Assembly (NCBI GenBank): GCA_025920705.1
Contig: JAPDLJ010000001.1
Location: 168,449 to 232,448 of the forward strand
Direction: 5' to 3'
Length of the DNA: 64,000 nt
Source: Candidatus Jingweiarchaeum tengchongense
GTDB taxonomy: Archaea; Nanobdellota; Nanobdellia; Jingweiarchaeales; Jingweiarchaeaceae
A program made the position numbers and the translations under genes. Shown piece after piece: positions 1 through 64,000 of this stretch (the first letter of the stretch is position 1; every line of letters starts with the position of its first letter). The notes beneath the pieces are model-generated. The model had not been told where the DNA came from. It made no database searches and worked only from the letters and a program-made list of their open reading frames with translations.

Positions 1-1
1 A

Positions 2-2140
2 ATTCAAATAGATGGTGAAAAATGGGTTGTATCTGAGGAGGCTGCTTTTAAATTAAGTAAACAAAACAAAGAATTAAAAGAAATAGGAGAGATCAAAGCG
101 AGCGAATTGATTGGCAAGTATTGCATTGAACCAATGAATAAAAATAAAATATTAATTCTTCCAGCTGAATTTGTTGATACTTCGCAAGCAACAGGTGTTG
201 TTTATTCTGTACCATCCCATGCACCATTTGATTACATAGGTTTAGTAGAAATATGGAATGGAAAATTCGTTGATGAATTCAAATTAAACATTAATGAAAT
301 TAAAAGTATAAAACCAATCTCATTGATAAAAGTGAAAGAGTTTGGTGATCATCCCGCAATTGAACTTTGTGAAAGAGAAGGGATCAAGCAAGTAAGAGAA
401 AAAGATAAGCTCGAGAAGGTGACACAAGAACTCTATAAACTTGAATTTTATAATGGGATACTGAAAGAAAACTGCGGAAAGTTCGCTGGAAAAAAGGTAT
501 TTGATGCAAAGGAAGAGGTGTTCAGCTATCTTTATTCAATGAAATTAGCAGATAAAATGTATGAAGTGAGTGCGATTGAAAAACCCGTGGTGTGTAGGTG
601 TGGCGGTAATGTTATCGTATCTGTGATTTCTGACCAATGGTTTATTGATTATGGTAACGAAGAATGGAAAAACAAGGCAAGAGTATGTTTAGATAGAATG
701 GGGATTGTTCCTGAAATCTATAGAAAATTGTTTGAAGACACGATTGCATGGCTACATGAAAGGCCATGTGCAAGAAGGAGAGGTCTTGGCACGCCATTAC
801 CTTTTGATTCTAATTGGATAATTGAGTCATTAAGTGATTCCACTATTTACATGTGTTTTTATATTATTTCAAAATACATAAATGAAGGTAAGATAAGAGC
901 TGAGCAATTTGAAGATAAGGTGTTCGACTATGTTTTTCTTGGTAAGGGTGAAGTTGAGGACATAGAAGAAGACACTGGGATAAATAGGGAAATATTAAAG
1001 GCAATGCGCAAGGAGTTTGAATATTGGTACCCTGTAGATCAAAGACATACTGCGGTTGGGCACATCTCCAACCATCTAACATTTTATATATTCAATCACG
1101 TGGCAATATTTCCAAGCGATAAATGGCCGAAGAAAATTACATTAAATGAAATGCTGATTCGCGAAGGTAGAAAAATGAGTAAGAGTTACGGAAACGTTTT
1201 ACCGTTGGCCGAAATACCAAAAAAATATTCTGCTGATCTCTATCGTTTATATGTCTCTTATGCTGCTGATTTGACTTCAACATTGGACTGGAGGGAAAAT
1301 GATATAAAAAATGTTGCTGGAAAAATCGAGAGATTTTACAATATACTGGCGCATGTAAAAAAAGGAAAATTCAGAAAAAGTATGTTAAAAAGATGGTTGA
1401 TTTCAAGATTCAATAGAAAAATTAAGATGGCAGATGAATGTATAAAAAGTTTTAAGATAAGAGATTACATTCAGCATGCATTCTTTGATGTCCTGAATGA
1501 CATCAATCACTTCGAACGTAGGGAAACGGACAAAAAAGAAGTTAATAGATTTTTATATTCAATTGCTGATGAATGGATAAGATTAATGTCACCAGTGATA
1601 CCTCACTTATGTGAGGAACTTTGGCATTCACTTGGAAAAAAATCATTTGTTTCAATTGAAAAATGGCCGAGCGCAAATGATAAGTTGATTGATGATAAGA
1701 TAGAATTAGCTGAAGAAACGATCATGAATACTCATGCCGACATTGTACAGATAATTGAGTTAATAAAAAAACAACCAAAGAAAATAAATTTATTTATTGC
1801 AAGTGAGTGGAAATTTAAATTTTTGAATAAGTTAATCAAAATTTTTAATGAAAATAAAAAAATTGATTTTAATTTTATTATGGAAAAAATTAAAGAAGAA
1901 GATTTTTGGAAGGAAAAGAAGGAAGATGTCATTGTATTATTGAAAAAATTTGTGAAAGAGCCGGGTAAATTACCTAGTATAATCAATGAAAGAAATATCG
2001 AATTAAAGGCTTTTTTAGAAGCAAAGAATTTTTTTGAAAATGAATTTAAATGTAGTGTAGAAATAATAAAGGAAGAGAAGGCAACGATTGAAAAGGCAAG
2101 ACAAGCAATGCCTGGAAAACCAGCAATATATGTGGAATAA
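2..2140 (+). CDS. leuS: Leucyl-tRNA synthetase, 3' part (5' end outside window)
   Basis: Charges tRNA-Leu in the cytoplasm. The frame is open from base 2, so the gene enters from outside the window; a TTG at 107 could be mistaken for a start but is internal. Visible are the end of the CP1 editing domain (VYSVPSHAPFDYIGL), a class I catalytic core, the KMSKS loop at 1172-1186 (KMSKSYGN), an anticodon-binding helical region, and a lysine-rich C-terminal domain ending in PGKPAIYVE. About 712 residues are present of roughly 950 expected for archaeal LeuRS. The next gene starts 5 nt after the stop. Identity is confident; the N-terminal Rossmann half and the HIGH motif are not in view. Confidence 0.95.
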   Translation: MQIDGEKWVVSEEAAFKLSKQNKELKEIGEIKASELIGKYCIEPMNKNKILILPAEFVDTSQATGVVYSVPSHAPFDYIGLVEIWNGKFVDEFKLNINEIKSIKPISLIKVKEFGDHPAIELCEREGIKQVREKDKLEKVTQELYKLEFYNGILKENCGKFAGKKVFDAKEEVFSYLYSMKLADKMYEVSAIEKPVVCRCGGNVIVSVISDQWFIDYGNEEWKNKARVCLDRMGIVPEIYRKLFEDTIAWLHERPCARRRGLGTPLPFDSNWIIESLSDSTIYMCFYIISKYINEGKIRAEQFEDKVFDYVFLGKGEVEDIEEDTGINREILKAMRKEFEYWYPVDQRHTAVGHISNHLTFYIFNHVAIFPSDKWPKKITLNEMLIREGRKMSKSYGNVLPLAEIPKKYSADLYRLYVSYAADLTSTLDWRENDIKNVAGKIERFYNILAHVKKGKFRKSMLKRWLISRFNRKIKMADECIKSFKIRDYIQHAFFDVLNDINHFERRETDKKEVNRFLYSIADEWIRLMSPVIPHLCEELWHSLGKKSFVSIEKWPSANDKLIDDKIELAEETIMNTHADIVQIIELIKKQPKKINLFIASEWKFKFLNKLIKIFNENKKIDFNFIMEKIKEEDFWKEKKEDVIVLLKKFVKEPGKLPSIINERNIELKAFLEAKNFFENEFKCSVEIIKEEKATIEKARQAMPGKPAIYVE

Positions 2141-2145
2141 CCATC

Positions 2146-2451
2146 ATGAAAAAAATATTGGTTTTTTTATGTTTTTTGGATATATTCTCTGGGTTCGTTC
2201 TTCTTTATAGCAATTTTTTCGTAAAGTTGGGTCTGCTTTTCATGCTGATAATGTATTTATATATAATAAAGGGAAGCTGGTCAATTTTTTCAAGTGCAAG
2301 TGTTGGATATTATTATGATTGGATGGGTTTTGTTGACATGACTACAGGTATTTCTTTATTATTTGCCTACTACAATGTATACAATTTCAATATCTTTGGT
2401 GTAATAATGATAATAAAAGGATTATTTTGTCTCTTTAGTTTGGTTTTTTGA
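2146..2451 (+). CDS. Small polytopic membrane protein, unknown function
   Basis: A 101-residue, very hydrophobic protein with about four predicted membrane segments and no catalytic motif that I recognise. It starts with ATG 5 nt downstream of leuS and is probably cotranscribed with it. The stop lies 2 nt from the convergent S17e gene. The charge pattern (Lys-Lys after Met, few internal charges) fits an inner-membrane protein. I do not recognise the family. Confidence 0.6.
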   Translation: MKKILVFLCFLDIFSGFVLLYSNFFVKLGLLFMLIMYLYIIKGSWSIFSSASVGYYYDWMGFVDMTTGISLLFAYYNVYNFNIFGVIMIIKGLFCLFSLVF

Positions 2452-2452
2452 G

Positions 2453-2641
2453 TCACTCTTCTTTTTTCTTTAAAAATGTGATGTAACCTGCGATTTTATT
2501 TCTCATTTTCTTTGATGAAAATGTAATTAGTTCGTTTAATACTTGTTTATTGTGCTCAAAATCCTTTGTAAATCTATCCTGATACTTATCAAATATTTTC
2601 TTACCCTCACTTTTTATTAATTTTGTTCTGACTCTACCCAT
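2453..2641 (-). CDS. rps17e: 30S ribosomal protein S17e
   Basis: Structural protein of the archaeal/eukaryotic small ribosomal subunit. The 62-residue product has the family signature throughout: an N-terminal MGRVRTKLIK, a central KYQDRFTKDFEHNK, then VLNELITFSSKKMRNKIAGYIT. Length matches archaeal S17e (about 60-65). It is the last gene of a leftward run, 4 nt after AMP phosphorylase, so it probably shares a transcript with the AMP pathway genes. Confidence 0.93.
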   Translation of the reverse strand: MGRVRTKLIKSEGKKIFDKYQDRFTKDFEHNKQVLNELITFSSKKMRNKIAGYITFLKKKEE

Positions 2642-2645
2642 TTTC

Positions 2646-4130
2646 TCACTTTATAATGATTGGATTAATCTGTTTTAGAATATCTATTGCTTTATCAATT
2701 TTTCCCTCGCTTTCTGAATATAAAGTAAGCAATTTTTCTCTTTTTTTGACATGGCTGTCGATGTGCTTATGTAAATATATTCCTGCTCCTTTATCTCTCG
2801 GACAACCTAATATCCTAGCAATATAAGAAATCATTGTATTGTCTATGAGTTCAACTTTCCCTGTTCTATCTGATAAAAAATCATAGGAATATTTGCCAAT
2901 TGATATATCACTCACATTAACGTTTGGATTTCCATTCTGTGCTTTTATTATCTCGCGCATTTTCTTCAACGCTTTACCGGATATTAATATTTGCTCCGCT
3001 ATTTTTCTACCTTTACCCCTCCTTACTTTACCACTCATTTCAAGTAGGTTCGCTGCAAGATTTAATGATTTTTCCCTAAGGTCTCTTGGTCCACGATTGT
3101 GTAAAACAAGTAAAACATCCCTTGCCTCGAGTGCTGGACCAATTCCATTACCAATTGGTTCATCACCACTTGTAAACACAGTCTGAATGTTTATGTTTAG
3201 TCTGGCGCCAAGTCTCAAGAATTGTCTTTGTAGGTGCCTTGCATGCTCAATGTCTTCAACTTTTCCTCCTTTTCCAATCGGTATATCAATCAATATATGC
3301 GTAGAACCAACAGCCATTTTCTTTGCGAGTATACTTGCCAGCATCTGTGATTCTGGGTCAAGTGAGAATGGATGCTCAATTTTTATGATCTTATCATCGG
3401 CTGGAGCTAAATTTAGACTGCCACCCCAAACAATACATCCATTTGTTTTTAATACAATCTTTTTTAATTCATTTATATCAAAAGTTACATTCGCCAATAC
3501 TTCCATTGTATCAGCAGTGCCAGCTGGTGAAGTAATCGCCCTCGAACTTGTTTTTGGTATAATCAAACCATATGCTGCGATGATGGGAACAATTATCATC
3601 GTAATTCTATTACCTGGCACACCACCTATTGAATGGAGATCCATTATTGGGTATCTTTTAAGTTTCAATCTCTCCCCAGTATCAATCATCGCCTTCGTTA
3701 AGTGATACGTCTCTTCCAGACTCATACCTTTCATATAACAGGCAGAAACAAAGTATGTTAATTCGATTTCAGTAAGATTGTTTTTAACAATATCATTCAC
3801 GATTGAATATATTTCATTTTTATTTAATTCTTCACCATTTATCTTTTTCTTTATTGCTTCAATTGAACTTGGTTTTTCTGCAAGTTCAAATTCAATTGTA
3901 TCACCGTCTCTCAATTTAAGATCTTTCCAAACTTCTCTGAATGTACCAATTAAACCTTCTCCGAGAATTACGCTCGCGAGATCAACTACCACAGTTAAAC
4001 TTTTATTTCCTTTCTTTATCACTGCCCTATCCATAGGAAAAATACCAATGTTCTTTGCAAACTCCTCATTCAAAATTACGATGTGTTTTCCACCAGCGGT
4101 TAAATCAAAATTCCTCACTTTCAGCTTCAT
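2646..4130 (-). CDS. deoA: AMP phosphorylase (archaeal DeoA type)
   Basis: Phosphorolyses AMP (and CMP/UMP in characterised homologues) to the base and ribose 1,5-bisphosphate, the first step of the archaeal AMP pathway. The protein has the N-terminal extension domain of the archaeal enzyme and the phosphorylase core, with MDLHSIGGVPGN, PKTSSRAITSPAGTAD, WGGSLNLAPADD and IPIGKGGKVE visible. About 494 residues is the usual length. I place the start at the ATG at 4130, which overlaps the RuBisCO stop as ATGA and follows a G-rich ribosome site; an in-frame ATG at 4142 adds four residues. Homologues begin at this MK. Translational coupling to RuBisCO is likely. Confidence 0.95.
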   Translation of the reverse strand: MKLKVRNFDLTAGGKHIVILNEEFAKNIGIFPMDRAVIKKGNKSLTVVVDLASVILGEGLIGTFREVWKDLKLRDGDTIEFELAEKPSSIEAIKKKINGEELNKNEIYSIVNDIVKNNLTEIELTYFVSACYMKGMSLEETYHLTKAMIDTGERLKLKRYPIMDLHSIGGVPGNRITMIIVPIIAAYGLIIPKTSSRAITSPAGTADTMEVLANVTFDINELKKIVLKTNGCIVWGGSLNLAPADDKIIKIEHPFSLDPESQMLASILAKKMAVGSTHILIDIPIGKGGKVEDIEHARHLQRQFLRLGARLNINIQTVFTSGDEPIGNGIGPALEARDVLLVLHNRGPRDLREKSLNLAANLLEMSGKVRRGKGRKIAEQILISGKALKKMREIIKAQNGNPNVNVSDISIGKYSYDFLSDRTGKVELIDNTMISYIARILGCPRDKGAGIYLHKHIDSHVKKREKLLTLYSESEGKIDKAIDILKQINPIIIK

Positions 4131-5353
4131 TTTAACCCCCATTTTTTAATTGCTAATTTTAATTCTTTTTTGTTTTTCATATAATCTTCGATCGGAATTC
4201 CATTGACTACTGCATCTATTGCCTGTCTCATTGCTTTTGCTCCAGAAAAAGTACCATTTGGATGACCATGAACCCCTCCTCCAGCTTGTATAATAATATC
4301 TTTACCAAGTAATTCGATTAATTTTGGTATGGAACCTGGATGAAGTCCACCAGAGGCAACGGGGAATACAGATTTCAAACCAAAAAATTCTGATTTTAAA
4401 AACGAATTTATTTCTTTGGTTTCCTCTTCTCCACTTTCCATTTTCCCGATGTTTGCTGTGCCTGTGTGTATTTGATCTACACCAATGAGCCTTGATATTT
4501 TTGCGATTACTAACATTGAAATCCCGTGCTTTCCTTTTGTAAAAATTGCATGGCCTGCCCTGTGGGCGTGCAAAACTAATTTTAATTCATCATTCTCATT
4601 TCTTAGGGTCTGAAGCGCTGACCATCCTAATGTAATTATATCTACCATCACATATTCATTACCAACTTCTCTAACAATCCTGGCCCTTCTCAGCATCTCC
4701 TTGACTTCAGCTGTAATATTTATCATGTAGATTTTCTTCTCTCCTGTTTCCTTCTCTGCTTTCTCCTTTGCATTGAATGTTTTTCTGAGTCTTTTTTCAA
4801 ACCTATTAAACGAGAGTGAGGATAAATTCTCATCATCCTTAACGATATCAATACCGCCAGTCCAAGCTTCGTACGCTACTCTTGCATGTTCATTTTCGTT
4901 CAAACCAAGCTTTGGTTTTATTATCGTCCCGCATAATGGTCTATCATAAACTTTCAATAATTTTCTTATGCCATGAATTCCAAAGAGTGGACCTTTAAAA
5001 GATTTTACAATTTTTTCTGGAAAAATGATATTTTGAAGTTTCAAATTTTTGATGATGTTCATTCCAAAGATGTTACCTGCGATACTTGAAAGAATTTGTG
5101 ATATATTCCCTTCTTCAAATAATTCAATAGGATACGCGATTTTAACTTTATTTTTATCAATTTCAAAAACCTTTGCCCCCAATCTTTTTATCCTATATTT
5201 CATCGTCGCTACGTCAGTCCATGTGCCAATGCTTGACTCTGCAGCTATCTGTTCTGCAACCTTTTTAAATGGTATATCACGTGATGGTTCTACATAAAAT
5301 TCTGTAATAAGGTCATTTTTTGATGGTTCATATTTTAAATTTATGTAACTCAC
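4127..5353 (-). CDS. rbcL: Form III ribulose-1,5-bisphosphate carboxylase
   Basis: Carboxylates ribulose 1,5-bisphosphate, made here from AMP rather than by a Calvin cycle, to two 3-phosphoglycerates. Active-site motifs are intact: KPKLG at 146-150, the carbamylated lysine motif KDDE at 172-175, HAHRAGH at 262-268, loop-6 lysine in GKMES at about 304, and SGGLHPG and GGGVHGHP near the end. At 408 residues it is slightly shorter than most form III proteins. Start is GTG at 5353; its ribosome site (GGAGGT) lies inside the end of the isomerase gene. Middle gene of isomerase-RuBisCO-phosphorylase. Subtype (IIIa, IIIb, II/III) needs a tree. Confidence 0.96.
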   Translation of the reverse strand: MSYINLKYEPSKNDLITEFYVEPSRDIPFKKVAEQIAAESSIGTWTDVATMKYRIKRLGAKVFEIDKNKVKIAYPIELFEEGNISQILSSIAGNIFGMNIIKNLKLQNIIFPEKIVKSFKGPLFGIHGIRKLLKVYDRPLCGTIIKPKLGLNENEHARVAYEAWTGGIDIVKDDENLSSLSFNRFEKRLRKTFNAKEKAEKETGEKKIYMINITAEVKEMLRRARIVREVGNEYVMVDIITLGWSALQTLRNENDELKLVLHAHRAGHAIFTKGKHGISMLVIAKISRLIGVDQIHTGTANIGKMESGEEETKEINSFLKSEFFGLKSVFPVASGGLHPGSIPKLIELLGKDIIIQAGGGVHGHPNGTFSGAKAMRQAIDAVVNGIPIEDYMKNKKELKLAIKKWGLK

Positions 5354-5357
5354 CTCG

Positions 5358-6281
5358 CTACCTCCTAAATAACCATGGATATTTTGATTGAATGATATGA
5401 ATCAAGACTTGTGGGTGTTGGATTCCCTCCTCGCTAATTATGCCTGTTATGTATTCATTTTCAGTCAAATCAAATGCTGGGTTTCTTATTTCTATCATTT
5501 TTCTCTTCGTCTTCCAAATTTCATTTCTATCTCTTTCCTCAATTATATAAGTTTCATCCAAACTTCTTGGATCAAACTTATATAATTCACATGCAACATA
5601 GAATGGAACCCATGCTTTTTTTGCAGCCAGCGCAATTAAAGAAGTACCAACTTTGTTTATTATCCCTTTTGGGGTGATTGCATCTGCACCAACAATGACG
5701 ATATTCGCTTTCTCTATCATATAACTTGATGCGGCATCAACAATCATTGTCGTAGGTATACCAAGTGCACTTAACTCTTTTGCTGTTTTTCTTCCTTGAA
5801 ATAGTGGTCTCGTCTCAGTACATATCACACTAAATCTTTTCCCGTTCTCTTTTGCCTTTTTAAGAATACCCATAACCGTTGAACTGTGGCAGTGAGTGAA
5901 GACAATTTCCTCGTCTTTTATAAGCGTGGAACCAACTTCTGCTATCTTGTTTTTTGCGCTTTCCAAATTGTGTAAAAATTCATTGGAATACAAGGATACA
6001 AGATGCTTTAGCTCTTTTATTTCATTAACGGGATTCTTTTCTAACATTGTGATGATAAAATTCAGTGAATTTAACATCAAAGGTTCGGTTGGCCTTGATT
6101 CTGCTAAAATTTTTTTTGCCTCTTCAATTTTATTTATAAACTCATACTTATCATTCACTTCTAATTTCTCACTAAATTCCTGTATTCTTTGAAGCGCAGA
6201 TTTAGCGATATTTTCTGCTCCTTGAATCTTCAATTCTTTTATTTTACTTGCAGTTCTTTCAATAATATCGAATTGCTTCAC
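5358..6281 (-). CDS. e2b2: Ribose-1,5-bisphosphate isomerase
   Basis: Converts ribose 1,5-bisphosphate to ribulose 1,5-bisphosphate, linking AMP phosphorylase to RuBisCO. It is an eIF2B-alpha-like protein of 307 residues. The catalytic cysteine is seen in THCHSSTV (C131) and the catalytic aspartate in GADAI (D200), matching the pair known from the Thermococcus enzyme; TETRPLFQG and NKVGTSL are also conserved. The start is GTG at 6281. The 39-nt gap upstream carries a T-rich TTTTTTAATAAA element about 25 nt before the start, which could be a promoter for this three-gene unit or a terminator for aEF1B. The remaining family alternative, a translation factor eIF2B subunit, is excluded by the Cys/Asp pair and context. 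Confidence 0.94.
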   Translation of the reverse strand: MKQFDIIERTASKIKELKIQGAENIAKSALQRIQEFSEKLEVNDKYEFINKIEEAKKILAESRPTEPLMLNSLNFIITMLEKNPVNEIKELKHLVSLYSNEFLHNLESAKNKIAEVGSTLIKDEEIVFTHCHSSTVMGILKKAKENGKRFSVICTETRPLFQGRKTAKELSALGIPTTMIVDAASSYMIEKANIVIVGADAITPKGIINKVGTSLIALAAKKAWVPFYVACELYKFDPRSLDETYIIEERDRNEIWKTKRKMIEIRNPAFDLTENEYITGIISEEGIQHPQVLIHIIQSKYPWLFRR

Positions 6282-6320
6282 AAGAAATTAATAAAAATTG
6301 ATTTATTAAAAAAGTTATGA

Positions 6321-6599
6321 TTAAAATTCCTCTGTCAATCTAGTAACATCGTCAACGCTAACATCACTTATTCCTTTTATCTTCCTTATTTCCTCCTCTA
6401 TTTTCTCAGTTCCACCCTTTGATTCATCCATTATAAATGTAAATACGATCGCATTTATACCATATGCAATTGGTTGTATTCTTATATTTGCTATTTTACC
6501 GTGTTTATTTAGTATCTGTCTTGTTGCTTCCCCAATCTCTTCAAGTTTTATATTTGGATTTTCCGGAAGTATTTTTAGTGTGACTGCAACTTGCGCCAT
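6321..6599 (-). CDS. ef1b: Translation elongation factor aEF-1 beta
   Basis: Guanine nucleotide exchange factor for aEF1A. The 92-residue protein begins MAQVAVTLKILPENP, typical of the archaeal family, and ends with the beta-strand and acidic tail SVDDVTRLTEEF. Length is standard (about 88-92). It follows the GNAT gene by 4 nt and a tiny zinc-ribbon gene lies one gene further up, an order common in archaea for these translation-linked genes. Confidence 0.95.
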   Translation of the reverse strand: MAQVAVTLKILPENPNIKLEEIGEATRQILNKHGKIANIRIQPIAYGINAIVFTFIMDESKGGTEKIEEEIRKIKGISDVSVDDVTRLTEEF

Positions 6600-6603
6600 T
6601 TAT

Positions 6604-7143
6604 TCACCCCATTTTCTTTAGTGGAAGTTCCATCACGATTTGATTAATGTATTTACCTTTATAAAATATTCTATTTTTTAATACGGCAACCCTCTTAAAC
6701 CCTATTTTTTCATATACATGCTGCGCTACTTTGTTATTAGCATAAACAGTCAAATACAACAACTTCAGATCTCTATCTTTCTTTGCTAATTTTATAATTG
6801 CTCTTATCATCTCCTTACCAATTCCTAAGTTTCTATATTCTCTAATCACGGACACGCCAAGTTCACCAGTATGTTTCTCCCTAAAACGACCCTTTCTTAT
6901 TTCAACTGCACCAATTATTTTTCCATCAATCTCAGCAACTAAATATATCTTTCTTTTTTTATTTATGTCTTCAATAACGCCCTTCAACCACTTTCTCTCC
7001 TCTTTAAATGTCATTCTACGGTTGCAGAGTATTGGTGCATCTTCTCTTACCAGAGAGTTGATAAAATTTAGAAGTCCTTTGACATCACTCATCTTCGGTT
7101 TTCTCAGAACAACTTTTCTTCCATCCTTTGCTTTTATTATCAT
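6604..7143 (-). CDS. GNAT family N-acetyltransferase
   Basis: Predicted acetyl-CoA-dependent transferase of the GNAT fold, about 179 residues. The acetyl-CoA loop is seen as YRNLGIGKEM and the late motif as NNKVAQHVYEKIGFK. The frame is open to 7179, but that longer start would overlap the zinc-ribbon gene upstream; the ATG at 7143, one nucleotide after that gene's TGA stop, gives a normal GNAT N-terminus (MIIKAKDGRKVVLRK). The substrate is unknown; a RimI-like role on ribosomal or other proteins is possible given the neighbours but not shown. Confidence 0.85.
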   Translation of the reverse strand: MIIKAKDGRKVVLRKPKMSDVKGLLNFINSLVREDAPILCNRRMTFKEERKWLKGVIEDINKKRKIYLVAEIDGKIIGAVEIRKGRFREKHTGELGVSVIREYRNLGIGKEMIRAIIKLAKKDRDLKLLYLTVYANNKVAQHVYEKIGFKRVAVLKNRIFYKGKYINQIVMELPLKKMG

Positions 7144-7144
7144 T

Positions 7145-7315
7145 TCATGGACCTGTAAAATGGCATTCTGGACACTCATATGGAACTGCTAAAATTCTGC
7201 ATTTGCCACATCTCACTATCTTGGTCTTTCCACAATTTGGGCAATTAAATATTGTTGAATTTTCAACCGTACTTATGTCTGTTTTGCATGTACTACAGTA
7301 TTCTTTGCTTCTCAT
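7145..7315 (-). CDS. Small zinc-ribbon RNA-binding protein linked to aEF1B
   Basis: A 56-residue protein with four knuckles arranged as two zinc sites: CSTC, CPNC, CGKC and CPEC, ending HFTGP. It belongs to the archaeal two-zinc-finger mini-protein family (DUF1610-like, described as Zn-ribbon RNA-binding proteins involved in translation) that is commonly encoded upstream of aEF1B. ATG at 7315; stop at 7145-7147; the GNAT gene starts one nucleotide later. It is the first gene of the leftward run, divergent from pth2, and the shared 45-nt gap must hold both promoters. Confidence 0.88.
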   Translation of the reverse strand: MRSKEYCSTCKTDISTVENSTIFNCPNCGKTKIVRCGKCRILAVPYECPECHFTGP

Positions 7316-7360
7316 CTGCCTAAAAAAAGCTTTTATTGTTTAAAAGTTTTTCTAAAATAG

Positions 7361-7711
7361 ATGAAACAAGTAATTGTAATAAGAAGTGACTTAAAATTAA
7401 GTAGGGGTAAGGCTTGTGTACAAGTGGCTCACGCATCATTAGTTAGTGCTTTAAAGGTACAAAAGAAGAATGAAAAACTATTCAAAAAATGGTTATTAGA
7501 TGGACAAAAAAAAGTAGTACTAAAAGTAAGGGGTGAAAAGGAGCTCTTAGAGATCTATGAAAAGGCAAGGGAAAATGATTTGGTTTGTGAAGTAATAAGG
7601 GATGCTGGGCTCACAGAGTTAGAACCTGGAACAATCACGTGTATTGGGATAGGCCCTGATGAAGAAAAAAAGATAGATAAGATAACTGGCAGCTTACCGC
7701 TTTTAAAATAA
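7361..7711 (+). CDS. pth2: Peptidyl-tRNA hydrolase, archaeal/eukaryotic type
   Basis: Hydrolyses peptidyl-tRNA released from stalled ribosomes. The 116-residue sequence carries the Pth2 signature: VIRSDLKLSRGKACVQVAHASL, the central KVVLKVRGEKEL, and the C-terminal AGLTELEPGTITCIGIGPD. Length is standard. A TATA-like TTTAAAAG about 15-22 nt upstream suggests a leaderless or nearly leaderless mRNA. The last 9 nt overlap the convergent TtuA-like gene. Confidence 0.96.
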   Translation: MKQVIVIRSDLKLSRGKACVQVAHASLVSALKVQKKNEKLFKKWLLDGQKKVVLKVRGEKELLEIYEKARENDLVCEVIRDAGLTELEPGTITCIGIGPDEEKKIDKITGSLPLLK

Positions 7712-8338
7712 ACTTTCAAATAAATTTACCAATGAAAATTTTGCTCCAGGCCTCATTTCTTCAACTTTGTTTATTTTGTTTAAGTAAATATTTTTTTGCT
7801 GGTACTTAAGAAAATTATAATTTTTTAATCTTGCAAGTGTTTCAATTTCTTTGATTGGTATATTAAATAAAGGTCTTACAAGATTTCCATTTCTTGGTTT
7901 TATTTCATTGATCAAACTTAATTTTTTCTCAGCAAAGGCAATTATTAATTTTTCACAAGTATCCTCCAAACAATCGTTCAGGACGATTGTTTCTTTTGTC
8001 TTCCTTAATTTAAGGTTTTTTATTTCTTTAACCATCACACCATATTTTTTTGATATTTCTTTTGCAACTTTGAGTGCTTTTTTTGTTGAAAGTAAGGTAA
8101 AACTTGTGTCTTTTCTTGATCCTAATAAATTAAATATGTGGAAGAAACAAACAAAACTTGGAGCACTTCCATCAAAAATGAATGAAATTTTTTTATTGTT
8201 CAGCATCTTGTAGTGTTTGATATTTCTATTTATTCTCTTTCTCATTATTTTGATGAAACAAGCATTACAAAAGTACTTTTTTAGATATGGGAGAAATATT
8301 TTTCCGTTTCTTTTTTCACAATTTCCACAAAAAATCAT
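7703..8338 (-). CDS. Degenerate TtuA/Ncs6-like PP-loop protein
   Basis: Resembles the tRNA 2-thiolation ATPase family (TtuA/Ncs6) in its N-terminal zinc site (CGNC ... CNAC), the following basic helix RKRINRNIKHYKML, and the late motif RPLFNIPIKEIETLA. However, the PP-loop that should read SGGxDS is FDGSAPS, and the internal CxxCG plus GHNxDDEAQ region is missing or reduced to LNDCLEDTCEKLI. At 211 residues it is about 100 shorter than active enzymes. It is probably not an ATP pyrophosphatase in the usual sense; it may be a regulatory or scaffold relic. It starts 1 nt after tyrS. A SAMP/MoaD-like protein is encoded at 58660-58857. Confidence 0.6.
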   Translation of the reverse strand: MIFCGNCEKRNGKIFLPYLKKYFCNACFIKIMRKRINRNIKHYKMLNNKKISFIFDGSAPSFVCFFHIFNLLGSRKDTSFTLLSTKKALKVAKEISKKYGVMVKEIKNLKLRKTKETIVLNDCLEDTCEKLIIAFAEKKLSLINEIKPRNGNLVRPLFNIPIKEIETLARLKNYNFLKYQQKNIYLNKINKVEEMRPGAKFSLVNLFESLF

Positions 8339-8339
8339 T

Positions 8340-9431
8340 TTATCTTGTAATTTCTTGTGTCTTTACAAACTCATAAAGCTCTCTTGCTTTTTTATCCTTC
8401 TCAAAATGTTCTCTTATTGGTCTTATCAATTCTTCCATTACATCAGAAACTGCGTTCTTCAAATCTTGGGGATGTAATTTTCCACTTAGAAAATCCTTTT
8501 CTAGTTTAGAATAATCAAAGTATTCAACATCTCCTCCAAATTTTGATGATCTCTTTATCAAAAATGAACTTTTTTTTCTAAATATGATGTATCTCACATA
8601 TTCAAGGATTGGATTATTTTCAACTGTTTTTGGCGGGCAATAGGCATGCTGTATTTTATTTCTAATTTCTTCGCTTGAATCGTGTACATACAAACAACTT
8701 TCAGGTATGCTTTTACTCATTTTACAACTTATTTGCTCTGATATTCGCTTATCATCGTCGTAGAGAAAAATCTTTGATGGTTTTTTAAGACCCATCAACA
8801 TATGGTGGTGTACAGCAACTGGCTTCCAAAGACCAAGTGATGGGCCAACTTCTCTTGCAAGTATGTTCGCGCGTCTTTGATCCATGCCTAACTGACATAT
8901 GTCTGTTTTAAGTGTAAATATGTCTGCAACCTGCATTGCTGGATAGAACAATTGTGATGATTCTTGAATTTCATCAATCTTTCTTCCCATGATCGTGAGA
9001 CACCTAAGTATTCTTTTGAGTGTTGTTTTCTTTGCTACTTTTATTACTAGTTTCCAATAATCTGAATTTTTTACGATATCACTTGCCCAAATAACCTCAA
9101 CTTTGTTTATGTCAATGCCTGCTGCCTTCCAGACTTCAATAAAATATTCACCTACTTTTCTTATCTTTTCTAAATCCCCACCCATCTTATTATTAATCCA
9201 TGCATGCCAGTCAGCAAGTAGTAATTTAAATTTACAACCAGCATCCAACATGTCCTGTAATTTTATTGCCCGCAACAATGCGAAGTGAATTGGTGCTAAT
9301 CCACTGGGCTCAAAACCATCATACGCAATCGGGTTGTTTTTCGTTTCTAAAAGCCTTCTAAGTTCTTCTTCAGTAATTATTTCTTCAGTTGGATCTTTTT
9401 TGATTAGTTCAATCCTTTCTTCAATGTCCAT
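8340..9431 (-). CDS. tyrS: Tyrosyl-tRNA synthetase, archaeal type
   Basis: Charges tRNA-Tyr. The class I signature appears as GFEPSGLAPIHFA (HIGH variant) near residue 40, the tyrosine pocket as SSQLFYPAMQVADIF and QLGMDQRRANILAREV, and the KMSKS loop as CKMSKSIPES. At 363 residues it is the short archaeal/eukaryotic form without the bacterial S4-like domain. ATG at 9431; probable promoter in the 69-nt AT-rich gap shared with the divergent rtcA. Confidence 0.96.
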   Translation of the reverse strand: MDIEERIELIKKDPTEEIITEEELRRLLETKNNPIAYDGFEPSGLAPIHFALLRAIKLQDMLDAGCKFKLLLADWHAWINNKMGGDLEKIRKVGEYFIEVWKAAGIDINKVEVIWASDIVKNSDYWKLVIKVAKKTTLKRILRCLTIMGRKIDEIQESSQLFYPAMQVADIFTLKTDICQLGMDQRRANILAREVGPSLGLWKPVAVHHHMLMGLKKPSKIFLYDDDKRISEQISCKMSKSIPESCLYVHDSSEEIRNKIQHAYCPPKTVENNPILEYVRYIIFRKKSSFLIKRSSKFGGDVEYFDYSKLEKDFLSGKLHPQDLKNAVSDVMEELIRPIREHFEKDKKARELYEFVKTQEITR

Positions 9432-9500
9432 AACTACACCTTTATTTAGGTAATAAGTTCAAGAATAAAAATTTATTTACTTCTTTTATATTCTAGAAGT

Positions 9501-10511
9501 ATGATTGAAATAGATGGTTCAATTCTAGAAGGTGGAGGTCAAATAATTAGAACTGCAATTGCTTTGTCCTGCATTACAAATAAACAAATACGTGTTTACA
9601 ATATTAGGGCAAAAAGGGATAAACCTGGTTTGAGAGCACAACATTTACATGCGATAAAAGCTGCTTCTGAACTATGTAGTGCTGAAGTTGAAGGCTTAAA
9701 AATTGGTTCGATGGATATTAGATTTTTACCAGGTAAAATAAAAGGGAGAACATTAAATATTGATATTGGCACTGCTGGCTCAATAAGCTTACTCCTCCAG
9801 TGTCTGATCCCAATATGTGTATTCGCGGATGACAAAGTAAGATTAAAGATAAGGGGAGGTACTGAGAACCTAAATGCGCCTTGTATTGATTATGTAAGAT
9901 TTGTTATTTTACCTATGCTTGAGAAAATGGGTGTAAAGGTGAAAGTGAAATTATTACGTAGGGGTTATTATCCGATGGGTGGTGGCTTCGTTGAGGTTTT
10001 CACTGAACCAGTGAATGATGGACAGCCACTAAATTTGGTTGACCAAGGAGAACTGGTTGAAATTTTAGGAATATCAAATGCAAGTAATTACTTAAAAAAA
10101 GCCAATGTAGCTGAAAGACAGGAGAAAGCTGCAAGACAATTTCTGGTAAACAAATTTTTATGTCCTATTAAGATCAATGCAGAATATTGGAATTCGCTTT
10201 GCGCAGGATCAAGTATCACGCTTTGGGCAAAAACGAGCAGTGGTGCAATAATTGGTGCTGATGCACTTGGAGAAAGAGGAAAAAGAAGCGAAGAAGTTGG
10301 GAAAGAAGTTGCAGAAAAATTGATAAGGGAAATAAAAAGTAACTCACCCGTTGATGTGCACTTGGCCGATAATTTGATATTATGGATCGCATTGTTTGGT
10401 GGTAAAATAAAAGTAAGTGAAATTTCACTGCACACAAAAACGAATATATTTATATGTGAGGAAATACTTGGAAAAAAATTCAAGTTGGACGGGAATGTGA
10501 TAGAATGTTAG
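9501..10511 (+). CDS. rtcA: RNA 3'-terminal phosphate cyclase
   Basis: Converts RNA 3'-phosphate ends to 2',3'-cyclic phosphates using ATP. The 336-residue protein has the family start EIDGSILEGGGQIIRTA, RAKRDKPGLRAQHL, the IDIGTAGSISLLLQ core and the C-terminal SLHTKTN with the nucleotidylated histidine near H311. Cyclic phosphate ends also arise during archaeal intron cutting, which is relevant in a genome with many BHB introns. The last 7 nt overlap the next gene, so the two are probably translationally coupled. Confidence 0.95.
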   Translation: MIEIDGSILEGGGQIIRTAIALSCITNKQIRVYNIRAKRDKPGLRAQHLHAIKAASELCSAEVEGLKIGSMDIRFLPGKIKGRTLNIDIGTAGSISLLLQCLIPICVFADDKVRLKIRGGTENLNAPCIDYVRFVILPMLEKMGVKVKVKLLRRGYYPMGGGFVEVFTEPVNDGQPLNLVDQGELVEILGISNASNYLKKANVAERQEKAARQFLVNKFLCPIKINAEYWNSLCAGSSITLWAKTSSGAIIGADALGERGKRSEEVGKEVAEKLIREIKSNSPVDVHLADNLILWIALFGGKIKVSEISLHTKTNIFICEEILGKKFKLDGNVIEC

Positions 10512-11596
10512 ATTTATTTGAAAAGATAAAAAGAGAACTTGAGGGAAAAGAAATCGTTGTGTTTTACCATATAGATACAGATGGAATTTGTAGTGCGAAA
10601 ATACTGAACGTGGCAATTAAATCACTGGGTGGAAGTGTAAAGAAATTTTTACCTTGTTCTCCCGAGAAATTATCAAAAAGATTGAAGATGGAAAAATCTA
10701 ATATTTTGTTTGTTGTTGATTTACCTTTCGACAAACTTGAAAATGAATCGAAAACAACGAGTAAAAAAATCGTTATTTTTGATCACCATCCGAGAAGCAA
10801 TGTCATTGATAATGATAATATTATATTGGTTGAGCCTAGTGATATTGATTTAGATGAATATTGTCCTGCTTCAAGATTGGTTTATGAATTTTTTTCAAAA
10901 TTCATAAATATGGAAATAGTTGACTGGATTGCATGTACAGGAACAATCGGAGATGGTGGTGCAAAATATTGGAGAGACTTTATCGAAAAAACATTGAAGA
11001 AATATAATTATACAACTGGGAAAGATGAGAACTTCAATGACACATTTTTTGGTAACATTGATAAAATCATTGGATCGGGTAGAATATACAGAGGAGAAAC
11101 TGGTGCAAGTGAGATACTGGATGTATTATTAAAAAGTGAAACGATTGGTGAATTTTTATCAAAATCAAAGAAGTTTATTGAATGGAAGGAAAGAATTGAA
11201 AAAAACTTAAAGGAAATGATTTTAAAATTTGATGTAAGAAAAGAGGAGTATAAGGAAATTGAACTCTGTTTCTTTGAGATTGAAAACCCAAAATATAATA
11301 TTGGTTCTGCACTTGCAAGTATGCTCAGTTATAAATTTCCAAATTTAACAATCGTATTAATTGTTGAGAAAAGGAACTTTGCAACGGTGAATTTGAGAAG
11401 GTACGATGGGAAGATTGACTTAAATGTATTGGTAAGGGAAGCGATAAGAAACATCCCAAAAGCAAGTGGTGGAGGTCATAAGCAGGCGAGTGGTGCAACG
11501 ATGTTAAAAGGTGATGTGAAAAAATTCAAACAGAGAATAATTGAATTATTGAAAAATTTTTATTTAGAAGAGAGCGCCAATAAGCAAAATCAATGA
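10505..11596 (+). CDS. DHH-family phosphoesterase (archaeal RecJ/GAN-like)
   Basis: Predicted single-strand exonuclease or nucleotide phosphodiesterase of the DHH superfamily. Metal-binding motifs are HIDTDGICSA (D24, D26), VVDLPFD, FDHHP (D93-H95) and GTIGDGG; the C-terminal DHHA1 motif is GGGHKQASGATM. Its 363 residues fit the short archaeal RecJ-like proteins, which include the GINS-associated nuclease and Cdc45-like proteins. Start ATG overlaps the end of rtcA. The 3' end overlaps the convergent MgtC/DUF4010 gene by 33 nt. Replication (RecJ/GAN) and RNA-end roles both remain open. Confidence 0.85.
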   Translation: MLDLFEKIKRELEGKEIVVFYHIDTDGICSAKILNVAIKSLGGSVKKFLPCSPEKLSKRLKMEKSNILFVVDLPFDKLENESKTTSKKIVIFDHHPRSNVIDNDNIILVEPSDIDLDEYCPASRLVYEFFSKFINMEIVDWIACTGTIGDGGAKYWRDFIEKTLKKYNYTTGKDENFNDTFFGNIDKIIGSGRIYRGETGASEILDVLLKSETIGEFLSKSKKFIEWKERIEKNLKEMILKFDVRKEEYKEIELCFFEIENPKYNIGSALASMLSYKFPNLTIVLIVEKRNFATVNLRRYDGKIDLNVLVREAIRNIPKASGGGHKQASGATMLKGDVKKFKQRIIELLKNFYLEESANKQNQ

Positions 11597-12799
11597 AATG
11601 ATAAGCGATGCGATTGTTACACTCTTTCTTAGATTTTTATTTTCAGAATATCTCACCCAAAAAAATTTGTTTAACGTGGCTGATGAGCAGGCAATTAAGA
11701 TCAACTTGCCAGCCGTTTCTATATCAATTATACCTTTTGCTGCTATTAACGCAGTACTTGCAACGACAGGACTAGAAGCGATGAATCCAGCGATAAATGA
11801 GATTAAATATAAAATATTTAATGATAAATTTTCACTTACGAATCCCATTATCAATGTCACAAAGAGGAAAAGAAGTGCAAATTTTAATGCAAACATAATT
11901 GAAAATGGTGAATGAATATTCACCTTTAACTTTGTTTTTGTTTTGATTGCTTTATAACAAAGCAATATCGCAATGATGATTGCGATTGAAGCTGGTAGAA
12001 CAAAATTTCTTAGAATAAATAAAGAGCCATAGACAATCGGTGCGATGATGATTCTATTCAAGATCATTGAAGCATTTGCCAGTATAATTCCGACAAATGC
12101 CTCATTCTCAATTCTAACATCTTTACTTTTTTCAGCGATTTTTTGTACCGTGGCTTCACTATTTATGAATCCGCCAAATATACCTGTAAGTATCAATTTG
12201 TTTTCTCCGTAACTCTTAAGTATGATGTATGTAACAAATTCTAGGAAGCTTATTAAGACAACGACAAGCCAAAACTGTTTTGGATTTATAAAACTTATTG
12301 TTGTGTCTGGAAGAAAAGGAAATATCACAAAAGCAACAATTGCAAATTTAATTGCATTTAAGATTTCTTCTCTTGTTAAGCCACGTACAAAACCATGTAG
12401 CTCTTCTTTAATTGCTAGAAAAGCAGTCATAATAATTGCGCTCGTCACTGCGATTCCATATTCACCGATTCCAGCTAAGAAACCGACAATAAAAACAATT
12501 GGCATTGCCACATATGTTGTTGCACCAGTGAATTTATAAACAATCGCTCTTGTTATAAACGCAACCGTTGAAATCACTAACACTGTGGCGATACCAATTG
12601 CCAATGCACTTGTTATACCAATGGTATCAGATATAATTGCAAATAGAAAACCTAAAAGTGCGAGTAATATTGAAGTTCTTATCCCAAATATCACAATTTT
12701 CTTTTCAACTTCTTTTTTATATTCTCTTTCGATCCCGATCAAACATCCAAGCGCTAATGTCAAAACAAGTTTCTCAGCGATGTTTGCAAGTGCTACCAT
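11564..12799 (-). CDS. MgtC/SapB-DUF4010 family membrane protein
   Basis: Polytopic membrane protein of 411 residues with about a dozen hydrophobic segments. The first part matches the MgtC/SapB domain (LALGCLIGIEREYKK, FGIRTS, RAIVYKFTGATTYVA); the second half is the DUF4010 module (GIFGGFINSEATVQKIAEKS, SSPVVASTALIAAKG). Function in these fusions is unknown; ion or membrane homeostasis is usually assumed from MgtC. It sits between convergent recJ-like and divergent Dph2/RNase HII genes and is probably monocistronic. Confidence 0.85.
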   Translation of the reverse strand: MVALANIAEKLVLTLALGCLIGIEREYKKEVEKKIVIFGIRTSILLALLGFLFAIISDTIGITSALAIGIATVLVISTVAFITRAIVYKFTGATTYVAMPIVFIVGFLAGIGEYGIAVTSAIIMTAFLAIKEELHGFVRGLTREEILNAIKFAIVAFVIFPFLPDTTISFINPKQFWLVVVLISFLEFVTYIILKSYGENKLILTGIFGGFINSEATVQKIAEKSKDVRIENEAFVGIILANASMILNRIIIAPIVYGSLFILRNFVLPASIAIIIAILLCYKAIKTKTKLKVNIHSPFSIMFALKFALLFLFVTLIMGFVSENLSLNILYLISFIAGFIASSPVVASTALIAAKGIIDIETAGKLILIACSSATLNKFFWVRYSENKNLRKSVTIASLIISLILLIGALF

Positions 12800-12871
12800 A
12801 TTTTATTAAAGAAAATCAAAATTTTTATACTTATGTAACAAAGCTAATAAATCTACAATTAATTAAGAAAG

Positions 12872-13173
12872 TTGATGGAATACGATATTGAATTAAAAAA
12901 AATTAAAAATGAAATTAAAAAAGCGAAAAGGATTTTGATACAGCTTCCAGAAGGAATTAGGAATAATGCATGTAAAATTGCTTGTGAAATTGAAAAAGAG
13001 AGAAAAATCGTATTTATATGGGCTGGTAGTTGCTTTGGCGCATGTGACATACCAAATATACCTAAGAAGTTTGGAATTGACTTATTAATACATTTTGGAC
13101 ATAGTAAATTAAGGGGTGGGAGTTTGGTTCTGAAAAAGAAAGAAACGATTTGCGGCATTGATGAGGCTGGTAG
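12872..13173 (+). CDS. Exon 1: Dph2 N-terminal fragment continuous with the RNase HII N-terminus
   Basis: The frame opens at 12872 (MMEYDIELKKIK). Residues 20-85 match the first domain of diphthamide synthase Dph2: RILIQLPEGIRNNACKIA, then GSCFGACD with the first iron-sulfur cysteine, and LLIHFGHSKL. Domains 2 and 3 are absent. Without a stop it runs into KKKETICGIDEAGR, the start of RNase HII with its first two catalytic acids. A TTG at 13124 preceded by GGGGTGGG could start RNase HII alone. Read straight on, the frame would stop at 13192; removing the 28-nt element at 13174 joins it to the RNase HII body. Whether the Dph2 part is functional is doubtful. Confidence 0.7.
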
Positions 13174-13201
13174 AAAGTTAAACAATGTTTAACTTACCAA
13201 A
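13174..13201 (+). other. Candidate 28-nt BHB intron in the RNase HII mRNA
   Basis: This insert breaks RNase HII between GIDEAGR and GPLIG. Folding gives a canonical bulge-helix-bulge: exon TGGT (13168-13171) pairs with intron ACCA (13196-13199); 5' bulge AG^A at 13172-13174; inner stem of AAGTTAAAC with GTTTAACTT around an AAT loop; 3' bulge AA^A at 13200-13202. An imperfect outer helix pairs exon GAGG with CCTC. Cutting after the second nucleotide of each bulge joins GGT-AG to A-GGC, giving in-frame GIDEAGRGPLIG. The tRNA introns in this window share this build. Not proven without RNA data. Confidence 0.72.
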
Positions 13202-13832
13202 AGGCCCTCTGATCGGAAGTCTGTACATTTGTGGAATTTTAGTAGAAAAAGATCGAATTAAAGAGTTAAAAAATATTGGTGTAAAGGATTCAAAAGAACT
13301 AAAAAAGAATGAAAGAGAAGAATTGGAATCAAAAATTAAGAAAATTGCAAAGGATTTTAAGATAGTCAAAATTACGCCAAAAGAAATAGACGAAAGGGCT
13401 TCTGTTGGTATGAACTTAAATCATTTAGAAGCAATAAAAATGGCTGAAATTATAAATACGTTGAAACCGGACGTGGCAATCATTGATTGTCCATCACATA
13501 ACACAAATGCGTTCAAGAAATTTTTGGAAAAATATCTTGAGCATAAATGTAAACTAAAAGTCGAAAATTATGCAGATGAAAGTTATGTTACTGTTGGAGC
13601 TGCTTCAATTCTAGCAAAAGTGGAAAGAGACCGGGAGATTGAAAAAATCAGTAAAGAGTTAGGGATAGAATTGTACAATGGTTATCCGAATGATGAAAAA
13701 GCATTAGAATTGGTAAAAAATCTTGAGAAAATTCCTGGTGCTAGGAAATACATAAGAAGCAGTTGGTACACATACAAAAGAATAGAAGAAGAAAAAAATT
13801 TAAGGAAACAAAAGAAGATTCTGGATTTCTAA
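13202..13832 (+). CDS. rnhB: Exon 2: ribonuclease HII, catalytic body
   Basis: Cleaves the RNA strand of RNA-DNA hybrids and misincorporated ribonucleotides. From GPLIGSL onward the chain is a complete RNase HII: GVKDSKELKKNERE, VAIIDCPSHN with a catalytic aspartate, and YADESYVTVGAASILAKVERDREI. A conventional reading would start at ATG 13185 within the insert, but that version lacks GIDEAGR and so lacks the first aspartate and glutamate of the active site. Joined to exon 1 by removing 13174-13201 it has a full family motif set. The alternatives are a pseudogene or a frameshift, but the exon-exact BHB argues against those. Confidence 0.9.
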
Positions 13833-13895
13833 GCATTGGAAAATTGGTAACGCCATCAAAATATTTTAAATATTTACTGCTATTCATTAATTGGT

Positions 13896-15107
13896 ATGAA
13901 AATAAAATTTGCACATATCGGGGATACACATATTGGTGCAAGTAATTTCAAGCTAAGGGAGAGGGAAGAGGATTTTGAAAGGGCATTTGAAATAGCTGTA
14001 GACAAAATAATAGAAGAAAAAGTAGACTTTGTAATACATAGTGGAGATCTATTTGATAGGGGGAGACCTTCACTCAAAACTTTTTTATTTTGTTTGGAAC
14101 AATTAAAGCGATTAAAAAAAGCGAATATCCCAGTTTTTATCGTTCCAGGGTCCCATGACATCAGCACTGAAGGCACATCAATCTCGATCTTTGAAAGAGT
14201 TGATTTGATCAAGGATGTTTCTTCAAGGGAATTCTTTGAAATGGGTGAGGAAAAGAGTAATTTCAGTGGAATGATGTTTGAAATCAAAGGGAACAAAGTT
14301 TTCATCTGCGGTTTGCCAGGAAGAAGAGCAAGGATTAATGAAATCTATGAAAAATTTTATGTGGATTTACCAAAGGATGCATACAAGATATTTGTGTTTC
14401 ACCATATTATTTCTGATATCCCAAATTCTGTGCCATTCAGTGATATCGCAACTTCTCAGTTACCTAAGGGTTTTGATTATTATGCTGGTGGTCATTGGCA
14501 TTCAAGATTTGAAATGAAATATAACAGTCATTTAATTGTCTATCCTGGATCACTTGAATATTGCGATGTAAGAGAAATGGAATCAGATGCTGAAAAGGGT
14601 TTTTATATCGTGGAAGTTGATAATGGAAAAACAAGCTTAAAATGGATTAAAGTGAAAGTAAGAAAGATTATGGTGAGGAAATTAAACTGCAACAATTTAA
14701 GCGCTCATGAAGCGACTGAAAATTGTTTAAAATTGATAAGAGAAGAGGCAAAAAACCTAGAAAATGGCGTTCTCATACTAAAACTTGAAGGTAGATTAAA
14801 GAGTGGTAGCAGAGGAGAAATAGATAGGACAATAATAGAAAAAGTATCAAAGGAATTTGGTGTATTGATAACACAGGTTTATGTATCTGACTTACTTGAC
14901 CCCACTTCAGCAATCTCTATTGACATTAGATCGAAAAGTTTAGAACAAATAGAACAAGAATATCTCGAAAGGCAGAAATATGATACGAAGATGATAAAAG
15001 TTGCAAGGGAACTCATTTCAATCCTTGGGCAAGAACTTGGTGGAGATGAAATAGAGAGAGAAGTAAATAAGGCCTGCGAAATAATAGAAAAGGAGATACT
15101 TCAATGA
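13896..15107 (+). CDS. mre11: DNA double-strand break repair nuclease Mre11
   Basis: Mn-dependent 3'-5' exonuclease and endonuclease that works with Rad50. Phosphoesterase motifs run in order: GDTHIG near the N-terminus, HSGDLFD, PGSHDIS (GSHD instead of the usual GNHD, catalytic histidine kept), FHH and GGHWHSRF. The C-terminal capping and Rad50-binding region makes up the last 150 residues; length 403 is normal for archaea. The stop overlaps the rad50 start as ATGA at 15104-15107, so the pair is one translational unit. HerA and NurA are not in the window. Confidence 0.94.
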   Translation: MKIKFAHIGDTHIGASNFKLREREEDFERAFEIAVDKIIEEKVDFVIHSGDLFDRGRPSLKTFLFCLEQLKRLKKANIPVFIVPGSHDISTEGTSISIFERVDLIKDVSSREFFEMGEEKSNFSGMMFEIKGNKVFICGLPGRRARINEIYEKFYVDLPKDAYKIFVFHHIISDIPNSVPFSDIATSQLPKGFDYYAGGHWHSRFEMKYNSHLIVYPGSLEYCDVREMESDAEKGFYIVEVDNGKTSLKWIKVKVRKIMVRKLNCNNLSAHEATENCLKLIREEAKNLENGVLILKLEGRLKSGSRGEIDRTIIEKVSKEFGVLITQVYVSDLLDPTSAISIDIRSKSLEQIEQEYLERQKYDTKMIKVARELISILGQELGGDEIEREVNKACEIIEKEILQ

Positions 15108-17104
15108 TAATCAAAAGATTGAGGATCGAGAATTTAAGATCACATGAGAAGAGTGAGATCGAATTTAACAAAGGTATAACTGTTTTTACTGGTAGAACTG
15201 GTAGTGGAAAATCGTCTATTTTGATGGCAATTGAATATGCTCTTTTTGGAAGTGAAAGTGGAATCTTAAATTCAATGATAATGAGAAGGAGAAGTAACAG
15301 TACATTGATCATTCTGGAATTTGAACATATGGGTAAGAACTATAAGGTGGTGAGGGGGCTTAGGAGAAGTGGTTCGAGCATACAGGTTGATGTAAATAAT
15401 TTGAAGATATTAGAAAATGATAGGCCAATAAACATACTTGCTAGAAGTACTGACTTAAATGAGAAGATTATACAAATTTTGAATTATCCTAAGGATGTGA
15501 AACCTAGAGATTTGTTTGAAATTACTAGTTATACGAGACAAGATGAAATAAGAAAAATAATTGAGATGAAGCCACAGGAGAGACAGGTTTACATAGATAG
15601 GACACTGCAGCTCTCTAAGTATCAGAGAACATGGGAAAATATGAGGGATGTGATAAGAAAATTTGAAAATATGGCTGAGTTGAAGGCAGTTAGAATTGAA
15701 AATTATGATTCGCTATTGAAAAAAATTGCTGAAAGAGAAGCGGAAAAAGATGAAAAAGAAAAAGAAATCGAAATAAAAAAATTAGAATATGAGAAAGCCG
15801 TTAATGATTATAGATTATGCCATGAGGAACTTATCAAATTAAAAGAAAAAGTCGAAGAAATCATTGAAAATAAACAAAGATATGATGCATTAAATGGAAA
15901 GCTAGTGAGAATAAGAGATGATATTAAAAATAATGAAAGGAATATATTATTACTCGGAGACAAAATTAGTAAAATAAATGCTGAAAAAGACAAAATCGAA
16001 ATAAAAGAAAAATTAGAGGAATTACAACACAAGAGGGGAGAGTTAAGCTCAAAGAGGGATTTCTTACTGGAAGAAAGAGAGAAAATAAAAAGAGAGGTTT
16101 CAAGGATAATGGAAATTGAAGAAGGAGAATGTCCACTCTGTAAACAGAAGGTTACCAAAGAACACATTAAAAATTTAGAGAAGGAGTACAAGCAGAGGAT
16201 GGATGAAATTAAAGAAAAATTAGACGAAGTGGATGAAGAAGTAAAATTAATTTTGAAGAAAATAGAATTGGCAGAGAAGTTACAAGAGTTTGAGAGAGAA
16301 TTGAACAAGTATAATTCACTTTTAAACGAGAAAAAAGAAGTTGTTAATGAGTTAATTAAAGAAGAAAATGAAATTAAAAAAGAATTAGAAAAATTGGGTG
16401 GAGAAATAAAAGATTATGAACTAGTAAAAAGAGCAATTGATGAGAAGAGCAAAATCGAGCGCGAAAGCCACATTTTTGTTGTTAGACTTGAAAGCGAAAT
16501 CAAGCACTTGGAGCAAGAGATTGCTAGTCTCAATGAAGAAATTGCAGAATTAAAAAAAGAAGTTTTTGAAATTGAGAAGAATAGGAAAGAATATGAAAAA
16601 TTAAAGAATTTGATTGATGTCTTAGTAAAATTAAGAGAAGACATCAGAAATATCAGGGAAATTGTAAGGAATAAGTTTTTAGAAGATTTAAGGCGGGAAT
16701 TTCAGCAAAAGTTTGAAGAAATAAGAAGATACGATCGAGAATACATCGTTGATATAAAAAGCGATTATGAACCTGTAGCCTACACTTCTGAGGGAGAAGA
16801 AGTGCCAATTCAAAATTTAAGTGGTGGAGAAAAGACAAGTGTCGCGTTAGCTTATAGATTGGCACTTTCCAATTTGGCCGCCCAAATTTCTGGTGTGATG
16901 CAGAGTGAAATATTAATACTTGATGAACCAACAATTGGCTTCGACCGAGAAGATATCAGGGCACTTCCGGAGGCCTTAAGGAATATTAAAACAATACCGC
17001 AAATTATTATTGTGACGCATGAGGAAGAGCTAAAAAATGCTGCTGATTATAAATATGAAGTAAAGAAAGAGGGTGGTGTTTCAAGAATCGTTGAAGTAAC
17101 CTAA
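15104..17104 (+). CDS. rad50: Rad50 ATPase
   Basis: SMC-like ATPase that tethers DNA ends and controls Mre11. Walker A is GRTGSGKSS at 30-38; two long coiled coils flank the zinc hook CPLC at 343-346; the signature motif is NLSGGEKTSVALAYRLALS and Walker B is ILILDEPTIGFD. At 666 residues it is short compared with about 880 in Pyrococcus, mainly through shorter coiled coils, so the hook would reach less far. The 3' end overlaps the convergent aTrm56 gene by 4 nt. Confidence 0.95.
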   Translation: MIIKRLRIENLRSHEKSEIEFNKGITVFTGRTGSGKSSILMAIEYALFGSESGILNSMIMRRRSNSTLIILEFEHMGKNYKVVRGLRRSGSSIQVDVNNLKILENDRPINILARSTDLNEKIIQILNYPKDVKPRDLFEITSYTRQDEIRKIIEMKPQERQVYIDRTLQLSKYQRTWENMRDVIRKFENMAELKAVRIENYDSLLKKIAEREAEKDEKEKEIEIKKLEYEKAVNDYRLCHEELIKLKEKVEEIIENKQRYDALNGKLVRIRDDIKNNERNILLLGDKISKINAEKDKIEIKEKLEELQHKRGELSSKRDFLLEEREKIKREVSRIMEIEEGECPLCKQKVTKEHIKNLEKEYKQRMDEIKEKLDEVDEEVKLILKKIELAEKLQEFERELNKYNSLLNEKKEVVNELIKEENEIKKELEKLGGEIKDYELVKRAIDEKSKIERESHIFVVRLESEIKHLEQEIASLNEEIAELKKEVFEIEKNRKEYEKLKNLIDVLVKLREDIRNIREIVRNKFLEDLRREFQQKFEEIRRYDREYIVDIKSDYEPVAYTSEGEEVPIQNLSGGEKTSVALAYRLALSNLAAQISGVMQSEILILDEPTIGFDREDIRALPEALRNIKTIPQIIIVTHEEELKNAADYKYEVKKEGGVSRIVEVT

Positions 17105-17622
17105 TTTCTTACTATTTTCTTTCCTTTTTCTTGTGGAATTATCCTTACTTTCCCGTCAAACTTTTTCTCAAGCTCTTTTCCTTGAAAAAATTCATGTAAA
17201 AAAACTGCAAGTGCTGCAACTTCACTATGTGGCTGATTTGTAATTGAGACATTAAAATCGGCAATCTCATAAACTTCTCCAGGTACTTTTGCACCCCCGA
17301 CAACAATGATTTTATCTTTATTAGAGATTCTTATTTTTTCTATTAATTTGGTTATTGGTAATCCGTACATTGTTAAGTGAATAATTTCAAAACCTTCTTC
17401 CTTCTTTCTCTTTAAAAAGTTTCTCCAATTTTTTTCATAATTTATCTTGAATTCGTCTCCCCATTCGCTCACTATTTTTTTTACGGAACAAATTAATTCT
17501 CTATCTTCATCGCCACTAAAAACTATTTCATTTGCGCAAAATGCTCTTGCTACTAGTGCAACATGTGTAGAAATCCTTTTATCTCTCTTTATTCGATGCC
17601 CTAGACGAAGGACGACGATCAT
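17101..17622 (-). CDS. tRNA (cytidine-56 2'-O)-methyltransferase aTrm56
   Basis: SPOUT methyltransferase that methylates C56 in the T-loop of archaeal tRNAs. Diagnostic start VVLRLGHRIKRDKRISTHVALVARAF, and VVGGAKVPGEVYEIADFNVSITNQPHSEVAALAVF region with the knot. The 173-residue length is typical. Its presence means T-loop modification is by protein and not by a C/D guide in this lineage. The gene is convergent with rad50 and divergent from truD. Confidence 0.93.
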   Translation of the reverse strand: MIVVLRLGHRIKRDKRISTHVALVARAFCANEIVFSGDEDRELICSVKKIVSEWGDEFKINYEKNWRNFLKRKKEEGFEIIHLTMYGLPITKLIEKIRISNKDKIIVVGGAKVPGEVYEIADFNVSITNQPHSEVAALAVFLHEFFQGKELEKKFDGKVRIIPQEKGKKIVRN

Positions 17623-17668
17623 TTTATTATAGAAACTTTTTTAATTAAATAAAACTTTCTTCACTTTC

Positions 17669-18841
17669 ATGTACTTCTCTACAAGCACGACTGGTTTGGG
17701 TGGAAAAATAAAAAGTTTTCCTGAAGATTTCATTGTTGAGGAAATCACAGAAGAAAAAAGGATTTTAAGTGCAAATTACGGAATCATACAAAGAATTATT
17801 GATTCTCTCCCTAGGAAAAGAAAAGATTATCTACACTTCACACTTGTTAAAAGGAATTGGGACACAATAAGTGCATTAAGAGAATTGACACGGAGGTTAC
17901 ACATAAGTTTAAAGCGAATTGGTTATGCTGGGAACAAGGATAAATTTGCAATCACTGCACAAAGGTGTTCAATATGGAAAATGGATGTAAGTGAGGTTAG
18001 AAGGATTAAACTAAAAGATATAATAATCAAAGACTTCGATTATTCGGATAAAAAAATTGAAATTGGTATGCTTTATGGTAATAGATTCACAGTTACAATT
18101 AGAGAAATACCTCATGATAAGAATGAAATCGCTGCGATACTTCATGAATTTATGAAGTCTTCAGAGCACGGTATATTAAATTATTTTGGAATACAGCGAT
18201 TTGGAGATAAAAGAAGTGTGAATCATCTAGTTGGCAAGGAGATTTTGAAACATAATTTTAAAGAGGCGATTAGAATTTTTTTATGTGAGACGGATGGTGT
18301 TGAATATGGAAAAGAGGCAAGAGAGTATTTGGCAAGAAATTGGGGTAACTTCAAAGAGGTATTAAAGATTTTCCCAACCCACTTAAAACCAGAAAGGACC
18401 ATCATCGCGCATCTCAGTAAATATCCAAATGATTATGTTGGTGCGCTAAGAAAACTACCAAAATTTCTTAGATTGATTTTTGTGAATTCATACCAAAGTT
18501 ATTTGTTCAATTTAACATTAGACAAACTGTGGGAAAATGGGATGAGAAAAAATGTAAAAGTACCAATGGTTGGTTATAATTTAAAATTGGGTGAAGATGA
18601 GATAAGTTGCATCATCAAGGAAATAATGAGAAGGGAAGGGATTGGATTAGAGGATTTCAAAGTAAAAAGCATGCCTGAGATGAGTGTCAGCGGATCTGAG
18701 AGGGATTATTTATTTTTTCCAGAAAATTTTGAAATATTAAAAATTTCAGATAATTTGGTAAAGGTACGGTTCATATTGAAGAAAGGTTGTTATGCAACGA
18801 CGCTATTGAGAGAGTTGATGAAAAGTGAAGATGGTAAATAA
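17669..18841 (+). CDS. truD: tRNA pseudouridine synthase TruD (Pus7 family)
   Basis: Makes pseudouridine 13 or related sites in tRNA. The family motifs are FPEDFIVEEI near the N-terminus, the catalytic GYAGNKDKFA with D91, NYFGIQRFG, and NSYQSYLFN in the TRUD insertion domain. Length 390 is typical of archaea. The last 11-17 nt overlap the following glycosyltransferase gene, which suggests cotranscription although functions differ. Confidence 0.95.
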   Translation: MYFSTSTTGLGGKIKSFPEDFIVEEITEEKRILSANYGIIQRIIDSLPRKRKDYLHFTLVKRNWDTISALRELTRRLHISLKRIGYAGNKDKFAITAQRCSIWKMDVSEVRRIKLKDIIIKDFDYSDKKIEIGMLYGNRFTVTIREIPHDKNEIAAILHEFMKSSEHGILNYFGIQRFGDKRSVNHLVGKEILKHNFKEAIRIFLCETDGVEYGKEAREYLARNWGNFKEVLKIFPTHLKPERTIIAHLSKYPNDYVGALRKLPKFLRLIFVNSYQSYLFNLTLDKLWENGMRKNVKVPMVGYNLKLGEDEISCIIKEIMRREGIGLEDFKVKSMPEMSVSGSERDYLFFPENFEILKISDNLVKVRFILKKGCYATTLLRELMKSEDGK

Positions 18842-20189
18842 AATTTTCATTTTTTTCATCATAATTTCTATTATTTTTAGATTTTCATTGATTAATTTAA
18901 ATAAAGGATATTGGTGGGATGAAGTTGTTTATTTGGGGCTTGCGAAGAACTTGTATGAAAAATTTGAATTCGGGATTCCACCACCGATTGAGAGCTTCAG
19001 ACCTGTTTTTTTACCAATTTTAATTGCAATCGGAAATCACTTTTATGAGATTGAAACAATTGCAAAGATAATTGTGTTATCCTTCTCCGTACTCTCACTC
19101 ATCGCTGTCTTTGTACTTGCAAAAAACTTCTATGATGAAGAAACTGCATTGGTCACTTCTATCATGCTGGGTACGAATCATCTTTTTTTATTCTATGGGC
19201 AGCGGATTTTTACTGAATCTATTTTCATCACATTTTATTCTATTTCACTCTTCTCTTTTTTTATCGGCATTGAAAAGCAGAAGAAATTTTTGATCTTATC
19301 TGCAATGTCTGCTGCTATATGTGCACTAACAAAAAATTTTGGTTTTTTGATACCAATAATCTTTATTATCTATTTCTTTCTTAGAAAGAAATTTGATCTC
19401 CTTAAAAGTTGGCAAATTTACGTGTCTATTTTACTGTATTTCATCGTGCTAACACCTTTCTTATATTTCCTATTTTTAAACTATGGTAATTTTTTCAAAT
19501 TTTTAAATGCACAAAGTAGTAATGTACCTGTAATGAACAGTGAGGTTGATTTTTATTTTACAAAATTTTTTGATGTTTTTGGATTGAATGGTATATTTAT
19601 CTTGTTTGGAACTTTTTTCTTATTAAGAAAAATAGAGCATAAAAGTTTATTTTTATTACTGACAATTCTGGTTCCGATGATTGTGTTTAACACAATACTT
19701 TCACATCACAAAGAAGAGAGGTATTTAATTCCATTCTTTCCTTCTTTTTTCTTGATTGGGGCCTCATCTTTCAAATTTTTAAAAAAGGAGAAAAGAATTG
19801 CTCTTTCAGTGCTGATCTTTTTTTCAACTCTATCGTTCATTAATGGACACTGGTGGATCTTAAGTCAAGCAAATGCTGGAATAGCACTAAAGGATGCTTG
19901 TATGTTCTTAAAAGAGATTATAAAAAACAATGAATCAGTAATTTCAGAGTCTTATCCCTACGTTTTCTATTTTTCTGGGATGAATGCAATAAAACCCCCA
20001 AGTGATGAGCACGAGTTTTATAAGACAATTGAAGAAAGGAACGTTTCGGTTGTGTTGATATACTATTCAGAACCAGGAAATCCTGGATATCTAATTAAAG
20101 AATTACAAACAGAAAAATTTGAAAAATTGGGAAGTTTTATTAATGAATATAATAGTGAAGAGGTAGCAATTTTTAGGTATAAAAAGTGA
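18831..20189 (+). CDS. GT-C membrane glycosyltransferase
   Basis: Predicted polyprenyl-phosphate-sugar dependent glycosyltransferase of the GT-C fold (ArnT/PMT-like). About ten membrane segments; the first periplasmic loop has the acidic motif WWDEVVYL expected for the catalytic aspartate/glutamate, followed by SFRPVFLPILIA. A HHKEERYLIPFFP motif occurs before the last segments, as in related family members. The frame also has GTG at 18825; I prefer ATG 18831. It is the first of three tightly overlapping glycosyltransferase genes and likely acts on surface glycans. Sugar and acceptor unknown. Confidence 0.83.
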   Translation: MVNKIFIFFIIISIIFRFSLINLNKGYWWDEVVYLGLAKNLYEKFEFGIPPPIESFRPVFLPILIAIGNHFYEIETIAKIIVLSFSVLSLIAVFVLAKNFYDEETALVTSIMLGTNHLFLFYGQRIFTESIFITFYSISLFSFFIGIEKQKKFLILSAMSAAICALTKNFGFLIPIIFIIYFFLRKKFDLLKSWQIYVSILLYFIVLTPFLYFLFLNYGNFFKFLNAQSSNVPVMNSEVDFYFTKFFDVFGLNGIFILFGTFFLLRKIEHKSLFLLLTILVPMIVFNTILSHHKEERYLIPFFPSFFLIGASSFKFLKKEKRIALSVLIFFSTLSFINGHWWILSQANAGIALKDACMFLKEIIKNNESVISESYPYVFYFSGMNAIKPPSDEHEFYKTIEERNVSVVLIYYSEPGNPGYLIKELQTEKFEKLGSFINEYNSEEVAIFRYKK

Positions 20190-21607
20190 AAAAATTGGAA
20201 AAAATAGAAAAGTGGATAATCGAACATAAATTGTTTTTTGTAGTTACTCTTTCTGTTATTTCCAGGATTTTTTTGTACAGATATTATAAGATGATGACGT
20301 GGGATGGTGCTGCATTTGTAATGAATGCTAAATATTTCTTGGGCCATAAGATATATTTTGAATTGATCAGACCCCCTATATTTCCTTTATTACTTGGTGT
20401 TGGTTTAGTTTTGGGTGACATTCACATTATACCGATCATAATCTCAATATTAAGCATCATTGTAACATTCCTGCTTGCTGAGAAATTGTTTGATGATAGG
20501 ACTGCAATTATTTCGGTTATTTTATTGGCATTGAATCCCTTACATCTCATTAATAGTGGATTCTTTCTAGCCGAAATCACATCACTTCTCTTCCTGATTT
20601 TATCTCTCCTTTTTTTTATTGACGTTAAGAAAATGAAAAAAGATGCTATAAAGTTGTACATTTCATCCTTTTTCTTCACTTTAAGTTTCTTAACGAAATA
20701 TCAAAATTTTCTTTTCATTATTCCAGCAATTCTTATTTTGTACAAGAAAGGAATATTGTTCAAAAAAGAGACATTTTTTTCCTCATTTATTATTTTGCTT
20801 ACAGTTTCTCCATGGCTTTCATTCAATTTTATAAATTATGGTGATCCCTTCGAATCGATAAAATATGCGATACTTTATCCTAGCGAAGCGAAGCCAGAAC
20901 CAATCTTCTTTTATTTAACTAAGTTACGGGAAGTCTTCGGATTTTGGTTTATTGTTGTTTTAATATCATTAATTTTGGGTCTAAGAAAATTAAAAGAAGA
21001 AAATTATCTCATTTTGTATTCTTTTATTTTCATTTATCTTATTGCTGCTTCAATTTTTCCTCACAAGGAGGAAAGGTATCTACTTCCAATCGTTCCGTTT
21101 CCATTGATTATCTCAGCCAAATTTTTGATTGATTTATTGAATCTTAAATTAATGAAGAATGTACTATTGAGGAAAATGTGTGTGTCAATTTTCGTATTGC
21201 TTTTAATTTCATACTTTCCTCAAATCGCAATCGAATTAAATTCAAACAAAGTACTCAAGTGTTATTCAAACATCATCAACGCAGCAAATTATGTGAGTGG
21301 AACAAACGGCACTGTTATCGCGCCAAATTGGCCGCTGATCGCCTATTATGGAAATGTGAAAACGATTCCATTTACATATGAACCAAAAGACTTTGATTGG
21401 TATGTAAGTTATTATAATGTCAGTTATGTAATTGTAAGTTTGGAAAGGGAGGTACTTGAAAGCTTTGGCTCAAGTGCTGGTGAAAGCATAAATTATGTGG
21501 TTAATAGAAGCTTTTTTGATCATAAAGATTACTTAGTTATGGAAAAAGAATTAAAAGATGAATGTGGTATATTCTTGATATACGGTGTTAGAAATTGGAC
21601 ATATTAA
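20186..21607 (+). CDS. GT-C membrane glycosyltransferase (paralogue of the preceding gene)
   Basis: A 473-residue polytopic protein with the same plan as the upstream gene: MMTWDGAAFVMNAKYF with a catalytic aspartate in the first loop, PPIFPLLLGVG, and the late FPHKEERYLLPIVPF motif. Starts at GTG 20186, overlapping the previous stop by 4 nt. The C-terminal 150 residues are an extracytoplasmic domain. The shared motifs suggest tandem duplication followed by strong divergence. Likely part of S-layer or lipid glycan assembly; substrate unknown. Confidence 0.82.
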   Translation: MKKLEKIEKWIIEHKLFFVVTLSVISRIFLYRYYKMMTWDGAAFVMNAKYFLGHKIYFELIRPPIFPLLLGVGLVLGDIHIIPIIISILSIIVTFLLAEKLFDDRTAIISVILLALNPLHLINSGFFLAEITSLLFLILSLLFFIDVKKMKKDAIKLYISSFFFTLSFLTKYQNFLFIIPAILILYKKGILFKKETFFSSFIILLTVSPWLSFNFINYGDPFESIKYAILYPSEAKPEPIFFYLTKLREVFGFWFIVVLISLILGLRKLKEENYLILYSFIFIYLIAASIFPHKEERYLLPIVPFPLIISAKFLIDLLNLKLMKNVLLRKMCVSIFVLLLISYFPQIAIELNSNKVLKCYSNIINAANYVSGTNGTVIAPNWPLIAYYGNVKTIPFTYEPKDFDWYVSYYNVSYVIVSLEREVLESFGSSAGESINYVVNRSFFDHKDYLVMEKELKDECGIFLIYGVRNWTY

Positions 21608-22842
21608 TATTACTGGCATTAATTGCAAACTTTTATTTACTATACTTCTCAATATTTTGGCTCATTACTTTCTTTGAGAACAATGGGAGAATACATGAAA
21701 AAAAGAAATTGAATAGATTTCCACTTGTTTCGATTGTAATCCCAGCCCATAATGAAGAAAAAAATATCAAAAATGCAATTGAATCTTGTTTAAATTTAAA
21801 TTATCCTAAAAATAAATTAGAAGTGATCGTAGTAAATGATGGAAGTACAGACAGGACAGTAGAGATATGTAAGAGTTACGAGGAAAAAGGATTAATAAAA
21901 CTAATAAATAAGGAGAGGGGTGGCAAAGCAAGCGCCCTAAACCTTGGTCTAAAAATTGCGAAAGGTGAAATATTTGCATGTCTTGATGCTGATTCGATTT
22001 ATGCGAAAGATGCGCTAATTAAAATGCTTGCTTACTTTGATGATGAAAATGTTGCCACAGTTACACCTGTGATAAAGGTTAAAGAATCATCGAATACCTT
22101 GGAAAAATTTCAATACATCGAGTACTTAATAAATGCACTGTATGCTAAATTGTACAGCTTTCTAAACTGTATATATGTAATACCTGGTCCTGGTTCTTTA
22201 TATAGAAAAGAAGTATTAGAGAAATTGGGTGGATTTGATGAAAATAGCCTAACGGAAGACATGGAAATAACATTCAGGATACATAAATATGGGTTTTGGA
22301 TAAAGAACTGTTTTGATGCAATTGTATTGACGAGCACTCCGAAAAGCATAGTAAATCTGTTTAAACAAAGATTGAGGTGGAATACGGGTTTCTTGGAAAC
22401 ACTTTCGAAACATAAAGATGTGCTTTCGCGGGAATACGGTACATTTGGTACATTTCTGTTACCTTCTGTGCTAATTGGTCTCGTGATATGCTTGATTTAC
22501 TTATTAATCATCCTTAAACCATTCTATAATTATATCAAGAGTTTCTATCATTTTTCAAAAATAAACTTTGATATTTTTCCATTTCTAGGTGATTTCAAGA
22601 TAAACATTGATGTGTTTTCAATAAATACATTAAGTTTTATTTTCTTCTGCGCATTTCTCATATATATCTTGTACTTTTACCTAGCCACAAAACATCAAAA
22701 TGAATTTACTAAAAATAGACTCAAAGATGCTGTATTCGCTTCCATTATATACACACCTCTACTTTCGGTCTTTGCGCTTTGCTCGCTCATTAATTTTGTG
22801 AAAAGAAGAATAAAAAGAGAGAAAGATGCGTGGAAAAAATGA
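21595..22842 (+). CDS. Processive family 2 glycosyltransferase
   Basis: Transfers sugars from nucleotide sugars on the cytoplasmic side, probably building a polysaccharide. Motifs in order: SIVIPAHNEEKNI, VVNDGSTDRT, ACLDADSIY (DxD), a conserved LTEDMEITFRIHKYG and QRLRW, the QxxRW motif of processive synthases such as hyaluronan, chitin and poly-GlcNAc synthases. One N-terminal and about three C-terminal membrane segments. Start is TTG at 21595, overlapping the preceding gene by 13 nt; no suitable ATG precedes the GT domain. Confidence 0.88.
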   Translation: MDILILLALIANFYLLYFSIFWLITFFENNGRIHEKKKLNRFPLVSIVIPAHNEEKNIKNAIESCLNLNYPKNKLEVIVVNDGSTDRTVEICKSYEEKGLIKLINKERGGKASALNLGLKIAKGEIFACLDADSIYAKDALIKMLAYFDDENVATVTPVIKVKESSNTLEKFQYIEYLINALYAKLYSFLNCIYVIPGPGSLYRKEVLEKLGGFDENSLTEDMEITFRIHKYGFWIKNCFDAIVLTSTPKSIVNLFKQRLRWNTGFLETLSKHKDVLSREYGTFGTFLLPSVLIGLVICLIYLLIILKPFYNYIKSFYHFSKINFDIFPFLGDFKINIDVFSINTLSFIFFCAFLIYILYFYLATKHQNEFTKNRLKDAVFASIIYTPLLSVFALCSLINFVKRRIKREKDAWKK

Positions 22843-23507
22843 AAATTCAGAAGTATGCGCTACCATTCTTACTAGCATTCTTAATATTTATTTCTGGACT
22901 TTACTTTGATTCTTTATTGAATCGTGTGAAAACATCTAAAATAGAGCAAAGTGTCGAGGATATTAAAAATTCATTGGTAAATGTTGAACTTGAATTTTTG
23001 TTCATGGATGTAATGAAGGAACAACTTTCCTGTAACTATTTCCGGGCGGAGCTATCGAAAATGTTAAAAGAGATCGATGATCTGATGTCGAAGCTTGAGA
23101 GATACGAAGAAAATAAAGGGATAGATACAACAGGATTTATCGAAGCGAAGAAGAGTTACACATTGAGTCTGGTTAAAATGTGGTTAATATTTGAGAAGGT
23201 GAAAAAAATATGCAACGAAAATTATACGACTGTACTCTACTTTTACACGAAAGACTGTGGAAATTGTCCATTGCAAGGTTTTTATCTTACTTATTACAAA
23301 AAAATAGAGCCAGACAAAATAATGGTATTTGCGCTTGAGAAGGACTTGAATTTACAAATCATCGATTCAATGATTTACAATTACAACATAACGATTTATC
23401 CCACATTAGTAATAAATGGGAAGAACAAATACGAAGGTTTTAAGGAAAGGGATGAACTTGCTGAAATTTTTTGTAATGAAACGAATAAAACACTCGTCTT
23501 CTGTTAA
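22839..23507 (+). CDS. Membrane-anchored thioredoxin-fold protein
   Basis: About 222 residues: an N-terminal signal anchor (YALPFLLAFLIFISGLYF), a helical extracytoplasmic region, and a C-terminal thioredoxin-like domain with a CGNC redox motif (about C140 and C143) and the cis-proline region ITIYPTLVINGK. ATG at 22839 overlaps the GT2 stop as ATGA; GTG 22830 is a longer option. Faces outside, so it may form or reshuffle disulfides in surface proteins. The S-layer protein next door has few cysteines, so the substrate is not obvious. Confidence 0.75.
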   Translation: MKIQKYALPFLLAFLIFISGLYFDSLLNRVKTSKIEQSVEDIKNSLVNVELEFLFMDVMKEQLSCNYFRAELSKMLKEIDDLMSKLERYEENKGIDTTGFIEAKKSYTLSLVKMWLIFEKVKKICNENYTTVLYFYTKDCGNCPLQGFYLTYYKKIEPDKIMVFALEKDLNLQIIDSMIYNYNITIYPTLVINGKNKYEGFKERDELAEIFCNETNKTLVFC

Positions 23508-23807
23508 TCATTCTACTTGCACGATTCCTATTCGCTGTATCGTCCCATTCACATTGCATTCGCAAGTACAAAGTATTTCAGCTTCTCTTAACATACCCTC
23601 TGGATTCACATGCTCATAAAAGCAGTTGCAGCTTTGATTTTTCTCTCTGAGCTTTTCGCTAAATTGTGCGCAATAAGCATTTCTTTGTCTTACCATCTCT
23701 TGGAATCTTATCTCCCTAAAATAATTGAAAATAAATATGGTTCCAAAAATTAGTATTGAGAGAAAGATAAAAATTTCGATGTGAGATTTCTTTATTTTGA
23801 TTTTCAT
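23508..23807 (-). CDS. Small membrane-anchored cysteine-rich protein
   Basis: A 99-residue protein with one N-terminal membrane segment (IEIFIFLSILIFGTIFIF) and an outside-facing domain with cysteines in NAYCAQF, SCNCFYEH and LCTCECNVNG. The spacing suggests disulfides or metal binding. Its stop abuts the stop of the convergent thioredoxin-fold gene, a possible enzyme-substrate neighbour. I do not recognise a family. Confidence 0.6.
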   Translation of the reverse strand: MKIKIKKSHIEIFIFLSILIFGTIFIFNYFREIRFQEMVRQRNAYCAQFSEKLREKNQSCNCFYEHVNPEGMLREAEILCTCECNVNGTIQRIGIVQVE

Positions 23808-23818
23808 TCAAAAATTAA

Positions 23819-23841
23819 GGAAATAAAAAAAGAAAAAGGTT
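23819..23841 (-). terminator. Oligo-T terminator after the S-layer gene
   Basis: Immediately after the S-layer stop, the minus strand reads TTTTT-C-TTTTTTT-ATTT. Such T-runs are the usual archaeal intrinsic terminator, and a highly expressed S-layer gene is a place where one is expected. No GC-rich hairpin is needed or seen. Confidence 0.5.
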
Positions 23842-23845
23842 TTGT

Positions 23846-26089
23846 TTATTCTACAACAGTTACTCCTGTGTATACGCCAGCACTTGTATCTAAGATTAAT
23901 TTTGTACCTGTGAATTTTCCTGCTAATACGTCTGTACCTTGTAATTCGGCAGCAACAACCTGGCTCGCTAATACTGTGTCCTTTGCATCGTAACCTGCAA
24001 TCACTAATGCTGTGTAGTCACCAAATGCATTGTCCACTAATTGTATTAGTGCTCTATTGCTTGTTAAGTTGGCAGCACATTCAGGCCATGCTTGGCTCAC
24101 TCCTAATGCTCTTGCAGCTAAGGAGTTAGCACATGGACCTCCAACGATGATCACTGGCTTTGTTGGTGTTGCAACATCAATATCTAACTTTGAAAATCCA
24201 ACACCAACTGGTTTCATTACTACTCCGCCAACACTGTCCAATCTAATTGTTGTGTTTCCTACTGCTTGTTCTCCACCAACGCTCAATGTCATCGGAGTCA
24301 TTACATAAGCTCCGATTGCATATGTAGCATCCTTTCTTGGGAATGTAATTGTCAATGAACCAACAGTGCTATTTAAATCTTGGAATCCATCATCCCATAC
24401 AAACAACGAGCCGTATGAACTCTTCGTGTTGTTTGCTGGTAAGCTATATGCTTTTACATAGAATGCTGTTTCATTCTTGTCAAATGTAACTGTCCACTCA
24501 GCTCCATCTGGCTCCTTGAATTTAAATACAGAGCCATCAAATGCAAGAACTTCTCCGTAGCTCAATGGTTCTGTTTGTACTGTCCCGCCTTTGTATACAC
24601 CACTTACTCCATATCTTATAGAGTAAGTATCACCAGCAGCACTTACTGTTGTTCCCACTGCTTTGAATGTTAATTCACCATTGCTTACTCTTACAAAGTT
24701 TGTTCCACCACTTGTCGTGTAATTGTCACCATTGCTACCCAATGCTTGTACTGTTGTGTTCTTATCTATCACCATTATGTTACCAATGAAATTTCCAGAG
24801 GTAGTGTTCACTTTGAATTGTGCGTAGCTACCATCTGCATCAACAAGTTTCAAGATGTCTCCATCACTAAGCGTCAAACCATAACCACAAGTTATTGTGT
24901 AAAATAACTCTGTTGTTGGGTCTCTCCTTTGTAGGACTGCTCCTGGCATTGTGTAGCAATCCCATGCACTAGTACTACTATTCCATTTGACTTTACCGCT
25001 CAGTTCTGATGCACTTTCACCAACTGTAATTGTGTGATTGTATGTTTCCATCTTATCTGTCTTTTCTTTGTAGTAAAATGTGAATGCATTGTTTGGTCCT
25101 GTTAGATTTCCTAAGTCTGATAAGCTTAAGTCTGCTTTGTTCTTGAGTATAATTTTCTTTGCATCTGATAAGTCCACGGTAAATCTGGTATCAAGAGGCC
25201 AATCTTTATTGTGTTCCCATCTCGCAGTTGATGTTATTAAACCTACATTTGCTGTTCTTGTTAATGCACCTACCCATACACTGTCTACGGTTATTGTAAT
25301 TCCTCCAACTGTGTGTGATGTAACACCTACAGAAGTGTTACCATCTATTGTTATTACAGCATACCCTGTTGAATTTACATCATCAACTGAGAAGGTGTGG
25401 CCTTGCCACTCACCACTCCAGGGTATCGATGCTCTTTCATATGTTGTTTTTTCACCTAAGCTAACATTTCCATTTTGGGTGAAGTTTACAATATAATAGT
25501 TTGTCTGGGCAACACGTATTGTTTGCTCAGGTGCAAGGTTTATCAATGTTCCATCTCTATCCAACTGAGATGTCAATGCCATGTAGCCTGCTGGTATTTT
25601 TAAACCCAGATGCTCATCCACAGTTACATTTGTTATCAATACATATTCTACGGCAGTATAATTGTGACTGTCTTTTACGTAAGTATAATTTGGTAATACA
25701 GCTATTGCATCATCAGTGCTTGCACCATAACCAGCTCTTAAATTTGGATTGTTACTAGAATATATTGGTGTGCTAGCGTCTGGTGTTCCTTTAAATGTCT
25801 TTACTGATATGCCAGCTGTTCCAGAACCTGGTCCTGTTGCTGTTGCTTTCTGCGCAAATGAGGATGCAACTTCAATTGCACCTACTATGTCGTCTGCCCT
25901 TGCATTCTTACCGACTACCACATATGCGTCAAATGTACCGTCTGTCTTTACAAATGGAGACGGAAGTGTGCTCAAGTCGCTAGCTGCGAATACACCTGCA
26001 ATCGTTGCTCCAAGAATCAGTGCGCTTCCAGTCAATGCGGCTATCTTTTTTATTGTTTTTTTAACTTTTAGTTCAAATCTTTCATCCAT
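23846..26089 (-). CDS. S-layer protein
   Basis: Main cell-envelope lattice protein. The 747-residue chain starts with a basic N-terminus and a signal peptide (ALILGATIAGVFA, cleavage probable after AFA/FAA), then beta-rich repeats with many N-glycosylation sequons (NYT, NVT, NTS, NHT, NTT, NET, NLT; well over ten), and ends with the conserved block VIIVGGPCANSLAARALGV followed by YTALVIAGYDAKDTVLA, typical of archaeal S-layer C-terminal domains. Codon use is regular and the leader is long. The ribosome site is GGAGGAGG/GGTGG just before ATG 26089. No membrane anchor is seen at the C-terminus. Confidence 0.92.
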   Translation of the reverse strand: MDERFELKVKKTIKKIAALTGSALILGATIAGVFAASDLSTLPSPFVKTDGTFDAYVVVGKNARADDIVGAIEVASSFAQKATATGPGSGTAGISVKTFKGTPDASTPIYSSNNPNLRAGYGASTDDAIAVLPNYTYVKDSHNYTAVEYVLITNVTVDEHLGLKIPAGYMALTSQLDRDGTLINLAPEQTIRVAQTNYYIVNFTQNGNVSLGEKTTYERASIPWSGEWQGHTFSVDDVNSTGYAVITIDGNTSVGVTSHTVGGITITVDSVWVGALTRTANVGLITSTARWEHNKDWPLDTRFTVDLSDAKKIILKNKADLSLSDLGNLTGPNNAFTFYYKEKTDKMETYNHTITVGESASELSGKVKWNSSTSAWDCYTMPGAVLQRRDPTTELFYTITCGYGLTLSDGDILKLVDADGSYAQFKVNTTSGNFIGNIMVIDKNTTVQALGSNGDNYTTSGGTNFVRVSNGELTFKAVGTTVSAAGDTYSIRYGVSGVYKGGTVQTEPLSYGEVLAFDGSVFKFKEPDGAEWTVTFDKNETAFYVKAYSLPANNTKSSYGSLFVWDDGFQDLNSTVGSLTITFPRKDATYAIGAYVMTPMTLSVGGEQAVGNTTIRLDSVGGVVMKPVGVGFSKLDIDVATPTKPVIIVGGPCANSLAARALGVSQAWPECAANLTSNRALIQLVDNAFGDYTALVIAGYDAKDTVLASQVVAAELQGTDVLAGKFTGTKLILDTSAGVYTGVTVVE

Positions 26090-26166
26090 TTTTCCACCAA
26101 CCTCCTCCTAGGAGGGGCTAATACATTAAAATTACACTTGTTATTTAAATTTTGCTATTAGCCCCT
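26090..26166 (-). promoter_or_regulatory. S-layer promoter and 5' UTR with inverted repeats
   Basis: On the minus strand a TATA-like TTTAAATA lies at 26142-26149, placing a start near 26118-26120. Two 11-nt arms, AGGGGCTAATA (26113-26123) and TATTAGCCCCT (26156-26166), form a perfect inverted repeat around the TATA box. A 12-nt perfect palindrome CCTCCTAGGAGG (26104-26115) overlaps the ribosome site, so the leader could form a hairpin hiding it. This suggests an operator pair and/or translational control of S-layer synthesis. Confidence 0.55.
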
Positions 26167-26220
26167 TTCTGAATTGGCGCCTTGTATTAACATAATTAAA
26201 ATTTCATCATTTATAAACTT

Positions 26221-26643
26221 TCATTTTTCTTTATCTTTTTCTTCGTTTTTAATTTTATCACTTTCCTGTTGTAACAAATTTAGATTTTTTTGAAGGATGA
26301 TATTGTTCGCTGTTAGTATTTTTATTTTTTGATCCATGTCATGAACTTTTGCAATCATATCATTTAGCATACTCTCTACTTCTTTACTCTTTATCTCAAT
26401 TTTATCAGGTGAAAGAATTTCAATCGTGCTTGGTCCAAAATCAAAAATTATCCCTGAAAGTGTGGTAAAATCTTTAACCTCACACTCGAATTCTACAAAT
26501 GATGAAAAAATTTTCTCACCAACTTTTTTTGGCTCAGCATAAAATTCTTTTTTTACAACAGCTCTTTCTTTCAATTGCTCAATTGCTTTCTTTAATGTTG
26601 CTTTCAATACTTCAGGTGGAAATCCCATTAATTCAATTATCAT
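26221..26643 (-). CDS. Conserved protein with C-terminal coiled coil, unknown function
   Basis: About 140 residues beginning MIIELMGFPPEVLKATLKK, with an alpha/beta N-terminal domain and a heptad-rich tail (ESMLNDMIAKVHDMDQKIK). An in-frame ATG at 26697 would overlap the upstream gene by 43 nt; ATG 26643 gives a compact N-terminus of a type I associate with DPANN conserved proteins. It follows the secreted protein gene at 26655-27896 closely, so cotranscription is likely. I cannot name the family. Confidence 0.6.
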   Translation of the reverse strand: MIIELMGFPPEVLKATLKKAIEQLKERAVVKKEFYAEPKKVGEKIFSSFVEFECEVKDFTTLSGIIFDFGPSTIEILSPDKIEIKSKEVESMLNDMIAKVHDMDQKIKILTANNIILQKNLNLLQQESDKIKNEEKDKEK

Positions 26644-26654
26644 TCTTGTCCTTA

Positions 26655-27896
26655 TCACTTGAATCGCCTGAATAAAATGATTAAGCTGAGCAGACAAATG
26701 AAAAACATTGCTAAATATAAGTTTATCTGCTGCTCTTTCAATACTGAAAAACTAGTTAATGTTACATCATGCTCATTTTTTATTAATTCGTTCGAACTTT
26801 TATTCACGCCCACAAGAACGGGTTGTACTTTGACCGGTAAGCTCATGTTCAATTGTTTTATATCAATCAAACTATTTTCTTGGAAGAGTAGAAGGAAAAC
26901 GATTGTTCTATTTGTTTGAAAAGAAAATTCCTTCGTTGTTTTTCCACCAATCAACATGTCTTCTTTCACGATTTCATCATCAATCAAAACTAAACTCGCG
27001 TTCCTGGCAATATTGCCGTGATTAACGACATCAATGAAGATGGTATTGTTTGAAAAATCTAATCTTGATATTGTCACGCTCTTTTTCACCAGAATTTTTG
27101 TTGTTAGATCATATTTTGTTTCATTTATCTTCACTCTGACCCTCAAATTGTAGTTTCCTTCGCTTGCGTTTTCAATGATTCTGTTTGAAAGAGCGATAAT
27201 TGCTGATGAACCTGAAGATAAAAAAACATCTTTTTCATTCGCATTCCATGAATAAATATAATTAAGTTTGTTCCTACCCATTGAAATAAGCTCGGTCTTG
27301 TTTTGCGAATAGTCATACACATATGAATAAACTTTAAGGCTCGCATCTTCACCCAGGTTTGTTAAGTTAATGATGACGTCAAAGGACTGGCCTGGTGAAA
27401 CTTCGCTTGGTGCGCTTAATAAACTAATTGTTACATTTGGCTTCCTCTCGACATAGATAACCCTTTCAGTGACCGAGTTCTTTTGGAGCATGTAGTCATC
27501 ATACGCGCAGAATGTTAAATCATCAATGGTCAAATTTGCAAATAACCGGTATAACCATGGCTCAAGCTCAGAGATTGATATCTGAAAAACACCTGTGTTT
27601 GTATTTATTTCTCGAAGAATCACTTTTTTCACATCGTAACTTCCGTAATAAGAGAAGGAATTGCTTTGCAATTGGTATTTCTCAACAAAAATATTAATTG
27701 TTGCATTCGTAAAGCTATGGTTAAAGACGTAACTCAATTCTAAATTACCGTCACCATATTTTGGATTTAAACTTACTCTAAGTTCTTTATTTGTAGAATT
27801 GCAGCTAGCGAAAACTAATTCTAGATTCAGAAAGATTAAAACTGTGACAAAGACGGCTCTCCGAATATCGGTATTTTTTCCCCACATTTTGGACAT
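26655..27896 (-). CDS. Secreted beta-rich glycoprotein with C-terminal membrane anchor
   Basis: 413 residues: an N-terminal signal peptide (VFVTVLIFLNLELVFAS), a long extracellular part rich in N-glycosylation sequons and CARDB-like strands (SEVSPGQSFDVIINLTNLGED), and a C-terminal hydrophobic segment YLAMFFICLLSLIILF followed by RRFK. This tripartite end resembles sorting signals for archaeosortases, one of which is encoded at 35.1 kb, but no PGF-type motif is seen. It overlaps amrS by 61 nt at its 5' end, so the true start may be a little downstream. Confidence 0.68.
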   Translation of the reverse strand: MSKMWGKNTDIRRAVFVTVLIFLNLELVFASCNSTNKELRVSLNPKYGDGNLELSYVFNHSFTNATINIFVEKYQLQSNSFSYYGSYDVKKVILREINTNTGVFQISISELEPWLYRLFANLTIDDLTFCAYDDYMLQKNSVTERVIYVERKPNVTISLLSAPSEVSPGQSFDVIINLTNLGEDASLKVYSYVYDYSQNKTELISMGRNKLNYIYSWNANEKDVFLSSGSSAIIALSNRIIENASEGNYNLRVRVKINETKYDLTTKILVKKSVTISRLDFSNNTIFIDVVNHGNIARNASLVLIDDEIVKEDMLIGGKTTKEFSFQTNRTIVFLLLFQENSLIDIKQLNMSLPVKVQPVLVGVNKSSNELIKNEHDVTLTSFSVLKEQQINLYLAMFFICLLSLIILFRRFK

Positions 27897-28861
27897 TTTT
27901 TATCCTTTGTAATGTGATAACCTAATAAATAAACATTGTATCTCTTTATCAAAAGCTCATTGCAGTTCGGACAATAAGTATTCTCTTCTTTACTACCAGG
28001 AACATTTCCAAGATAGACATACTTCAGTCCTTGTTCCTTTGCTGTTTCGTACACACGCTTTAATTTTTCATAAGGTGTCGGTTTAACATCCATCATCTTA
28101 TAAGATGGGAAGAAAGCAATGAAGTGAATTGGAACTTCGTCGGATAAGTTTTCCTTTATCCATGAGCAAAATTGTATGATTTCTGCTAAATCATCATTGT
28201 AACCAGGAATCACGAGATTTGTTATTTCGATCCATTTTAATGACCTGTAATAAGTTTTGAGCGCATTCAAGACTGCTTCTAGATCACCACCGCAAAATTT
28301 CCTGTAAAATTCCTTATTAAAACCTTTAAAATCAATCACTGCAGCATCCAAATACTTTGAAATTCTTTTGATTGGCTCCTCATTTATGAATCCATTCGTG
28401 ACAAAGTTCGTGTAAAAATTGTTTTCTTTCGCAATCTTCGCAATATCATAAGCATATTCATAAAATGTTGTTGGCTCGTTGTAAGTGAATGAGAACCCAT
28501 TTGCACTGTATTCTTTTGCCATCTTTATTGCATCCTCCACTCTTAAATCACTTAGTGATCCATCACTGAACCTCTCCTGAGATATTTCCCAATTACAGCA
28601 ATACGGGCAAGTGAAATTGCATCCAATTGTACCAATTGAAAATGACCTGGAACCCGGATAAAAATGAAAAAATGGTTTTTTTTCAATTGGATCAATATTT
28701 ATTGAAGAGACTTTTTCATAAACGATCGAATAAAGCTTATTATTGACATTCTTCCTAACACCACAAAATCCAAATTTATCTTTTAATATCGTGCACTCTC
28801 TTGGACAGAGATGGCATCTTACCTTGTCATCGATCTTCTCATAGAACATTGCTTCTTTCAT
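27836..28861 (-). CDS. amrS: AmmeMemoRadiSam system radical SAM enzyme
   Basis: Radical SAM protein of the AmrS family. The cluster motif is GCNFTCPYC (C81, C85, C88); a cysteine-rich N-terminus (CHLCPRECTILKDKFGFCGVR) and a zinc-ribbon C-terminus (CPNC, CPKC) complete the usual architecture at 341 residues. The partner AMMECR1 protein is encoded in this window at 35698-36285; the third partner Memo is not in view. The reaction of the system is not established. Confidence 0.92.
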   Translation of the reverse strand: MKEAMFYEKIDDKVRCHLCPRECTILKDKFGFCGVRKNVNNKLYSIVYEKVSSINIDPIEKKPFFHFYPGSRSFSIGTIGCNFTCPYCCNWEISQERFSDGSLSDLRVEDAIKMAKEYSANGFSFTYNEPTTFYEYAYDIAKIAKENNFYTNFVTNGFINEEPIKRISKYLDAAVIDFKGFNKEFYRKFCGGDLEAVLNALKTYYRSLKWIEITNLVIPGYNDDLAEIIQFCSWIKENLSDEVPIHFIAFFPSYKMMDVKPTPYEKLKRVYETAKEQGLKYVYLGNVPGSKEENTYCPNCNELLIKRYNVYLLGYHITKDKKCPKCGEKIPIFGEPSLSQF

Positions 28862-28941
28862 GATATTTTTAGAATTGAGTAGTAATAAAAACGTATCGGA
28901 AAGATTAATATAATAAAAATACTAAGAAAAATTGAGCTAAA

Positions 28942-29571
28942 ATGGCACTATTCGATGTTTTTAAGGGAAAGAAAAAGGAAGAAGTAGCTTTTCCTGAGCC
29001 AGTACCGGCATTTCCACAAGTAGAAAGTGCACAAACTTTTCCTGATATCAGAGCACCTGAGAGGAGACCTATGGCCCCCACTCAACCAGTGCAAACGCAA
29101 CCAAGTCCATCCTTAACACTTACTCCAGAGCAAATTCCAAAGTTACCTCCAGGAGTACCGGAAGAATTGATTCCGAGACCAAGATTTTCAAGACCTGAGC
29201 TACCACCCCCACCACAACCTAGAGAAAGCTATGAAGAACCAAAATATTTACCTACGCCTCCTGAGCCAATTGTACCACCAAGAGTCAGACCAAGACCAAT
29301 GGAGATGGAAAGAGCTCCTGAAACTAGAGAAAGACATGTGGAAAGGTCGTACAAGCCATTCATGTATGTGAGGGTAAGCAGGTATAGGGAAGTTGTTGAT
29401 TCAATCGATAGAGTAAGGGAAACGATCAGTGAACTAAAAAGATGTTTGGATGGAATGGCGAGAGCAGCTGAAGAAGAGAACAGAAAAATCAGTGAATGCG
29501 AGGAAATCACAAGAAGGATAGATGAAATAACAAGATTCTTTGAAAGGATATTTACACAACCAGAAGAGTAA
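28942..29571 (+). CDS. Proline-rich, C-terminal coiled-coil protein
   Basis: 209 residues in three parts: a short basic head ALFDVFKGKKK, a 100-residue low-complexity stretch rich in Pro, Glu and Arg, and a helical tail (SYKPFMYVRVSRYREVVDSI onward) with heptads. The head matches that of the protein at 47834-48526 (GIFDAFKKKPK), so the two may share a docking motif. It is cytoplasmic by sequence. The tail resembles short DPANN coiled-coil proteins of unknown role. Confidence 0.65.
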   Translation: MALFDVFKGKKKEEVAFPEPVPAFPQVESAQTFPDIRAPERRPMAPTQPVQTQPSPSLTLTPEQIPKLPPGVPEELIPRPRFSRPELPPPPQPRESYEEPKYLPTPPEPIVPPRVRPRPMEMERAPETRERHVERSYKPFMYVRVSRYREVVDSIDRVRETISELKRCLDGMARAAEEENRKISECEEITRRIDEITRFFERIFTQPEE

Positions 29572-29609
29572 GCTTTTTCTATTGTTTTTATTAAATAATT
29601 ATATGTAGT

Positions 29610-29680
29610 GCGGTTGTAGTCTAGCGGTTAGGACCTGAGCTTCCCGAGCTCATGACCCGGGTTCAAATCCCGGCAACCGC
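29610..29680 (+). tRNA. tRNA-Gly(CCC)
   Basis: Cloverleaf: acceptor GCGGTTG/CAACCGC, D arm GTCT/GGAC, anticodon stem TGAGC/GCTCA with loop TTCCCGA (anticodon CCC), T arm CCGGG/CCCGG with TTCAAAT. Discriminator A at 29681. No intron. The convergent BFN gene's stop begins right at 29682. Confidence 0.95.
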
Positions 29681-29681
29681 A

Positions 29682-30200
29682 TTATGCTGTAATATTGGAA
29701 ATCGTTAATGGTATTTCCTGTGCGTGGAGAACAAGCTCCTTTGCAATATATATCTTGGAATTCGTTCTTAGTGCAATTGCAATTGCATCACTTGGTCTAG
29801 AATCTATCTGTAGCAATGTGAGGCCATCTCTTAAGTATATCGTGGCAAAAATAGTGTTTGCCTCTTCCTTGTCAATCGTTGCAGCGATAAATTCAATGTT
29901 TTTCTTGAATAGTATTTGTTTAAACAAATCATGTGTTAATGGTCTTTCGCTTACTTCATTTCTAAGTGCCTTTGAAATTGAATATGCTTGGTCAGGGGTT
30001 ACATAGAAACTGAATGAGCCTATTTCTGTTTTCAATGTTAATTTTCCACTTGAATCAACCTCCGAAACATTCGCTGGTAGATAATTCTCTGGTGGAGAAA
30101 ATGTGAATGCCTTTGTGAAGCCAAAGTAAATATTCAAAAAGAATAGTATACATGCAATGATTACAATGGATGAAACTGTAATAAATATTAATTTACTCAT
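29682..30200 (-). CDS. Membrane-anchored bifunctional nuclease (BFN/DUF151) domain protein
   Basis: 172 residues with an N-terminal membrane segment (IFITVSSIVIIACILFFLNIYF) and a DUF151/BFN domain: ITPLTHDLFKQIL-like core, FIAATIDKEEANTIFATIYL and the signature DSRPSDAIAIALRT. BFN proteins in plants and Thermotoga were described as nucleases, though the role of archaeal members is unclear. The anchored form suggests a domain outside or at the membrane. Flanked by tRNA-Gly and tRNA-Val genes on the other strand. Confidence 0.82.
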   Translation of the reverse strand: MSKLIFITVSSIVIIACILFFLNIYFGFTKAFTFSPPENYLPANVSEVDSSGKLTLKTEIGSFSFYVTPDQAYSISKALRNEVSERPLTHDLFKQILFKKNIEFIAATIDKEEANTIFATIYLRDGLTLLQIDSRPSDAIAIALRTNSKIYIAKELVLHAQEIPLTISNITA

Positions 30201-30239
30201 AATAAAAATAATAAAGAGGTAAAAAATAAATGTATTGAT

Positions 30240-30310
30240 GGGCTTGTGGTCTAGTGGTATGACGTTTCCCTCACACGGAAAAGGTCGCCGGTTCGATTCC
30301 GGCCAAGCCC
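30240..30310 (+). tRNA. tRNA-Val(CAC)
   Basis: Acceptor GGGCTTG/CAAGCCC, D arm with AGTGGTAT loop, anticodon stem TTTCC/GGAAA with loop CTCACAC (anticodon CAC), T arm GCCGG/CCGGC with TTCGATT. Discriminator A at 30311. No intron. The coiled-coil gene starts 10 nt later. Confidence 0.95.
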
Positions 30311-30320
30311 ATGTGAGAAT

Positions 30321-30617
30321 ATGGCAAATGAAGAATTTTTTATAAAAATTGGAAATATAGAAGAGATAAACAGAAGAGTAAATGAACTAAAAAATTTGTT
30401 CAGGGGACTTGATGCATTGGAGAGAGAGATAAGGGAACTAAGGGAGCGAAGGGAAAAGTTTAAGGAGGAAGTGATTGAAAAAATAGAGCGGCTAATCAAC
30501 GAATTGGATGAACTAGAAAGGAATTTACCGAGAGAAGAGGAAGAGAAAAAAACAGAAGACGTGGGGAAACTAAGAAAAGAACTCGAAGATCTGAGGGAAA
30601 GTCTAACTTCACTGTAA
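30321..30617 (+). CDS. Small coiled-coil protein
   Basis: 98 residues, nearly all charged heptads (NEEFFIKIGNIEEINRRVNEL, then LEREIRELRERREKFKEE), ending in a Glu/Lys-rich linker and a short last helix. The opening FFIKIGNIEEI resembles small archaeal proteins thought to associate with larger coiled-coil partners. It sits between tRNA-Val and tRNA-Leu(CAA) on the same strand and may be part of a mixed transcript. Function unknown. Confidence 0.65.
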   Translation: MANEEFFIKIGNIEEINRRVNELKNLFRGLDALEREIRELRERREKFKEEVIEKIERLINELDELERNLPREEEEKKTEDVGKLRKELEDLRESLTSL

Positions 30618-30637
30618 AAGCGGGGGGAAGCGGGGGT

Positions 30638-30662
30638 AACTTAACAATCGTTAAGTCCCCAA
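30638..30662 (+). other. Non-canonical BHB intron (25 nt), tRNA-Leu(CAA) position 8/9
   Basis: Exon GGGG (30632-30635) pairs with intron CCCC (30657-30660); 5' bulge GT^A; inner stem ACTTAAC/GTTAAGT with AATC loop; 3' bulge AA^A. Cutting after the second bulge base yields GCGGGGG-U8-A9-GCC, a normal acceptor-D junction. The outer helix is only about 2 bp (GC/GC), so this is a relaxed BHB. Confidence 0.78.
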
Positions 30663-30692
30663 AGCCAAGCGGTCTAAGGCGATAGGCTCAAG

Positions 30693-30726
30693 AGCAGGTA
30701 TCAGCTGAATGAAATGATGTTGTGAT
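30693..30726 (+). other. Anticodon-loop intron (34 nt), tRNA-Leu(CAA) position 37/38
   Basis: Outer helix is the anticodon stem ATAGG/CCTAT; 5' bulge AG^A at 30691-30693 and 3' bulge AT^A at 30725-30727. The 4-nt central helix CTCA/TGTG has one U-U mismatch. The position is the canonical archaeal intron site. An alternative stem AGGTATCA/TGATACCT within the precursor could compete. Confidence 0.8.
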
Positions 30727-30839
30727 ACCTATTGGCTTAGTGCCTTCGAGGGTTCGAATCCCTCCCCCCGCAATTTATTATTTGTCTATCCTTATTTTCG
30801 TTTAAGAACTAAATCTCTAAAAATCTACAAAAATTCTGA

Positions 30840-31289
30840 TCATTTTTTTATCTCTTCTAACGTTTGTAATCTTATTGGTTTCTCGATGCCCAATATCGCC
30901 TTAGCAAGGTGCAATCCACCTATCAATTCAGGTAGAACAAGAAGGTCCACGCCAGATTTGTAAAAGCTTTCAAGTGAGCTCTCATCGCTTACTCTTGCTG
31001 CAGTTTTTATTTTAGGATTCATTTCTTTCGCTTTGAGAATGACAAAAAGATTATCAACATCCTTACCAAGGACGGCAATGAGCCAATCAGCGCATTCTAT
31101 GTTTGCTTTCTTGAGTGTTTTTTCATCTAGTACATCACCAAGCAAAACATTATAACCTTCTTTTTTAAAAAATCTTGCTACGTCTCGATCTCTTTCAATG
31201 ATTGTAACATCTGCTCCATATTGTTTTAGTACGTTCGCCACCTTACCACCAACTCTACCAGCACCACATACAATGTATTTTTTATTCAT
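30840..31289 (-). CDS. TrkA-N (RCK) NAD-binding protein
   Basis: 149-residue Rossmann-fold RCK domain: VCGAGRVGGKVANVLKQYG nucleotide loop, VTIIERD acidic strand end, NVLLGDVLDE and AARVSDESSLESFYKSGVDLLVLPELIGG. No C-terminal TrkA-C domain and no channel gene next to it. Such stand-alone RCK proteins usually gate K+ transporters or channels. ATG overlaps the stop of the VIT1-like gene (31286-31289), so the two are coupled and it might regulate that transporter instead. Confidence 0.85.
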   Translation of the reverse strand: MNKKYIVCGAGRVGGKVANVLKQYGADVTIIERDRDVARFFKKEGYNVLLGDVLDEKTLKKANIECADWLIAVLGKDVDNLFVILKAKEMNPKIKTAARVSDESSLESFYKSGVDLLVLPELIGGLHLAKAILGIEKPIRLQTLEEIKK

Positions 31290-31828
31290 TTGCTTGCACC
31301 TAAAAACTTAGTTAACAAAAAACAAACAAATGCTGCTGCAACGCCAAAAAAGCATGTTTTTATTCCTAATTTTAACATGTTCTCCTTTGAAATTTTTCCA
31401 ATCAACATACCTAGTATGAATAAGGATGTAACAGATATCAAAATTGTCATTTGCAATGCAAGGTTAATATTATTGATAAACAAAAATGGTGTTATTGGAA
31501 TTATGACACCTACTATCGTTGAAATCGCGTCAACAATGCTTCTCAAGTACGTCTCTGAAATCTTTTTCTTAAAAAACATCATATTTTTTATCTCTTTTTT
31601 ATCAATCATCATCTTCTTCTCAAGCTCATTTATTTCTGTATACACATCTGCGCTCTCTGCGGTAACTGCACTGGCCAAATTCCCAAAACAATCTGCGATA
31701 CCTCCAGAAAGTGCAGTGATGATGATAACTGTATTTGAATTAGAAATACTTGCACCCACCACGATACCAAATGCAGTAAGAATTCCATCTATCAGCCCTC
31801 TGACAAAATTTCTTAGGTATGGTTTCAT
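31286..31828 (-). CDS. VIT1/CCC1-family membrane transporter
   Basis: 180-residue protein with about five membrane segments. N-terminal signature GLIDGILTAFGIVVGAS and GGIADCFGNLASAVTAESADVYTE match the VIT1/CCC1 iron-manganese vacuolar transporter family; between segments 2 and 3 is a charged cytoplasmic helix pair (NELEKKMMIDKKEIKNMM) where metals are bound in VIT1. Smaller than the plant and yeast proteins but usual for archaea. Metal specificity cannot be read from the sequence. Confidence 0.8.
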   Translation of the reverse strand: MKPYLRNFVRGLIDGILTAFGIVVGASISNSNTVIIITALSGGIADCFGNLASAVTAESADVYTEINELEKKMMIDKKEIKNMMFFKKKISETYLRSIVDAISTIVGVIIPITPFLFINNINLALQMTILISVTSLFILGMLIGKISKENMLKLGIKTCFFGVAAAFVCFLLTKFLGASK

Positions 31829-31903
31829 ACTACTAATAAATTTTTTAATTCTTATATTCTTTATTGAGAAAAGATATATAATGATGATTTCTTTTTTAAA
31901 ATT

Positions 31904-33421
31904 GTGGAATTAAAAAACATTCAATTAAGAGATTACCAAAAAAACATTTTGAATACGGCAAGGAATGGGAATACGCTTGTTGTTTTACCGACAGGTTTGG
32001 GCAAGACACTAATTGCATTAAAACTTGCAATTGAAAGAATTAATCATTTCAAAGATCTTAAAGTATTGTTTCTTGCACCAACAAAACCACTTGTAAATCA
32101 GCATAGGAAATTTTTTCTAAATCACAGTGACTTGGAAAAAGAGCAAGTGATCGTGTTAACCGGTGCAATAAATCCAAATAAAAGAGCGAAGATGTGGAAA
32201 GATGCAATTGTGATCATGGCAACACCACAAACAATTATGAATGACTTAAAACGAAATTTAATTTCACTTGAAGATGTTTGTTTGCTGATTATAGATGAGT
32301 GTCACAGAAGCGTAAAAAATTACGCGTATGTTTATGTTGCCAAGGAATACTTAAAGGTAGCAAGAAATCCACTGATTCTTGGCCTAACTGCTTCCCCTGG
32401 GCATAGCAGGGAGGATATCGAAACGATATGTAAGAATCTTGGAATAAGAAGCATTGAGATGAGGACAGAAGATGATGAGGATGTTAGGCCATACATAAAA
32501 GAGAAAGTCATTGAAAAAATATTCTTAGAGATGCCGAATGAGATGAATGAAATAAAAGAGTTGATGATGAGAACCTTAAAAAGAAAACTTGAAAAATTGA
32601 AGAACATTGGTGCGATCGAAAGTTCTTCTTTATCAAGGATAAGTAAGAAAAAACTCTTAATATTGAATAAGAGAGTGTCAAAATTGGTTGAAAATGATAA
32701 AAGATACTTTTTTGTTTTGTTTCAAACTGTCGCAGCAATCAAAGTCATCCATGCGCTTGAATTGTTGCAGACTCAAGGATTATACTCATTAAAAAAGTAT
32801 CTTGATAAATTATGTGCGGAAAATAAAAGAACAACGAGGGAAGTATTATCAGACGAGGATTTCAAGAGCGCAATTTTAAAAGTCGATGCATTAATTAAAA
32901 ATAAAGTTGAAATTCCAAAATTTAACAAGTTAATTGAAATTATACTGACTGAACTGAATAGGAATAAAGATGCAAAATTTATCGTTTTTACGCAATACCG
33001 TGACACAGTGAGAAAGATCGTTGAAGACTTGAAGCGAATAAATGGTATTTCACCAATAAAATTTGTTGGTCAAGCTGGAAAGGAGGGCATGGACCAGGAA
33101 GAGCAGATTGAAATCATAAGAAGGTTCGAGCAAGGAGAATACAATGTTTTAGTTGCAACATCAATTGCTGAAGAAGGTTTACATATTCCAATGATCGACG
33201 TCGCAATTTTCTTTGAACCAATACCAAGCGCATTGAGAGCGATACAGCGAAGGGGAAGGGTTGGAAGGACGAAGATTGGTAAAATATACGTGTTTATCAT
33301 GAAGGGAACGATTGATGAAAACTACTTTCATGTCTCTCAATATCGGGAGCGTAGCATGAAATACGCGATAGAACGCATGAAAAAAGAGAAAAAACAGGTA
33401 AGTCTAAAATGGTTCATATAA
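31904..33421 (+). CDS. hef: Hef-type superfamily 2 helicase subunit
   Basis: FANCM/Hef-like helicase acting on stalled forks. Motifs: QLRDYQ, Walker A PTGLGKT, APTKPLVNQH, DECH box (LIIDECHRS), GLTASPG, and the C-terminal motifs KFIVFTQYRDT, VATSIAEEGLHIP and QRRGRVGRT. Starts at GTG 31904, which gives MELKNIQLRDYQ. In euryarchaea Hef is one chain of about 750 residues with a C-terminal XPF nuclease; here it ends after the helicase and the nuclease is a separate overlapping gene (13 nt overlap). Confidence 0.92.
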   Translation: MELKNIQLRDYQKNILNTARNGNTLVVLPTGLGKTLIALKLAIERINHFKDLKVLFLAPTKPLVNQHRKFFLNHSDLEKEQVIVLTGAINPNKRAKMWKDAIVIMATPQTIMNDLKRNLISLEDVCLLIIDECHRSVKNYAYVYVAKEYLKVARNPLILGLTASPGHSREDIETICKNLGIRSIEMRTEDDEDVRPYIKEKVIEKIFLEMPNEMNEIKELMMRTLKRKLEKLKNIGAIESSSLSRISKKKLLILNKRVSKLVENDKRYFFVLFQTVAAIKVIHALELLQTQGLYSLKKYLDKLCAENKRTTREVLSDEDFKSAILKVDALIKNKVEIPKFNKLIEIILTELNRNKDAKFIVFTQYRDTVRKIVEDLKRINGISPIKFVGQAGKEGMDQEEQIEIIRRFEQGEYNVLVATSIAEEGLHIPMIDVAIFFEPIPSALRAIQRRGRVGRTKIGKIYVFIMKGTIDENYFHVSQYRERSMKYAIERMKKEKKQVSLKWFI

Positions 33422-34077
33422 ATCAGTGTATTTTAGAAGATAACAAGTTAGTTGTATTTGTTGATCATAGAGAAACGAGTAGTGATGTTGTTAAGATATT
33501 GGAAAGGTTAGGAATAGAAACGAAAAAAATAAAGTTGGATGTCGGAGATTTTTTAGTGAGTGAAGAGATCTGTATTGAGAGAAAAACAGCTGATGATTTT
33601 GTGAGAAGCATCATTGATGGTAGACTTTTCCAACAAATCAAGAATATGGTCGAAAATTTTAAAAAACCAATACTGTTAATTGAAGGAAATCCCAAAGATA
33701 TTGGAACTATAAGCGAAAATTCAATTTGGGGTGCGATCGTATCGGTTACATTGGATTTCAATGTTCCAATATTTATAACAAAAAATCAAGAAGAAAGTGC
33801 TAAACTTATCTCTTTTCTTGTAAAAAGGGAAAGAATCAAAGGTAAAAAAATCTTGATTCGCGGGAGAAAAAAAGCCAAGAATCTGAGAGAAATACAACAA
33901 CAGATATTGTGTGCAATACCTGGTGTTGGTGCAGAGATATCAAAAAATTTATTAGAGCATTTTGGTAGTATTGAAAGGATAATCAATGCCTCAGAAATCG
34001 AATTAAAGAAAGTAGATAAAATTGGTGATAAAAAAGCAAGGCAAATACGCTACATTTTAAGTGCAAAATATGAATAG
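33409..34077 (+). CDS. XPF/Hef-type structure-specific nuclease subunit
   Basis: 222 residues: ERCC4 nuclease domain (VFVDHRETSSDVV, VGDFLVSEEICIERKT with the GDF/ERKT catalytic motif at 46-60, SIIDGRLFQQIKNM) followed by a tandem helix-hairpin-helix domain (AIPGVGAEISKNLLEHFGSIE, VDKIGDKKARQI). Cleaves branched DNA as a dimer. Its start overlaps the helicase gene, so the two Hef halves are made together. Crenarchaeal XPF has a C-terminal PCNA motif; none is obvious here. Confidence 0.93.
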   Translation: MVHINQCILEDNKLVVFVDHRETSSDVVKILERLGIETKKIKLDVGDFLVSEEICIERKTADDFVRSIIDGRLFQQIKNMVENFKKPILLIEGNPKDIGTISENSIWGAIVSVTLDFNVPIFITKNQEESAKLISFLVKRERIKGKKILIRGRKKAKNLREIQQQILCAIPGVGAEISKNLLEHFGSIERIINASEIELKKVDKIGDKKARQIRYILSAKYE

Positions 34078-35197
34078 GTATTTAATTGTTGGTATAGATC
34101 CTGGAACAACGACTGCATTCTGTGCATTAGACTTAAATGGCAATTTAATCGCAATGGAAAGCTCAAAAAAATTTAATGAAGAAAGATTATTAAAGCGACT
34201 TTTTGAGATTGGAAAACCAATCATACTCTCTTGTGATGTAAACCCGTGTCCAAGTTTCATTGAACATATTGCATCAAAAATAAGGACAAAAATAATCATA
34301 CCTGAAGAAAATCTAAGAATTTTCCAAAAACATGAAATTGTGAATGAAAGTAAGATAAATGAATTTAAAAATATGCATGAGAGAGATGCGCTTGCAAGTG
34401 CTTTTTTTGCATTTAAATATTATATGCCGTTGTTCAAAAAGATAGATGAGTTGATGAAAGGTGAAGATATCGAGAAAATTGAGGAAGTAAAAAGGATAAT
34501 GATATTTGGTGAGGCAAAATCAATAAAACACGCGATTGAACTTGGAAAAAAGGAAGAGAAAAAGGAAATTGGAGTGGTTGAAAGGATTGTGCAAGTTAGA
34601 ACACCAAAGTATGTGGACCTACTTGGAAAGTTAAAACAAGATAATGAAAACCTAAAAAAATTAGTTGAAAAGTTGAGGAATGAAAATATCTTGTTGAAGA
34701 GGGAAATATCAATTGAAAAGATGAAATATAAATTTAGCGATGAAGAACTCATGAGCAACATTAGGAACAAGGAGAAAACAATAAACATCTTGTCAAAAGA
34801 ACTTGAGGAAGCAAAGAAAAGAATAGATGAACTCGAATTTATACTTGATAAAATAAAAAGAAAAAACAAGTTTAAAAGAGAGGGAAAAATGGTTTTGTTA
34901 GAAATTGAATGTTTAAATGATCAAACATTGAATGAAATAAAGGATGAGCTAGATCAAGATACAATTATATCTGCCAAGTTTGTCGGTCAATTAAGTAATG
35001 AATCGATCAAGATTATACCGAATAGATGCATTATATGTGCAAATCCATATAAAAATGATAAATTAACAATTATTAATACAAATGAGATCAAAATAATGGA
35101 ACAGAATGGTGTAAAATTTGTTGAAAAAGATGAAATCATGGAAAAAACAATTAATGAAATTATTTCATCGTATAAAGAAGAAAGAAAAGCTAAATAA
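34070..35197 (+). CDS. DUF460 protein with RNase H-like fold
   Basis: About 375 residues. The N-terminus VGIDPGTTTAFCALDLNG is the RNase H-like/RuvC-like strand with a conserved aspartate; MHERDALASAFFAFKYY holds the late acidic motif. A long coiled coil (about 180-270) and a C-terminal alpha/beta domain follow. DUF460 proteins are archaeal and predicted nucleases of unknown substrate. ATG 34070 overlaps the XPF gene by 8 nt (GTG 34061 also possible), placing it with Hef in a probable repair operon. Confidence 0.83.
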   Translation: MNRYLIVGIDPGTTTAFCALDLNGNLIAMESSKKFNEERLLKRLFEIGKPIILSCDVNPCPSFIEHIASKIRTKIIIPEENLRIFQKHEIVNESKINEFKNMHERDALASAFFAFKYYMPLFKKIDELMKGEDIEKIEEVKRIMIFGEAKSIKHAIELGKKEEKKEIGVVERIVQVRTPKYVDLLGKLKQDNENLKKLVEKLRNENILLKREISIEKMKYKFSDEELMSNIRNKEKTINILSKELEEAKKRIDELEFILDKIKRKNKFKREGKMVLLEIECLNDQTLNEIKDELDQDTIISAKFVGQLSNESIKIIPNRCIICANPYKNDKLTIINTNEIKIMEQNGVKFVEKDEIMEKTINEIISSYKEERKAK

Positions 35198-35708
35198 AAA
35201 ACAAAGAAAGTTAATATTCATCTTAAAATTTTTGATCAGATTCAGTTTACTTGCAATACCCCTCTATTTGATCATGTATTTTGGTAATTTGTTTTTGTTA
35301 AAGGTTGTTGAAACAAAACAGATTTCTATTTTACTTAACTTAACAGAAATAAAGAATTCAGTTGAGATAAATGATGAAGTAATTTTGAATGTTGAACCTC
35401 TAAAAAACAAGTTGGTGATAGATGATGCTTGTACTGGATATAGATCGATGCTCGCTTTTGCCGCACTAGTTTTAGCAGTACCAAAAATAAGGAATAGTAA
35501 GAAATCTGTTGCTTTGATCCTTGGTATTCCAGCAATTTATGTGATCAACATCTTGAGAATATTCTCCACAATTTTAATTGCAGTTAAATTCGGAGAGGAA
35601 AAATTAGAATTTGTACACACTTTTTTATGGAGAGAGGGGTTAATCTTTCTAATTTTAATTCTTTGGTTGTTATGGTTAAATAATGTAAAGGAGGAAATTA
35701 GTTTTTAG
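35130..35708 (+). CDS. Archaeosortase/exosortase family protein
   Basis: Membrane transpeptidase-like protein. After a basic N-terminus come about five membrane segments with the three family residues: cysteine in DDACTGYRSM, arginine in YVINILRIF, and histidine in FVHTFLWR. About 192 residues. Archaeosortases process C-terminal signals on surface proteins and replace them with a lipid. A TTG at 35118 and ATG at 35154 are alternative starts; all overlap DUF460. No typical PGF-CTERM substrate is visible in this window; the protein at 26655-27896 is the best local candidate. Confidence 0.85.
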   Translation: MKSWKKQLMKLFHRIKKKEKLNKKQRKLIFILKFLIRFSLLAIPLYLIMYFGNLFLLKVVETKQISILLNLTEIKNSVEINDEVILNVEPLKNKLVIDDACTGYRSMLAFAALVLAVPKIRNSKKSVALILGIPAIYVINILRIFSTILIAVKFGEEKLEFVHTFLWREGLIFLILILWLLWLNNVKEEISF

Positions 35709-36285
35709 ATTCAACTTCACCGTTCGGTTCTTTTTCACAAAAAATTTCTGCTTGGAACTTATATATCTTTGTTTGCATATCAAGCCATGAATCTGGCGTT
35801 AGGCCTGCTTTTATGCAGGTTTGAGAAAGAAATTCTTCTGCGTCCCAACCATATTCCTTTGCAACTTGGGGAAGTAATAATCCTGAAAAGAATCCTTTTT
35901 GAACGATTAATCCGTCCTTACCAACCTCAATTTTATTTGGATATTCTTTGGGATTTTTGACCGATATCAATGATGGTTTGGTTAATAATGATATCTCGAT
36001 CACTATTTTATTTAACTCGTCTTCCCTTAAACTTGGAAATCTTGGATCATTGAATGCACTAGAAATCGCAGCTTCCACAACTGCTTTTTTCAATGGTAGA
36101 ATTGGTTCTGGTATGCCGATACAACCCCTAAGCTCTCTTTCTGGATAGGTGAGCAAAGTTACGAATATCCCTCTTTTTTCTTCAAATATTTTTTCTTTCA
36201 ACTCGTATTTCTCGCCTTTGAACGCTAGGGCGATGCTTTCTCTCGCAATCTTTATTAATCTTTTAGCTTCGTTTAGTGTTGTCAT
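35698..36285 (-). CDS. AMMECR1 domain protein (AmmeMemoRadiSam system)
   Basis: 195-residue AMMECR1 protein with the hallmark LRGCIG (C55), preceded by FVTLLTYPERE and followed by AFNDPRFPSLREDEL, then LLLPQVAKEYGWDAEEFLSQTC. Usually co-occurs with Memo and the AmrS radical SAM enzyme; AmrS is at 27836-28861. Function unknown. The 3' end overlaps the archaeosortase gene by 11 nt; its start is divergent from the HTH protein gene. Confidence 0.93.
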   Translation of the reverse strand: MTTLNEAKRLIKIARESIALAFKGEKYELKEKIFEEKRGIFVTLLTYPERELRGCIGIPEPILPLKKAVVEAAISSAFNDPRFPSLREDELNKIVIEISLLTKPSLISVKNPKEYPNKIEVGKDGLIVQKGFFSGLLLPQVAKEYGWDAEEFLSQTCIKAGLTPDSWLDMQTKIYKFQAEIFCEKEPNGEVESKN

Positions 36286-36323
36286 TCAGAAAAGTTAAAT
36301 ATAAAGATGGTATTTTAAAGTTT

Positions 36324-37166
36324 ATGCTCCTCAATAAGGATGAAGAAATTATAAATTTCATTAAAGTTGTCGGTCCTTCTTTACCTGTAGACATATCGAA
36401 GAAGCTTGGAATTAATTCCATACTAACTACTGCGCTCCTAGCTGAACTTGTAAAATCTGGAAAGATCAAAGAAAGCGCACGCAAGTTTGGAAATTCTTCT
36501 TATTATTATGTTGATGGGCAAGAAGAAATCTTAAGGAACAAATTGTTGCAGGACTTAAAATATCAAGAAAAGTTAGTTTTAGAGCGAATAAAAAAGGAAA
36601 AATTCGTATTTGAAGAAGATTTAAGTCCGCAAGAAAGATTTTTCATTAAAAATCTCTTAGATTTTGTTACACCACTAAGAATTAAGATTGGTGAAAATGA
36701 AGGATTATGTTGGAAATATTATAGTACAAAATTGGAGGAGATTGAAGAAACAATTAGGAAAATGCTTGAAGAGAAAAAAGTTGAGAAGGAAAAGGAAGGG
36801 GTTCAAAAAGAAATTCCAAAAGAAGCACCAAAGGAGTTTAAGAAAGAAGAAAAGATAAGTGATTTTGAAAAATGTGTTGAAGAAATATTGAAGAATTTCG
36901 CTGAAATTAATGAAAAGAAAGTAGTAAAGAAAAACAATGAGATAAATTATGTTGTTTCATCGAATACAAATTTTGGAAAGGTAAGTTTCTATGTTAAAGC
37001 GAAGAGAAAGGCCAAGATAAGCGAATCTGATCTCTCACTTTTATTCACTGAGGGAAATAGAAGAAAGATGCCAATGATCCTCATTACCGACGGTGAAATT
37101 CCTAAAAAGGTTGAGAGTTTTAGGCAGAAAAACTTTGGAGATCTTCTTAAGATTGTTAAGATATAA
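36324..37166 (+). CDS. Winged-helix protein with nuclease-fold-like C-terminal domain
   Basis: About 280 residues. The N-terminal 60 residues form a winged-helix module (NFIKVVGPSLPVDISKKLGI ... LVKSGKIKES), followed by an alpha-helical middle part, a Lys/Glu-rich linker, and a C-terminal alpha/beta domain (YVVSSNTNFGKVSFYVKAK ... MPMILITDGEIPKK) that looks like a restriction-endonuclease-like fold. I place the start at ATG 36324; a TTG at 36276 would overlap the divergent AMMECR1 gene. The pattern recurs in DPANN genomes but has no function. Confidence 0.65.
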   Translation: MLLNKDEEIINFIKVVGPSLPVDISKKLGINSILTTALLAELVKSGKIKESARKFGNSSYYYVDGQEEILRNKLLQDLKYQEKLVLERIKKEKFVFEEDLSPQERFFIKNLLDFVTPLRIKIGENEGLCWKYYSTKLEEIEETIRKMLEEKKVEKEKEGVQKEIPKEAPKEFKKEEKISDFEKCVEEILKNFAEINEKKVVKKNNEINYVVSSNTNFGKVSFYVKAKRKAKISESDLSLLFTEGNRRKMPMILITDGEIPKKVESFRQKNFGDLLKIVKI

Positions 37167-37190
37167 AAAAAGAAAGAATAAATCAAGAAC

Positions 37191-37256
37191 TTAACATTTT
37201 TTCTTCTTCGTCTTCTTCGCCATCCCCCTCACCATCAAATCAGATGCAATTATCAT
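37191..37256 (-). CDS. Possible 21-residue basic micro-protein
   Basis: A short minus-strand frame reads MIIASDLMVRGMAKKTKKKKC. An inner ATG follows GGTGAGGGG, a good ribosome site. Very basic tail. It might be noise in a 130-nt gap; reported only because the ribosome site is unusually good for such a short frame. Confidence 0.2.
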   Translation of the reverse strand: MIIASDLMVRGMAKKTKKKKC

Positions 37257-37297
37257 AAATAAATTTTGTTGTATTAAATGATAGAAATAAAAAATTT

Positions 37298-37387
37298 AGC
37301 GGGGCGTGGATTTGAACCACGGACCTTTGGGTTATGAGCCCAACGACCACTCCAGGCTGGTCTACCCTTATAGACTTGAAGTTCGCT
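37298..37387 (-). tRNA. Initiator tRNA-Met(CAT) with an acceptor-stem intron (4/5)
   Basis: Exons on the minus strand: 37387-37384 (AGCG) and 37367-37298. Joined: acceptor AGCGGGG/CCCCGCT, U8 A9, D arm GACC/GGTC, anticodon stem TTGGG/CCCAA with loop CTCATAA, T arm CGTGG/CCACG with TTCAAAT, discriminator A (37297). The A1-U72 pair and the three G-C pairs next to the anticodon loop are hallmarks of archaeal initiators. A GGCGGGG copy lies in the leader (37400-37394). Confidence 0.88.
37368..37383 (-). other. BHB intron (16 nt) inside the acceptor stem of tRNA-iMet
   Basis: The minus-strand intron is AACTTCAAGTCTATAA. Outer helix: leader TACC with GGTA (nt 6-9). Central helix: GTAG (leader GT plus A1 G2) with intron CTAT, one G-U pair. 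5' bulge CG^A; inner stem ACTT-C-AAGT; 3' bulge AA^G. Splicing restores a perfect 7-bp acceptor stem starting with A1, as initiators require. Confidence 0.78.
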
Positions 37388-37438
37388 ACGGTACCCCGCC
37401 ATATATAAATTACTTGGGCAATATTTAAATTTTGTTGG

Positions 37439-38746
37439 TTACGTGATTAATTGAATTTCCTTGAATTTTATTACCGGTGAAAGAACCTCATTTTCCTGTC
37501 TCTTTTCCTTTCCTATCTGTTCAATTTTGTTTAGCATATTGAAAAAGTTTCCCGATATCATCGCTCTCTTTATGGGGATCCACCTTCCTTTTTCGATTAG
37601 AAATGAATTCTCAATCCCAAGTGAAAAATCTCCTGATATTTGATTTATTAAGTGGGTGCCGATAACAAATTTAACAAATAGTGCTTTCTTTGAGTCTTCT
37701 ATCATCTCTTTTTCTTTTATTCCCCCACTTTTAATTATAAAATTCGTTGCATAAACACTCGGTCTGATTGCAAGTGTATCGCAATTCCCGGTGCTTTCTT
37801 TTTTTTCTCTTGAGGCCGTCAATATATCATATAAAAAATTTCTTAGAACACCATTTTCAATTATTTTTTTTCTCATTGAAACTGTTCCCTCTGCATCGTA
37901 TGCCTGTGACACCAATGCGCCATCAATTAATGGGTCATCTATTATTGTTAGTTTTTCATCCGCTACTTTTTCACCAATTTTTCCTTTTAATAATGACCTG
38001 CCAATTTGAACTCTATCTGCGCACACATGCGGTATTAGTATAATTGAAAATAATTCTGAAATAGAATGATAATCAAAAATTACAGGTAGTTTTTGGGATT
38101 TGACACGAATTGGATTCATTGATTTTATGCAAAGTTCTGCTGCATTTTTACCCAATTCAAAGGATAGAAAATTCTTTAGCGTCCTTGATGTGTGAATCTC
38201 TTGACCGATTGAATTTTCTGTTTTAACTGAAATGTCCATCGCTACGCTTGAGTATTTATTTTTAAAGAAAACATTGTTTGAATTCATGAAGTACTCCTTA
38301 TCTATTCCTTTTGAAAAGCCTAATTTCTGAATTTCTATCCTGTTATCAAAATTTTTTGCTTCGTCTATCTGGTTAAAACATATTTTGAGTATGTCGTCAA
38401 AATCAAGTTTATCAATTTTTTTATCATAACAAATAACTTTTCTTGCTTTTTGTTTTTCAGAAATTTTCAATTCAACATCAAAATCATTTGATGCTCTCAT
38501 CACTTTGACTGCTCTCAACAAACATTCTTTCCATTTATGCAAATCTGACGTTTGTGAGAAGCCAAATTTTCTTTTTTTTGTTACCCTTATTGAGAGTGAT
38601 TTTGAAATTTTATTTGAATAAGAATCAATTTCATTCTTCTCAAAATCTAGGGTAGTTGTATTTTTCTCAGTAACATAAACCTCAATCATACCATATTTTT
38701 CTCCCTCTCTCACTATCTTTCTTAAAAAGTCCTCATCTACCACCAA
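37439..38746 (-). CDS. pmbA: TldE/PmbA family protein
   Basis: Inactive-partner subunit of the TldD/TldE metalloprotease. The 435-residue chain has the family N-terminal domain (EVYVTEKNTTTLDFEKNEID) and C-terminal core (LPVIFDYHSISELFSII, DDPLIDGALVSQAYDAEG, NFLYDILTASREK). It lacks the HExxxH zinc motif that its neighbour has, as expected for TldE. GTG or nearby start at 38746 overlaps the tldD end by 14 nt, so the pair is coupled. Confidence 0.92.
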   Translation of the reverse strand: MVVDEDFLRKIVREGEKYGMIEVYVTEKNTTTLDFEKNEIDSYSNKISKSLSIRVTKKRKFGFSQTSDLHKWKECLLRAVKVMRASNDFDVELKISEKQKARKVICYDKKIDKLDFDDILKICFNQIDEAKNFDNRIEIQKLGFSKGIDKEYFMNSNNVFFKNKYSSVAMDISVKTENSIGQEIHTSRTLKNFLSFELGKNAAELCIKSMNPIRVKSQKLPVIFDYHSISELFSIILIPHVCADRVQIGRSLLKGKIGEKVADEKLTIIDDPLIDGALVSQAYDAEGTVSMRKKIIENGVLRNFLYDILTASREKKESTGNCDTLAIRPSVYATNFIIKSGGIKEKEMIEDSKKALFVKFVIGTHLINQISGDFSLGIENSFLIEKGRWIPIKRAMISGNFFNMLNKIEQIGKEKRQENEVLSPVIKFKEIQLIT

Positions 38747-40106
38747 CGATCACACCTTTAACTAAAATGTGTGGTGTTGCACTTCCAACAGGCACAACTT
38801 GTCCTAATTTACCACACATTGCACCAAGATATTGCGGATGCGCATCGTCCGCCACTTCCACAACATTCAAAAGTGTCTCCAATATATTTCCGCTAAGTGA
38901 AAAGTCCCTGAGATTCTCAACGATTTCCCCATTTTTAATCAAAAATGCTTCCTCTGCATTAAAAATAAAATTCCCGAGCGTTGGTTCTACAACACCCCCT
39001 CTTGAGCCTTTCGCATATATGCCACTTTTTAATTCTTTTATCATTTCATCTGCCTTACATTCTCCTGGTTTCAAACTAGTGTTTGACATCCTTGGTATTG
39101 GCAATTCAAATGGGGATTGTGCCCTTCCATTTGACGTTAAATTCAAATTCAACTTATTTGAAGTGACCATTGAATTTAAAAATGATATGAGTGTGCCACG
39201 ATCTATGAGTGTCGTTTTTCTAGCTTTAGTTCCTTCATCGTCATATCTGTAGAATCCTGGTTCAAATTCAATCAGTGGATCATCGTAAAGTGTGATTTTT
39301 TCGCTTCCAATTTTCTTGTTCATTTTGTCCATGAGGATACTTTCTTTTCTAATTATCTGATCAGCTTCGCACGCATGACCAACTGCTTCGTGGAAAAAAA
39401 CACCTGAAAGTATTGGATCACAAATTACATTGTACCTGCCTTTCTTTGCATACCTCGCATGAAGTAATCTCAAGTTTTTTTCTTTCAATTCTTTTGCTAC
39501 ATTTTCAATATCTAAATTCTCAATTATTTCATATCCACCAATCTTACCAACAGAAAAGAAACATTCGGAGCTTTTATTCATCTCTCTTCCAGCAACATTT
39601 ATTTTTAACATAGAATAGAGAAAATCAGCACTTATATCCGCACCTTTATCATTCATAAACTTCTTATGCAATTTGCTGAACGATAGTTTTAATATCGTCG
39701 ATTTTATTCTTTTATCTTCAAGTCTTTTATTTATCTCCTTTAGAAAAGCTATTTTAGTCTTTAAAGAAATTTCAAATGGATCTCTTTTGTAAATTGTTCT
39801 ATATTTGTCTCTGTTCGATTCAAACCTAGATATCTCTATTTTCTCTTGCTTATAATTTGATTGTGCCCTTGCAAGTTTTAATGCTCTCTTTAGCACGTCT
39901 TCTTTTTTTGAGAAGTCTGATGAACAAGCAAATCCGATGCCATTCTCTAAAAAAACACGAAAACTAAATCCTGCACTAAAGATTGAAGAAATTGAACTAA
40001 TTTCATTGTTCTTCATAATAATTGTTTCATTTTCTACGTCTTCAATACGCAAATCGACATATTTAGCTATTCCAGTTCTTTTCTTAATTAAATCTTCAAA
40101 ATCCAT
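38733..40106 (-). CDS. tldD: TldD metalloprotease
   Basis: Zinc-dependent protease subunit that, with TldE, degrades unfolded or modified peptides. The zinc motif HEAVGH is at residues 239-244 (FFHEAVGHACEADQI); ITLYDDPLIEFEPGFYRYDDEGT, GRAQSPFELPIPRMSNT and FIFNAEEAFLIKNGEIV are conserved. 457 residues, standard. It is the upstream gene of the pair. Confidence 0.94.
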   Translation of the reverse strand: MDFEDLIKKRTGIAKYVDLRIEDVENETIIMKNNEISSISSIFSAGFSFRVFLENGIGFACSSDFSKKEDVLKRALKLARAQSNYKQEKIEISRFESNRDKYRTIYKRDPFEISLKTKIAFLKEINKRLEDKRIKSTILKLSFSKLHKKFMNDKGADISADFLYSMLKINVAGREMNKSSECFFSVGKIGGYEIIENLDIENVAKELKEKNLRLLHARYAKKGRYNVICDPILSGVFFHEAVGHACEADQIIRKESILMDKMNKKIGSEKITLYDDPLIEFEPGFYRYDDEGTKARKTTLIDRGTLISFLNSMVTSNKLNLNLTSNGRAQSPFELPIPRMSNTSLKPGECKADEMIKELKSGIYAKGSRGGVVEPTLGNFIFNAEEAFLIKNGEIVENLRDFSLSGNILETLLNVVEVADDAHPQYLGAMCGKLGQVVPVGSATPHILVKGVIVGGR

Positions 40107-40142
40107 CTTAAAAATAAAAACAGTTCTTATTTAAGTTCTTAT

Positions 40143-42023
40143 TCATGAAGATATAGCTTTCCTTATCTTAGAAAGTACTTTTTTACTCGAATGCCTCCAG
40201 CTAAATGCGTGCTCCAACACATCAGCAATATTTTCGACAGGTATGATCTCAATATTTTTCATAGAAGAAAGCACATCTTGTCTATTCATCTTTGGTATGA
40301 TTACACGCTTAATTCCAGCCTCAATTGCTGCCTCTATTTTTGCATTTATTCCACCAATTGGTAAAACTTCACCCCTTATTGACAAACTTCCTGTCATTGC
40401 AGTATCTTGTCTAATTGGTATCTTCTCTAGTGAGGAAATCACGGCGGCAGCAACGGATATGCTTGCTGAGTCTCCCTCAACACCTTCATAGGTTTGTAAA
40501 AATTGGATGTGTATATCAAAGTTGCTTAGATTTTTACCAAGTTTCTTAATTACTGCTGAAACATTTTCAACTGCTTCCTTTGCAATTTCACCTAATTTAC
40601 CTGTTGCAATTATTTTACCACTCCCTTTTTCCATTCCTGGCGTTACCGTTGCTTCAATTGGCAGTACAATACCTGTATCTTCACCAATGATCGCAAGACC
40701 ATTCACTCTCCCTATTTCTTCTCCTGTTGTTTTTATCACTTGATATTCTTTCTTCTCTTTCGTGTACTTTTCTGCTATCTGTTGCTCCAAACTTGAAGCA
40801 AATCTTTTTGCCTTTCTCACATGCTCAACTTCAACGTATTTTGCACCCGATTCCTTCGCAATGTCACCAGCAACTCTAATCAAACCACCAAGATCCCTAA
40901 GCTTCAATGATAAGTAACCTTTCCTTCCCGCTCTTCTCCTTGCTTCCTTGATTATTTCAATTACTGCATCTCTTGTGAAATGTGGTATCTTCCCGTCTTT
41001 TTTAACTTCTTGAGCAACAAATCTTGCAATCTTCTTTCTGTTTTCTTCATTATCTTCTATCTTATTATTCATGTGTACTTCATATCCGTAGCCACGTATC
41101 CTGCTCCTAAGTGCTGGATGCATGTGCGCAATCGTTTCAATGTTACCTGCTGCGACTAAAATAAAATCACAAGGAACTGGTTCTGTCTTCACTAGTGCTC
41201 CTGAGCTTCTTTCGCTTCTACCGGTTATCGGATATCTCTTCTCTTGCATTGCTGACAACAACTCTACTTGCATCTCTGGCTTCAATGTTGCAATCTCATC
41301 GATGAATAGAACACCTTTGTGTGCTTGGTGAATTGCACCCGCCTCAACTCTTTCATGTGCTGGTGTTTGCAGTCCACCACTTTGGAATGGGTCATGGCGT
41401 ACATCACCAAGTAATGCACCTTCATGTAGACCAGTGGCTTCAATAAAAGGAGCGCTTTTTCTTTCTGAATTATCAACAAGTAATTTTGGTGTAAGTACCT
41501 TCGGTTCCCTCACTCGCAGCGCAAACATCAAAAATATTGAAAACAGGCCGAAGAGTAGGAAAAGTGTTCCTGAAATTATCGTTGCTGCTTTCATTATCTC
41601 GCTCGTTTGTTTTCCCACGATCCAATCAATTATTGTTGAAACAGCATAGAAGATGAACAGTAGGATAAAGATGTTCATCCATGGGCTCCTGCCTGTTTGC
41701 AGCGCCTGCATTTTTGCGGCTGCAACAATTTTTTTTCCTTCGCCAGCTTTAACTGTTTTTATTAATGGATTGTTCTCATCTTTTGGGTTAGGAAGACAGA
41801 GAATATCAACGAGCTTCTCCATTGGTAGGAGCTCGGCAAGTGCCTGACCTATCATACTTTTTCCAGTACCCGGTTCGCCAATCAAAAGAACATTTCTTCT
41901 TTGTGTTGCTGCTTTTTTAATAATTTCTATCGCATTATCCTGGCCTATAACTTGGTCTACAAGCCTCTTTGGTACTTCCAATTCTTCAGTTGTTTTAAAT
42001 TTAAGTTCTGGGAATTCTTTCAT
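40143..42023 (-). CDS. lonB: Membrane-bound archaeal Lon protease (LonB)
   Basis: ATP-dependent protease at the cytoplasmic face of the membrane. Walker A GEPGTGKS at 49-56, two membrane segments between Walker A and B (WMNIFILLFIFYAVSTIIDW and TIISGTLFLLFGLFSIFLMF), Walker B GVLFIDEIATL, and the Ser-Lys dyad S519 (GDSAS) and K562 (INAKIEA), 43 residues apart as in Lon. 626 residues, typical. Single gene between tldD and the PRC-barrel gene. Confidence 0.96.
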   Translation of the reverse strand: MKEFPELKFKTTEELEVPKRLVDQVIGQDNAIEIIKKAATQRRNVLLIGEPGTGKSMIGQALAELLPMEKLVDILCLPNPKDENNPLIKTVKAGEGKKIVAAAKMQALQTGRSPWMNIFILLFIFYAVSTIIDWIVGKQTSEIMKAATIISGTLFLLFGLFSIFLMFALRVREPKVLTPKLLVDNSERKSAPFIEATGLHEGALLGDVRHDPFQSGGLQTPAHERVEAGAIHQAHKGVLFIDEIATLKPEMQVELLSAMQEKRYPITGRSERSSGALVKTEPVPCDFILVAAGNIETIAHMHPALRSRIRGYGYEVHMNNKIEDNEENRKKIARFVAQEVKKDGKIPHFTRDAVIEIIKEARRRAGRKGYLSLKLRDLGGLIRVAGDIAKESGAKYVEVEHVRKAKRFASSLEQQIAEKYTKEKKEYQVIKTTGEEIGRVNGLAIIGEDTGIVLPIEATVTPGMEKGSGKIIATGKLGEIAKEAVENVSAVIKKLGKNLSNFDIHIQFLQTYEGVEGDSASISVAAAVISSLEKIPIRQDTAMTGSLSIRGEVLPIGGINAKIEAAIEAGIKRVIIPKMNRQDVLSSMKNIEIIPVENIADVLEHAFSWRHSSKKVLSKIRKAISS

Positions 42024-42059
42024 GAATATTATTTATACAAAGAAAAAAGAATTAAAAAT

Positions 42060-42341
42060 TTATGCTTCTTCTGTTTCTTTCTTTTCTTCCTCGCCACTTG
42101 GAACTGCTGCTTTTGAAATTATCATTACATCTCCAACTGCCTTGACAAGTTGATGTGGAATTATAACTCCCTTAGCTCCACTTACTGTCTTTGATAGGAA
42201 GCTATCTCTCGTTGCCTTCACCTTCCATCCAAAAATTTTATTATTTTGGATGATGACTTCATCAACATCTCCAAAATATTCTCCACCATCAGTAAAAACT
42301 TTCATTCCATATGTCTCAGTTAATTTTTTAAGTTTCAACAT
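42060..42341 (-). CDS. PRC-barrel domain protein
   Basis: 93-residue beta-barrel protein: KKLTETYGMKVFTDGGEYFGDVDEVIIQNNKIFGWKV, then VIIPHQLVKAVGDVMIIS and an acidic tail. Archaeal PRC-barrel proteins include the CdpB cell-division factors, and this one sits directly after scpB (14-nt overlap), so a role with division or chromosome segregation is possible but inferred only from family and context. Other PRC-barrels have RNA-processing roles. Confidence 0.88.
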   Translation of the reverse strand: MLKLKKLTETYGMKVFTDGGEYFGDVDEVIIQNNKIFGWKVKATRDSFLSKTVSGAKGVIIPHQLVKAVGDVMIISKAAVPSGEEEKKETEEA

Positions 42342-42873
42342 TTTTATCCCCCTCTACGCCTATCATTTTATTTATCTCATTTCTATTTAATAAAGATTTT
42401 TCTTCCCCTTTTCTTATGTTAAAATACTCAAAAAATTTGTCTGTTAATGTCAAGATGAATGTTCTTGCGAATGGTTGCATTGTAATAAAACCTTCTTCAA
42501 AAAGTTCTTTTATGTGTTCATATGCCTTATTGCCGCGCATCTTTACAATTTCGCTCTGTTTTACAGGAGATTTCCAAGCAATCACTGCTAATGTCTCCAT
42601 TTTTCCTCTGCCAATTTCAGGTTTTGCAAACTCTTTAACCTTGTCAATGAACTCATCTTTAATCTTTATCTTCCAAAATCTCTGTTCCTCCACGACTTCG
42701 ATTCCTAAATTTATTAATTCGTAATCCCTTTTCAACTCCGAAAGTATTCTAAGTGCTTCTTCTTCGCTCACTTTCGTTCTCTCACATATTTCTTCAATCT
42801 TCAAACCATGGGAAGCAAATAGGAGCGCTCCTATCACTGCTTTCTTATCCTCTGTTGATGTAGATTTCACCAA
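42328..42873 (-). CDS. scpB: Segregation and condensation protein ScpB
   Basis: Winged-helix partner of ScpA and SMC in chromosome condensation. 181 residues with two winged helices: AVIGALLFASHGLKIEEICERT and METLAVIAWKSPVKQSEIVKMRG, both family signatures. It overlaps scpA by 29 nt. SMC itself is outside the window. Confidence 0.9.
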   Translation of the reverse strand: MVKSTSTEDKKAVIGALLFASHGLKIEEICERTKVSEEEALRILSELKRDYELINLGIEVVEEQRFWKIKIKDEFIDKVKEFAKPEIGRGKMETLAVIAWKSPVKQSEIVKMRGNKAYEHIKELFEEGFITMQPFARTFILTLTDKFFEYFNIRKGEEKSLLNRNEINKMIGVEGDKNVET

Positions 42874-43522
42874 AATCCTCCTCCTGCCTCAAAGTCACAA
42901 GTCCTTGAAATGCAATTGTAAGTAGTGGTGTAAATGTGTATATGACATCCTCCCTCTTTTTACTTGGTACTAGTTCACTAAATTTAATTTCATCCCTCTT
43001 AAGTTTTTCAAAGAAGAAACAGATGTGTCTGTACAGGTCATCTCTTCTCTTCCTGAAACTTATTTCCACCAAATGCCTCAGATTATTTCTATCTATTTTA
43101 TTCCTCTCTCTCTTCTTCTCACTCAAGTAAATTGCTCTTTTCAGTGCAATGATCAATTCGTCAACTGTTGCGCTTCTCTTCCTTATCGGTGGGATTCTGG
43201 GCACAATCTCCACTTCTTGCTCTTCAAATAAAAAAGACAGGTCAATACCTGAAATAAGTTGCTTCAATTCCTTTGGGACCTCTTCGTTAAAGAGAAACTC
43301 AGATTTCATCCTCAGTAATATCGCTGCTGTGAGGAGAAATTTACCTGAGATCTTAAAATCAATTTTCTTAAGTTCTTTTAACACATCAATGTATTTTGAT
43401 GACAATGTAACAATGTCAATATCCCATGGATTCATGTTCTCCTTTTTCACGATTTCCCTGATCAGTCCTTCCCATGTAAGTTCATTTGAGAGGATGAGTT
43501 GTAAAATTTTATCTTCATACAT
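42845..43522 (-). CDS. scpA: Segregation and condensation protein ScpA (kleisin)
   Basis: Kleisin that bridges SMC heads. The N-terminal NPWDIDIVTLSSKYIDVL and KFLLTAAILLRMKSEFL are the conserved SMC-neck-binding helices; the C-terminal winged helix (FSELVPSKKREDVIYTFTPLLTIAFQGLVTL) matches the family. 225 residues. It starts 2 nt after the cdc48 stop, and the run Cdc48-ScpA-ScpB-PRC is a likely operon. Confidence 0.92.
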   Translation of the reverse strand: MYEDKILQLILSNELTWEGLIREIVKKENMNPWDIDIVTLSSKYIDVLKELKKIDFKISGKFLLTAAILLRMKSEFLFNEEVPKELKQLISGIDLSFLFEEQEVEIVPRIPPIRKRSATVDELIIALKRAIYLSEKKRERNKIDRNNLRHLVEISFRKRRDDLYRHICFFFEKLKRDEIKFSELVPSKKREDVIYTFTPLLTIAFQGLVTLRQEEDFGEIYINRG

Positions 43523-43524
43523 TT

Positions 43525-46331
<2,807 letters not shown>

Positions 46332-46451
46332 GGTTTATAATAAACCAAATTGCTTTATAAACTTTTTTATTTTACTCTCCCCTACAATCTTCGTGGAATT
46401 AAAATCAATAAAAATTAAAATTACATATGTCAATAAAATTAAAGTGAAAGG

Positions 46452-47771
46452 ATGATAGATTTAAGAAAAAGATTCTATTCAAGTGAAATCAAGAGGAAAA
46501 AAACAAAAAATGTGATAGTTGCGGGCTGGGTGCAAGAAATCAGGGATTTTGGTGGGATAAAATTTCTTGTTCTGCGCGACAAAGATGGATTGATTCAGGT
46601 AACGGCACCAAAGAAAAAAGTTTCAAGTGAAATTTTCAAAAAAATTTCCGACATCTCCAAAGAATGTGTTGTGGCGGTGAAGGGTGAGGTCATTAAAGAA
46701 AAACAAGCACCTGGAGGAATCGAGGTCATACCGAGTGAGATTGAAATTCTTTCAAGATCAGAATCACCAATTCCATTGGAATTCTTAAAAATAGAATCAA
46801 ACCTCGATAAAAGATTGGATTGGAGGTTTCTTGATTTAAGAAATCCAAAAAATGCGAGCATATTTAAGATACAAAGTGTAGTTTCAAATGCAACTAGGAG
46901 TTTCTTTTATGAAAATGGATTCGTTGAAATACATACACCAAAAATCATCGCAAGTGCAACTGAGGGGGGAGCTAATGTTTTCCCGATTGTTTATTTTGAG
47001 AAGAAAGCTTTTCTTGCACAAAGCCCACAATTTTACAAACAGATGATGATGGCAACCGGTTTTGATAAGGTCTTTGAGATCGGACCTGTTTTCAGAGCAG
47101 AACCGCACCACACAACGAGACATCTATGTGAGTATACGAGTATTGATTTTGAGATTGCTTTCATACAAGGATATGAAGATGTGATGGAAGTTGTTGAAAA
47201 TTTATTTGTTTATATATTAAAAGAGGTAAAGAAAAAGTGTACTAATGAATTGAAATTGTTCAATAGGAAAATTGAAGTTCCTAAAAAACCATTTCCAAGG
47301 ATCACGATGAAAGAAGCGTATGAATTACTAAAAAGAGAGGGAAAGCGCATTGAATATAGGAGTGATTTGGATCCTGAAGGTGAGCGGATACTTTCTGATG
47401 TTGTGAAAAAAATGTACAAGCATGAATTCGTCTTTTTGACCGAGTTTCCGTGGAAAGTTGCGCAGTTTTACCACATGAGGAAAAAGGACGATCTGGAATG
47501 GACTTATAGGGCTGATTTAATTTGGAACGGTCTTGAAATGACCACATTGGCGCAAAGGGAACATAGATATGAAATTTTAGTCCAGCAGTGCAAGGAGAAG
47601 GGTCTCATTCCAGAACAATTTAATTTCTATTTAAACTTCTTTAAGTACGGAATGCCACCGCACGGTGGTGCTGGAACTGGACTAGAAAGAATTGTATTAA
47701 AAATACTTGGATTGGAAAACATTAGGGAAACAACACTTTTACCCAGAGACCCGCTGAGACTTATGCCTTAA
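46452..47771 (+). CDS. aspS: Aspartyl-tRNA synthetase, archaeal type
   Basis: Class IIb synthetase of 439 residues. N-terminal OB-fold ([22 protein letters not shown]), motif 1 around [18 protein letters not shown], motif 2 [12 protein letters not shown], and motif 3 [21 protein letters not shown]. Whether it is discriminating or also charges tRNA-Asn cannot be decided here; the OB-fold has no obvious diagnostic. It is monocistronic or leads the gene at 47834. Confidence 0.95.
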
Positions 47772-47833
47772 GTAAAGTTTATAATCATAAATAATAAAAT
47801 GTATTAATATCAATAAATAATTAGGTGAATTGA

Positions 47834-48526
47834 ATGGGAATATTTGACGCATTCAAAAAGAAACCAAAGGTACCTCCTGCTCCTGGTGTTCCTACACCAA
47901 TGGATTTTTCCAGAATACCTGTGCAGGATGTAATTTCAATGCGGGAGCAAGGTTTGAGTAATGATCAAATAATTACACAATTAAAATCTCAAGGATATTC
48001 TTTTTCTCAAATAAGAGATGCACTTGCGCAAGCTGATTTAAAGATGAGTGTAATTGCACCTGTACCAACTGAGCATTTTCCAGTTAAAGAAGAAGTAGAG
48101 GCTCCAGCATTTCCACAAATCAGTCCACTTCCTACTGAACCAGCCGCACCAATGCCAGAAGCAGCTCCATCCCCTGAAACATTTGGAGAAAGAAGTTTGG
48201 AAGACATTGAAAGAGTACTTGAGGAAATAATTGAAGAAAAATGGAAAGAGGTTGGAGAAAAATTGAATGAATTTGAAACATGGAAAGTCAATTTCGATTC
48301 AAAGTTGGGTGCAATTGAAACAAGAATAAATGACCTTAATACGAGGGTTGGTAACATAGAGCAAAGTATCAGTGCAAGGGTGGAAGAATACGGTAAGGCA
48401 ATCAGTGATGTAAATGTCCAAATGCAAGCACTTGAAAGGGTACTTGGAAAACTCGTTCCTTCTTTGAGTGATAGCATTAAAGAACTCAGGGATGTTGTCG
48501 AAGAGACAAAGAAGAGTATAAAATAG
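47834..48526 (+). CDS. FDxFK-headed coiled-coil protein
   Basis: 230 residues: basic head GIFDAFKKKPKVPP, a UBA/SAP-like helical unit (VISMREQGLSNDQIITQLKSQGYSFSQIRDAL), a Pro/Ala/Glu linker, and a long coiled coil (residues about 110-230: IEKWKEVGEKLNEFETW ... DVNVQMQALERVLGK). The head and proline linker recall the protein at 28942. It is convergent with a cluster of membrane proteins and could be its cytoplasmic partner. I do not recognise a named family. Confidence 0.65.
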   Translation: MGIFDAFKKKPKVPPAPGVPTPMDFSRIPVQDVISMREQGLSNDQIITQLKSQGYSFSQIRDALAQADLKMSVIAPVPTEHFPVKEEVEAPAFPQISPLPTEPAAPMPEAAPSPETFGERSLEDIERVLEEIIEEKWKEVGEKLNEFETWKVNFDSKLGAIETRINDLNTRVGNIEQSISARVEEYGKAISDVNVQMQALERVLGKLVPSLSDSIKELRDVVEETKKSIK

Positions 48527-48530
48527 ATTT

Positions 48531-49085
48531 TTATTTGGGTTTATATACAATTGCAAATGCAGCTACTGCTAGTAATAATAAGAACACGACCATTCCAAAT
48601 ACTTTTGGATTTTTAAGTACCAATATCCCTCCTCCCTCTGTTGTGATGTTCGTATAACTCACATTTTCAGTGTAGTTTGTCGGTGGGTTCAATTGTGTGT
48701 AAAATACATTACCTGCGACATACATTACAAATATGATTGAAATGACGATGAGTAACATGTAGACTGCTGGATTTTTCATTGCATTTGCCACGTCCTCGGT
48801 TTTTGCCCCCATAAATAAGAAGAATAGTAACATAAAAAAGAGGATAATCAATAAAACAGCAAAGAAAGGTAGTAAGTTGTACAGAAAATCAGTTACTGGT
48901 GGGAACATCGCAGTAAAAAAGAAAATAAGAATACCAATAAAAAGATTTACTTCTGTTTTATCTGAAAAAAGCTTTGTTTTCTCTAGTATTGCGAATACGA
49001 TTACGCCTATCGTTAATGGTACTAAAAAGTACTGTAATCCAATCTCCTGGAAGATACCTACTGCATCTAGGAATGTCCTTGCCAT
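48531..49085 (-). CDS. Polytopic membrane protein of a DPANN-type cluster (1 of 3)
   Basis: 184 residues, about five membrane segments. N-terminal AVGIFQEIGLQYFLVPLTIGVIVFAILEKTKLF parallels the opening of the gene at 49684-50205, so the two are paralogues. The last segment is followed by KPK. It has an extracytoplasmic loop with N-glycosylation sequons (NYT, NVS, NIT). Last gene of a four-gene leftward run. No function known to me. Confidence 0.65.
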   Translation of the reverse strand: MARTFLDAVGIFQEIGLQYFLVPLTIGVIVFAILEKTKLFSDKTEVNLFIGILIFFFTAMFPPVTDFLYNLLPFFAVLLIILFFMLLFFLFMGAKTEDVANAMKNPAVYMLLIVISIIFVMYVAGNVFYTQLNPPTNYTENVSYTNITTEGGGILVLKNPKVFGMVVFLLLLAVAAFAIVYKPK

Positions 49086-49098
49086 TTCGCGTCATTGT

Positions 49099-49671
49099 CT
49101 ACTTCAATCCAAGTAGCTTCAAAAACTTGTCTCCGTAACTTTCTGATGGTTTACCGAAACTCATTAGTACGTAAACCACGAAGATGAAGATAGCCACTGC
49201 AATTATTATTCCCCAGTCTTGTGATGTGAGTTGCACTGGAATTGAGATGCCTGTTCCTAGCTCCTGAACTGCTGCTGTCCATGTTGACCAGAACACGAAT
49301 ATCAGTGCGATTAATAGCACTAAGACAGATGTTTTTTTGTATCCCTCTGGTGAAATCATTCCAACAACGAGCAAAAACGCCAGCATTGCTAGTATTGCTA
49401 TTCCCATGTTCGGGAAGAGTTTTGTAATTACCGTGACTGCCAATGTTGAGCTTGCAACGAAGTATGCTAGAATAAGCGCAATTATGAGTCTTGCTCCTCT
49501 TGCTTTTTCTGGTTCACTTGCTTTTGCAAATAGGTGTATCTGCTCTAATAGCAAAAACAGCACTGCAAAAGATATGATGAACACGGTGTAAAAAGCTACT
49601 GGGTTTATCCCACCGGGTACGATCAAACTCGCTGCATCCCATGCACTTCCTAAACCTTCAGCTATTGCCAT
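49099..49671 (-). CDS. Polytopic membrane protein of a DPANN-type cluster (2 of 3)
   Basis: 190 residues with five or six membrane segments. The N-terminus (VAFYTVFIISFAVLFLLLEQIHLF) shares the layout and the Leu-Glu-x-Ile core of the flanking paralogues. GGGGG six nt before ATG 49671 is a strong ribosome site. Sits between the two paralogues with 12-13 nt gaps, so it is cotranscribed and probably part of the same complex. Confidence 0.65.
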   Translation of the reverse strand: MAIAEGLGSAWDAASLIVPGGINPVAFYTVFIISFAVLFLLLEQIHLFAKASEPEKARGARLIIALILAYFVASSTLAVTVITKLFPNMGIAILAMLAFLLVVGMISPEGYKKTSVLVLLIALIFVFWSTWTAAVQELGTGISIPVQLTSQDWGIIIAVAIFIFVVYVLMSFGKPSESYGDKFLKLLGLK

Positions 49672-49683
49672 TTTTTTCCCCCT

Positions 49684-50205
49684 TTATTCTTTTGTTTTTT
49701 TACTTTCAGATGATTTAACAATTAAATAAATCGCACCAAAAAATATGACGAAAAACACTAAGAGTGAAAAATCTTCCTTACTCAATATCACCCACTGCGC
49801 GGGTGCTGCTGAGCCAGTTATGTAATAGAGGAGTATGTATACTAATATTGCACCTATGATTACGATCCCAACTTTATACAAGTTCTTATAATTCTCAGCC
49901 ATTTTACTTACGTCTCCACCAAATAATAGCGCACTCAGCATCAAGAAGCAAACTAATGCAATTGCAATAATCCCAACCCATGGGACAAAGTTGTTTATTA
50001 TGCCTATTGCCCTGGATGTTCCAACAACAATCATTGCAATTGCAAAGGCTACGATTCCATTCACATTCTTCTTTTCTTCACCAAAAACCTGTGTTTTTTC
50101 AAGTGCACCAAAGACAATTGCGAAAATTAGCAAGAAAGGTAGGAATACGTCAAATATCCCCATATTCCGAAGCGTGTCTATTACATCTACGAAAACGCTT
50201 GCCAT
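49684..50205 (-). CDS. Polytopic membrane protein of a DPANN-type cluster (3 of 3)
   Basis: 173 residues, about five membrane segments. Signature IFDVFLPFLLIFAIVFGALEKTQVFGEEKKNVN is one I associate with small membrane proteins widespread in DPANN genomes. A hydrophobic core and a Ser/Lys tail follow. Lies 80 nt downstream of the coiled-coil membrane protein gene, the gap including a possible promoter (AATAAAGGTTACG, TATAATCATATAGG). Confidence 0.65.
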   Translation of the reverse strand: MASVFVDVIDTLRNMGIFDVFLPFLLIFAIVFGALEKTQVFGEEKKNVNGIVAFAIAMIVVGTSRAIGIINNFVPWVGIIAIALVCFLMLSALLFGGDVSKMAENYKNLYKVGIVIIGAILVYILLYYITGSAAPAQWVILSKEDFSLLVFFVIFFGAIYLIVKSSESKKTKE

Positions 50206-50287
50206 GGTATTTACTATATAATTACAAATTTAGCATTAATAAAGGTTACGAAAAGAAGCATATAAAAACTATAATCATATAGGAAAA

Positions 50288-51565
50288 CTATTTTTTAGTT
50301 GGTCCACCCTCCATCTCAACCTCATGTCTTAATGTTTGTACTTGGGTTTGTAGTTGTGAAACTGTATCGTGGAATACTTTAATTTCTTGTATTATCCTTT
50401 GAGTCTTGTCATAACTCTCCTTAATCTTAGCCATCTCACTTTCTAATATTTTCTTTATGTTCAGTGCATCCGTCAATGCCTTTGGATAATCCTCCATGAT
50501 TGCTGTTGCCTGTGCATCTCCCCTACTATGTAGTGCTCTCTGCAGGTGCGATCGCATTGAAGATATCAGTTGCTCAATTCGCTTTGAGTTCTCTCTTATT
50601 AAATTTTCACCTTCCTTCAGTTCCGAAACATGCGCTTCGACATTATCTCTACGGTAAGTCTCAATTTTGCTTTTGAGTTTCATTATCTCTGATTGAAGCT
50701 TACTGGCTTTTCTGCCAGCTTTTCCCCATGTTTGAAGTAATGAGTAAAGCATTCCATTCAATTTTTCTACGTAAGCGGTAAAATTACTAATAAGGGAAGA
50801 AATTCTACCCACTCTTTTTTCCTCATCACGAACGAGATGGAGAAGATTCTCTATTCGATTGTCTATTTTTTTGGGATCATCCTTCTTTTGTAAGAGTGAA
50901 ATTATCTCATTAACCACTCTCAACGCATCCATATCAATTTTGTATTCCCCACCTATCTCTTTCAATATTATTGGGGGTATGTGCTCTACTTTTTCTTCTG
51001 CTTTTTTTATTTTTCCAGCTTCGTAAGCAGGAGCGGCTGCCTTTACATGAGGATAGAGAAAACCAAGAAATCCCCAAAGAAATAGCAAAACACCAAATGC
51101 AATGATAATGTTAAAAATCATGCGCACATAAGGAATAGAGGGTGGTATATATTGCATTACTACATTTGCCGCATATGCAACGACGATTGCGAGTCCAAGA
51201 CCGAAAACCATTTTCCCCCAATTTCCATGATGTGTTCCAACAGTTCTGAAAAGATTTATTATGATATAAATCGCTGCGATCGCTACGATTATTCCGATGT
51301 AAGGACCGATAAATGTTATAACCATGGAACTCATTGATGGATTTGCAATTAAATAAATAAAGATTATTACACCCAATAAAATCCCAACATTACCATATCT
51401 TTGATCTACTCTACTCAATGCGATTTGACAGATCATTGAAATAAGCGCACAAAAAGCACCTAGGAAGATGTAATCTCCATAATTTGAAAGTATGTTTGCC
51501 AATTGTGCAAATGATATAGAAAAGATTACTAAGAACAGAAATGCAAAAATTAGGATTTTTTTCAT
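50288..51565 (-). CDS. Membrane protein with long cytoplasmic coiled coil
   Basis: 425 residues: signal-anchor-like N-terminus (ILIFAFLFLVIFSISFA), six or seven membrane segments up to about residue 185, then a 230-residue helical part with heptads (RDEEKRVGRISSLISNF, SKLQSEIMKLKSKIETYRR, ESEMAKIKESYDKTQRI). Likely a membrane platform for the three small membrane proteins downstream. No named family recognised; it could be a secretion, adhesion or division component. Confidence 0.65.
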   Translation of the reverse strand: MKKILIFAFLFLVIFSISFAQLANILSNYGDYIFLGAFCALISMICQIALSRVDQRYGNVGILLGVIIFIYLIANPSMSSMVITFIGPYIGIIVAIAAIYIIINLFRTVGTHHGNWGKMVFGLGLAIVVAYAANVVMQYIPPSIPYVRMIFNIIIAFGVLLFLWGFLGFLYPHVKAAAPAYEAGKIKKAEEKVEHIPPIILKEIGGEYKIDMDALRVVNEIISLLQKKDDPKKIDNRIENLLHLVRDEEKRVGRISSLISNFTAYVEKLNGMLYSLLQTWGKAGRKASKLQSEIMKLKSKIETYRRDNVEAHVSELKEGENLIRENSKRIEQLISSMRSHLQRALHSRGDAQATAIMEDYPKALTDALNIKKILESEMAKIKESYDKTQRIIQEIKVFHDTVSQLQTQVQTLRHEVEMEGGPTKK

Positions 51566-51730
51566 TTTTGCTCTATTTATTACAAATCAATCCTTTTTTA
51601 ATAATTTTATGTTGGCCTAGCAAAGAAATTTAAGTGAATAAAATCTAAGGAAAAATAACATAGAAATGTACAATTATATGCGCTCACAATTTGTAAGAAG
51701 GTATTGCACTATCTAAATTTAAAAAATCTT

Positions 51731-51813
51731 GCAGGGGTACTCAAGTGGACGAAGAGGCAGGCCTCAGGAGCCTGTGGCTTAGTGCCTTCCTGGGTTCGAA
51801 TCCCAGCCCCTGC
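51731..51813 (+). tRNA. tRNA-Leu(CAG)
   Basis: Acceptor GCAGGGG/CCCCTGC, D arm CTC/GAG, anticodon stem CAGGC/GCCTG with loop CTCAGGA (anticodon CAG), variable arm GGCTTAGTGCC, T arm CTGGG/CCCAG with TTCGAAT. Discriminator A. No intron. The variable arm is the same as in tRNA-Leu(CAA). Confidence 0.95.
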
Positions 51814-52091
51814 ACTAGATTCTATTCCTGTGCACCACTTTATGGGACCCATCATAAACTCTAAACAATATACAAGGAAGGTGGTGCATTAAGATGAAAG
51901 TTGATATTCACAAACACGATAAAAGAGATGTTAAAAATAATTGCTGAAAAGTATCCTAGCATTAAGAAAGATTTTAAAGAATTGGCCAAAGCGGGATGAT
52001 TAGAAAGTGGTTTATAACAATTAATAAAATAAACAAAGAACTAAAATTAAAGAAAGCGATAAATTATTTTAATCTCTTATTATTAATATTG
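51814..52091 (+). other. Gap before arsR: inverted repeat and a broken short reading frame
   Basis: An inverted repeat TGCACCAC (51831-51838) / GTGGTGCA (51881-51888) would hide a GGTGGTG ribosome site. It is followed by ATG 51894 and a frame that stops at 51947 after 17 residues. A second frame, 51928-51999 (MLKIIAEKYPSIKKDFKELA), continues in another phase, as if a single indel split one small gene. AT-rich DNA follows. Either a gene remnant or two tiny frames; I see nothing else. Confidence 0.35.
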
Positions 52092-52139
52092 AATATTTAT
52101 ATATTCGAATATAATAATATTTATATATTAGAATATAAT
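52092..52139 (+). promoter_or_regulatory. Tandem ArsR operator/promoter (two 24-bp repeats)
   Basis: Two adjacent 24-bp copies, 52092-52115 and 52116-52139, differ at one base. Each has a TTTATATA TATA box and a palindrome: ATATTCGAATAT (52101-52112), perfect, and ATATTAGAATAT (52125-52136). The palindromes match the AT-rich dyads bound by ArsR/SmtB repressors. The second TATA box is about 28 nt before the ATG at 52152, so the transcript is probably leaderless. Confidence 0.7.
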
Positions 52140-52151
52140 AATATATTTAAA

Positions 52152-52409
52152 ATGTCGTCAAAAATTTTTAAAGCACTTTCAGATCCAACAAGATTAAAGA
52201 TGGTAGAACTTCTAGAGAAAGGGGAAATTTGTGCATGCGAGTTCGTCCCTCTTACCAAAAAGGCTCAACCAACTATTTCACAACATTTGCGAATTCTTGA
52301 AAATGCAGGTATAATAAAGTCAAGAAAAGAGGGAAGGATGGTCATCTACAGTCTTGTAAATCCAAAAATTATTGATATGATAAGAATTGTAAAGAAGATG
52401 AGCAAATGA
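52152..52409 (+). CDS. arsR: ArsR-family metalloregulator
   Basis: 85-residue winged-helix repressor: KIFKALSDPTRLKMVELLEKG, a metal-site EICACEF (C27, C29, as in As(III)-binding ArsR), recognition helix QPTISQHLRILENAGIIKSRKEG, and a wing VIYSLVNPK. A longer frame to 51996 runs through the promoter; the ATG at 52152 is right because it follows the TATA box and begins the ArsR fold. ATGA overlap with the permease gene (52406-52409). Confidence 0.92.
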   Translation: MSSKIFKALSDPTRLKMVELLEKGEICACEFVPLTKKAQPTISQHLRILENAGIIKSRKEGRMVIYSLVNPKIIDMIRIVKKMSK

Positions 52410-53509
52410 TTCAAGATATCGCCCTAAAAGCAATTAATAGTGGAATCTATGCACTCTTTGATTATTTAGGAGCACATGTCCTAACTTGCTTGATTCCAGC
52501 TTTCTTTATCGCTGGTGCTATGTCAGCTATCTTGCCAAAAGAAAAGATCCTCAAATATCTTGGTAAGAATTCTCCAAAACATATAGCATATCCTTTGTCA
52601 GTAGTTGCTGGATTGCTATTAGCTGTTTGCTCATGCACGATCTTGCCTTTATTTGCAGGAATAAAAAAGAAAGGAGCTGGTATAGGTCCTGCAATAGCTT
52701 TCTTATATACTGCTCCTGCTACAAATCTCCTTGCTATAATTTATACTGGAGCATTGATTGGATGGGATCTTGCAGTTTCTAGGATATTGCTGTCTGTAAC
52801 GTTTGCAGTAATAATTGGAATGTGTATATCTAAATTTTTCAAAGAGGAGAAAGAAGAAAATAAAGAGCTTGTAAGTGAACTAGTTGAGAAGCAAAGGAAA
52901 TTGGATGGTATAGATGGGTTACCATTCCACAAAAGAATTGTCAAAAGGTTGGAGTATCATAGATTGTTGATCTTCTTTGCTATCTTATTTTCAATCTTAA
53001 TCGTTGGTGCTTGGAAGATATTCGAAAGCATAAGGATAATTGGTTTAGTCATCCTAATATCGCTTCTTTCAATCGTTCTCAAATTGTGGTTTAAAAAAGA
53101 CGAAATTAAAAATTGGTTGACAGATACTTACAGGTTTTTCAAAACCATTTTCCCGTTGCTTTTGGTTGGTGTATTCGCAGCAGGTATGCTTACAGCAATC
53201 TTACCAGAAAAGTTCCTTGCTAAATATGTTGGAAGTAACACTATAATAGCAAACCTTTCTGCTGTTCTATTTGGAGTTTTCATGTATTTTCCGACTCTCG
53301 TTGAAGTACCAATGGCTAAAACATTTTTGAGTTTAGGTATGGCTAGAGGTCCTCTGCTTGCATACCTGTTAGCAGACCCTGTCATTTCATTACCAAGCAT
53401 ACTTGTTGTAAGGAAAATAATGGGAACAAAAAGGACTTTAGCTTATGTTATTCTTATCACAATATTCTGTACTATATCAGGTTTGATTTATGGAGTATTT
53501 GTAAGGTGA
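52406..53509 (+). CDS. ArsP/YraQ-type permease
   Basis: 367-residue permease of the ArsP/DUF318 family with about eight membrane segments. The first half has the family cysteine motif LLAVCSCTILPLFAGI (C75, C77) and GAGIGPAIAFLYTAPATNLLA; the second half has PLLLVGVFAAGMLTAILPEKF and YFPTLVEVPMAK repeated symmetry. ArsP exports trivalent organoarsenicals; others may transport different thiol-binding compounds. Control by the ArsR gene upstream fits metalloid export. Substrate not proven. Confidence 0.85.
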   Translation: MIQDIALKAINSGIYALFDYLGAHVLTCLIPAFFIAGAMSAILPKEKILKYLGKNSPKHIAYPLSVVAGLLLAVCSCTILPLFAGIKKKGAGIGPAIAFLYTAPATNLLAIIYTGALIGWDLAVSRILLSVTFAVIIGMCISKFFKEEKEENKELVSELVEKQRKLDGIDGLPFHKRIVKRLEYHRLLIFFAILFSILIVGAWKIFESIRIIGLVILISLLSIVLKLWFKKDEIKNWLTDTYRFFKTIFPLLLVGVFAAGMLTAILPEKFLAKYVGSNTIIANLSAVLFGVFMYFPTLVEVPMAKTFLSLGMARGPLLAYLLADPVISLPSILVVRKIMGTKRTLAYVILITIFCTISGLIYGVFVR

Positions 53510-53513
53510 TCTA

Positions 53514-53753
53514 ATGAGAATAGAAGTCTTAGGTCCAGGTTGTCCTAGATGTTTGGCAACAATACAAACCGTTAAACTGGCTATAAAGAATCTCAAAGTA
53601 AATGTAGAATTAAAGCATATTCATGATTTTGAAAAGTTTATCGAGTATGGTGTAATGACGACACCAGCTGTTGTAATAAATGGAAAATTAAAAATACAAG
53701 GAAAAATTCCAACTATAGAAGAAGCTGAAAGGATGATAAAAGAGGAGTTATAA
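53514..53753 (+). CDS. Mini-thioredoxin (redox-active disulfide protein)
   Basis: 79-residue thioredoxin-fold protein: EVLGPGCPRCLATIQTV with CPRC (C10, C13), a cis-proline in MTTPAVVINGK, and the final helix. The family is often encoded next to ArsP/YraQ permeases and ArsR regulators. Starts 4 nt after the permease stop, so ArsR-permease-thioredoxin is one operon. May reduce the metalloid or permease cysteines. Confidence 0.9.
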   Translation: MRIEVLGPGCPRCLATIQTVKLAIKNLKVNVELKHIHDFEKFIEYGVMTTPAVVINGKLKIQGKIPTIEEAERMIKEEL

Positions 53754-53937
53754 TACATAAAATAAAGAGGGTGTCTTACATTGTAATGTTTTAATAAATA
53801 ATCCGTCAAAATTTTTATTATTTTGAGCGCATTAATGGTAAAATAAATAATGGAATCGTATGCTCAATTCTATACTTAGTTCTTGCATAATCTAATTTTA
53901 TTGATATCTGGCACATGCCTTGGTTATTAATCTATAA

Positions 53938-54444
53938 TTAATAAGTAGGACGCATCTCTTCCAATATTTTCTCAATTTCTTCTTTTTTTTGCTTATTTAC
54001 ATTTACAACTACCACACCTTTATCTGGCTGACCGTACAATACTTTAGAATTCTCTGGAGCAACTGAGATGGCTGGTAAAACAAGTAAATCTTCCTCACCA
54101 TCAACGATTATCTTTGAGTCTCCAAGTTCAATCGCCTTTTTTATCAATTCAAAGGCGGATGGATTTATTGTCCCAGGTTCATTTTTTAAATGGAATGTAT
54201 GTTTCGTCTCTATCTGCAATGGTTCAATTTTCATTCTCTTTATTTTATTATCTAAGATATAAACACCAACTTTTATCTTATTTTCATACAAACTTTTTGA
54301 TACATGATCACCGACTGAAATCAGATTTTTGGCGCCTACGACTTCTTTTTTTATTTTTTCTATTATTTCGCTCTCTCCTCCTTCTAGAAGCACGTCCAAT
54401 GGTTCCTTCAGTTTCTCCCTCAATTCCTCCTTCAATTTATACAT
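53938..54444 (-). CDS. GTP-dependent dephospho-CoA kinase (DUF359)
   Basis: Last step of CoA synthesis in archaea, using GTP. 168 residues with the DUF359 pattern: VGDHVSKSL, VYILDNKIKRMKIEPL, HLKNEPGTINPSAF, GEEDLLVLPAISVAPENSKVLYGQPDKGVVVV. Length matches the characterised archaeal enzyme family. Monocistronic, divergent from the gene at 54496. The upstream 184-nt gap (53754-53937) holds nothing I can recognise. Confidence 0.9.
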   Translation of the reverse strand: MYKLKEELREKLKEPLDVLLEGGESEIIEKIKKEVVGAKNLISVGDHVSKSLYENKIKVGVYILDNKIKRMKIEPLQIETKHTFHLKNEPGTINPSAFELIKKAIELGDSKIIVDGEEDLLVLPAISVAPENSKVLYGQPDKGVVVVNVNKQKKEEIEKILEEMRPTY

Positions 54445-54495
54445 AATTTATCCCTACCAAAAAGAATATTTAAACTATTTCCTTTAATTAAATGC

Positions 54496-54921
54496 ATGAA
54501 GAGGAAAGATGAAAGATGGAAAAAAATTTTGATGGTGGCATTAATCGTGCTTATGCTCTCGTCTGGCCTTATGATATTTACGCCAAGAGGAAGTAGTAAT
54601 ATCAAAGTAAAAATAAATATATACTTTGATCCGATGAGGACATTTACAGATGAAATCTACGTGGGTAATGGTTCCACCGTGCTAAATGCATTGAATCTTT
54701 ATCTTAATCACTTACTTGAGAACCAATTTATCACGGGAAAAACATTGAGTTTAACAAGCGAAGGTAAATTGGATTGTATAATAAATTATTGTAAGACGAG
54801 TGATAAAGCTTGGAATCTTTATTTAAATGATAATCTAGTTGATGAAAAATTGGAAAATGTTTTTCTGAAAGAAGGCGATTATATAAGTTTTAAATATGAG
54901 TTTATTAATAGAAGTAGTTAG
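54496..54921 (+). CDS. Secreted DUF4430-like beta-grasp protein
   Basis: 141 residues: N-terminal membrane segment (ILMVALIVLMLSSGLMIF), then a small domain with VGNGSTVLNALNLYL and the DUF4430-type ending AWNLYLNDNLVDEKLENVFLKEGDYISFKYE, like the C-terminal domain of transcobalamin-type and other extracytoplasmic binding modules. Ligand unknown. Its stop TAG begins the C box of the candidate sRNA that follows. Confidence 0.65.
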   Translation: MKRKDERWKKILMVALIVLMLSSGLMIFTPRGSSNIKVKINIYFDPMRTFTDEIYVGNGSTVLNALNLYLNHLLENQFITGKTLSLTSEGKLDCIINYCKTSDKAWNLYLNDNLVDEKLENVFLKEGDYISFKYEFINRSS

Positions 54922-54984
54922 ATGATGAAGTGGACAACCGAGCGAGCCGAAAGGCAATGGCATTCAGGATAGCTTCTGATCACA
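54918..54984 (+). ncRNA. Candidate C/D box sRNA
   Basis: C box ATGATGA at 54922-54928 and D box CTGA at 54976-54979, 55-60 nt apart as in archaeal C/D sRNAs. CCGA elements at 54938-54941 and 54947-54950 could be D'. C' is weak. Guide sequence next to the D box is TTCAGGATAGCTT. Only a short terminal stem is possible. Its target is not found here; rRNA or tRNA would need checking. Confidence 0.38.
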
Positions 54985-54987
54985 CAG

Positions 54988-55560
54988 ATGAAAATGCGCA
55001 CGAAACAAGAGGAAATAAAGCGATTAAGGAGATTAAAAATCGAGAACATAGCATTGTTCATTGTTAGTGTTATTGTTGCCTTTTTTCTATTAAATTCAGC
55101 AGATATAAATAAAATGGTAACGAATGTTGGCGCATACGTTTACTTGCTAGTTTTTGTAATATGTTTTTTTTATAACTACGGGTTTTTAACTGTGCCATCG
55201 GTTGTACTTATTTATCTGATTTCAAAAAGAATTGATCCACTATCAATCGCATTAATTGGAAGTGTAAGTGCTACTTTGACAAATGTGCTCATATTTAGTT
55301 TTGTCAAGTTCAGTCTTGTTACAGAAACTTATTTACGTGCGAAGGAAATTGGTTTAAAGATAAAGAAGATGAAGAGTAGAGCCTGGTTCTTTCTCATACC
55401 GGCACTTTCCGGCTTCATCATTACATCACCATTTTCAGATGAATTTAATGCATCGCTGTTTGAATCCGTTGAATACAATTTAAACAAGATGTTAATTTCT
55501 TCTTATGTTTTCAATCTAACATTTCTATACATCATTGCCTACTTTTCAAGTATCATTTGA
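54988..55560 (+). CDS. Polytopic membrane protein, unknown family
   Basis: 190 residues with a basic N-terminus (MRTKQEEIKRLRRLK) and about four membrane segments, the best being ALFIVSVIVAFFLL, VYLLVFVICFFYNYG and WFFLIPALSGFIITSPF. Charged loop SLVTETYLRAKEIGLKIKKMK between. Two ATGs lie at 54988 and 54994. Convergent with the CooS-like gene, 15 nt apart. No family recognised. Confidence 0.6.
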   Translation: MKMRTKQEEIKRLRRLKIENIALFIVSVIVAFFLLNSADINKMVTNVGAYVYLLVFVICFFYNYGFLTVPSVVLIYLISKRIDPLSIALIGSVSATLTNVLIFSFVKFSLVTETYLRAKEIGLKIKKMKSRAWFFLIPALSGFIITSPFSDEFNASLFESVEYNLNKMLISSYVFNLTFLYIIAYFSSII

Positions 55561-55575
55561 AGAAATTTAATTAAT

Positions 55576-57471
55576 TCAAATTAATCTTTTCATTTTCATC
55601 TGGGATTTAATGATTTCAAGTATTGTGGATGGATCATTCTCAAAAATTATCTTCCCACCTGTCAATTCTTCAATTTCCTTTGTGCAAAATTCCAAATATC
55701 TTTCGCTTCCGAATATGGGTGGCATCGTCTCGATAATCGTAGTTAAACCCAATGATGACATGAAAAATACAATTGGCATTGTCCTCTCATTTATATATTC
55801 TGTCACAAAGACGATTGGAATTAGTGAAATGTCGGTGTTTAAAGTTCTGGCTATTTTGTCGATTAAGATGAATATCCTTGCAATACTCATACATGAACCG
55901 AAATCAAGTACTGGTGGAATCTTAAGTGCTTCACAGACAATTTTTAAATTTTTGCTTGAAATTTCAGCGGCTTCTTCCCTCATTAAGCCTTCCTTTGCGA
56001 TTTCAAAACTTGTGCATCCTGCCGTCATCACTAACACATCATGTTTTATTAACTCTCTTGCTAATTCGGCGTTCAAATCGTGACCTTTCTTTGGATTTCT
56101 ACAACCGAAGATAATTACAATTCCTTTTATTTTACCCTCTCGAATCACATTGATTAGGGGTAGAACGCTCCCAAATTTTTCAGTAATTGATTCAAAAGAA
56201 AATCCAGTTACTATTTTATTCTTGTTTTCAGGTATCAACACACCATATCTATTCTTGAAATTTTCAATTGCCAGTTTTATTATTTCTCTGGCAATGTCAT
56301 CCGCTTTTTTATCATCAAATTTAATAAATCTTGAATCTTGTATCTTTGTTTCATCCATCGTTGTTATTACTTTCGTATGTAAAGAGGAAGCGATTTTTTC
56401 AATGTTCTCAATCGTGCATCCAAAATCAACAACGAATAAATCAATTGCTCCGGTGAGAATTGCGAGCTCTTGTGATTCAAAATCACCTAAAAACTTCGTG
56501 CCTTCTCTACTTAGCATTTCCTTCCCAGTATCTGCCATGCCATATACACCAATACCATTTGCCCCTTCTGAAATTGCAAGTTCAATTAAATCATCATCAA
56601 CCGTGTGTAGTAAGATTTTTTCTGCTAGAAGGGGCAGCGTGCCACTGACAACAATATTAACCTTATCTTTCCTAATCGTGCCAAGATCAACAAAACTGAG
56701 CTTGGGTTTTGGCACGCCAAATATAATGTCTTGGATCTCATTTGATATCAGCATACAAAATCCAGTCGCGATGCTAGTCCTTAATGTTTGCAAAAACAAT
56801 TTTTTTAAATCATCTCCACTGCCGAGCACTGTGCTTTGTAATGCTTCATTAATTTCTATAGCGCAGGATCTTGGTAAAATCTGGTTCTTTTTAAGTTTGT
56901 TCAGTGTTATTTCATTCAAATATGTGAGAAAATTCATTTGATTCAGATCACCCAATAAATCATTAATGGAAATCTCTGCAATTTTTTCAGCCAAAATTTC
57001 ACTCTTCTTGATTTTTAGAACATCGGAAACTTCTATCAGTTTTTTGTGATCAACGATTGTAAATGATGATTGACCTCTTGAAATGTTTCTAAGAACTTGG
57101 GACAAGTACAAAGCATGCTTCAAATTGAAGCTTGCGCCCGCAGCAACTGCTCTGAGCATATTTTTTGCAATTATCAGGTCTGCATTTGCGCCGCATATGC
57201 CTTTCCAGTCCAATGTTTCATTGTTAGACAAAGATGAAAAGGCGGATGTTCTAACAGTACATGGGCCCATATTACACAATCTACAACATACACCTATTTC
57301 CCCGAGCTCGCAAGTCACCTTTGAACTTCTCTCAGCTCTTTCAAGGATTGTATCAGCTCCAAGTTTTTTTGCTCTTTCTCTAACTCCAATGATTCTTTTG
57401 TCCCATTTCTCTCTAAACTCTCTTTCCTTACTTTTCTGTTTCTTATATATTTCTTCAATCTTCAATTTCAT
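55576..57471 (-). CDS. CooS-like Ni-Fe carbon monoxide dehydrogenase family protein, incomplete C-cluster
   Basis: 631 residues aligned to CooS catalytic subunits. B/D-cluster cysteines are all present: C54, C62, C63, C66, C71 and GICGA C93. Of the C-cluster, C352 (VVDFGC), C457 (IIFGC), C486 (TAGC) and C527 (FGSC) are present. But the HGH motif of the C-cluster histidine reads SGT (276-278), the CCTG motif reads GMADTG (311-316), and the catalytic histidine region AAGAAAHSDH reads AAGASFNLKH. It therefore probably lacks normal CO oxidation. No CooF, CooC or acetyl-CoA synthase subunits are near. Start ATG overlaps the thioredoxin-like gene by 4 nt. Confidence 0.82.
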   Translation of the reverse strand: MKLKIEEIYKKQKSKEREFREKWDKRIIGVRERAKKLGADTILERAERSSKVTCELGEIGVCCRLCNMGPCTVRTSAFSSLSNNETLDWKGICGANADLIIAKNMLRAVAAGASFNLKHALYLSQVLRNISRGQSSFTIVDHKKLIEVSDVLKIKKSEILAEKIAEISINDLLGDLNQMNFLTYLNEITLNKLKKNQILPRSCAIEINEALQSTVLGSGDDLKKLFLQTLRTSIATGFCMLISNEIQDIIFGVPKPKLSFVDLGTIRKDKVNIVVSGTLPLLAEKILLHTVDDDLIELAISEGANGIGVYGMADTGKEMLSREGTKFLGDFESQELAILTGAIDLFVVDFGCTIENIEKIASSLHTKVITTMDETKIQDSRFIKFDDKKADDIAREIIKLAIENFKNRYGVLIPENKNKIVTGFSFESITEKFGSVLPLINVIREGKIKGIVIIFGCRNPKKGHDLNAELARELIKHDVLVMTAGCTSFEIAKEGLMREEAAEISSKNLKIVCEALKIPPVLDFGSCMSIARIFILIDKIARTLNTDISLIPIVFVTEYINERTMPIVFFMSSLGLTTIIETMPPIFGSERYLEFCTKEIEELTGGKIIFENDPSTILEIIKSQMKMKRLI

Positions 57472-57773
57472 TCCATCCTTTTAATATTTTCAAGTATGTC
57501 AATCAGTTCTTGAAGAGTAATATCTCCTTGATGCACAATCTTGTCATCAACTTGAATTGCTGGAAAACGCTTTATCTCATTCTCAATTTGTGGATAATCG
57601 AGTACATCCTTAATCAGAAAACAAAATTCTGCTCCGTACTTTCTAGTTAGTGGATGAATAAGAAGGTAGAGTTTTTCTTCCCATTCACTTGGCATCCTTC
57701 TCTCGGCCGTATGCCAAGGTGTCTCAATCTTTATCACCTTACCTTTAACCCAAAATTTAACGATCTTCATCAA
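57468..57773 (-). CDS. Thioredoxin-fold protein without a CxxC motif
   Basis: 101 residues, IVKFWVKGKVIKIETPWHTAERR, then FLIKDVLDYPQIENEI and FPAIQVDDKIVHQGDITLQELIDIL, the latter with the cis-proline and final helix of a thioredoxin fold. Only one cysteine (EFCFLI), so no usual redox site. It is the gene immediately before the CooS-like protein with an ATGA overlap; may help metal delivery or electron transfer for it. Confidence 0.68.
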   Translation of the reverse strand: MMKIVKFWVKGKVIKIETPWHTAERRMPSEWEEKLYLLIHPLTRKYGAEFCFLIKDVLDYPQIENEIKRFPAIQVDDKIVHQGDITLQELIDILENIKRME

Positions 57774-57858
57774 TTATTTTTATGTGATATTACCAAATAA
57801 TTCTTTCGCTCACCTGTCATTGGAAAAAAATATTAAGGGACCATTACTAAAAATTAAA

Positions 57859-58224
57859 ATGCTGGTATCTCCATTAGGTACAGTTGGATTCCTTTATGCA
57901 CTAATTTCAGGTATATCAGCACTTCTGTTCTTGTACGTATCAATATCAAATGGAAAAAAAGGCGTAAATTTTTTTATAATTTCACTTATATCACTCCTAG
58001 TACATTTCTCCGGAATCGAGTGGTTCCTTTGGATAGGTGGATACAATTTATTTGACCTCCTTCTCGAGCCAATTGTACCATTAACTTCTTATTTCATTGG
58101 ATGGTTCATCATCATCATTTATCTAAGCGAGAAATATTTCAAAAAAAGATGGATTTGGATTGCTTTCACGATCTTCTGCGCAATCATTTTTATAATTGCA
58201 AGGTTTTGTATGAATTGTTTGTAA
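57859..58224 (+). CDS. Small polytopic membrane protein
   Basis: About 121 residues with four membrane segments (LYALISGISALLFLYVS, FFIISLISLLVHFSGIEWFLW, LTSYFIGWFIIIIYL, WIWIAFTIFCAIIFII). A GTG at 57784 would extend it by 25 hydrophilic residues; I prefer ATG 57859. It ends in CMNCL, a CxxC-like end. No family recognised. Divergent from the CooS-like pair. Confidence 0.55.
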   Translation: MLVSPLGTVGFLYALISGISALLFLYVSISNGKKGVNFFIISLISLLVHFSGIEWFLWIGGYNLFDLLLEPIVPLTSYFIGWFIIIIYLSEKYFKKRWIWIAFTIFCAIIFIIARFCMNCL

Positions 58225-58305
58225 ATGATAGCGATAAAGTTAAAAATATATTTTTAATATTATAAAATTGCGGGGTTAGCAGAGTGGTTATGCGGTCGGC
58301 TGCAG

Positions 58306-58336
58306 TTGGTGTTATGATGAGAGATGATTAGTAGAC
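58306..58336 (+). other. Anticodon-loop intron (31 nt), tRNA-Cys position 37/38
   Basis: Outer helix GTCGG/CCGAC; central helix CTGC (exon) with GTAG (intron), one G-U; 5' bulge AG^T; 3' bulge AC^A. Canonical archaeal site. The inner helix is weak (T-A and G-U pairs). Confidence 0.85.
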
Positions 58337-58357
58337 ACCGACTCACGGGAGTTCGAT

Positions 58358-58373
58358 AGTCATAGACCGAAAA
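58358..58373 (+). other. T-loop BHB intron (16 nt), tRNA-Cys position 59/60
   Basis: Intron AGTCATAGACCGAAAA. Outer helix is the T stem GGGAG/CTCCC; central helix TTCG/CGAA; 5' bulge AT^A; inner stem GTC-ATA-GAC; 3' bulge AA^T. Removal leaves a 7-nt T loop TTCGATT. A textbook 3-4-3 BHB in just 16 nt. Confidence 0.85.
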
Positions 58374-58386
58374 TCTCCCACCCCGC

Positions 58387-58659
58387 TTATTCTATTGTAA
58401 AATAATCTTTAAGATGTTGGGGAACTGAAAATATTTTTAATCTAAGACCAGAATCCAAATATGTCCACGAAATTGTAATTGCCTCAAATGCCTCAATGTA
58501 TTGCTCATTCTTGAAAAAGTACTCAGCATCTTCAAAATATCTCTTTGCCAGATCAAAAAGATCTTTTGCTTCCTCACTTTCACTGCTCTTAATTTCCTTC
58601 ATCGCTTCCCTAATTTTCCTTATTTCCTTTTCTACTTTCTCTTTAAGTTCGATCTTCAT
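58387..58659 (-). CDS. DUF357 helical protein
   Basis: 90-residue all-helical archaeal protein: KEIKSSESEEAKDLFDLAKRYFEDAEYFFKNEQYIEAFEAITISWTYLDSGLRLKIF, the DUF357 signature. Function unknown. ATG at 58659 directly follows the stop of the ubiquitin-like protein gene, so the pair is cotranscribed. Its stop codon touches the convergent tRNA-Cys. Confidence 0.88.
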   Translation of the reverse strand: MKIELKEKVEKEIRKIREAMKEIKSSESEEAKDLFDLAKRYFEDAEYFFKNEQYIEAFEAITISWTYLDSGLRLKIFSVPQHLKDYFTIE

Positions 58660-58857
58660 TTATCCACCCGATGATATTGGTATTAATTCTATTTCATCAC
58701 TATCATTCACATAATCGTGTTCTAATACAATCTCTTTATTCTTCCTGATGATGAACAGTGATGCATCTATTTTTTGCTTGGATAAAACTTCCCCTATCCT
58801 CTTCTTTCCTTTTATCTTTATTTTCTTATCTTTCTCTCCAAAAATTCTTAAGAGCAT
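58660..58857 (-). CDS. Ubiquitin-like SAMP/MoaD/ThiS protein
   Basis: 65-residue beta-grasp protein starting LLRIFGEKDKKIKIKG and ending DEIELIPISSGG with the C-terminal Gly-Gly used for activation as thiocarboxylate or isopeptide. It may be a sulfur carrier for molybdopterin, thiamine or tRNA thiolation, or a SAMP protein tag. No E1-like or MoeB gene is in the window. Could pair with the TtuA-like protein at 7703, but that lacks an intact PP-loop. Confidence 0.85.
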   Translation of the reverse strand: MLLRIFGEKDKKIKIKGKKRIGEVLSKQKIDASLFIIRKNKEIVLEHDYVNDSDEIELIPISSGG

Positions 58858-58902
58858 AAATTTTAAATTCTATTAAGATTATAAATAATTTTGGTGAATG
58901 AA

Positions 58903-59091
58903 ATGGATGTGGATGACATATTAACAACGGTATTTATCGCCGCGTTTTTAATAACAGCGCTAGAATTTTTACTCTTGGGTCTACTAAAAATATATGAATT
59001 CTACTTGGGAAGTGCAACAATTTTTTGGCTGTCAGTAATACCATTAGTAGTCACAATTGTTTCATTGGCAATACTTTTAATAAAGAAATAA
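58903..59091 (+). CDS. Small two-segment membrane protein
   Basis: 62 residues with two membrane segments (TTVFIAAFLITALEFLLLGLL and FWLSVIPLVVTIVSLAILLI). ATG 58903 is preceded by GGTGA at the right spacing, so I start here and not at the upstream TTG 58891. It ends 1 nt before pcm. Unknown family. Confidence 0.6.
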   Translation: MDVDDILTTVFIAAFLITALEFLLLGLLKIYEFYLGSATIFWLSVIPLVVTIVSLAILLIKK

Positions 59092-59092
59092 G

Positions 59093-59749
59093 ATGCAGGA
59101 TAGATTAGCTGAGGAAAAAGAAAGACTTTTATCTTATTTAGTTAAGGAAGGAATTTTAAAGACTCCTGAAATCATTCGGGCTTTTTATAAAGTGGAGAGA
59201 GAAAAATTCGTTCTTGAGCAATATAAAGAATATAGTTACGCTGATACACCATTACCGATACTCTATAGCCAAACAATTTCACAACCAACAACAATCGCTA
59301 TCATGACTGAAGCACTTGAGCCAAAGAAAGGAAATAAAATATTGGAAGTTGGTGCCGGTTCTGGATATCAGGCTGCAATTTTGGCTGAGATTGTGGGTGA
59401 TAGCGGTAAAATATACACAATAGAAAGAATAAGCGAACTTGTTGATTTCGCAAGGAGAAATTTAAACAATGCTGGATACAGGAATGTAGAAGTGTATTGT
59501 GGTGATGGTTCCATTGGTTTAAGGGAAAAAGCACCATTTGATCGAATAATTGTGACTGCGTGTGCGCCCAAAATACCAAATTCTCTGATTGAGCAGCTTG
59601 TTGATGGAGGTATCATGGTAATACCTGTTGGTCCAATTACACATATACAAAGGTTATTCAAGATAAAAAAAGAGGGTAAAAGGATAAAAACAAAGGACTT
59701 GGGCTTCTTTGCTTTTGTCCCTTTGATAGGGAGAGAAGGATTTAAATAA
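59093..59749 (+). CDS. pcm: Protein-L-isoaspartate O-methyltransferase
   Basis: Repairs isoaspartyl residues using SAM. 218 residues: TPLPILYSQTISQPTTIAIM, motif I LEVGAGSGYQAAILAEI, ERISELVDFARRNL, and the post-motif VYCGDGSIGLREKAPFDRIIVTACAPKIP. Family length is usual. It starts 1 nt after the small membrane protein gene. Confidence 0.95.
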   Translation: MQDRLAEEKERLLSYLVKEGILKTPEIIRAFYKVEREKFVLEQYKEYSYADTPLPILYSQTISQPTTIAIMTEALEPKKGNKILEVGAGSGYQAAILAEIVGDSGKIYTIERISELVDFARRNLNNAGYRNVEVYCGDGSIGLREKAPFDRIIVTACAPKIPNSLIEQLVDGGIMVIPVGPITHIQRLFKIKKEGKRIKTKDLGFFAFVPLIGREGFK

Positions 59750-59781
59750 GCTCATTTCCTTTTATTATTTGGTGAAGGATA

Positions 59782-60438
59782 ATGGAGAGTGTACTGGAAA
59801 GTATTTCCACGATGGGGGCCGGCTGGCTTACGCAGTGGGTCGTAACAGCGATTGCAAGGATAATAATTGCAGTAATCGTGTTTTTTGTGGGTTACATCAT
59901 CGCACTAATATGCGAGGGAATCGCAAAGAGGATATTGATGCAATTGAAGATTGACCATTGGATTAAGGAAAGAGGTCTCGAAAAGGCACTGTTTAACATT
60001 TCGATGACAAAGGCAGTTGCATGGGTCGTCAAATGGTATGTAATAGTCATTGCATTGAGGGAGGCATTAGTCCAACTGAACCTAGTCACATTGGCAAGCT
60101 TCTTCGGAGCAATAATTGATGCAGTTCCAAACTGGATACTTGGTGCAATCATGTTGGGAATTGGTCTAATACTTGCACACTTCGCAAGTGAAAAGATAAA
60201 GGAGAAGAAATTTGCGCTGTCAGATTTCGTCAGTGGCGTCGTCTATTTCATCATTGTATACTTTGCAATCGTACTAGCACTTCCAAAGTTTGGATACACT
60301 GAGATCAGCTTGCTTGCAGACATCTTTAGGTACTTCATAGCTGGTATAAGCGCAGGCATAGCAATTGCATTGGGAATAAGCTTCGGTTTCGCACTCCAAG
60401 AGCCAGCAAAGAGATGGTTGAAGAAATACAAAATCTAA
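59782..60438 (+). CDS. MscS-type conserved TM-helix protein
   Basis: 218 residues, five or more membrane segments, with repeated blocks resembling the conserved TM helix of mechanosensitive channels: ARIIIAVIVFFVGYIIALICEGIAKRIL, then LASFFGAIIDAVPNWILGAIMLGIGLILA and FVSGVVYFIIVYFAIVLALPKFG. No MscS pore/beta domain. Its codons are richer in G and C than those of neighbours, which may reflect high expression or transfer. Confidence 0.75.
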   Translation: MESVLESISTMGAGWLTQWVVTAIARIIIAVIVFFVGYIIALICEGIAKRILMQLKIDHWIKERGLEKALFNISMTKAVAWVVKWYVIVIALREALVQLNLVTLASFFGAIIDAVPNWILGAIMLGIGLILAHFASEKIKEKKFALSDFVSGVVYFIIVYFAIVLALPKFGYTEISLLADIFRYFIAGISAGIAIALGISFGFALQEPAKRWLKKYKI

Positions 60439-60450
60439 ATTTTTTATTTT

Positions 60451-61464
60451 TTATCTTTTAAACCATTTATTTAATCCTTCTTGTTTCTTAATTATTGATG
60501 AAAGCGCATTTTCCACTCTTTCTTCTGAGAAGTCATGTTCATCGCAAAGTACTCTTTTTATTCTTTCTTTGTTTATCTCTTTAAATCTTATTTCATATCT
60601 ATCGCTAACTTTAGGTTTTATAAACCAGTTAAATATGTCTTGCCAAGGAATTTCAAATTCCCATTTTACTTCCTTCATTATTTTTTCTGGTTCTTTGTGT
60701 TTTCTTACAATTTCCAATGCTTTTTTTGGTCCTATTCCCTTGATCCCGGGATTATAGTCAGTACCCAATAATAGGCCAATGAGAATCAAACGCTCTTGAT
60801 CTATTTTTAATTCATCCAATATGTTTTTCAACTCAATAATCTCGGGTCTTATCTCAATGTAAACTTCCTTTCTCGGTAATTTTCGCTTTCCAGTAATGTT
60901 TAGATTCCTAATCAAAAGCGGGGAACCATAGAGTAAACTATCATAATCCTGACTCACAGTAGCATAAGCATCTCCTTTTTTTACAATGTGTGCACACATC
61001 GCCTCTCCCTCGGAAGGTGCTTGAATCCATGGTATTCCCATTGCATCCAATAGTTCTCTTGTATCACTCACCATTTCCTGACTTAATCTTGCTGTTTGCT
61101 GTGCGTAAAGCATTAGCTCCTCCTCCCTTCCTTTCTCCAATGCATCTTTATATTTTTCTTCTGCCTCTTCTTTCCTTCTTTCCCTTTCCAAAATTGTACT
61201 TTTCTTGAAATCTGGAGGTTCGCCATCAAAAACCCAACAAGGCTTTATTCCGTAGCTCATTAAATTGACCATACGATAAAATGTGCCGGATAGGTGACTT
61301 GTCACTCTACCCTTGCGATCAATCAACGGCGTGCCATCTCTTTGCCTAATGATCGTAAGAAATTGATAAAGTGTGTTGAAAGCATCGAAAGCAAGTATTT
61401 TCTGCCCAAGTGATTCCAGTTCAATTTCTTTTGCATTGATGATGTCCCTAAGATTAACACCCAT
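60451..61464 (-). CDS. fen1: Flap endonuclease 1
   Basis: Cuts 5' flaps in Okazaki fragment processing. 337 residues starting MGVNLRDII (Gly at position 2 as in all FENs); acidic residues in LAFDAFNTLYQFL, VFDGEPP, APSEGEAMCAH, TVSQDYDSLL and IGLLLGTDYNPGIKGIGPKKA (helix-two-turn-helix). C-terminal QEGLNKWF is a PCNA-interacting box. Divergent from orc1/cdc6. Confidence 0.95.
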   Translation of the reverse strand: MGVNLRDIINAKEIELESLGQKILAFDAFNTLYQFLTIIRQRDGTPLIDRKGRVTSHLSGTFYRMVNLMSYGIKPCWVFDGEPPDFKKSTILERERRKEEAEEKYKDALEKGREEELMLYAQQTARLSQEMVSDTRELLDAMGIPWIQAPSEGEAMCAHIVKKGDAYATVSQDYDSLLYGSPLLIRNLNITGKRKLPRKEVYIEIRPEIIELKNILDELKIDQERLILIGLLLGTDYNPGIKGIGPKKALEIVRKHKEPEKIMKEVKWEFEIPWQDIFNWFIKPKVSDRYEIRFKEINKERIKRVLCDEHDFSEERVENALSSIIKKQEGLNKWFKR

Positions 61465-61543
61465 TTTAAGGAAGATGAAGGAAGTAAATAAAAGATTTTC
61501 TAATTGGAAAATTTAAATAACTTAATTTTTATCAATTAATTTA

Positions 61544-62602
61544 ATGAAGCATTTTTTTGATGTACTTGGGAGCGAGGAAAGTATTTTCAAAAATGAAGAA
61601 GTGTTAAACTTTGATTACTTACCTAATAGATTGCCTGGTAGAGAAAAAGAAATAAACGAGATTGTGTATGCAATAAAACCACTATTCCAGCAAAGAAGCG
61701 CAATCAACCTCTTTATTTTTGGTAATCCTGGTATAGGAAAAACAGCCTGCGTAAAATATGTATTCGATAAGCTTGAGGAGGAGAGCGATGATATTATACC
61801 AATTTATATAAATTGTTGGGAGAACACTACAAACCATTCAATTATGAGTAAAATCTCGGAGCATCTTGCAATTCCATTTCCAAAAAAAGGCGTTGCGCTT
61901 GAAGTTGTAATCAGAGAAATGCATGAAAGATTAAAGAAAATTGGTGCTTATGTATTTGCATTTGATGAAGTAGATAAAGTTGAAACGCCTGATTTCTTGT
62001 ACACACTATTCGAGAACTTTCATCGAAATGCTTGCTTCATTTTGATTACAAATCATCGAGATTTTGTATTGAAAATAGATCCTCGAATAAAGTCGAGATT
62101 GCAATTGAATAACCTTGAGTTCAAGCAATATAAGATGGATGAAATTGAGGAGATATTGAGACAGAGAATCAAGCTCGCATTTGTACCAGGTGCGGTACCT
62201 GAGGAAGTAATAAAATTGTGTGTTGAAAAAACGTATGAAAATGGTGATATAAGAACTGGTTTATTTATACTATTAAAAGCTGGTAAAATGGCTGAAAGTA
62301 GTGCAAGTAAAAAAATTAGTATTGAACACATTAAAAAAGTGATTGAAACACTACCTGATTTCAGCAAAGAGCTAATGATTGAACAGTTGGGGAACGAAGA
62401 AAGAAAGATATTGGAGATCATAAAAGAAAATCCTGGAAAGCTCAGTGGTGAAATTTTCCAGCTCTACAAGCAAAAAGGAGGGAAAACAACGGATAGAAGC
62501 TTAAGAAATTATCTTTTAAAGCTCGAAAAGCTTGGTTTTATAAGGATGGAGGAAACGGGTGAAGGTTTTAAAGGAAGATCAAGGAGAATATATCCAAAGT
62601 GA
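61544..62602 (+). CDS. cdc6: Orc1/Cdc6 replication initiator
   Basis: AAA+ origin-binding initiator. 352 residues: LPGREKEINEIVYAI, Walker A FGNPGIGKTA, Walker B FAFDEVDKVE, sensor 1 ILITNHRD, then KSRLQLNNLEF, and a C-terminal winged helix (GGKTTDRSLRNYLLKLEKLGFIR). The 79-nt gap to fen1 has TTTTC-TAATTG-GAAAA but no recognisable ORB elements, so an origin here is unproven. Confidence 0.93.
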   Translation: MKHFFDVLGSEESIFKNEEVLNFDYLPNRLPGREKEINEIVYAIKPLFQQRSAINLFIFGNPGIGKTACVKYVFDKLEEESDDIIPIYINCWENTTNHSIMSKISEHLAIPFPKKGVALEVVIREMHERLKKIGAYVFAFDEVDKVETPDFLYTLFENFHRNACFILITNHRDFVLKIDPRIKSRLQLNNLEFKQYKMDEIEEILRQRIKLAFVPGAVPEEVIKLCVEKTYENGDIRTGLFILLKAGKMAESSASKKISIEHIKKVIETLPDFSKELMIEQLGNEERKILEIIKENPGKLSGEIFQLYKQKGGKTTDRSLRNYLLKLEKLGFIRMEETGEGFKGRSRRIYPK

Positions 62603-62607
62603 TTTAA

Positions 62608-63516
62608 ATGGTAATTGAATTGCTAATCAGCACAAAAAAGATTGAAAAAAATCCGTGGAAAATGTTTATACTTGGTTTCGTCTATGTGTTCGTTGCCGTT
62701 TTCTTTGCAATGCTTATTTTTTCCTCTTCACCTTCACTACCAGTTGTCTTTCTCACGACAATGGCATCGATACCGTTGCTTGCAAATGTGTTGTTAGTTG
62801 AAGAAAAAAAAGAGATGAAAGAAATCGAGAAGAAGGAATTTTTGGATGTATTGAGAATGGAAGATAGAGAAAAATTTGAGAAGATTGAAAAGAGATTGTT
62901 GAAAAGGATTAAATATCCACTAATAAAAACACACACAGATATTTTCACAATTTTTCTTTCGCTTTTCTTTGGTTTTTTCTTTGCCTTTCTAATTATTGCA
63001 ATTATTTTACCACAAAGTAGCTATGAGAGTATATTTGCATCACAAATATCGACAATAAAATATGTGAGAGGAAAATTTACTGCAAGTGCAATTTCTCAAA
63101 ATGAGGCAATTTTAACGATATTATCAAATAATTTTAAGGTTCTCTTCTTTTGTTTATTGTTGTCGCTTTTCTATGGTGCTGGTGCGATCTTTGTATTGGC
63201 ATGGAATTCAAGTGTGGTGGCAGCTGCGATCGGTGACTTTATTAGAAATGAAATTGCGCGACATGTTTCTCCTGGCTTAACTACTTATTTTCGTGTACTC
63301 TCGCTTGGATTGAGTAAATATATGTTTCACGGTACATTCGAGATGATTGCTTTTTTTCTTGCAAGCATCGCTGGTGGAATCATAAGTGCGGCAGTGATTA
63401 GACACGATTACAAGAGTAAAGAATTTATGGAAGTATTGCTTGATTCTGTTGATTTGATTGCAGTTGCATCATTATTATTAATCGTTGCTGCGTTAATAGA
63501 GGTCCAGGGCCTATGA
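62608..63516 (+). CDS. SpoIIM/DUF95 family membrane protein
   Basis: 302 residues, about six membrane segments. Typical SpoIIM features: an extracytoplasmic loop, then NNFKVLFFCLLLSLFYGAGAIFVLAWNSSVVAAAIG, SKYMFHGTFEMIAFFLASIAGGIISAA. The name comes from Bacillus sporulation; archaeal members have no known role but are common near surface genes. It overlaps the AglB start by 4 nt (ATGA). Confidence 0.88.
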   Translation: MVIELLISTKKIEKNPWKMFILGFVYVFVAVFFAMLIFSSSPSLPVVFLTTMASIPLLANVLLVEEKKEMKEIEKKEFLDVLRMEDREKFEKIEKRLLKRIKYPLIKTHTDIFTIFLSLFFGFFFAFLIIAIILPQSSYESIFASQISTIKYVRGKFTASAISQNEAILTILSNNFKVLFFCLLLSLFYGAGAIFVLAWNSSVVAAAIGDFIRNEIARHVSPGLTTYFRVLSLGLSKYMFHGTFEMIAFFLASIAGGIISAAVIRHDYKSKEFMEVLLDSVDLIAVASLLLIVAALIEVQGL

Positions 63517-64000
63517 ATAATGAAATCGATGGGGAAGAAAAATTAGAAGAAGGAAAAAAGGAAGAGGTAGAGAAAAAAGAAATTGGAGAAAGCAAGAAGG
63601 AAAGTGACGAAGAAGGAAAAAAGGAAGAAATTGGAGAGAAAAAGAAAGAATCTGATGTGATTGAAATAGACCTCGGAAATATATTTGGTTTTTTCAAGAA
63701 TTTTGGAAAAAAGAAGGAGAAATTAGAAGGGGATAAAGAAAAAGAAGTTGAAGAGGTTAAGCAAGAGGTAAAGGAAGAAAAAAAAGAAATTGAAGTCAAA
63801 GAAGAAGAGAAGGGGGAAGAAAAAAAGCTAAAGGAAGAGGAGTTAGAGCTAAATCTTGATTCATTAATTAATTTCTTTAAGAAGCACAATAAAATTCTTG
63901 TTTATCTTGTCCTTTTCCTGTTCATCATACTCACAATCTACTCGAGAACCAGAAACATACCAAATCTAGAAGGTAAGTACTTGATAAGTCCGGATGATCC
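63513..64000 (+). CDS. aglB: AglB/STT3 oligosaccharyltransferase, N-terminal part (runs off window)
   Basis: ATG 63513 overlaps the SpoIIM stop. The first 120 residues form a Lys/Glu-rich cytoplasmic extension (GEEKLEEGKKEEVEKK onward, with IDLGNIFGFFKNFGKKK inside), followed by a membrane segment ILVYLVLFLFIILTIYSRTR and IPNLEGKYLISPDDP, the conserved start of AglB with its catalytic-loop aspartate context. The frame is open to base 64000 (163 residues). It would N-glycosylate surface proteins such as the S-layer protein. Identification rests on a short region. Confidence 0.8.
   Translation, partial: MNNEIDGEEKLEEGKKEEVEKKEIGESKKESDEEGKKEEIGEKKKESDVIEIDLGNIFGFFKNFGKKKEKLEGDKEKEVEEVKQEVKEEKKEIEVKEEEKGEEKKLKEEELELNLDSLINFFKKHNKILVYLVLFLFIILTIYSRTRNIPNLEGKYLISPDD

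What the first reader, a model, noticed from the sequence alone, without database searches (positions are those of the whole stretch)
13160..13215. Protein-coding BHB intron in the RNase HII gene
A 28-nt element sits exactly between GIDEAGR and GPLIG of the RNase HII catalytic motif and shifts the frame. It folds into a canonical bulge-helix-bulge: central TGGT/ACCA, 5' bulge AG^A, 3' bulge AA^A, a 9-bp inner stem with an AAT loop. Splicing at the canonical bulge positions gives an in-frame GIDEAGRGPLIG. Archaeal mRNA introns are known in few genes (for example cbf5); I know of none in rnhB. A translational-bypass hairpin is another reading but needs no BHB geometry.
Basis: partly seen in the sequence, partly recalled or inferred. 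Interest (0 to 1): 0.93.

Follow-up and report, generated by a model that had tools for sequence, protein, structure and literature searches.

The report
Spliced intron inside archaeal RNase HII
The gene for the repair enzyme RNase HII in this archaeon is interrupted inside its active-site motif by 28 bases predicted to fold into the shape that the archaeal tRNA-splicing enzyme cuts, inserts with matching compensatory changes sit at the same spot in dozens of other archaea, and they are therefore very likely introns removed from the messenger RNA, apparently a second gene family with such introns after cbf5.

Summary
Observation confirmed, interpretation supported. Window 13174-13201 is a 28-nt insert in the Arg codon of the RNase HII motif GIDEAGR/GPLIG. 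It has exact bulge-helix-bulge (BHB) geometry: TGGT/ACCA, bulges AG^A and AA^A, 9-bp inner stem. Removal restores the frame. Alone, such geometry is weak evidence in this AT-rich window; the comparison decides. I found 46 distinct inserts at this site (two shifted by 1 nt), in the window's Nanoarchaeota/Woesearchaeota class and in records titled Thermoplasmatales, Aenigmatarchaeota, Nanohalarchaeota, Bathyarchaeota and Thermoproteota. Sequences differ, but the BHB stays (four central pairs in 39, three in 7), and exon and intron bases covary. In 44 of 46, removal gives a frame that reads on for over 100 residues. An in-frame stop inside the intron occurs in 38 of 39 tested (shuffled mean 22.9). 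In the class survey at least 32 of 307 matching genomes carry it, in 18 families, patchily. The genome has a splicing endonuclease and RtcB. No RNA evidence is available, so splicing is inferred. The kind is known (cbf5 pre-mRNA introns); my searches listed no paper on an rnhB intron. Side finding: dph2 is split, its first part in frame just upstream of rnhB.

The parts
13124..13173 (+). rnhB exon 1 (start codon uncertain; TTG at 13124 is one candidate). Encodes ...KKKETICGIDEAG + AG of the Arg codon; holds the Asp and Glu of GIDEAGR. The reading frame is open upstream to 12872 through a dph2 fragment.
   Evidence: catalytic role of the Asp/Glu is recalled knowledge of RNase HII
13174..13201 (+). 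intron, 28 nt, within the Arg codon (AG^A); contains in-frame TAA 13190-13192
13168..13171 (+). BHB central helix, exon strand TGGT
13172..13174 (+). 5' bulge AG^A, predicted cut after 13173
13175..13183 (+). inner helix, 5' strand AAGTTAAAC
13184..13186 (+). hairpin loop AAT
13187..13195 (+). inner helix, 3' strand GTTTAACTT
13196..13199 (+). BHB central helix, intron strand ACCA
13200..13202 (+). 3' bulge AA^A, predicted cut after 13201
13202..13832 (+). rnhB exon 2 (GPLIG... to stop)
   Evidence: Pfam PF01351, E 2.7e-36; aligns to solved archaeal RNase HII chains from residue 11 on

Best explanation
The 28-nt insert very likely is a pre-mRNA intron that the tRNA-splicing endonuclease would cut at the two bulges and an RNA ligase, probably RtcB, would join, so that the mRNA would encode an unbroken RNase HII. 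Shown by sequence: the insert, its bulge-helix-bulge geometry, restoration of the frame, covariation of both helices in relatives, intron-free relatives that read across the same junction, and genes for the endonuclease and RtcB in the genome. Inferred: cleavage, ligation and translation of the spliced mRNA. Also inferred: because nearly all of these introns carry an in-frame stop, an unspliced message would end just after GIDEAGR and give no enzyme, so splicing would gate RNase HII production.
For: Geometry and frame. Same site in relatives: one search gave 47 loci, of which 27 are rnhB with an insert (the other 20 are chance pattern matches); with those from the class survey there are 46 distinct inserts, central helix 4/4 in 39 and 3/4 in 7, and 44 of 46 read through GRG for more than 100 aa after removal (of the two others L041 is cut by the end of its locus, L042 is a truncated gene). 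Covariation on 29 sequences: 94.8% of cells paired against 63.8% shuffled, covariation score 0.853 against 0.221, 0 of 500 shuffles as high on either; sliding the partner drops pairing to at most 52.1%. Exon-intron central helix: 111 of 116 pairs against 90.1 when introns are swapped among genomes, 0 of 20000. Inner stem: 6.55 contiguous pairs against 0.74 shuffled. In-frame stop in 38 of 39 distinct introns against a shuffled mean of 22.9 (max 32 in 2000 rounds); the other two frames 23 and 17 of 39 (on the first 29 sequences 29, 27 by the stricter count). Machinery: one endonuclease gene with both Pfam domains, RtcB, and 7 of 39 tRNA matches are 97-131 nt long, as expected of intron-bearing tRNAs. 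Natural empty site: P0121/P0122 (100 and 96% identical to the L049 exon 2) begin inside the intron, P0123 (94%) reads VDEAGRGP straight through.
Against: No RNA or protein data could be examined. Most sequences come from metagenome-assembled genomes. The outer helix is not conserved as a strict continuation of the motif: the next exon pair is usually C-G, but the one after is usually G opposite G, so outer pairing differs among genomes (read from the sequences; fold for the window). Inner stems vary: L041 has 3 contiguous pairs and L077 a mismatch at the base of its stem. One coarser measure (pairs with a change on both sides, 8) is not beyond the shuffles (79 of 500 as high). The shuffle used for the stop test does not keep the hairpin. 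27 of the 29 sequences in the covariation test were found with a pattern demanding conserved exon ends, although not the arms.
Confidence: 0.93

Rival explanations
1. Programmed translational bypassing: ribosomes stop after GIDEAGR, hop over a hairpin and resume at GPLIG, without RNA splicing.
For: The insert is a short hairpin after a conserved sense codon, with an in-frame stop.
Against: Bypassing does not predict a fixed 4-bp helix between exon and intron flanked by two 3-nt bulges, nor its covariation. In one search only 1 of 29 (L078) has the stop as the codon right after the last exon-1 codon. Insert lengths run from 19 to 43 nt and all residues mod 3.
Confidence: 0.03
2. Assembly error, or a decaying rnhB pseudogene.
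For: Metagenome assemblies; rnhB gives a single match here and no intact copy was found in the genome (the assembly is 92.5% complete); one relative, L042/G261, has a truncated gene.
Against: The exon-2 protein is on 7 contigs; the same site, geometry and covariation recur in 46 inserts; exon 2 keeps a strong PF01351 match.
Confidence: 0.02
3. The BHB is cut by the endonuclease as a regulatory or processing site, with the mRNA not rejoined, as reported for a 5'-UTR BHB in Haloferax.
For: [quoted passage not shown]
Against: Here the element lies inside a codon of the active-site motif, and removal restores the frame in 44 of 46; no intact second copy was found in the genome.
Confidence: 0.02

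Closest known systems
cbf5 pre-mRNA introns of Desulfurococcales and Sulfolobales (Watanabe 2002; Yokobori 2009, PMC2738675)
   Same: Short BHB intron in a protein gene: 16-44 bp there, 19-43 here. It interrupts a catalytic-residue codon there and the GIDEAGR/GRG motif here. One site across lineages, patchy presence interpreted there as loss.
   Different: Other gene, and other lineages: the window's DPANN class and records from several further phyla. The PMC2738675 authors tie cbf5 introns to relaxed BHB motifs and the hetero-tetrameric crenarchaeal endonuclease; here the motif has four central pairs in 39 of 46, and the window genome shows a single endonuclease gene. Splicing was shown for cbf5, not here.
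Archaeal tRNA and rRNA BHB introns
   Same: Same predicted substrate: two 3-nt bulges separated by 4 bp (definition read in passages of PMC6379350), same enzymes.
   Different: Host is a protein-coding message; too short (19-43 nt) for a homing endonuclease frame.
HVO_1309 5'-UTR BHB cleavage in Haloferax volcanii (PMC7714728, passages)
   Same: mRNA recognised by the splicing endonuclease through a BHB.
   Different: Lies in the untranslated region; does not rebuild a reading frame.
Putative 12-bp introns in archaeal virus genes (Peng et al., as described in PMC2738675)
   Same: Small insert in protein genes proposed as introns.
   Different: 12 bp, no splicing shown, may be translated; here inserts are 19-43 nt, nearly all with stops.

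Membership tests
Archaeal BHB introns (general) | two 3-nt bulges separated by a 4-bp helix at the exon-intron borders | tested here: met
   window exact; 39 of 46 inserts with 4 central pairs, 7 with 3; covariation
Archaeal BHB introns (general) | removal at the canonical cut points (after the second bulge base) rebuilds the product | tested here: met
   GIDEAGRGPLIG in the window; 44 of 46 read on for over 100 aa
Archaeal BHB introns (general) | splicing endonuclease and ligase in the genome | tested here: met
   PF01974+PF02778 gene and RtcB
Archaeal BHB introns (general) | cleavage and ligation shown in RNA | not testable with these tools
   no RNA data at hand
cbf5 pre-mRNA intron | host gene is cbf5 | tested here: not met
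   host is rnhB. The TruB_N domain of the window genome's single TruB-family gene matches whole with no stop inside
cbf5 pre-mRNA intron | organism with a hetero-tetrameric (alpha-beta)2 endonuclease | tested here: inconclusive
   only one PF01974 gene found, with N and C domains, about the length of an alpha4-type subunit (length recalled); a diverged second subunit or a missing part of the 92.5% complete genome is not excluded
Programmed translational bypassing (phage T4 gene 60 type, recalled) | stop codon directly after the take-off codon | tested here: not met
   1 of 29

The most novel reading that the evidence does not exclude
rnhB holds an ancient, selected splicing switch and a hot spot of intron turnover in archaea: the codons of the RNase HII active site supply half of a bulge-helix-bulge, introns with built-in stop codons enter and leave that site precisely and recently, and RNase HII (which clears RNA from DNA) is made only when the tRNA-splicing enzymes process its message.
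Probability: 0.3. Interest if true: 0.93.

Novelty: new member of a known kind. Interest (0 to 1): 0.86.

Why it matters
A 2020 paper (PMC7714728, passages) names the crenarchaeal cbf5 intron as the only additional BHB intron of this sort reported in archaea. An rnhB family in at least 18 families of one DPANN class, and in records from several other phyla, would make pre-mRNA splicing a broader archaeal trait. It would question the link proposed for cbf5 between mRNA introns and the relaxed crenarchaeal endonuclease. Intron-bearing and intron-free genes as close as 94% protein identity make intron gain and loss testable. It also has a practical side: a public gene call of such a gene starts inside the intron and lacks the catalytic Asp-Glu (P0121; P0208 and others look the same), so 'ribonuclease HII' entries from such genomes can be wrong at their N-terminus.

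Tried and rejected
Chance BHB: geometry alone is frequent enough in this AT-rich window not to count as proof. Of the six other strict hits, held against the ORFs of at least 150 aa, one (51578-51537, minus strand) overlaps the start of an unbroken ORF on its own strand; the others are intergenic or antisense. None was followed further.

Outer helix: no strict conserved continuation. Window-like GAG is commoner in intron-bearing genes (25 of 39) than in the intron-free ones the script caught (6 of 18), but samples and relatedness were not controlled, so I draw nothing from it.

Trans-splicing of the split dph2: tested and not supported. The best trans-BHB has 5 inner pairs, and the intermolecular duplex energy is reached by 20 of 200 shuffles.

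Single origin or many gains: not resolved. On a 72-row exon-2 tree (L098, the short copy, dropped; intron rows over-sampled) the label needs at least 9 changes, 3 forced by well supported branches, against 22.0 in shuffles, 0 of 500 as low. In that tree the window's gene lies beside intron-free family f8 (support 81).

Two inserts (L112/G293, L114/G124) first looked out of frame; with the junction moved by 1 nt (A^GG instead of AG^A) they fit the canonical rule and the frame.

Literature: eight searches on archaeal introns and RNase HII listed no paper that I recognised as reporting an rnhB intron. Only open-licence papers are held, so subscription papers could be missed. PMC2738675 says that putative introns in other protein-coding genes had been predicted, citing a paper on an archaeal virus and a 2006 book chapter on Sulfolobus genomes; I have not seen that chapter, nor Berkemer et al. 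2015 on BHB elements (known to me from a reference list).

Full report
What is there. In the window (G000:C1:168449-232448; the genome has 40 contigs, 92.5% complete) the only rnhB match of the genome is broken after GIDEAGR. The 28 bases 13174-13201 shift the frame; exon 2 (13202-13832) is a strong RNase HII match (PF01351, E 2.7e-36) that aligns to solved archaeal RNase HII chains from their residue 11 on, so exon 1 must supply the residues before, with the Asp and Glu of GIDEAGR (their catalytic role is recalled). The insert has the geometry described: central TGGT/ACCA, bulges AG^A and AA^A, nine inner pairs, loop AAT; the energy fold draws eight of the nine. Removing it at the canonical points gives GGT AG|A GGC CCT, Gly-Arg-Gly-Pro.

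Is it chance? The geometry alone could be: 8 strict BHB hits with at least 7 inner pairs in the 64 kb against 2.7 in shuffles; 1 against 0.25 with at least 9. The position and the relatives decide.

Relatives. A protein search of 56 genomes of the window's class (its own included) found rnhB in 52; of the 29 loci read besides the window's own, three showed an insert at this site (L006, L022, L028) and the other 26 read across it. A pattern scan of GTDB r220 genomes (one allowed) returned 47 loci; 27 are rnhB with an insert at this site, by record title 17 Woesearchaeota, 1 Nanoarchaeota, 3 Thermoplasmatales/Thermoplasmata, 1 each Nanohalarchaeota, Aenigmatarchaeota, Bathyarchaeota and Thermoproteota, 1 'archaeon', 1 'bacterium' (L077, whose insert is the same as that of class genome G187, L092); 20 are chance matches elsewhere. 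The titles were not checked by marker genes. On the exon-2 tree the Thermoplasmatales and Bathyarchaeota sequences group together (support 95) and apart from the rows titled Woesearchaeota.

A covariance model of 29 sequences (R1) was run over 378 genomes of the class: 307 matched. Intron-bearing matches span 69-91 nt, intron-free ones about 50. Of the matches listed, 32 are long (29 as loci L082-L110, 3 as L112-L114), in 18 families (the weakest matches were not listed, so this is a lower bound). A second draw (371 genomes, by their handles at least 97 of them new) adds six judged by span alone, making 38 of at least 475 genomes drawn and 20 families.

Structure across relatives. 46 distinct inserts: lengths 19-43 nt, all residues mod 3; central helix 4/4 in 39, 3/4 in 7. 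In nearly all, the exon strand of the central helix is NGGN (third base of the Ala or Ser codon, then the Gly codon); as its two free bases change, the intron strand changes with them (TGGT/ACCA, AGGC/GCCT, CGGG/CCCG, AGGA/TCCT, CGGA/TCCG). Counted on the 29 aligned sequences: 94.8% of cells paired against 63.8% shuffled; covariation score 0.853 against 0.221; 0 of 500 on both; slides at most 52.1%; one coarser measure (pairs with any double change, 8) is not beyond the shuffles. Swapping introns among genomes lowers central pairs from 111 to 90.1 of 116, never reaching 111 in 20000 rounds. Two inserts (L112, L114) have the same BHB one base earlier (A^GG), still restoring Gly-Arg-Gly.

Stops. 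Of the first 39 distinct introns 38 hold an in-frame stop (exception L109), against 22.9 expected from shuffled introns and 23 and 17 in the other two frames. On the first 29, one search counted 29 and the stricter counted 27 against 15.7. This suggests selection against, or use of, translation into the unspliced intron. The shuffle does not keep the hairpin, so the strength of this point is uncertain.

Empty sites. In the protein collection, of the 120 best-listed hits (of 1114) to the window's exon 2 and the 120 (of 5381) to the L049 exon 2, 105 each have the motif contiguous by my test. Of the 15 others in the first list seven start with residues of the intron type (LPKGP, SPLGP, MPRGP and the like), three are contiguous with a variant motif that the test missed, and five start elsewhere; in the second list all 15 are of the intron type. 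Only for the window and L049 was the DNA behind such a start seen. P0121 and P0122 (100 and 96% identity to L049) start inside the intron while P0123 (94%) is contiguous. The nearest relative of the window's gene, P0002 (73%), is contiguous. So the intron is gained or lost precisely and, in places, recently.

Machinery. The genome has one gene with both tRNA-intron-endonuclease domains (172-180 aa), RtcB, and 7 of 39 tRNA matches 97-131 nt long. By passages of PMC6379350 only the (alpha-beta)2 and epsilon2 enzymes handle relaxed motifs well; a one-gene enzyme with a canonical motif is consistent. The type of this enzyme is inferred from length and domains only.

Known kind. PMC2738675 (first part, the second half of results and discussion, the end of the reference list and passages read) describes cbf5 introns of 16-44 bp in Crenarchaeota, at a catalytic codon, with secondary losses, and proposes negative regulation and a role of the relaxed hetero-tetrameric enzyme. 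It also notes that putative introns in other protein genes had been predicted, in sources I have not seen. PMC7714728 (passages) states in 2020 that cbf5 was the one further case, besides its own 5'-UTR site. The passages seen of PMC12397907 and PMC6125680 added no further gene. My searches listed none that I recognised for RNase HII. I therefore file this as a new member of archaeal BHB pre-mRNA introns: new host gene, new lineages, splicing not yet shown.

What is not settled. No RNA evidence. Whether one ancient gain with many losses, horizontal spread or repeated gains at one site explains the pattern: on the tree at least 9 changes are needed, 3 forced. Whether the stop-bearing intron regulates RNase HII is a proposal.

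Side finding. Just upstream, 12872-13100 encodes the first part of Dph2 (PF01866 positions 1-58), open in frame into rnhB exon 1; the rest (63-293) lies on contig C12. Of 17 class genomes searched, chosen by me and mostly because an N part had been seen beside rnhB, 14 have separate N and C parts (N part ending at profile 57-64, C part starting near 60-66 in most), 11 of them with the N part within about 100 nt upstream of rnhB; G050 has one whole gene, G002 only the N part, G031 only the C part. A split DPH2 is listed for the nanoarchaeon Nst1 in PMC3655853 (passages). No sign of trans-splicing was found.

Noticed in passing
12872-13100 (+) and G000:C12:102594-103286 (L032): dph2 (diphthamide synthase) is split between two contigs after profile position 58; the N part lies beside rnhB and is in frame with its exon 1, so a spliced message could encode a Dph2N-RNase HII fusion. 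Separate N and C parts in 14 of 17 chosen class genomes; a split DPH2 is known in Nst1 (PMC3655853, passages). No trans-BHB found.
   Followed up: partly
37298-37400 (-): A tRNA-Met(CAT)-like gene found by Rfam but not by ARAGORN: the 5' acceptor strand GGCGGGG seems separated from the rest by about 30 nt, so probably an intron at a non-canonical position.
   Followed up: partly
L112 (G293) and L114 (G124): rnhB introns whose junction is one base earlier in the Arg codon (A^GG), with their own BHB (3 of 4 central pairs): intron sliding or an independent gain.
   Followed up: partly
P0121, P0208 and similar entries: Public 'ribonuclease HII' gene calls from Thermoplasmatales/Thermoplasmatota that begin inside the intron (P0121, DNA seen in L049) or look as if they do (P0208), and lack the catalytic Asp-Glu.
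   Followed up: partly
L042 / L098 (G261): An rnhB copy with the BHB intron but truncated after about 75-92 aa; the genome has a second R1 match. Possibly a decaying duplicate.
   Followed up: no
11564-12799 (-): MgtC/DUF4010 membrane protein gene upstream of the dph2-rnhB stretch.
   Followed up: no
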